Shown one piece after another: positions 1 through 15,199 of a stretch of 15,199 nucleotides of DNA. The notes beneath the pieces were generated by a model, which searched no databases, had not been told where the DNA came from, and saw only the letters and a program-made list of their open reading frames with translations. The number at the start of each line of letters is the position of its first letter. The first letter of the stretch is position 1. The position numbers and the translations under genes are program-made. Source of the DNA: Cyanobacteriota bacterium (lineage in GTDB: Bacteria > Cyanobacteriota > Cyanobacteriia > PCC-6307 > Cyanobiaceae); NCBI GenBank assembly GCA_026389255.1, contig JAPLIF010000288.1:1-15199 (forward strand), in the 5' to 3' direction.

Positions 1-912
1 GGCCTCGAGGGCCTGGGGGGGCACCCAGGGATCATCGGCGGCCTGCAGCAGCAATAGGGGGGGGAGGGGCGCCCTGGAGGCATCCGCCCCCAACGCCAGC
101 AACGTTGGCAACGGACTGGCCGCCGCGTAATAAGCCCCAACGGAGGGATAGCCCCAGCGCGGGGCGGTGATGCCGGCATCAAAGGCGCGAATCGAGCCGA
201 GGCGCAGGGCCCGCCCCAGGGCCTGCTGTTCGCCGACGGCCAGGCCGCCAGGATCCTGGCTCACCTCGTCCACCAGACGCCGCAGCAGCCAACGCTGGTA
301 AAGCCCGTTGCGGGGACGTTCCATCTGGCCAAGACAGGCCTCCAAATCGAGGGGACTGCTGACGCAGGCCAGGCCCTGGAGGGGCGATCCAAGGGCCGGG
401 TTGTGGTGCAGGGCCGTCAAAAGGGCGTTCAGCAGAACCGTGCCCCCCAGGGACAACCCGACCCCGAAAAGGGGCAGGGACCCCGCCTGGAGACGGGCCC
501 AGGCCAGGGCGGCCAGCACGTCCTGATCACATCGGGCGGCATAGCTGCCATGGGCCAACGGACGGCCGGCCCCCGCCCCCCGCAGGTTGAGCCGCACCAC
601 CGCTAGACCGTGGTCCTGCAGGACTAGGGCCAGCCGGCGCAGGCCGGGGCCGTCGCTGGCGCCGCCCAAGCCATGCACCAGCACAACCCAGCCCCACGGC
701 TTGGCGACCCCATCCACCCGGGCCAGCAATCGGTCCGCCCCAGCCAGGGCAATCGTGGCCCACTGGCCCCGATCCGGGGGTAGGGACGGGGGGTGAATGC
801 TGTCGCGCACGGTCTGTAGATCGCCACCCCACCAGGGGAAGCGGGGCCGGAAGGATCCCCCGGTCGGCAGGGAATCCACAACGCAATCGGGGGGAGAATC
901 CGGGCTCGCCAT
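1..912 (-). CDS. YheT-type alpha/beta hydrolase (UPF0017), 3' part missing at window edge
   Basis: The frame is open from an ATG at 912 to the left edge, giving 304 residues without a stop. It shows the alpha/beta-hydrolase signature of the YheT family: an oxyanion-type VHGLGG loop at residues 79-84, a LNLRGAGAG strand-turn at 109-117, a GLSLGG nucleophile elbow with Ser154, and an AADDPWVPP segment at 291-299 that should carry the catalytic Asp. The catalytic His would lie beyond the edge. E. coli YheT is about 340 residues, so roughly 30-50 are missing. Substrate is unknown for most members; esterase-like activity is inferred from the fold. It is divergent from the helicase gene, with 59 bp between the two starts. 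The start is the only in-frame ATG in the upstream stretch; an upstream GTG or TTG start is not excluded. Confidence 0.88.
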   Translation of the reverse strand, partial: MASPDSPPDCVVDSLPTGGSFRPRFPWWGGDLQTVRDSIHPPSLPPDRGQWATIALAGADRLLARVDGVAKPWGWVVLVHGLGGASDGPGLRRLALVLQDHGLAVVRLNLRGAGAGRPLAHGSYAARCDQDVLAALAWARLQAGSLPLFGVGLSLGGTVLLNALLTALHHNPALGSPLQGLACVSSPLDLEACLGQMERPRNGLYQRWLLRRLVDEVSQDPGGLAVGEQQALGRALRLGSIRAFDAGITAPRWGYPSVGAYYAAASPLPTLLALGADASRAPLPPLLLLQAADDPWVPPQALEA

Positions 913-971
913 GGTGAGGGACTGGAACAGCGGCGGGGTGGCCCGTCGCGCTGGGGCCCCAGAATCCGATC

Positions 972-2468
972 ATGGCGCTCCCCTCCTTTGATCTTGGCCT
1001 GCGCCCGCGCTCCAATCCCCTGGGGGAATCGGTTGCAGCCGCCCCGGCCATCGAACCGCGCCAGTGGCAGCGGCACCTGATCGAGCTGATGCGCCGCAGG
1101 CTGCGTCAGGGGCCGGCCCTGGAAAAGGATGTGTTGGTGCATGCCGGACCTGGGGCGGGCAAGACCATCGGTGCGCTCCTGGGGTTCCGCCGCCTCTGGC
1201 AGGAAGGCCACCTCGATCGCGTGCTGATCTGCTGCCACCGCACCACAATTGCCAACCAATGGCTGGAAACGGGGCGGCGCCTGGGTCTGATTCTCGAACC
1301 CTGGCAGGGGGGCACCCCCCAGGACAGCAGCCATGGCCTGGTCTTGAGTTATCAGGCGGCAACCCGGGCCCAGGGGGATCCAACGGCACTGCTGGCCGGG
1401 GCTGGGCAAGGGGTGCGCTGGCTGGCCATTGCCGATGAAGTCCACCACCTCGGTCTCGATCCGGACGAACCGGAGTCCAGCGCCTGGGGGCCCGCCTTCA
1501 GCCGCCTCACCGAACCGGCGGCCCTGCGCCTAGGACTCTCGGGCACCCCCTTTCGGGCCGACAATCTGGCCTTCTGTGCCGCCCGGCGCCAGCCGATTCC
1601 GGCCGAGGAGGGGGGCGGGGAACATATCGTGCCGGACCTGAGTATCGAGCCCCGCCAGTTGATCGAGGCGGGCGATGTACGCCCGCTGGAATTCCGCTTT
1701 CAAGATGGCTGGGTGGAGCATGGACGGCCCCAGGACGGCATCGAAAGGGAACAGTCACCCTTGTCCGCCGAAAGCCGCGAAAGCTGGCGGGCCCGCAATC
1801 TGCGGCGGGCCATCCGCCTGGGCGACGGGGGGGGCATTGCCCTGCGGGTGTTGCTCCAGGCCCGCTCCCGGTTGGCCTGGGTCCGTCAGCGCGAACCGGA
1901 CGCCGGGGGCCTGGTGGTGGCCAGGGACATCCTGCACGCCCGTCAGATCACCGCCCTGCTGATCGAGCAGGGCGATCGGGTGCAGCTGGTGCACTCCCAG
2001 GAACTGGAGGCGGAGGCGCTGCTGAAGGCCTTTCGCGCCGGCGCCGGGGAATGGCTGGTGAGCGTGGACATGTGCTCGGAAGGGTTTGATGCGCCACGGT
2101 TGAGGGTGGTGGCTTACCTGACCACGGTGGTGACGCGGAGCCGTTTTGTGCAGGCGATCACCAGGGCCGTGCGGGTGGGCGAAGCGTCCCAGGCCAGCGC
2201 GGCCGGCCCGCTCCCACCGTCCTATGTGTTCGCCCCGGCCGACCCCCTGCTGATGGGCTATGCCCGGGGTTGGTCCCTCAGCGAGCCCTACCGGATCAGC
2301 CCACCCCGATTGGCCGCCAGCGCCAATGCTGGGGGCTGGGGAGGGGGCGGAGATCCGCTGGCGAGATGGCAAGCCCTAGGGGCCCGCTCCAGTGGGGTGA
2401 TCCAGGTGCGGGGCCCCCAATTGCCAAACTTACGCAACAGTTCCCCATTGCCCCGAACCCATGAATAG
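972..2468 (+). CDS. Stand-alone SF2 DEAD/DEAH-box helicase (DEVH box)
   Basis: A 498-residue protein with the full superfamily 2 motif set in order: a Q-motif-like IEPRQWQ at 28-34, Walker A GPGAGKT at 59-65, motif Ia around LICCHRTTIANQW at 85-97, a DEVH Walker B box at 155-158, motif III SGTPFR at 190-195, motif V around VDMCSEGFDAPRL at 365-377, and motif VI QAITRAVR at 394-401. It should be an ATP-dependent nucleic-acid translocase or helicase. No nuclease, methyltransferase or zinc-binding domain is visible, so its target cannot be told from sequence. The layout resembles the ERCC3/type III restriction (ResIII) branch more than RNA-type DEAD proteins. The C-terminal 90 residues are Gly/Pro/Arg-rich and not recognised. 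It starts at ATG 972, divergent from the YheT-like gene. Confidence 0.9.
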   Translation: MALPSFDLGLRPRSNPLGESVAAAPAIEPRQWQRHLIELMRRRLRQGPALEKDVLVHAGPGAGKTIGALLGFRRLWQEGHLDRVLICCHRTTIANQWLETGRRLGLILEPWQGGTPQDSSHGLVLSYQAATRAQGDPTALLAGAGQGVRWLAIADEVHHLGLDPDEPESSAWGPAFSRLTEPAALRLGLSGTPFRADNLAFCAARRQPIPAEEGGGEHIVPDLSIEPRQLIEAGDVRPLEFRFQDGWVEHGRPQDGIEREQSPLSAESRESWRARNLRRAIRLGDGGGIALRVLLQARSRLAWVRQREPDAGGLVVARDILHARQITALLIEQGDRVQLVHSQELEAEALLKAFRAGAGEWLVSVDMCSEGFDAPRLRVVAYLTTVVTRSRFVQAITRAVRVGEASQASAAGPLPPSYVFAPADPLLMGYARGWSLSEPYRISPPRLAASANAGGWGGGGDPLARWQALGARSSGVIQVRGPQLPNLRNSSPLPRTHE

Positions 2469-2564
2469 GTCTCGAAAAGCTGGCAATACGCCCAGGCCAT
2501 GCGAGTGTGTATCAAGTAACACCTTCATCTGCCAGCCAGCCAGGCAGGCTATGGGGCATGACGG

Positions 2565-2810
2565 ATGACATCCATGGACGCCTCGGTGCATCGGAGATTG
2601 ACCGTGGCTGTGTGTTGGGCTTTAGCCCGCCGATCAGCCCTCGACACACTCGAATTATACGAGGAAAGTTTTGCGCTCAACGAAGAATTTCGTGAGTGGT
2701 TAGTCGCTCTTGAAGAGCATCCCGATGTTCTGAAGTCGACGATGTTAATGGTCCCCAACAACCTCACCCTCAGACACTGGCCCGAGGCGGACGGACTCTT
2801 GGAGATCTGA
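2565..2810 (+). CDS. Tentative small hypothetical protein, 81 residues
   Basis: An 81-codon frame in the AT-richer stretch between the helicase and NTRC. The first 25 residues are unremarkable. Residues 27-56 form an acidic, helix-like segment (ELYEESFALNEEFREWLVAL) and the tail ends in ADGLLEI. I do not recognise a family. In favour: the acidic amphipathic composition looks like real protein, and the frame fills much of a gap of about 430 bases. Against: there is only a weak ribosome site before ATG 2565 (ATG 2574 is an alternative), and an opposite-strand frame covers 2549-2767. It lies 96 bp after the helicase and 92 bp before NTRC. Confidence 0.45.
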   Translation: MTSMDASVHRRLTVAVCWALARRSALDTLELYEESFALNEEFREWLVALEEHPDVLKSTMLMVPNNLTLRHWPEADGLLEI

Positions 2811-2902
2811 AGGTTTTTTCCATAGTCTCTTCAGCCCCCTTGACTCCCCAAATCCAACGCGCCGCATCTTAGGCTTAGCCGTAGTCACTTCGCATAAGGA
2901 CC

Positions 2903-4321
2903 ATGGTCGCCAGCGCTCCCCTTGCCGGCTCTGCAGACGGCTCCTTGGCCGAAACTCCCATTGAGAACCTGGTGATCGTCGGTTCGGGTCCCGCCGGCTA
3001 TACCGCTGCCATTTATGCCGCTAGGGCGAACCTGGCTCCCTTGCTGATCACCGGTTTCCAACGGGGTGGTATCCCGGGGGGCCAGCTGATGACGACCACC
3101 CACGTCGAGAATTATCCCGGCTTCCCCGATGGCATCCTGGGCCCCGAGCTGATGGACCGCTGCAAAGCCCAGGCCCTGCGCTGGGGAACCAAGCTCGTGG
3201 AAGCCGATGCGGAGTCCCTCGACCTGTCCGCCCATCCCTATCGGCTGGTCACATCGGAAGGGGAAACCATCGTGACCCATTCGGTCATCCTGGCCACGGG
3301 GGCTAGTGCCAATCGCCTCGGAATTAACCAAGAGGAGCGCTTCTGGAGCCGGGGCATCAGTGCCTGTGCCATCTGTGACGGAGCCACCCCCCAGTTTCGC
3401 AAGGAGCAGCTGGCCGTGGTCGGTGGTGGCGATTCGGCCTGTGAGGAGGCGGTCTATCTGACCAAATACGGCAGCCAGGTGCACCTGATCGTGCGGAGTG
3501 ACACCCTGCGCGCCAGTGCCGCCATGGCGGATCGGGTCCTGGCCAACCCTGCCATCCGGGTGCACTGGAACCGGGAGGTGCTGGAAGCCTTGGGCGAGGA
3601 CTGGCTGAGGGCCATCCGCCTGCGGGACCGGAGCACGGGGGCCACCGAAGAACTAGACGTCAGGGGGCTGTTCTATGCCATTGGCCACACCCCCAACACC
3701 GATTTGGTGCAGGGCCAACTTGATCTCGACGAACGGGGCTATCTCGTCACCCGGACCGGCCGCCCCGAAACCAGCCTGGAGGGCGTCTTTGCCGCCGGTG
3801 ATGTGGCCGATTCTGAATGGCGCCAGGGAATCACCGCCGCCGGCAGCGGCTGCCAGGCGGCCCTCGCCGCCGAACGCTGGTTGAGTCACCATCAACTGGC
3901 CCGTCCGGTGGAGCGGCTGAGCATCGAACCGGAACTAGCCGGCGAAACCCAACCAACCGCCACCAGCGATGCTGACAATTTTGATGCCGCCACCCTATGG
4001 CAAAAAGGGGGCTATGCCCTGCGCAAGCTCTATCACGACTCCAAAAAGCCGCTGCTGGTGGTTTACACCTCCCCCAGCTGCGGCCCCTGTCATGTGCTGA
4101 AGCCCCAGTTGAAGCGCGTCCTGAACGAACTCGAAGGACGGGCCCTAGGGGTGGAGATCGACATCGAGGCGGACCAAGAGATCGCCCAACAAGCCGGCGT
4201 CTCGGGCACCCCAACCGTGCAGCTTTTTTTCAACAAACAACTCCAGCAGCAATGGCAAGGAGTGAAGCAGCGCAGTGAATTTAAAACGGCCATCGAAGCG
4301 TTGGGTTCCCCGCGACCCTGA
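2903..4321 (+). CDS. ntrC: NADPH-dependent thioredoxin reductase fused to thioredoxin (NTRC)
   Basis: A 472-residue bifunctional flavoprotein. Residues 21-330 are a low-molecular-weight thioredoxin reductase: FAD-binding GSGPAG at 27-32, redox-active CAIC at 155-158, NADPH-binding GGGDSAC at 174-180, and the second FAD motif GVFAAGDV at 294-301. After a linker of about 35 residues comes a complete thioredoxin domain (about 360-470) with active site CGPC at 393-396 and the cis-Pro loop GTPT at 435-438. In cyanobacteria and chloroplasts NTRC passes electrons from NADPH to 2-Cys peroxiredoxins and other thioredoxin targets. All catalytic cysteines are present and the length is normal. ATG 2903 follows an AAGGA ribosome site at unusually short spacing. 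The symbol is used for the plant-type NTRC, not the nitrogen regulator NtrC. It is convergent with infA. Confidence 0.95.
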   Translation: MVASAPLAGSADGSLAETPIENLVIVGSGPAGYTAAIYAARANLAPLLITGFQRGGIPGGQLMTTTHVENYPGFPDGILGPELMDRCKAQALRWGTKLVEADAESLDLSAHPYRLVTSEGETIVTHSVILATGASANRLGINQEERFWSRGISACAICDGATPQFRKEQLAVVGGGDSACEEAVYLTKYGSQVHLIVRSDTLRASAAMADRVLANPAIRVHWNREVLEALGEDWLRAIRLRDRSTGATEELDVRGLFYAIGHTPNTDLVQGQLDLDERGYLVTRTGRPETSLEGVFAAGDVADSEWRQGITAAGSGCQAALAAERWLSHHQLARPVERLSIEPELAGETQPTATSDADNFDAATLWQKGGYALRKLYHDSKKPLLVVYTSPSCGPCHVLKPQLKRVLNELEGRALGVEIDIEADQEIAQQAGVSGTPTVQLFFNKQLQQQWQGVKQRSEFKTAIEALGSPRP

Positions 4322-4323
4322 AA

Positions 4324-4338
4324 GGGGCCCGGGGCCCC
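4324..4338. terminator. GC-only inverted repeat between convergent NTRC and infA
   Basis: A 6-bp arm pair, GGGGCC and GGCCCC, separated by 3 bases, fills most of the 20-bp gap between the stop codons of NTRC and infA. There is no T-run on either side, so it is not a classical intrinsic terminator. It may end or protect both transcripts, or simply be GC-rich spacer. Confidence 0.3.
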
Positions 4339-4341
4339 AGC

Positions 4342-4611
4342 TCAACGGCGTCGGGGGCCTCCGGGACGATTGCCTCCTGGCCGGGGACCCGCCGCACCAG
4401 CGTTGCGCTCCCGATAGGTGATGCGACCGCGGGAAAGGTCGTAGGGACTGATCTCGACAAGCACCTTGTCGCCAGCCAGGAGCTTGATGCGGAACTTGGT
4501 GAGCTTGCCAGCGGCACGACAGAGGCACTGGTGGCCTGCCGGTTGCTCAAGGGTCACCAGATAAAAGCCATTGCCCTGTTCCTTCTCAATGACTCCGGAC
4601 GTCTCGATCAT
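4342..4611 (-). CDS. infA: Translation initiation factor IF-1
   Basis: An 89-residue IF-1, a single S1-type OB-fold protein that binds the 30S A site during initiation. The core from MIETSGVIEKEQGNGFY through KLTKFRIKLLAGDKVLVEISPYDLSRGRI is characteristic, and the tail is the Gly/Pro/Arg-rich extension ending in RRR seen in picocyanobacterial IF-1. The start at ATG 4611 matches the usual MIETSG N-terminus. The frame stays open to 4632, but that would add seven residues not found in the family. It is convergent with NTRC and divergent from the tentative micropeptide and pseudouridine synthase genes. Confidence 0.96.
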   Translation of the reverse strand: MIETSGVIEKEQGNGFYLVTLEQPAGHQCLCRAAGKLTKFRIKLLAGDKVLVEISPYDLSRGRITYRERNAGAAGPRPGGNRPGGPRRR

Positions 4612-4740
4612 GCGGTGGGCTAGGCGATGCAAGTGCCGCCACTGTACCGGTGGCCAAACGGCCCCCTGCAGCGCCGGCGGCCGGGAAGCCCCTCCAGGCC
4701 ACTGCTCGCTAGGGTCCCCAGCATTGCCAAGGTCTGAGCG

Positions 4741-4830
4741 ATGATTTTGCCACCCGTCTCCATGGATCTGGGCCTGTTATTAATTTCCATCGGGGTGGTG
4801 AATCTCTGGCGTTGGCGCCAGGGCAACTGA
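4741..4830 (+). CDS. Tentative 29-residue single-membrane-span micropeptide
   Basis: ATG at 4741 opens 29 codons ending in TGA at 4828-4830. The peptide has a short N-terminus with two prolines, a hydrophobic run of about 16 residues (LGLLLISIGVVNLW) and a basic tail, WRWRQGN, so it would be a single span with a positive-inside C-terminus. A second in-frame ATG lies at 4762. The stop is 21 bp before the GTG start of the pseudouridine synthase, which fits co-transcription. It does not match photosystem or b6f small subunits that I know (PetM, PetN, PetG, PetL, PsbM, PsbT, PsaM). The ribosome site is weak, and the frame could be chance. Confidence 0.35.
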   Translation: MILPPVSMDLGLLLISIGVVNLWRWRQGN

Positions 4831-4851
4831 CTAGGCAAGGAAGCGGGGCCT

Positions 4852-5484
4852 GTGACCACCCTGTTGTTTCACAAGCCCTATGGCGTTCTGAGCCAATTCA
4901 GCCCCGAGGCCGGCAGCCGCTTTCAGACCCTGGCCAACTTTGTGCCGGTGCCCGATGTCTACGCCGCCGGCCGCCTGGATGGGGACAGTGAGGGATTGCT
5001 GGTTCTCACCGATGAGGGAGTCCTGCAGCAACGGCTGACCGATCCCCGCTGGGGCCACTGGCGCCGCTACTGGGCCCAGGTGGAAGGACAGCCCAGCGAC
5101 ACTGACCTGGAACCCCTGCGCTCGGGGATTCCGCTGCAGGGACGTCTCAGCCTGCCGGCCCGGGCCAGGCCCCTGGCGGACCAGGAAGTGGACCAGGCGG
5201 CCCTGGGCGAGCGCACCCCACCGATTCGCGTGCGCCGCTTGCTGCCGACAAGCTGGATCGAACTCGACCTGCGGGAAGGGCGCAACCGACAGGTGCGCCG
5301 CATGACGGCCGCCGTGGGTCTGCCGACCCTGCGGCTGCTGCGGGTAGCAATCGATCTGATGGACGGCGACCCACCCCTCAATCTGGCGGGTCTTGCAGCG
5401 GGACAGTGGCGTCATGTCACCCCCCAGGAAAGGCAACGATTGGACCGGCTGACAGGGGCCCGCAACCCAAAAACCCTTGGCTGA
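4852..5484 (+). CDS. 23S rRNA pseudouridine synthase, RluE/RsuA family without S4 domain
   Basis: A 210-residue enzyme that isomerises a uridine in ribosomal RNA to pseudouridine. The catalytic motif GRLDGDSEGLLVLT spans 40-53, with Asp43 the expected nucleophile. The second family motif, REGRNRQVRRM, is at 141-151. The protein opens directly on the KPYGVLSQF strand, with no N-terminal S4 domain. This matches E. coli RluE (23S U2457) rather than RsuA or RluB, so RluE-like specificity is inferred from architecture. The start is a GTG at 4852, supported by an AAGGAAG ribosome site at 4837-4843 with 8-base spacing. It is convergent with the 71-residue coiled-coil gene. Confidence 0.92.
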   Translation: MTTLLFHKPYGVLSQFSPEAGSRFQTLANFVPVPDVYAAGRLDGDSEGLLVLTDEGVLQQRLTDPRWGHWRRYWAQVEGQPSDTDLEPLRSGIPLQGRLSLPARARPLADQEVDQAALGERTPPIRVRRLLPTSWIELDLREGRNRQVRRMTAAVGLPTLRLLRVAIDLMDGDPPLNLAGLAAGQWRHVTPQERQRLDRLTGARNPKTLG

Positions 5485-5492
5485 GCCGGGCC

Positions 5493-5505
5493 CTGGGGCA
5501 TCCCC
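5493..5505. terminator. Small hairpin between convergent genes
   Basis: TGGGG and CCCCA arms with a 3-base loop lie in the 23-bp gap between the stop codons of the pseudouridine synthase and the coiled-coil protein. No T-run follows on either strand, so this is only a possible bidirectional transcript end. Confidence 0.3.
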
Positions 5506-5507
5506 AA

Positions 5508-5723
5508 TCAGCCGAGGGCCTCGCGTAGTTCGCGCACGGTCTGGAGCTGTCCGTAGTAGTAATTGGCCCGGGCCCGGCGATCGGAATCTTCCATGGTGTC
5601 GAGGGCATCGAAGCCGAGGGACTGCCAGAGCTCGTGGCCGCAGGCTCGGTTGAGCTCGGCCTCCGCTTCTTCCTCCAGATTGGCCAGCCGACGTTGCAAA
5701 TTCTTGATCTGGGCGATGGCCAT
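5508..5723 (-). CDS. Hypothetical 71-residue coiled-coil protein
   Basis: A small soluble protein starting at ATG 5723. Residues 5-28 (QIKNLQRRLANLEEEAEAEL and following) have the charged and leucine spacing of a short coiled coil. The rest is also helical in character, with a YYYGQLQTVRELREAL tail. I do not recognise a characterised family. It is the last gene of the - strand cluster, 73 bp after ycf39, so it may be co-transcribed with that photosystem assembly gene. The frame remains open upstream as far as 6044, but that part overlaps the coding end of ycf39 in another frame and is not used. A weak AAGG lies just before the chosen start. Confidence 0.7.
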   Translation of the reverse strand: MAIAQIKNLQRRLANLEEEAEAELNRACGHELWQSLGFDALDTMEDSDRRARANYYYGQLQTVRELREALG

Positions 5724-5796
5724 GGCCTTGAAAGACGCCGAGGAGACTTCCGACGATAGTACACACGCACTGTCCAGGTTCCTGGGGGAGGCCCGT

Positions 5797-6759
5797 TCAG
5801 AAGGGCAGTTTCTTTTTGGCGTTCTTGTCGAGGTCGGCATCCATCTCGCGCAGACGCTTGAGAATCGTGTCGTAGTACTCGCGTAGGTAGGCCTCCAGGG
5901 TGGTGGTTTCAGCAGGATCGAGGCCGAAGGCGGCGTAGGACGCGTCCATCGGGGCATCGAGGGCTTCGCCACCGCCACTGACGCGGTCGAAACTGAGCCG
6001 CTCGGCGACGTTCTGGCCGGCCTCAAAGAAACCGGCCACACCACGCATCAAATTGATCAGGGCCGGTGGCACCCGGAATACCTTGGCGTCCTTGCTGCTG
6101 AAGCGCTCGCAAAGCTGGGTGACTTCGGCCGTGGTCCAGGCCCGGGGGCCAACAACGGCAAAAGCGCGACGCACCGTCGCGGGGTGGTCGAGGGCGGCGA
6201 CGGCAAATCGAGCCATGTCCTGGGTATTCATGTAGGCAATCGGGGTGGGGACCCCACTGACCCAGACCGTCTGGCCCTCCAGGACCGGAATAGCGAACTG
6301 GCTGATCAGACCCTGCATGAAGGCGGCCCCCTGCAGGATCGTGTAATCGAGATCGGAGGCTGCCAACCAGGCCTCGGTACAGGCCTTGATGTCCATCAAG
6401 GGCACATCGGGATGGCGGGAAGCCCCCAACAGAGAGACAAAAACCATCCGCTTCAGTCCGTTACGACCACAGGCGTCGAAGAGGTTTTGCTGGCCGGACC
6501 AGTCGATGTCATAGGTACTGAGGGAATCGCTGGCCCGGGCCGTGGCGGCATCAATCAACGCTTCCTGGCCTTCCAGGGCGTAATCGAGACTTTCTGGCTC
6601 CATCAGGTCGCCCCGGGTGAGCTCGCAACCCCATTCCTGCAAAAAAGCGGCCTTGCGGGGCGAACGCACCATGCAACGCACGTTGTGACCCGCATCCAGC
6701 GCCCGGCGGGCGATCTGGCGGCCGAGGGTGCCGGTGCCACCCACTACCAGAACCTGCAT
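5797..6759 (-). CDS. ycf39: Ycf39-type NmrA-like SDR, photosystem II assembly factor
   Basis: A 320-residue atypical short-chain dehydrogenase. The Rossmann motif GGTGTLGR at 7-14 opens the protein, followed by the NmrA-like layout (MVRSPRKAAFLQEWGCELTR, then FVSLLGASRHP). The typical catalytic Tyr-x3-Lys of active SDRs is not evident, as usual for NmrA-type proteins. In Synechocystis, Ycf39 binds the Hlip HliD and works with chlorophyll synthase in delivering chlorophyll to newly made D1 during photosystem II assembly. The role here is inferred from family membership. The start ATG 6759 directly precedes the QVLVVGGTG strand. It sits 80 bp downstream of petM on the same strand, a grouping that keeps thylakoid genes together. 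Confidence 0.92.
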   Translation of the reverse strand: MQVLVVGGTGTLGRQIARRALDAGHNVRCMVRSPRKAAFLQEWGCELTRGDLMEPESLDYALEGQEALIDAATARASDSLSTYDIDWSGQQNLFDACGRNGLKRMVFVSLLGASRHPDVPLMDIKACTEAWLAASDLDYTILQGAAFMQGLISQFAIPVLEGQTVWVSGVPTPIAYMNTQDMARFAVAALDHPATVRRAFAVVGPRAWTTAEVTQLCERFSSKDAKVFRVPPALINLMRGVAGFFEAGQNVAERLSFDRVSGGGEALDAPMDASYAAFGLDPAETTTLEAYLREYYDTILKRLREMDADLDKNAKKKLPF

Positions 6760-6839
6760 GACCCACTCACCGGAAGCCGGCTGAGCCTAGGGGCCCGTAG
6801 GCGAAGGCCGCGACCGCTGGGCGGCCCCAACCCCCGTTC

Positions 6840-6935
6840 TCAGCGGAAGAGGCGCACCATGAGGGCACCACCCGCCAGTCCAACGGCGATCAACACCCAG
6901 AACAGGGCAGCGGTACCGAAGATTTCCGAGGCCAT
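6840..6935 (-). CDS. petM: Cytochrome b6f complex subunit PetM
   Basis: A 31-residue single-span protein starting at ATG 6935. Its N-terminus, [20 protein letters not shown], is the diagnostic PetM sequence; the span covers roughly residues 9-27 and the tail is basic (VRLFR). PetM is one of the small peripheral subunits of the thylakoid cytochrome b6f complex, stabilising the plastoquinol-plastocyanin oxidoreductase. Length is normal. It lies 48 bp after the end of the broken glcD-like gene and 80 bp before ycf39. An AGGAAGGG stretch about 22-29 bases upstream is too far to be the ribosome site. Confidence 0.95.
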
Positions 6936-6984
6936 GACCAGGAAGAAGCAAAGCCCTTCCTATTTAGCAGCCCCGGGCCCTTGA

Positions 6985-8627
6985 TCAGAACAGTTCTACG
7001 GCCGCCTGCTCGGACCGGAGTCCCCCCAACATCCCTCGCCGCCGGGTCGACTCACCGCAGCTGCTGGGGGTGGGAAATATCTTGCCGGGATTGGCCAACC
7101 CTTGCGGGTCAAAGGCCTGGCGCACCAAGGTCATGGTGGCCAAGTCATCGGGCGCGAACATCCAGTCGAGGTAACAGCGCTTGTCGCTGCCGACCCCATG
7201 CTCGCCCGTGATGCTGCCGCCGGCCTCGATGCAGAGCCGCAGGATGTCGGCCCCCAACTCCTGGACGCGCCTAGTGACATCGGGCTCGTCGGCCCGATAA
7301 AGGATCAGGGGATGGAGATTGCCGTCGCCGGCATGGAACACATTGGCCACCGGCAGGCCGTACTGGCGGCCCAAAGCTTCGATGGCGGCCAGAACCCGCG
7401 GCAGGGCACTGCGGGGCACGACACCATCTTGGACGTAATAGGTCGGTGTGATCCGACCGACGGCAGCGAAGGCGGACTTGCGGCCCTTCCAGAGCAGGGC
7501 GCGTTCGTCGGGGTCGGTGGCGCGGCGCACGGTGCGGGCCCCAGCTTCAAGGCAGAGGCTTTCGGCGATGTTCATGGCGGCAGCTACCTCCCCTGCCTGG
7601 CCATCCAGTTCGATCAACAAAACTGCGGCTGCATCCCGGGGGTATTCGTCGAAGCCAAAGAGATCATTGACGGCATTGATGGTGAAGTTGTCCATGATTT
7701 CCATACCGGCTGGCAACACCCCCGCCGCCGTGACCTTCCGCACCGCCTCACCGGCGGCCTCCATGGCGGCGAAATCCGCCAACAGCTGGCAATGCCCAAG
7801 GTGCCCTCACTGCCAATGAACACACCGCGCAGATCCAGCTCCGGGGTTTCGGCCAGACCGCTGCCCAACCGGGTGACGCTGCCATCGGGCAGCACCACCT
7901 CCAGTTCGAGCACATGGTTGCTGGTGACGCCATATTTGAGACAGTGCACACCGCCGGAATTTTCAGCGACGTTGCCGCCGATGCTGCAGACCACCTGACT
8001 GGAGGGATCCGGGGCGTAGTAATACCCCTCACCGGAGACGGCCCGGGTCACCCAGCTGTTGATCACCCCGGGCTGCACGGTGATGCGGCGGTTGGCCAGG
8101 TCCAGATCCAGGATCGAGCGCATGCGGCTGGTGGCGATCACCAGGGACGGGGTTTCGGCCACGGCTCCCCCCGAAAGGCCCGTGCCACTCCCCCGAGCCA
8201 CAAAAGGCACCCCCTGTTGGTGGCACAGACGGACCAGGGCGGCTACCTGGTCGGTGGTTTCCGGCAACACCACCAGGGGCGGCTGGTGGCGGTGCAGGGT
8301 GAGGCCGTCGCAGTCGTAGGCCAGCAGTTCCTGGCGGGCCGCCACCACGCCCCGGGCCGGCAGGATGGCGCGGCACTGGCGCTCGATGGCGGGCCAATCG
8401 ATCGGGGGCCGGGGCGCTGGGGCGGGGCTGGGGGAATCGATGGGGCTGGTGGCGGTGGCGGGCGACGGGCTGGGCGCAAGCGAGGACGTGGAGGTGGCAC
8501 CTGGCCCCTGGAGGGCGACCGCGCCGTCGGCGGGGGAGGCGGCTGTACCCGGTTGGCTGACCGGATGGTCGCCCAATTCGATGCCCGGTTCGGTGCTCGG
8601 AGCAGGCGTCACGGCGAAAAAAGACAT
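6985..8627 (-). pseudogene. glcD: GlcD-like FAD-linked oxidase, frameshifted by a short internal deletion
   Basis: Two frames together give one VAO/GlcD-type flavoprotein, the glycolate dehydrogenase subunit of photorespiration (D-lactate dehydrogenase is the alternative). The first, from ATG 8627, carries the FAD-binding motifs VARGSGTGLSGG and GGNVAENSGGVHCLKYG and ends its homology at GSEGTLGIA near 7788. The second, read from about 7785 to the stop at 6985, resumes at LLADF and holds the C-terminal motifs VFHAGDGNLHP and GEHGVG. E. coli GlcD has 18 residues between TLG and LLASF; here only 8 bases remain, so about 46 bases are missing and the frame shifts. The first frame then runs out of homology and stops at 7614. 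Residues 25-75 are a Pro/Ala/Ser-rich N-terminal extension. A pseudogene, or an assembly fault, is most likely. Confidence 0.85.
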
Positions 8628-8786
8628 CAGGCAAAGCCGATGACAAGGTACTCAAGGCGCGCCCATGACCACGCTGCGGCGGATCGTGCCGGGCCAGCCA
8701 TGCCGTGCTCCGGTTGGCGACGGGCTCGGGAGCCGTCGCAGCGAACGGTGAAACAATGCGTTGGGAATGTTCGGCCAGAGCAGGCC

Positions 8787-9992
8787 ATGACCAGCCCGAT
8801 GACCAGGCCCCAGCCCCCTGCGCCTCCAGGCCTCCCCTCCACCCAGAGCGGCCATGGTCCCGGCCTACCGCCAGTCCTGCTCCAGCATCCCGGGGCCGCA
8901 GCGCATCCCCGCCGTTGTGGGTGGATTGCTGGGTTGCGTTGCGTTCAGCGTTCGGCGTGGCGGTGGATGCTGCTGCTGGCCACCGCCCTGCTGCTGCTGC
9001 TGCCTCTGATGCCACCCGGAACCGCCGCCGCTGGCCAGCCTGCCAACACCCTTTCAGCCCCGGCCATGGCGGGAGCCGTGGGCCCCGAACAACTTCGCCT
9101 CGGCGCCTACCTCACCGGCCTGGGGGATTTCGATCCAGCCAGAAAAAGTTTTAGCGCCTCCTTCTGGGTCTGGACCGTCGGCCCCCAGGACGGGGCGAAG
9201 TCCCTGAGCCAGCTCGAATTCCCCAATGCGATCAAGGTCGAGAGCCCCAATGAGGTGCAGGAGGCGACACCCCAAGGGATCTGGTCCCAGCGCAAGATCG
9301 TGGGGAGTTTCCGCCATGGCTGGGACCTGCGCCGCTTTCCCTTCGATCGCCAGCTGCTGCGAATCGAGATGGAGGAAGCAGAACGGGAAATTGCCAGAGT
9401 GACCTACGTGCCGGATCCGGCCAACTCGTCGTTCGATCCTGAACTGAGCCTGAGCGGCTGGCGCATCCTGTCCACCCAGCTGCTGACCGGCAGCAAGCAA
9501 TACCCCACCAGTTTCGGCGACCCACGCCTGCCTCCCGGCTCCCCCAGTGCCTACGCCCGGGCCGAACTGCGGGTTCTGTTGGAACGAACAGACCGCAGCG
9601 GCTTTTGGAAGCTCACGGTGGGCGCCTTCGCCGCCGCCCTGATGGCCCTGGCCTCCTACGGGCTGCGGGTCGACCAGGCTGCCGCCCTCAGCCCCCGCTT
9701 CGGCCTGCTAGCCGGTTCGGCCTTCGCTGCCGTGATCAGCCTGCGCAGTGCAGCTAGCGAACTGGGGGCTTCCGGCTACACCACCCTGATCGACACGGTG
9801 CATGGGGCGGTGCTGCTCTACATCCTGATGGCCACAGCGGCGGGGGTGGTGGCCTGGCGGGGCTTCCTGCGTCACGGCGATGTCGCCCGCGTCCAGCGCC
9901 TCGAAAGGCGGGTGGCGGGCTTCTCCACGCTCCTCTTCGCTGCCCTGATCCTGGGCCTGGTACTGGGCGCGATAGCCGGCCAGCTCCCATGA
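8787..9992 (+). CDS. Divergent pentameric ligand-gated ion channel (Cys-loop family) homologue
   Basis: 401 residues from ATG 8787. A hydrophobic stretch with preceding arginines (about 56-82, ending GTAAA) looks like a signal peptide; a start closer to it (ATG 8967) is possible. The extracellular domain shows the pLGIC hallmark [18 protein letters not shown] at 179-196, very close to the ELIC segment DFRLFPFDRQ. Four hydrophobic segments follow: M1 about 273-293, M2 about 304-322, M3 about 334-357, M4 about 378-398. TTLID at 332-336 before M3 matches ELIC TTVID. Prokaryotic members lack the Cys-loop disulfide, as here. Ligand and ion selectivity are unknown, and M1 lacks the usual proline. 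The last 4 bases overlap the hemL frame (ATGA). It is divergent from the glcD remnant. Confidence 0.78.
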
Positions 9993-11431
9993 AGCCGCCA
10001 AGTCGCCCCCATCTTCTCCAACGAAATCTCAGCCGATCCGCCAGTGGGTGCGCCGTTGGGTCAGGATGGATCACGCTTGTCAGCCCTCCGTCCGCGGATC
10101 CTGTCTTGTCGGCAACTCCATCAGCGCCCGTTTCGACTCCTGTGTTCAACACCACCCGCTCCCAGGAGATCTTCGCTGCCGCCCAGCACCTGATGCCCGG
10201 CGGCGTGAGTTCGCCCGTCCGGGCGTTCCGCTCGGTGGGGGGCCATCCCATTGTGTTCGATCGCGTCAGCGGCGCCTATGCCTGGGACGTGGATGGCAAC
10301 CGCTACATCGATTACGTCGGCAGCTGGGGCCCGGCCATCTGCGGCCATGCCCATCCCGATGTGATTGCGGCCCTGCACCAAGCCCTGGACAAGGGCACCA
10401 GCTTCGGGGCCCCCTGCGAACTGGAAAACCAACTGGCCACCATGGTCATCGAGGCGGTGCCCTCGGTGGAAATGGTCCGCTTCGTCAACTCAGGCACGGA
10501 AGCCTGTATGTCGGTGCTGAGGCTGATGCGGGCCTTCACCGGACGAGAGAAACTGATCAAATTTGAGGGCTGTTACCACGGCCATGCCGACATGTTCCTG
10601 GTCAAGGCCGGCTCGGGGGTCGCCACCCTGGGCCTGCCCGATTCCCCCGGTGTGCCCCGTTCGGTGACGGCCAACACCCTGACGGCGCCCTACAACTGCC
10701 TGGAATCAGTGAAGGAGCTGTTTGCAGCCAACCCCGGCGAAATTGCCGGGGTGATTGTGGAGCCGGTGGTGGGCAATGCCGGTTTCATCCCCCCGGAACC
10801 CGGTTTCCTGGAGGGCCTGCGGGAACTGACGCGGGAACACGGTGCGCTGCTGGTCTTTGATGAAGTGATGACCGGCTTCCGCATCAGCTACGGAGGGGCC
10901 CAGGCGAAATTTGGCGTCAAGCCAGACTTGACCACCATGGGCAAGGTGATTGGCGGCGGTCTGCCGGTGGGGGCCTACGGCGGCAGGTCCGACATCATGG
11001 CCATGGTGGCCCCGGCCGGCCCCATGTATCAGGCCGGCACCCTCAGCGGCAATCCCCTGGCCATGACCGCCGGCATTAAAACCCTGGAACTGCTTAAGCA
11101 GCCCGGCACCTACGAACGGCTGGAAGCGATCACCCGCCGTCTAAGTGACGGCATCCAGGAGGCGGCCATGGCCGCCGGTGTGCCGATCACCGGCAGCCAC
11201 ATCAGCGCCATGTTCGGCTTCTTCCTCTGCCCCGGCCCCGTGCGCAACTTTGAAGAGGCCAAGGCCACGGACAGCGAACGCTTCAGCCGCCTGCACCGGG
11301 CCATGCTGGAGCGAGGCATCTATCTAGCCCCTAGCTCCTATGAAGCAGGTTTCACGTCTCTAGCCCACAGCGATGCCGACATTGACGACACCTTGATGGC
11401 CTTTCGCGAAGCCTTAATGGCTATCGCCTGA
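9989..11431 (+). CDS. hemL: Glutamate-1-semialdehyde 2,1-aminomutase
   Basis: A PLP-dependent class III aminotransferase-fold enzyme that turns glutamate-1-semialdehyde into 5-aminolevulinate, the first tetrapyrrole precursor for chlorophyll, haem and phycobilins. It is near-identical in pattern to cyanobacterial Hem[14 protein letters not shown] at 69-80, NSGTEA at 167-172, DEVMTGFR at 291-298, and the PLP lysine in [10 protein letters not shown] (Lys319). The start is uncertain. ATG 9989 overlaps the channel gene by 4 bases but adds about 50 residues absent from the family (about 430 residues). TTG 10106 (441 residues) or GTG 10142 (429 residues, beginning just before [10 protein letters not shown]) fit the family better. 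None has a strong ribosome site. The C-terminus is complete, and the gene is convergent with the second channel gene, 20 bp away. Confidence 0.96.
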
Positions 11432-11451
11432 ATCCGGCCTGAAAAAGTTCA

Positions 11452-12621
11452 TTAAAAAAACCAGGCAAAAGGAATAAGCGAAATTAGTACGATTATGGCA
11501 ATGATCTGGATTTTTTTATCAATAGCATTGATCGCTATCTCCGCATCGACTTTACGGTCTTCATCGGCATTGTTATAACGATTAGTGGACCAACAAAAAA
11601 GAACAAATACAGCGATTGAAATAAAATAGGCGTAGAGATAGAGCCAGTCAAGGAAGCTAAGATAGCTCAAGCAAGGCAGATTTGCCTGGTAGCCTTGCTG
11701 AAGGAAGATAAGAGTCAATAGGGCAGTTGTGGGAATGGCCAGTCGCACATCCCCCATGGCTGCGGGCAGAGACGGGGAAACCATAACAATGCCAATGATG
11801 ACCAAAAGTGGCAAAATGAATTGGGCTAGGGCCGCAACAAAATTAGATTTATAAACCAAATTAAAATTTACCGAATTAAAAGCTGAGAGGTCGCCAACAC
11901 CAAAAGTGGTATTGTATTGATGCAAAAAGGGTTCAACGGTGACCGCATTCAAATCATATCCATTGATATCGGCAAACTGACCCACCATCATTTTGGCAAC
12001 CTCAGGCTCGGGCTTCAGAGCAACACAGGGGGGCCCCGATGGATAGCAGGAAAGACTATCTGGCTTGGCTTCCACCGTCAGCGGCAACACAATATGGACG
12101 AATGGATAGCGGCGCAGATCTAAATCATTCACATAGAAGCGACCCGAAAAACGAACCAATTGGTAATAACGACCCTCCTTAGCCATGTACAAAGGCTCAG
12201 TCGTATCGAGGGTCTCGGTCAGATTTGTTTCTTCGACAACATTGGTAAACTCGACAATCTGTTCCAAGGGTATTTTATCAGCTTTAATAATTTTATCAAT
12301 CGCTTCAGGCCACTTCAGCCAATACCAACCCTCCATCCAATAGACCTTATCCTTGAGGGAAAGCTGATGGACATTTTCAATGTGAACACCTAGATCTATA
12401 GTCCGCTAGGGTGTGGTGTCCACTGATGGTGTCTGCGTGGCATGATTCATCAACTGACGATTAATTGAAACATATTGGCCGCCATGGATTCGGCTTGATT
12501 TCAAAAACGAAGGTGCACGCATGGATCCATGCAGGCCATTGCGCATTCCGAAAAGAATCAGCACTGTGAGTGCAAAGGCCAAAACGGCCAACAAGTAGCC
12601 AACCAGTTTCGAGCGCCGCAT
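11452..12621 (-). pseudogene. Second pLGIC homologue, interrupted by an in-frame amber codon
   Basis: One continuous frame from ATG 12621 (the frame is open from TTG 12648) to 11452, broken only by TAG at 12408-12406 (codon 72). Before the stop lies an N-terminal membrane anchor (about residues 6-25) and a linker. After it comes the first extracellular strand, GVHIENVHQLSLKDKVYW, then EGWYWLKWPE, the DLRRYPF motif at 168-174, M1 with proline (about 261-283), M2 RLAIPTTALLTLIFLQ (about 293-308), LP and a conserved Asp before M3 (about 320-345), and M4 (about 371-389). Homology clearly spans the stop. Without readthrough, initiation at ATG 12336 would give 294 residues lacking the first strand. 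The gene is much AT-richer than hemL or the other channel, suggesting transfer. It follows the truncated AraC paralogue by 86 bp. Confidence 0.78.
12406..12408 (-). other. In-frame TAG inside the channel reading frame
   Basis: The + strand CTA here reads as TAG on the - strand. It falls between the linker, which ends SVDTTP, and RTIDLGVHIEN, the first strand of the ligand-binding domain. Both sides are in the same frame and belong to one protein by homology. No suppressor context or recoding element was recognised. Confidence 0.8.
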
Positions 12622-12707
12622 CGCAGGCTTGAGCAAGACCTTTATCAATTTAGCGAGGAGGTCAACATCTGAATGGAACGAAGCGCAAAGCAGGTGTCTG
12701 TTAGCGC

Positions 12708-13490
12708 CTAGACCGACGTTTGCGTAGGGGATTGGGCCAGCCTGTTGTCAGCCTTGCGGCGCAGCAAAGCCGAGGGACGAATGCCATAGCGAGCCACAAA
12801 GTCGCGGCTGCCACCGTCCAGGAGCTGGGGCACCAGCAACATGGCCAGCAGCCTGAGGATGAGATCGTCGAGGCGCATCATCGAATGCACGCTGCAGGCA
12901 CTGGCCATGGCTGAGTTGATCAGCGCCAGGGTGCTGATCAACAATTGGTGCAGATGCTCGCGGCGGGGATCCTGCCTACGACTGAGCAAGGCGGGCTGGT
13001 TGATGGCCTCCTCCAAGGCCTGGCAACAGGCGTCTGGACCAGCAATGGCGAGGGCCACCGACGCCAGGGAATCGGGGGGAAAGCTGATCACCACCCCGGA
13101 GGTGAACGTGTTGGTGACCCTCAGAAGGGCGTGGCGGGCCGGAATGAAAAAGGCCGAGGTGCGGCTGTGGAACGTCTGGCCACCGATGGCATAGGTATTG
13201 ACACCAGCCACGTAAGGGAGGATCAACTGGGCTTGCTTGCCCCCTTGAATCTCCACTTGCCCATCAACGGCAGAGCCCCAGGTGGCGAGCAGGGTGATTG
13301 GGCCCAGATGGATGCCACCAGAATGGTTTTGAAAGGCTTTGGGCTCAGAGTGGGTATCCCAATGGCAAATCCGAACCGGCAAAAAACTCTGGAGTGCGGT
13401 TCCGTGGTCAACAGGATCAACGCACTGCTGAGAACTAGCGGGAAGATTAAGGAATGGAAAGTGAGCTGGTGGCTCTTTGAGCTGATTCAT
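12708..13490 (-). CDS. AraC-family paralogue lacking the helix-turn-helix core
   Basis: A 260-residue protein from ATG 13490. Residues 60-225 align throughout with the neighbouring AraC regulator: LGPITLLATWGSAVDGQVE against LGDLTLLSTWGSSIDGLVE, then ILPYVAG, FIPARH, SGVVISF, AIAGP, HLHQLLISTLALI, MMRLDDLI and MLLVPQL. Just after MLLVPQLLDGG it jumps to SRDFVARYGIRPS (228-240), which aligns with the last helix of the neighbour's HTH domain, SRDFLKRFGQRPS. About 98 residues, nearly the whole DNA-binding domain, are gone, yet the frame stays open to a unique tail of about 20 residues. It may be a decaying copy, or a sensor domain able to form inactive mixed dimers with its neighbour. It lies 58 bp after the intact paralogue. 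Confidence 0.8.
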   Translation of the reverse strand: MNQLKEPPAHFPFLNLPASSQQCVDPVDHGTALQSFLPVRICHWDTHSEPKAFQNHSGGIHLGPITLLATWGSAVDGQVEIQGGKQAQLILPYVAGVNTYAIGGQTFHSRTSAFFIPARHALLRVTNTFTSGVVISFPPDSLASVALAIAGPDACCQALEEAINQPALLSRRQDPRREHLHQLLISTLALINSAMASACSVHSMMRLDDLILRLLAMLLVPQLLDGGSRDFVARYGIRPSALLRRKADNRLAQSPTQTSV

Positions 13491-13526
13491 TAAAGCAAGG
13501 GTTCAGGTTAACTGGGTTTTCCAGAC

Positions 13527-13547
13527 TTAATCAGTTTGTTTAATCAG
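13527..13547. repeat. Short direct repeat TTAATCAG
   Basis: Two copies of TTAATCAG start at 13527 and 13540, a period of 13, in the 58-bp gap between the two AraC paralogues. They could be regulator half-sites upstream of the truncated paralogue, but the motif is short and AT-rich, so chance is possible. Confidence 0.3.
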
Positions 13548-13548
13548 C

Positions 13549-14616
13549 CTAAATCACCGGGCTCTGGCGGCGCACCTTGGAGGGCCGCTGGCCAAAACGT
13601 TTCAAAAAATCACGGCTGAATGAGGATTGGGAAAGATAGCCGCAGGACTGGGCCACCTGGCTAAGGCCGAGCTGCCCGCCGGACTCCCTCAGCAGGCGCA
13701 TGGCTTTATCGAGGCGCTGCTGCCGCAGCCACTGCATCGGCCCACAGCCGAAATGTTGTTTAAAGGTGTACTGGAGCGAGCGGCGGCCATAGCAGCTGCG
13801 CTGCTCCAGGTCGGTGAGGCTGATGGGTTGGTCGAGGTGGGCCATGGCCCAATCGACCAAATCCCCATGGGGAAAACTGCCGGAGACTAGGAAGGAAGGG
13901 CTGGATAGTGGGCCGGTCTGGAAGAGCTTGGGGACCAGCAGCATCACCATCAACCGTTTGATCAGGTCATCCAGTCGCATCATCGTGTTGACATCTCCCA
14001 GGGCCTGCATGGCGCGATCGATCAGGGCCAGGGTCTGCATCAACAGATCATGCAGATGCTGGCGGCTTGCGTCGCTGCGGCGCCCCAGTATGCCCGGCTG
14101 GTCCAAAACCGCCGTGAAGGAGAGGGAATCGAAGGTGGGGCCGGCGATGGCGGCGGCCACGGGCAGCAAGGTTTCAGGATTGAAGCTAAAGATCACACCT
14201 GAGCAAAGGGTGCAACGCAGATGGATGCGCAATTGATGGGCTGGGATATAGAGCGAGTAATCGCGAAACACATAGGTCTTGGCGTCTATCTTGAAGCTAT
14301 TCGTACCGGCCAGATAGGGCAGAATCCACTGGGCCTCGGATTTCTGCTCGACGAGCCCGTCGATGGAGGATCCCCAAGTGGATAACAGGGTGAGGTCGCC
14401 GAGACGAACAATGCCGGATTGATTATAATATGTTTCGCTCTCCGGACCCAGATCCCAGGCCCAGACGTGCAAGGGTAAATATTTGCCTAAAATTCCGCCG
14501 AAGGCCTCAGCTTGCTCTGGCATGAGCGACGCGCCAGGCAGGCTCAGAAAAGGCAGGTTGGTTGGACTTGAACTCTGCTGCGGACTCTGGGGTAGTGAAT
14601 TGGGCCCGGAAAGCAT
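13549..14616 (-). CDS. AraC-family transcriptional regulator, intact
   Basis: 355 residues from ATG 14616 (a TTG six codons upstream is open but less likely). The N-terminal 240 residues are a sensor domain not tied to a known ligand; strands around 70-160 suggest a cupin-like barrel, followed by helices with HLHDLLMQTLALID and MMRLDDLIKRLMVMLLVP. The C-terminal AraC domain is complete: first HTH about 265-290 (ISLTDLEQRSCYGRRSLQYTFKQHFG region), second HTH about 316-346 (LSQVAQSCGYLSQSSFSRDF, then LKRFGQRPS). It should bind DNA as a dimer near target promoters. It heads a - strand run with its truncated paralogue and the second channel gene, and is divergent from the sulfatase. These neighbours are its likeliest targets, by context only. 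Confidence 0.92.
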   Translation of the reverse strand: MLSGPNSLPQSPQQSSSPTNLPFLSLPGASLMPEQAEAFGGILGKYLPLHVWAWDLGPESETYYNQSGIVRLGDLTLLSTWGSSIDGLVEQKSEAQWILPYLAGTNSFKIDAKTYVFRDYSLYIPAHQLRIHLRCTLCSGVIFSFNPETLLPVAAAIAGPTFDSLSFTAVLDQPGILGRRSDASRQHLHDLLMQTLALIDRAMQALGDVNTMMRLDDLIKRLMVMLLVPKLFQTGPLSSPSFLVSGSFPHGDLVDWAMAHLDQPISLTDLEQRSCYGRRSLQYTFKQHFGCGPMQWLRQQRLDKAMRLLRESGGQLGLSQVAQSCGYLSQSSFSRDFLKRFGQRPSKVRRQSPVI

Positions 14617-14632
14617 CAACAACAAAAAGACC

Positions 14633-14662
14633 AATTCGCAAGTTAGCCGGTCTTAGCGAATT
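14633..14662. promoter_or_regulatory. Inverted repeat AATTCGC / GCGAATT upstream of araC
   Basis: Perfect 7-bp arms at 14633-14639 and 14656-14662 are separated by 16 bases. The outer flanks also mirror each other loosely (CAACAA on the left from 14617, TTGTTG on the right). The site lies just upstream of the AraC start in the divergent promoter region, a natural place for autoregulation. No binding protein can be assigned. Confidence 0.4.
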
Positions 14663-14681
14663 TGTTGCCAAAAAAGGGGCT

Positions 14682-14711
14682 TTAACGCAAAGAAAGGCAA
14701 TTTGCGCAAAG
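14682..14711. promoter_or_regulatory. Candidate AraC operator: direct repeat TTNNCGCAAAG
   Basis: Two 11-base copies, TTAACGCAAAG at 14682-14692 and TTTGCGCAAAG at 14701-14711, lie in the same orientation 19 bases apart, about two helical turns, in the divergent araC-sulfatase region. The second copy contains the perfect palindrome TTTGCGCAAA (14701-14710). Paired direct half-sites near two-turn spacing are typical of AraC-family dimers. Assignment to the adjacent regulator is inference. Confidence 0.4.
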
Positions 14712-14801
14712 GCCAGGTTGGAGACTCGTGCCTTCAATGGCTTTTATGATCGATGGCTTCAACTTGGGCCGGCCCGACTCAGGGCTCTATCCCCCCATCC
14801 C

Positions 14802-15199
14802 ATGCCCCTCAACGAATACCGCCCCGGCGAATCCTTTCCCGGGGTGATTGGCCGCACCGCCGATGTCTCCACCCCCGCCTGGCCGATGCCGAACCGGGCC
14901 AGGCAAGGAGCCCCCAACGTGCTTTACATCGTTCTGGACGACACCGGCTTCGGCCAGCTGGGGTGCTACGGCAGCCCCATCGCCACCCCCAACCTGGATG
15001 CCCTAGCGGCCGATGGTCTGCGCTTCAACAACATGCACACCACGGCGCTCTGCTCGCCGTCGCGCTCCTGCATGCTCACCGGCCGCAACCACCACTCCAA
15101 CGGCCTGGCCTGCATCACCGAAGGGTCGATGGGCTATCCCGGCTCCAACGGTTACATCCCGTTCGAGAACGGCTTCCTCTCCGAAATCCTGCTGCAGAA
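14802..15199 (+). CDS. Type I sulfatase (arylsulfatase family), N-terminal part only
   Basis: ATG 14802 opens a frame of 132 codons that leaves the right edge. It has the sulfatase N-terminal metal site, NVLYIVLDDTGFGQLGCYG at 39-57, with Asp46 and Asp47 expected to bind calcium. The sulfatase signature CSPSRSCMLTGR is at 84-95. Cys84 in the C-x-P-S-R context is the residue converted to formylglycine, so the enzyme should need a formylglycine-generating or anSME-type maturase. TPNLDALAADGLRF at 62-75 is also typical. It would hydrolyse sulfate esters, the substrate being unknown. No signal peptide is visible in the first 35 residues, suggesting a cytoplasmic location or a different start. It is divergent from the AraC gene. 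Confidence 0.93.
   Translation, partial: MPLNEYRPGESFPGVIGRTADVSTPAWPMPNRARQGAPNVLYIVLDDTGFGQLGCYGSPIATPNLDALAADGLRFNNMHTTALCSPSRSCMLTGRNHHSNGLACITEGSMGYPGSNGYIPFENGFLSEILLQ

Follow-up and report, generated by a model that had tools for sequence, protein, structure and literature searches.

The window analysed here is the entire 15,199-nucleotide contig C203 of a genome assembly from a freshwater picocyanobacterium of the Cyanobiaceae (G000), which totals 2.10 Mb over 376 contigs and is incomplete at 78.8%. Judged by the B locus, its closest named relative is a metagenome-assembled genome labelled Synechococcus sp. UW140 (88%). On this contig, the tetrapyrrole gene hemL stands between two putative genes for pentameric ligand-gated ion channels (pLGICs), here called A and B (Table 1), raising the question of whether both are genuine and intact members of this superfamily and what their position and relatives say about their role. 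We consider it probable that A and B represent two long-separated pLGIC clades that were independently placed at hemL, that B is broken here, and that the A lineage is sensory. Prokaryotic pLGICs as such are already known, Synechococcus included, and the 2016 survey of the superfamily gives no microbial member with a known biological role (PMC4795631); the new part is the gene context of the relatives.

Gene order and start sites around hemL

The gene between the channels is indeed hemL by its match to the TIGR00713 equivalog model (score 591 bits, cut-off 527), and its true start probably lies around 150 bp downstream of A because family models match only from residue 54-58. The FAD oxidase gene that neighbours A (FADox) consists of two pieces of glcD according to family models. 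As proposed in the first-pass annotation, A is one open frame with a Pro-loop motif and differs from B in GC content (0.678 against 0.449, with hemL at 0.639 and the window at 0.63). Where A starts is uncertain: one close relative (P0123) has the same 401 aa, yet 46 of the 54 listed relatives have 308-376 aa, and the length of P0124 (341 aa, 96% identical to A) makes the downstream start given in Table 1 more likely, after which a signal-peptide-like hydrophobic stretch can be discerned by eye.

Table 1. Coordinates of the features at the hemL locus within the window.
Feature	Position	Strand	Evidence or remark
pLGIC A (401 aa as the longest open frame)	8787..9992	+	a start near 8967, for 341 aa, is more likely
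hemL (glutamate-1-semialdehyde aminomutase) frame	9989..11431	+ (as A)	family models
pLGIC B, receptor and channel part, 317 residues, 3' of the in-frame stop	11452..12405	-	fold model and structure matches
In-frame TAG splitting B	12406..12408	-	sense codon in 15/15 covering near relatives (P0003-P0017)
N-terminal part of B with membrane anchor and linker (71 codons)	12409..12621	-	homologous to the N-termini of intact relatives
AraC-like gene 1, ~294 bp shorter than in G019	12708..13490	-	no HTH match
AraC-like gene 2	13549..14634	-	HTH_18 present

A and B as remote homologues with the pLGIC fold

AlphaFold2 monomer models built on family alignments of 55 rows (A) and 58 rows (B) show a beta-sandwich followed by four helices for both proteins, which in A span residues 271-290, 298-326, 334-363 and 366-397 at the C-terminus and agree with the four spans first noted there; pLDDT is below 50 in the A model at residues 1-8, 14-54 and 74-97. 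Both models match solved pLGICs across the whole core (Foldseek, VIA-align), and profile searches by sequence agree with this placement. Neither protein scores above the curated cut-off in Pfam or NCBIfam, two A-type relatives match Neur_chan_LBD at E 0.006-0.009 and thus under the cut-off, and a single-sequence search with A yields no pLGIC beyond ELIC-type chains, whose E-values are no better than 0.14 and which rank below an unrelated top match. As a pLGIC, A is unusual in its pore signature and is recognised by none of the curated family models used. At 16% identity, A and B share little sequence beyond the fold, as first observed, but to call them unrelated-looking goes too far, since their profiles align over 273 columns at 98.1% probability and make them remote homologues.

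Further superfamily traits are found in both. A predicted periplasmic beta-sandwich precedes the four membrane helices, and the Pro-loop (DLRRFPFD in A, DLRRYPF in B) has its proline, an invariant pLGIC feature (PMC4795631), conserved throughout both family alignments. The M2 helix carries R0' in both and either L9' (B) or F9' (A) in an alignment of 96 members, matching residue classes whose frequencies are given in PMC4795631, and the helix-bending residue of M1 is an invariant P in B and a G at the aligned place in A, with P, G or S allowed at this position (PMC549065). The label Cys-loop-type does not apply, as the animal-type cysteine pair flanking the Pro-loop is present in neither A nor B. 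Two other cysteines of B (C120/C127) are invariant in its family alignment and located after the Pro-loop, and this pair might form a lineage-specific disulphide.

The presumed pores differ. B reads G-D-V-R at -3' to 0' with P4' and L9', according to the 96-member alignment and an ungapped alignment to a GABA-A-type chain, while the 96-member alignment gives A as S-P-R at -2' to 0' with G2', G6', F9' and R16'. An acid before 0' marks cation channels, there adjoining 0' as E-R/K (PMC549065), unlike the acid of B at -2'. This acidic residue before R0' makes cation passage the better guess for intact B. The acid-free S-P-R of A, together with G2', G6' and F9', speaks rather for a pore that passes anions or is poorly selective.

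Two bacterial channels offer themselves for comparison, GLIC, the proton-gated pLGIC of Gloeobacter, and ELIC, the pLGIC of Erwinia/Dickeya gated by GABA. Like A and B, GLIC is prokaryotic and without Cys-loop cysteines and matches both across the whole-core fold, and it shares with B the acidic residue before M2; it is only 14-18% identical to A and B, however, and A has neither the acidic pre-M2 residue nor the M1 proline. ELIC is among the best single-sequence PDB matches of B (E about 1e-3), whereas the corresponding match of A is not significant, and both A and B have an E-F-x-N before the Pro-loop where an ELIC-type chain has LEFINV, though this motif correspondence is putative as phmmer puts the EFTN of B five residues off the EFIN of ELIC. 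GluCl, glycine and GABA-A receptors differ from the bacterial A and B by their Cys-loop cysteines and have mostly 13-15% identity to A.

An in-frame stop in gene B

The minus-strand frame annotated as a second channel (12621-11452) does contain DLRRYPF, the M2 segment RLAIPTTALLTLIFLQ and four helices, but it is not a single reading frame since codon 72 is a TAG, and the proposal of two working channels is not supported. The membrane anchor ascribed to B likewise exists but lies upstream of the stop and is split from the receptor. No ATG, GTG or TTG occurs between the TAG and Met 12336. All 15 nearest relatives that cover the site (P0003-P0017; 383-390 aa) are full length with a sense residue there that varies among them, so that intact copies of B exist elsewhere and B is broken in this assembly; A looks intact. 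Because of the TAG, a single intact B gene was rejected for this assembly, and on the strength of the same relatives so was a reading of the TAG as a residue. Rescue from Met 12336, which falls in the second strand of the B model, was rejected too because neither the anchor nor the first strand would be part of the product.

The stop in B and the truncations nearby seem rather likely to reflect real decay, while an assembly error would fit as well. As in real decay, the adjacent AraC-like gene 1 is shortened and gave no HTH match, disrupted pLGIC copies are found elsewhere (G009 and G016, in a dnaJ-hemB slot described below), and, judged by its called start, a relative 79% identical to B (P0018) likewise begins no earlier than the equivalent internal Met. 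A smaller though appreciable probability goes to the reading that the organism has an intact B and that the TAG is an error of assembly or strain mixing, for which speak the fragmented and incomplete source assembly, the single stop in an otherwise open frame, and a dN/dS of about 0.11 that is low on both sides of the stop and fits a very recent break as well as an error. The neighbouring glcD-like FAD oxidase has a 46-bp non-triplet deletion relative to G019 that may be an artefact, and in a metagenome bin this deletion and the stop in B could both have come from misassembly. Both A and B show more silent than coding change.

A rare pair from a channel family that is not rare

Two distinct channels within 4 kb were first called unusual for a picocyanobacterial genome, which our counts for the group do not support: the B-family profile matches 60 of 201 Cyanobiaceae genomes (50 of the 130 of good quality) and the A-family profile 28 of 201 (25 of 130), and single-sequence searches of 99 genomes find B in 39 and A in 25, with some per-genome match counts inflated by fragments. 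Several Cyanobiaceae genomes hold more than one pLGIC copy, and most bacteria with a member held only one in a survey of 2004 (PMC549065). Among the 99 genomes, close relatives of A (E < 1e-90) are limited to G000, G035 and G019 and those of B (E < 1e-85) to G000, G019, G010, G001, G027, G037 and G031. Close A and close B occur together only in G000 and G019; what is rare is this A/B pair, not pLGICs as such.

Two scans of viral contigs by tblastn found no relative of the channels, which leaves carriage by phage unsupported. Among plasmids, B has no match and A matches 10 records below 60% identity, eight from Azospirillum and two from Streptomyces.

Separate histories of A, B and hemL

In a tree of 96 rows (rows below 250 aa and six duplicate loci removed, and the A homologue of G035 absent), B groups with relatives from G019, G010, G001, G027, G037 and G031 (7 rows, 100/100), and A groups with those of G125, G019 and G172 in a four-row sister of 11 rows linked to chemotaxis (che) genes (together 15 rows, 100/99). 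We examined 23 hemL loci from the 58 genomes where hemL was found. FADox adjoining hemL is the common order, and A stands between them in two of the 22 loci that have both (the window and G035); two others have different inserts there, in G015 (kaiC and kaiB domains) and in G013. B follows hemL in 2/23 loci (the window and G019), and G019 carries its A homologue elsewhere, among transposase and integrase fragments. Synonymous divergence of the channels is out of step with that of hemL, with a dS against G019 of 0.63 for B and 0.20 for hemL and a dS against G035 of 0.38 for A and 0.72 for hemL, which shows that A and B have histories unlike that of hemL. The pairing at hemL looks accidental, and A and B would each have arrived on their own side of hemL, independently of one another, at a site where accessory genes may come and go. 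Six relatives in the B subclade have a GC content of 0.44-0.57, five of them in loci of 0.595-0.71, so a recent arrival here would not by itself account for the low GC of B.

The genome G027 has a che cluster with its channel just beyond FADox-hemL, a sign either that the hemL neighbourhood takes up genes or, weakly, that position matters. Another pLGIC lies around 8.5 kb past hemL in G036. Both count against reading the position as accidental.

Chemotaxis genes beside the sister clade of A

Neighbouring genes were called by tblastn at 109 loci, some of them duplicates, from 74 genomes or records. Genes of che type lie near a pLGIC in 10 genomes and within 1.2 kb in all 11 rows of the sister clade of A, and Pfam confirms CheR, CheW, MCP, hybrid CheA and CheB in the cluster of G021. 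Among 42 genomes of the genus, the eight with a che-type channel (E 5e-38 to 4e-41) are exactly those with a matching CheA (G007, G011, G015, G017, G021, G022, G027 and G029; in G017 and G022, which are not in the tree, the che type was assigned only by E-value), a coincidence with a naive chance of 8.5e-9 that ignores shared ancestry. A CheA with 53-54% identity occurs in G066, G077, G084 and G098, where a single-sequence search at 1e-3 found no A-type channel. In a sample of 292 genomes of the phylum, a che gene lies in the 1.5-kb flank of six of the seven loci at E < 1e-90, which come from four genomes with our own excluded and include two (G082) that are rows of the query alignment, and in none of the 22 weaker loci kept (L219-L240). 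Outside the cyanobacteria, a plasmid of Azospirillum sp. B510 has a CheW gene 19 bp downstream of an A-type channel, followed by an MCP gene. This is the one of four plasmid regions viewed (of the 10 matching A) with che genes; the two from Streptomyces have none, and the unannotated region of A. brasilense Sp7 has no match to the CheW or MCP of B510.

The role of the A lineage is most likely sensory, since the genes of its sister clade lie with a CheA/CheW/CheR/CheB/MCP cluster. The chemosensory role suggested at first pass is thus backed indirectly, by kinship, but not by any such context in the window: A belongs to the four-row sister group outside the che-linked clade, its own neighbours are FADox and hemL with no che genes beside it, and a CheA of the matching type is absent at 1e-60 from G019, G035 and G000, the last being 78.8% complete. 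Each channel, B formerly, would sit in the inner membrane as a homopentamer; a small solute bound by the periplasmic beta-sandwich would open the central pore, so that a chemical signal from outside becomes an ion flux. For the che-linked sisters, the simplest model would be a ligand-gated input, or an output, of the array.

More tentatively, and with limited credence on our part, the A-type channels may include a pLGIC lineage dedicated to chemosensory arrays, with A of the window as a free-standing offshoot. In that lineage, present in cyanobacteria and at one locus in Azospirillum, ion flux or the bound state would feed a system of CheA, CheW, MCP, CheR and CheB, and this would, if true, give prokaryotic pLGICs a first testable role in vivo. 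The earlier proposal of chemotaxis functions for bacterial pLGICs was based on Cache, MCP-N and PBP domains that are fused to or neighbour the channels; Che operons go unmentioned in the section devoted to it (Tasneem et al. 2004, PMC549065, section 8). Our relatives resemble the sensor-linked channels of that study (PMC549065) in their sensor-gene neighbourhoods, unlike A and B themselves, which have no such neighbour in the window. Among the matches listed for non-subscription literature, we found no tie of pLGICs to CheA/CheW clusters, and literature searches for close relatives of A or B found neither a ligand nor a current.

The company of CheR, CheW and MCP in the sister clade would also suit A as a non-conducting relative by fold that acts as a ligand-binding membrane sensor, and the G in place of the M1 proline as well as G2', G6', F9' and R16' in the presumed pore point the same way. 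We find this unlikely: A has kept R0', a hydrophobic 9' residue and the YTTLID match between M2 and M3, and a G at the M1 position is among those allowed in the literature (PMC549065).

The dnaJ-hemB slot and other recurrent contexts

Relatives of B recur at a second tetrapyrrole gene, with a pLGIC between dnaJ and hemB (Pfam ALAD) on the same strand in 15 genomes; 14 of these are in the tree, all within the 48-row superclade of B. Of 20 further hemB regions, 15 have dnaJ next to hemB with no channel between them, two hold pLGIC remains at this slot (G009 and G016), and dnaJ was not found in three. HemL makes 5-aminolevulinate (ALA) and HemB consumes it. It is conceivable, if very improbable, that the position is functional and that the channels sense ALA and report tetrapyrrole flux, an idea made attractive by the flanking of hemL, by the dnaJ-hemB loci with their remains, and by the likeness of ALA to GABA, through which it may act on GABA receptors (PMC9719963), but weak because the dnaJ-hemB and FADox-hemL orders both exist without a channel, leaving few independent events behind the count, because the FADox-hemL slot takes the other inserts described above (G015, G013), and because the B relatives of G001, G027, G037 and G031 are at neither gene; the pathway was, moreover, chosen after the data were seen.

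Independent placement of A and B stays our preferred reading of the locus. In another pLGIC clade, a PBP1 gene lies near the channel in 21 genomes, and two of the proteins were confirmed as Peripla_BP_6. Together, the che clusters, the dnaJ-hemB slot and these PBP pairs are recurrent contexts that open the question of pLGIC function in bacteria to gene-deletion tests.

Neighbourhoods of related channels

Channel A, the pentameric ligand-gated channel (pLGIC) homologue on the window's forward strand, has a sister clade whose members are adjoined by che genes (CheR, CheW, MCP, CheA and CheB, in varying subsets) at the fetched loci L075-L082, L149 and L150, and CheW and MCP genes also lie beside a channel of this clade in Azospirillum sp. 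B510 (L211:6782-11280). The G019 homologue of A is surrounded by three transposase or integrase fragments (L073:713-4707). Each of the B-type channels of G037 and G031, relatives with a close homologue of pLGIC B on the window's minus strand, adjoins a TIR-domain gene (L065:1645-5379 and L159:8629-9555), with domain calls of TIR-nSTAND1-WD40 and TIR, respectively.

Among the fetched loci, 15 genomes share the gene order dnaJ-pLGIC-hemB (Table); in other genomes, the dnaJ-hemB slot either lacks a channel or holds channel remains. A PBP1 gene lies near pLGICs of a third clade in 21 genomes. In a further clade of channel-like proteins (L151-L156, L228-L230, L233, L234), the M2 region, the presumed pore-lining helix, is shorter, and a conserved protein is encoded alongside in all six tree rows and five more genomes; its 355-aa L152 copy had no Pfam match. 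Channel matches also occur within long open frames of 801-897 aa carrying extra sequence (L145, L146; also G003, G026 and G038), and the one stretch checked, from L145, had no Pfam match.

Other genes of the window

The glcD-like FAD oxidase gene is divided between two frames by a 46-bp deletion relative to G019. No HTH match was found in the AraC-like gene at 12708-13490. The thioredoxin reductase-thioredoxin fusion is presumably NTRC.

Table. Window genes and loci of related channels
Feature	Position or loci	Strand	Remark
Thioredoxin reductase-thioredoxin fusion	2903-4321	+	
glcD-like FAD oxidase	6985-8627	-	two frames
AraC-like gene	12708-13490	-	ca. 294 bp shorter than G019 copy
dnaJ-pLGIC-hemB	L062, L084-L086, L090, L092-L094, L100, L101, L106, L107, L114, L161, L162		
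Third-clade pLGIC with PBP1	L089, L090, L118, L121-L128, L131-L133, L135-L138, L140, L143, L166, L167
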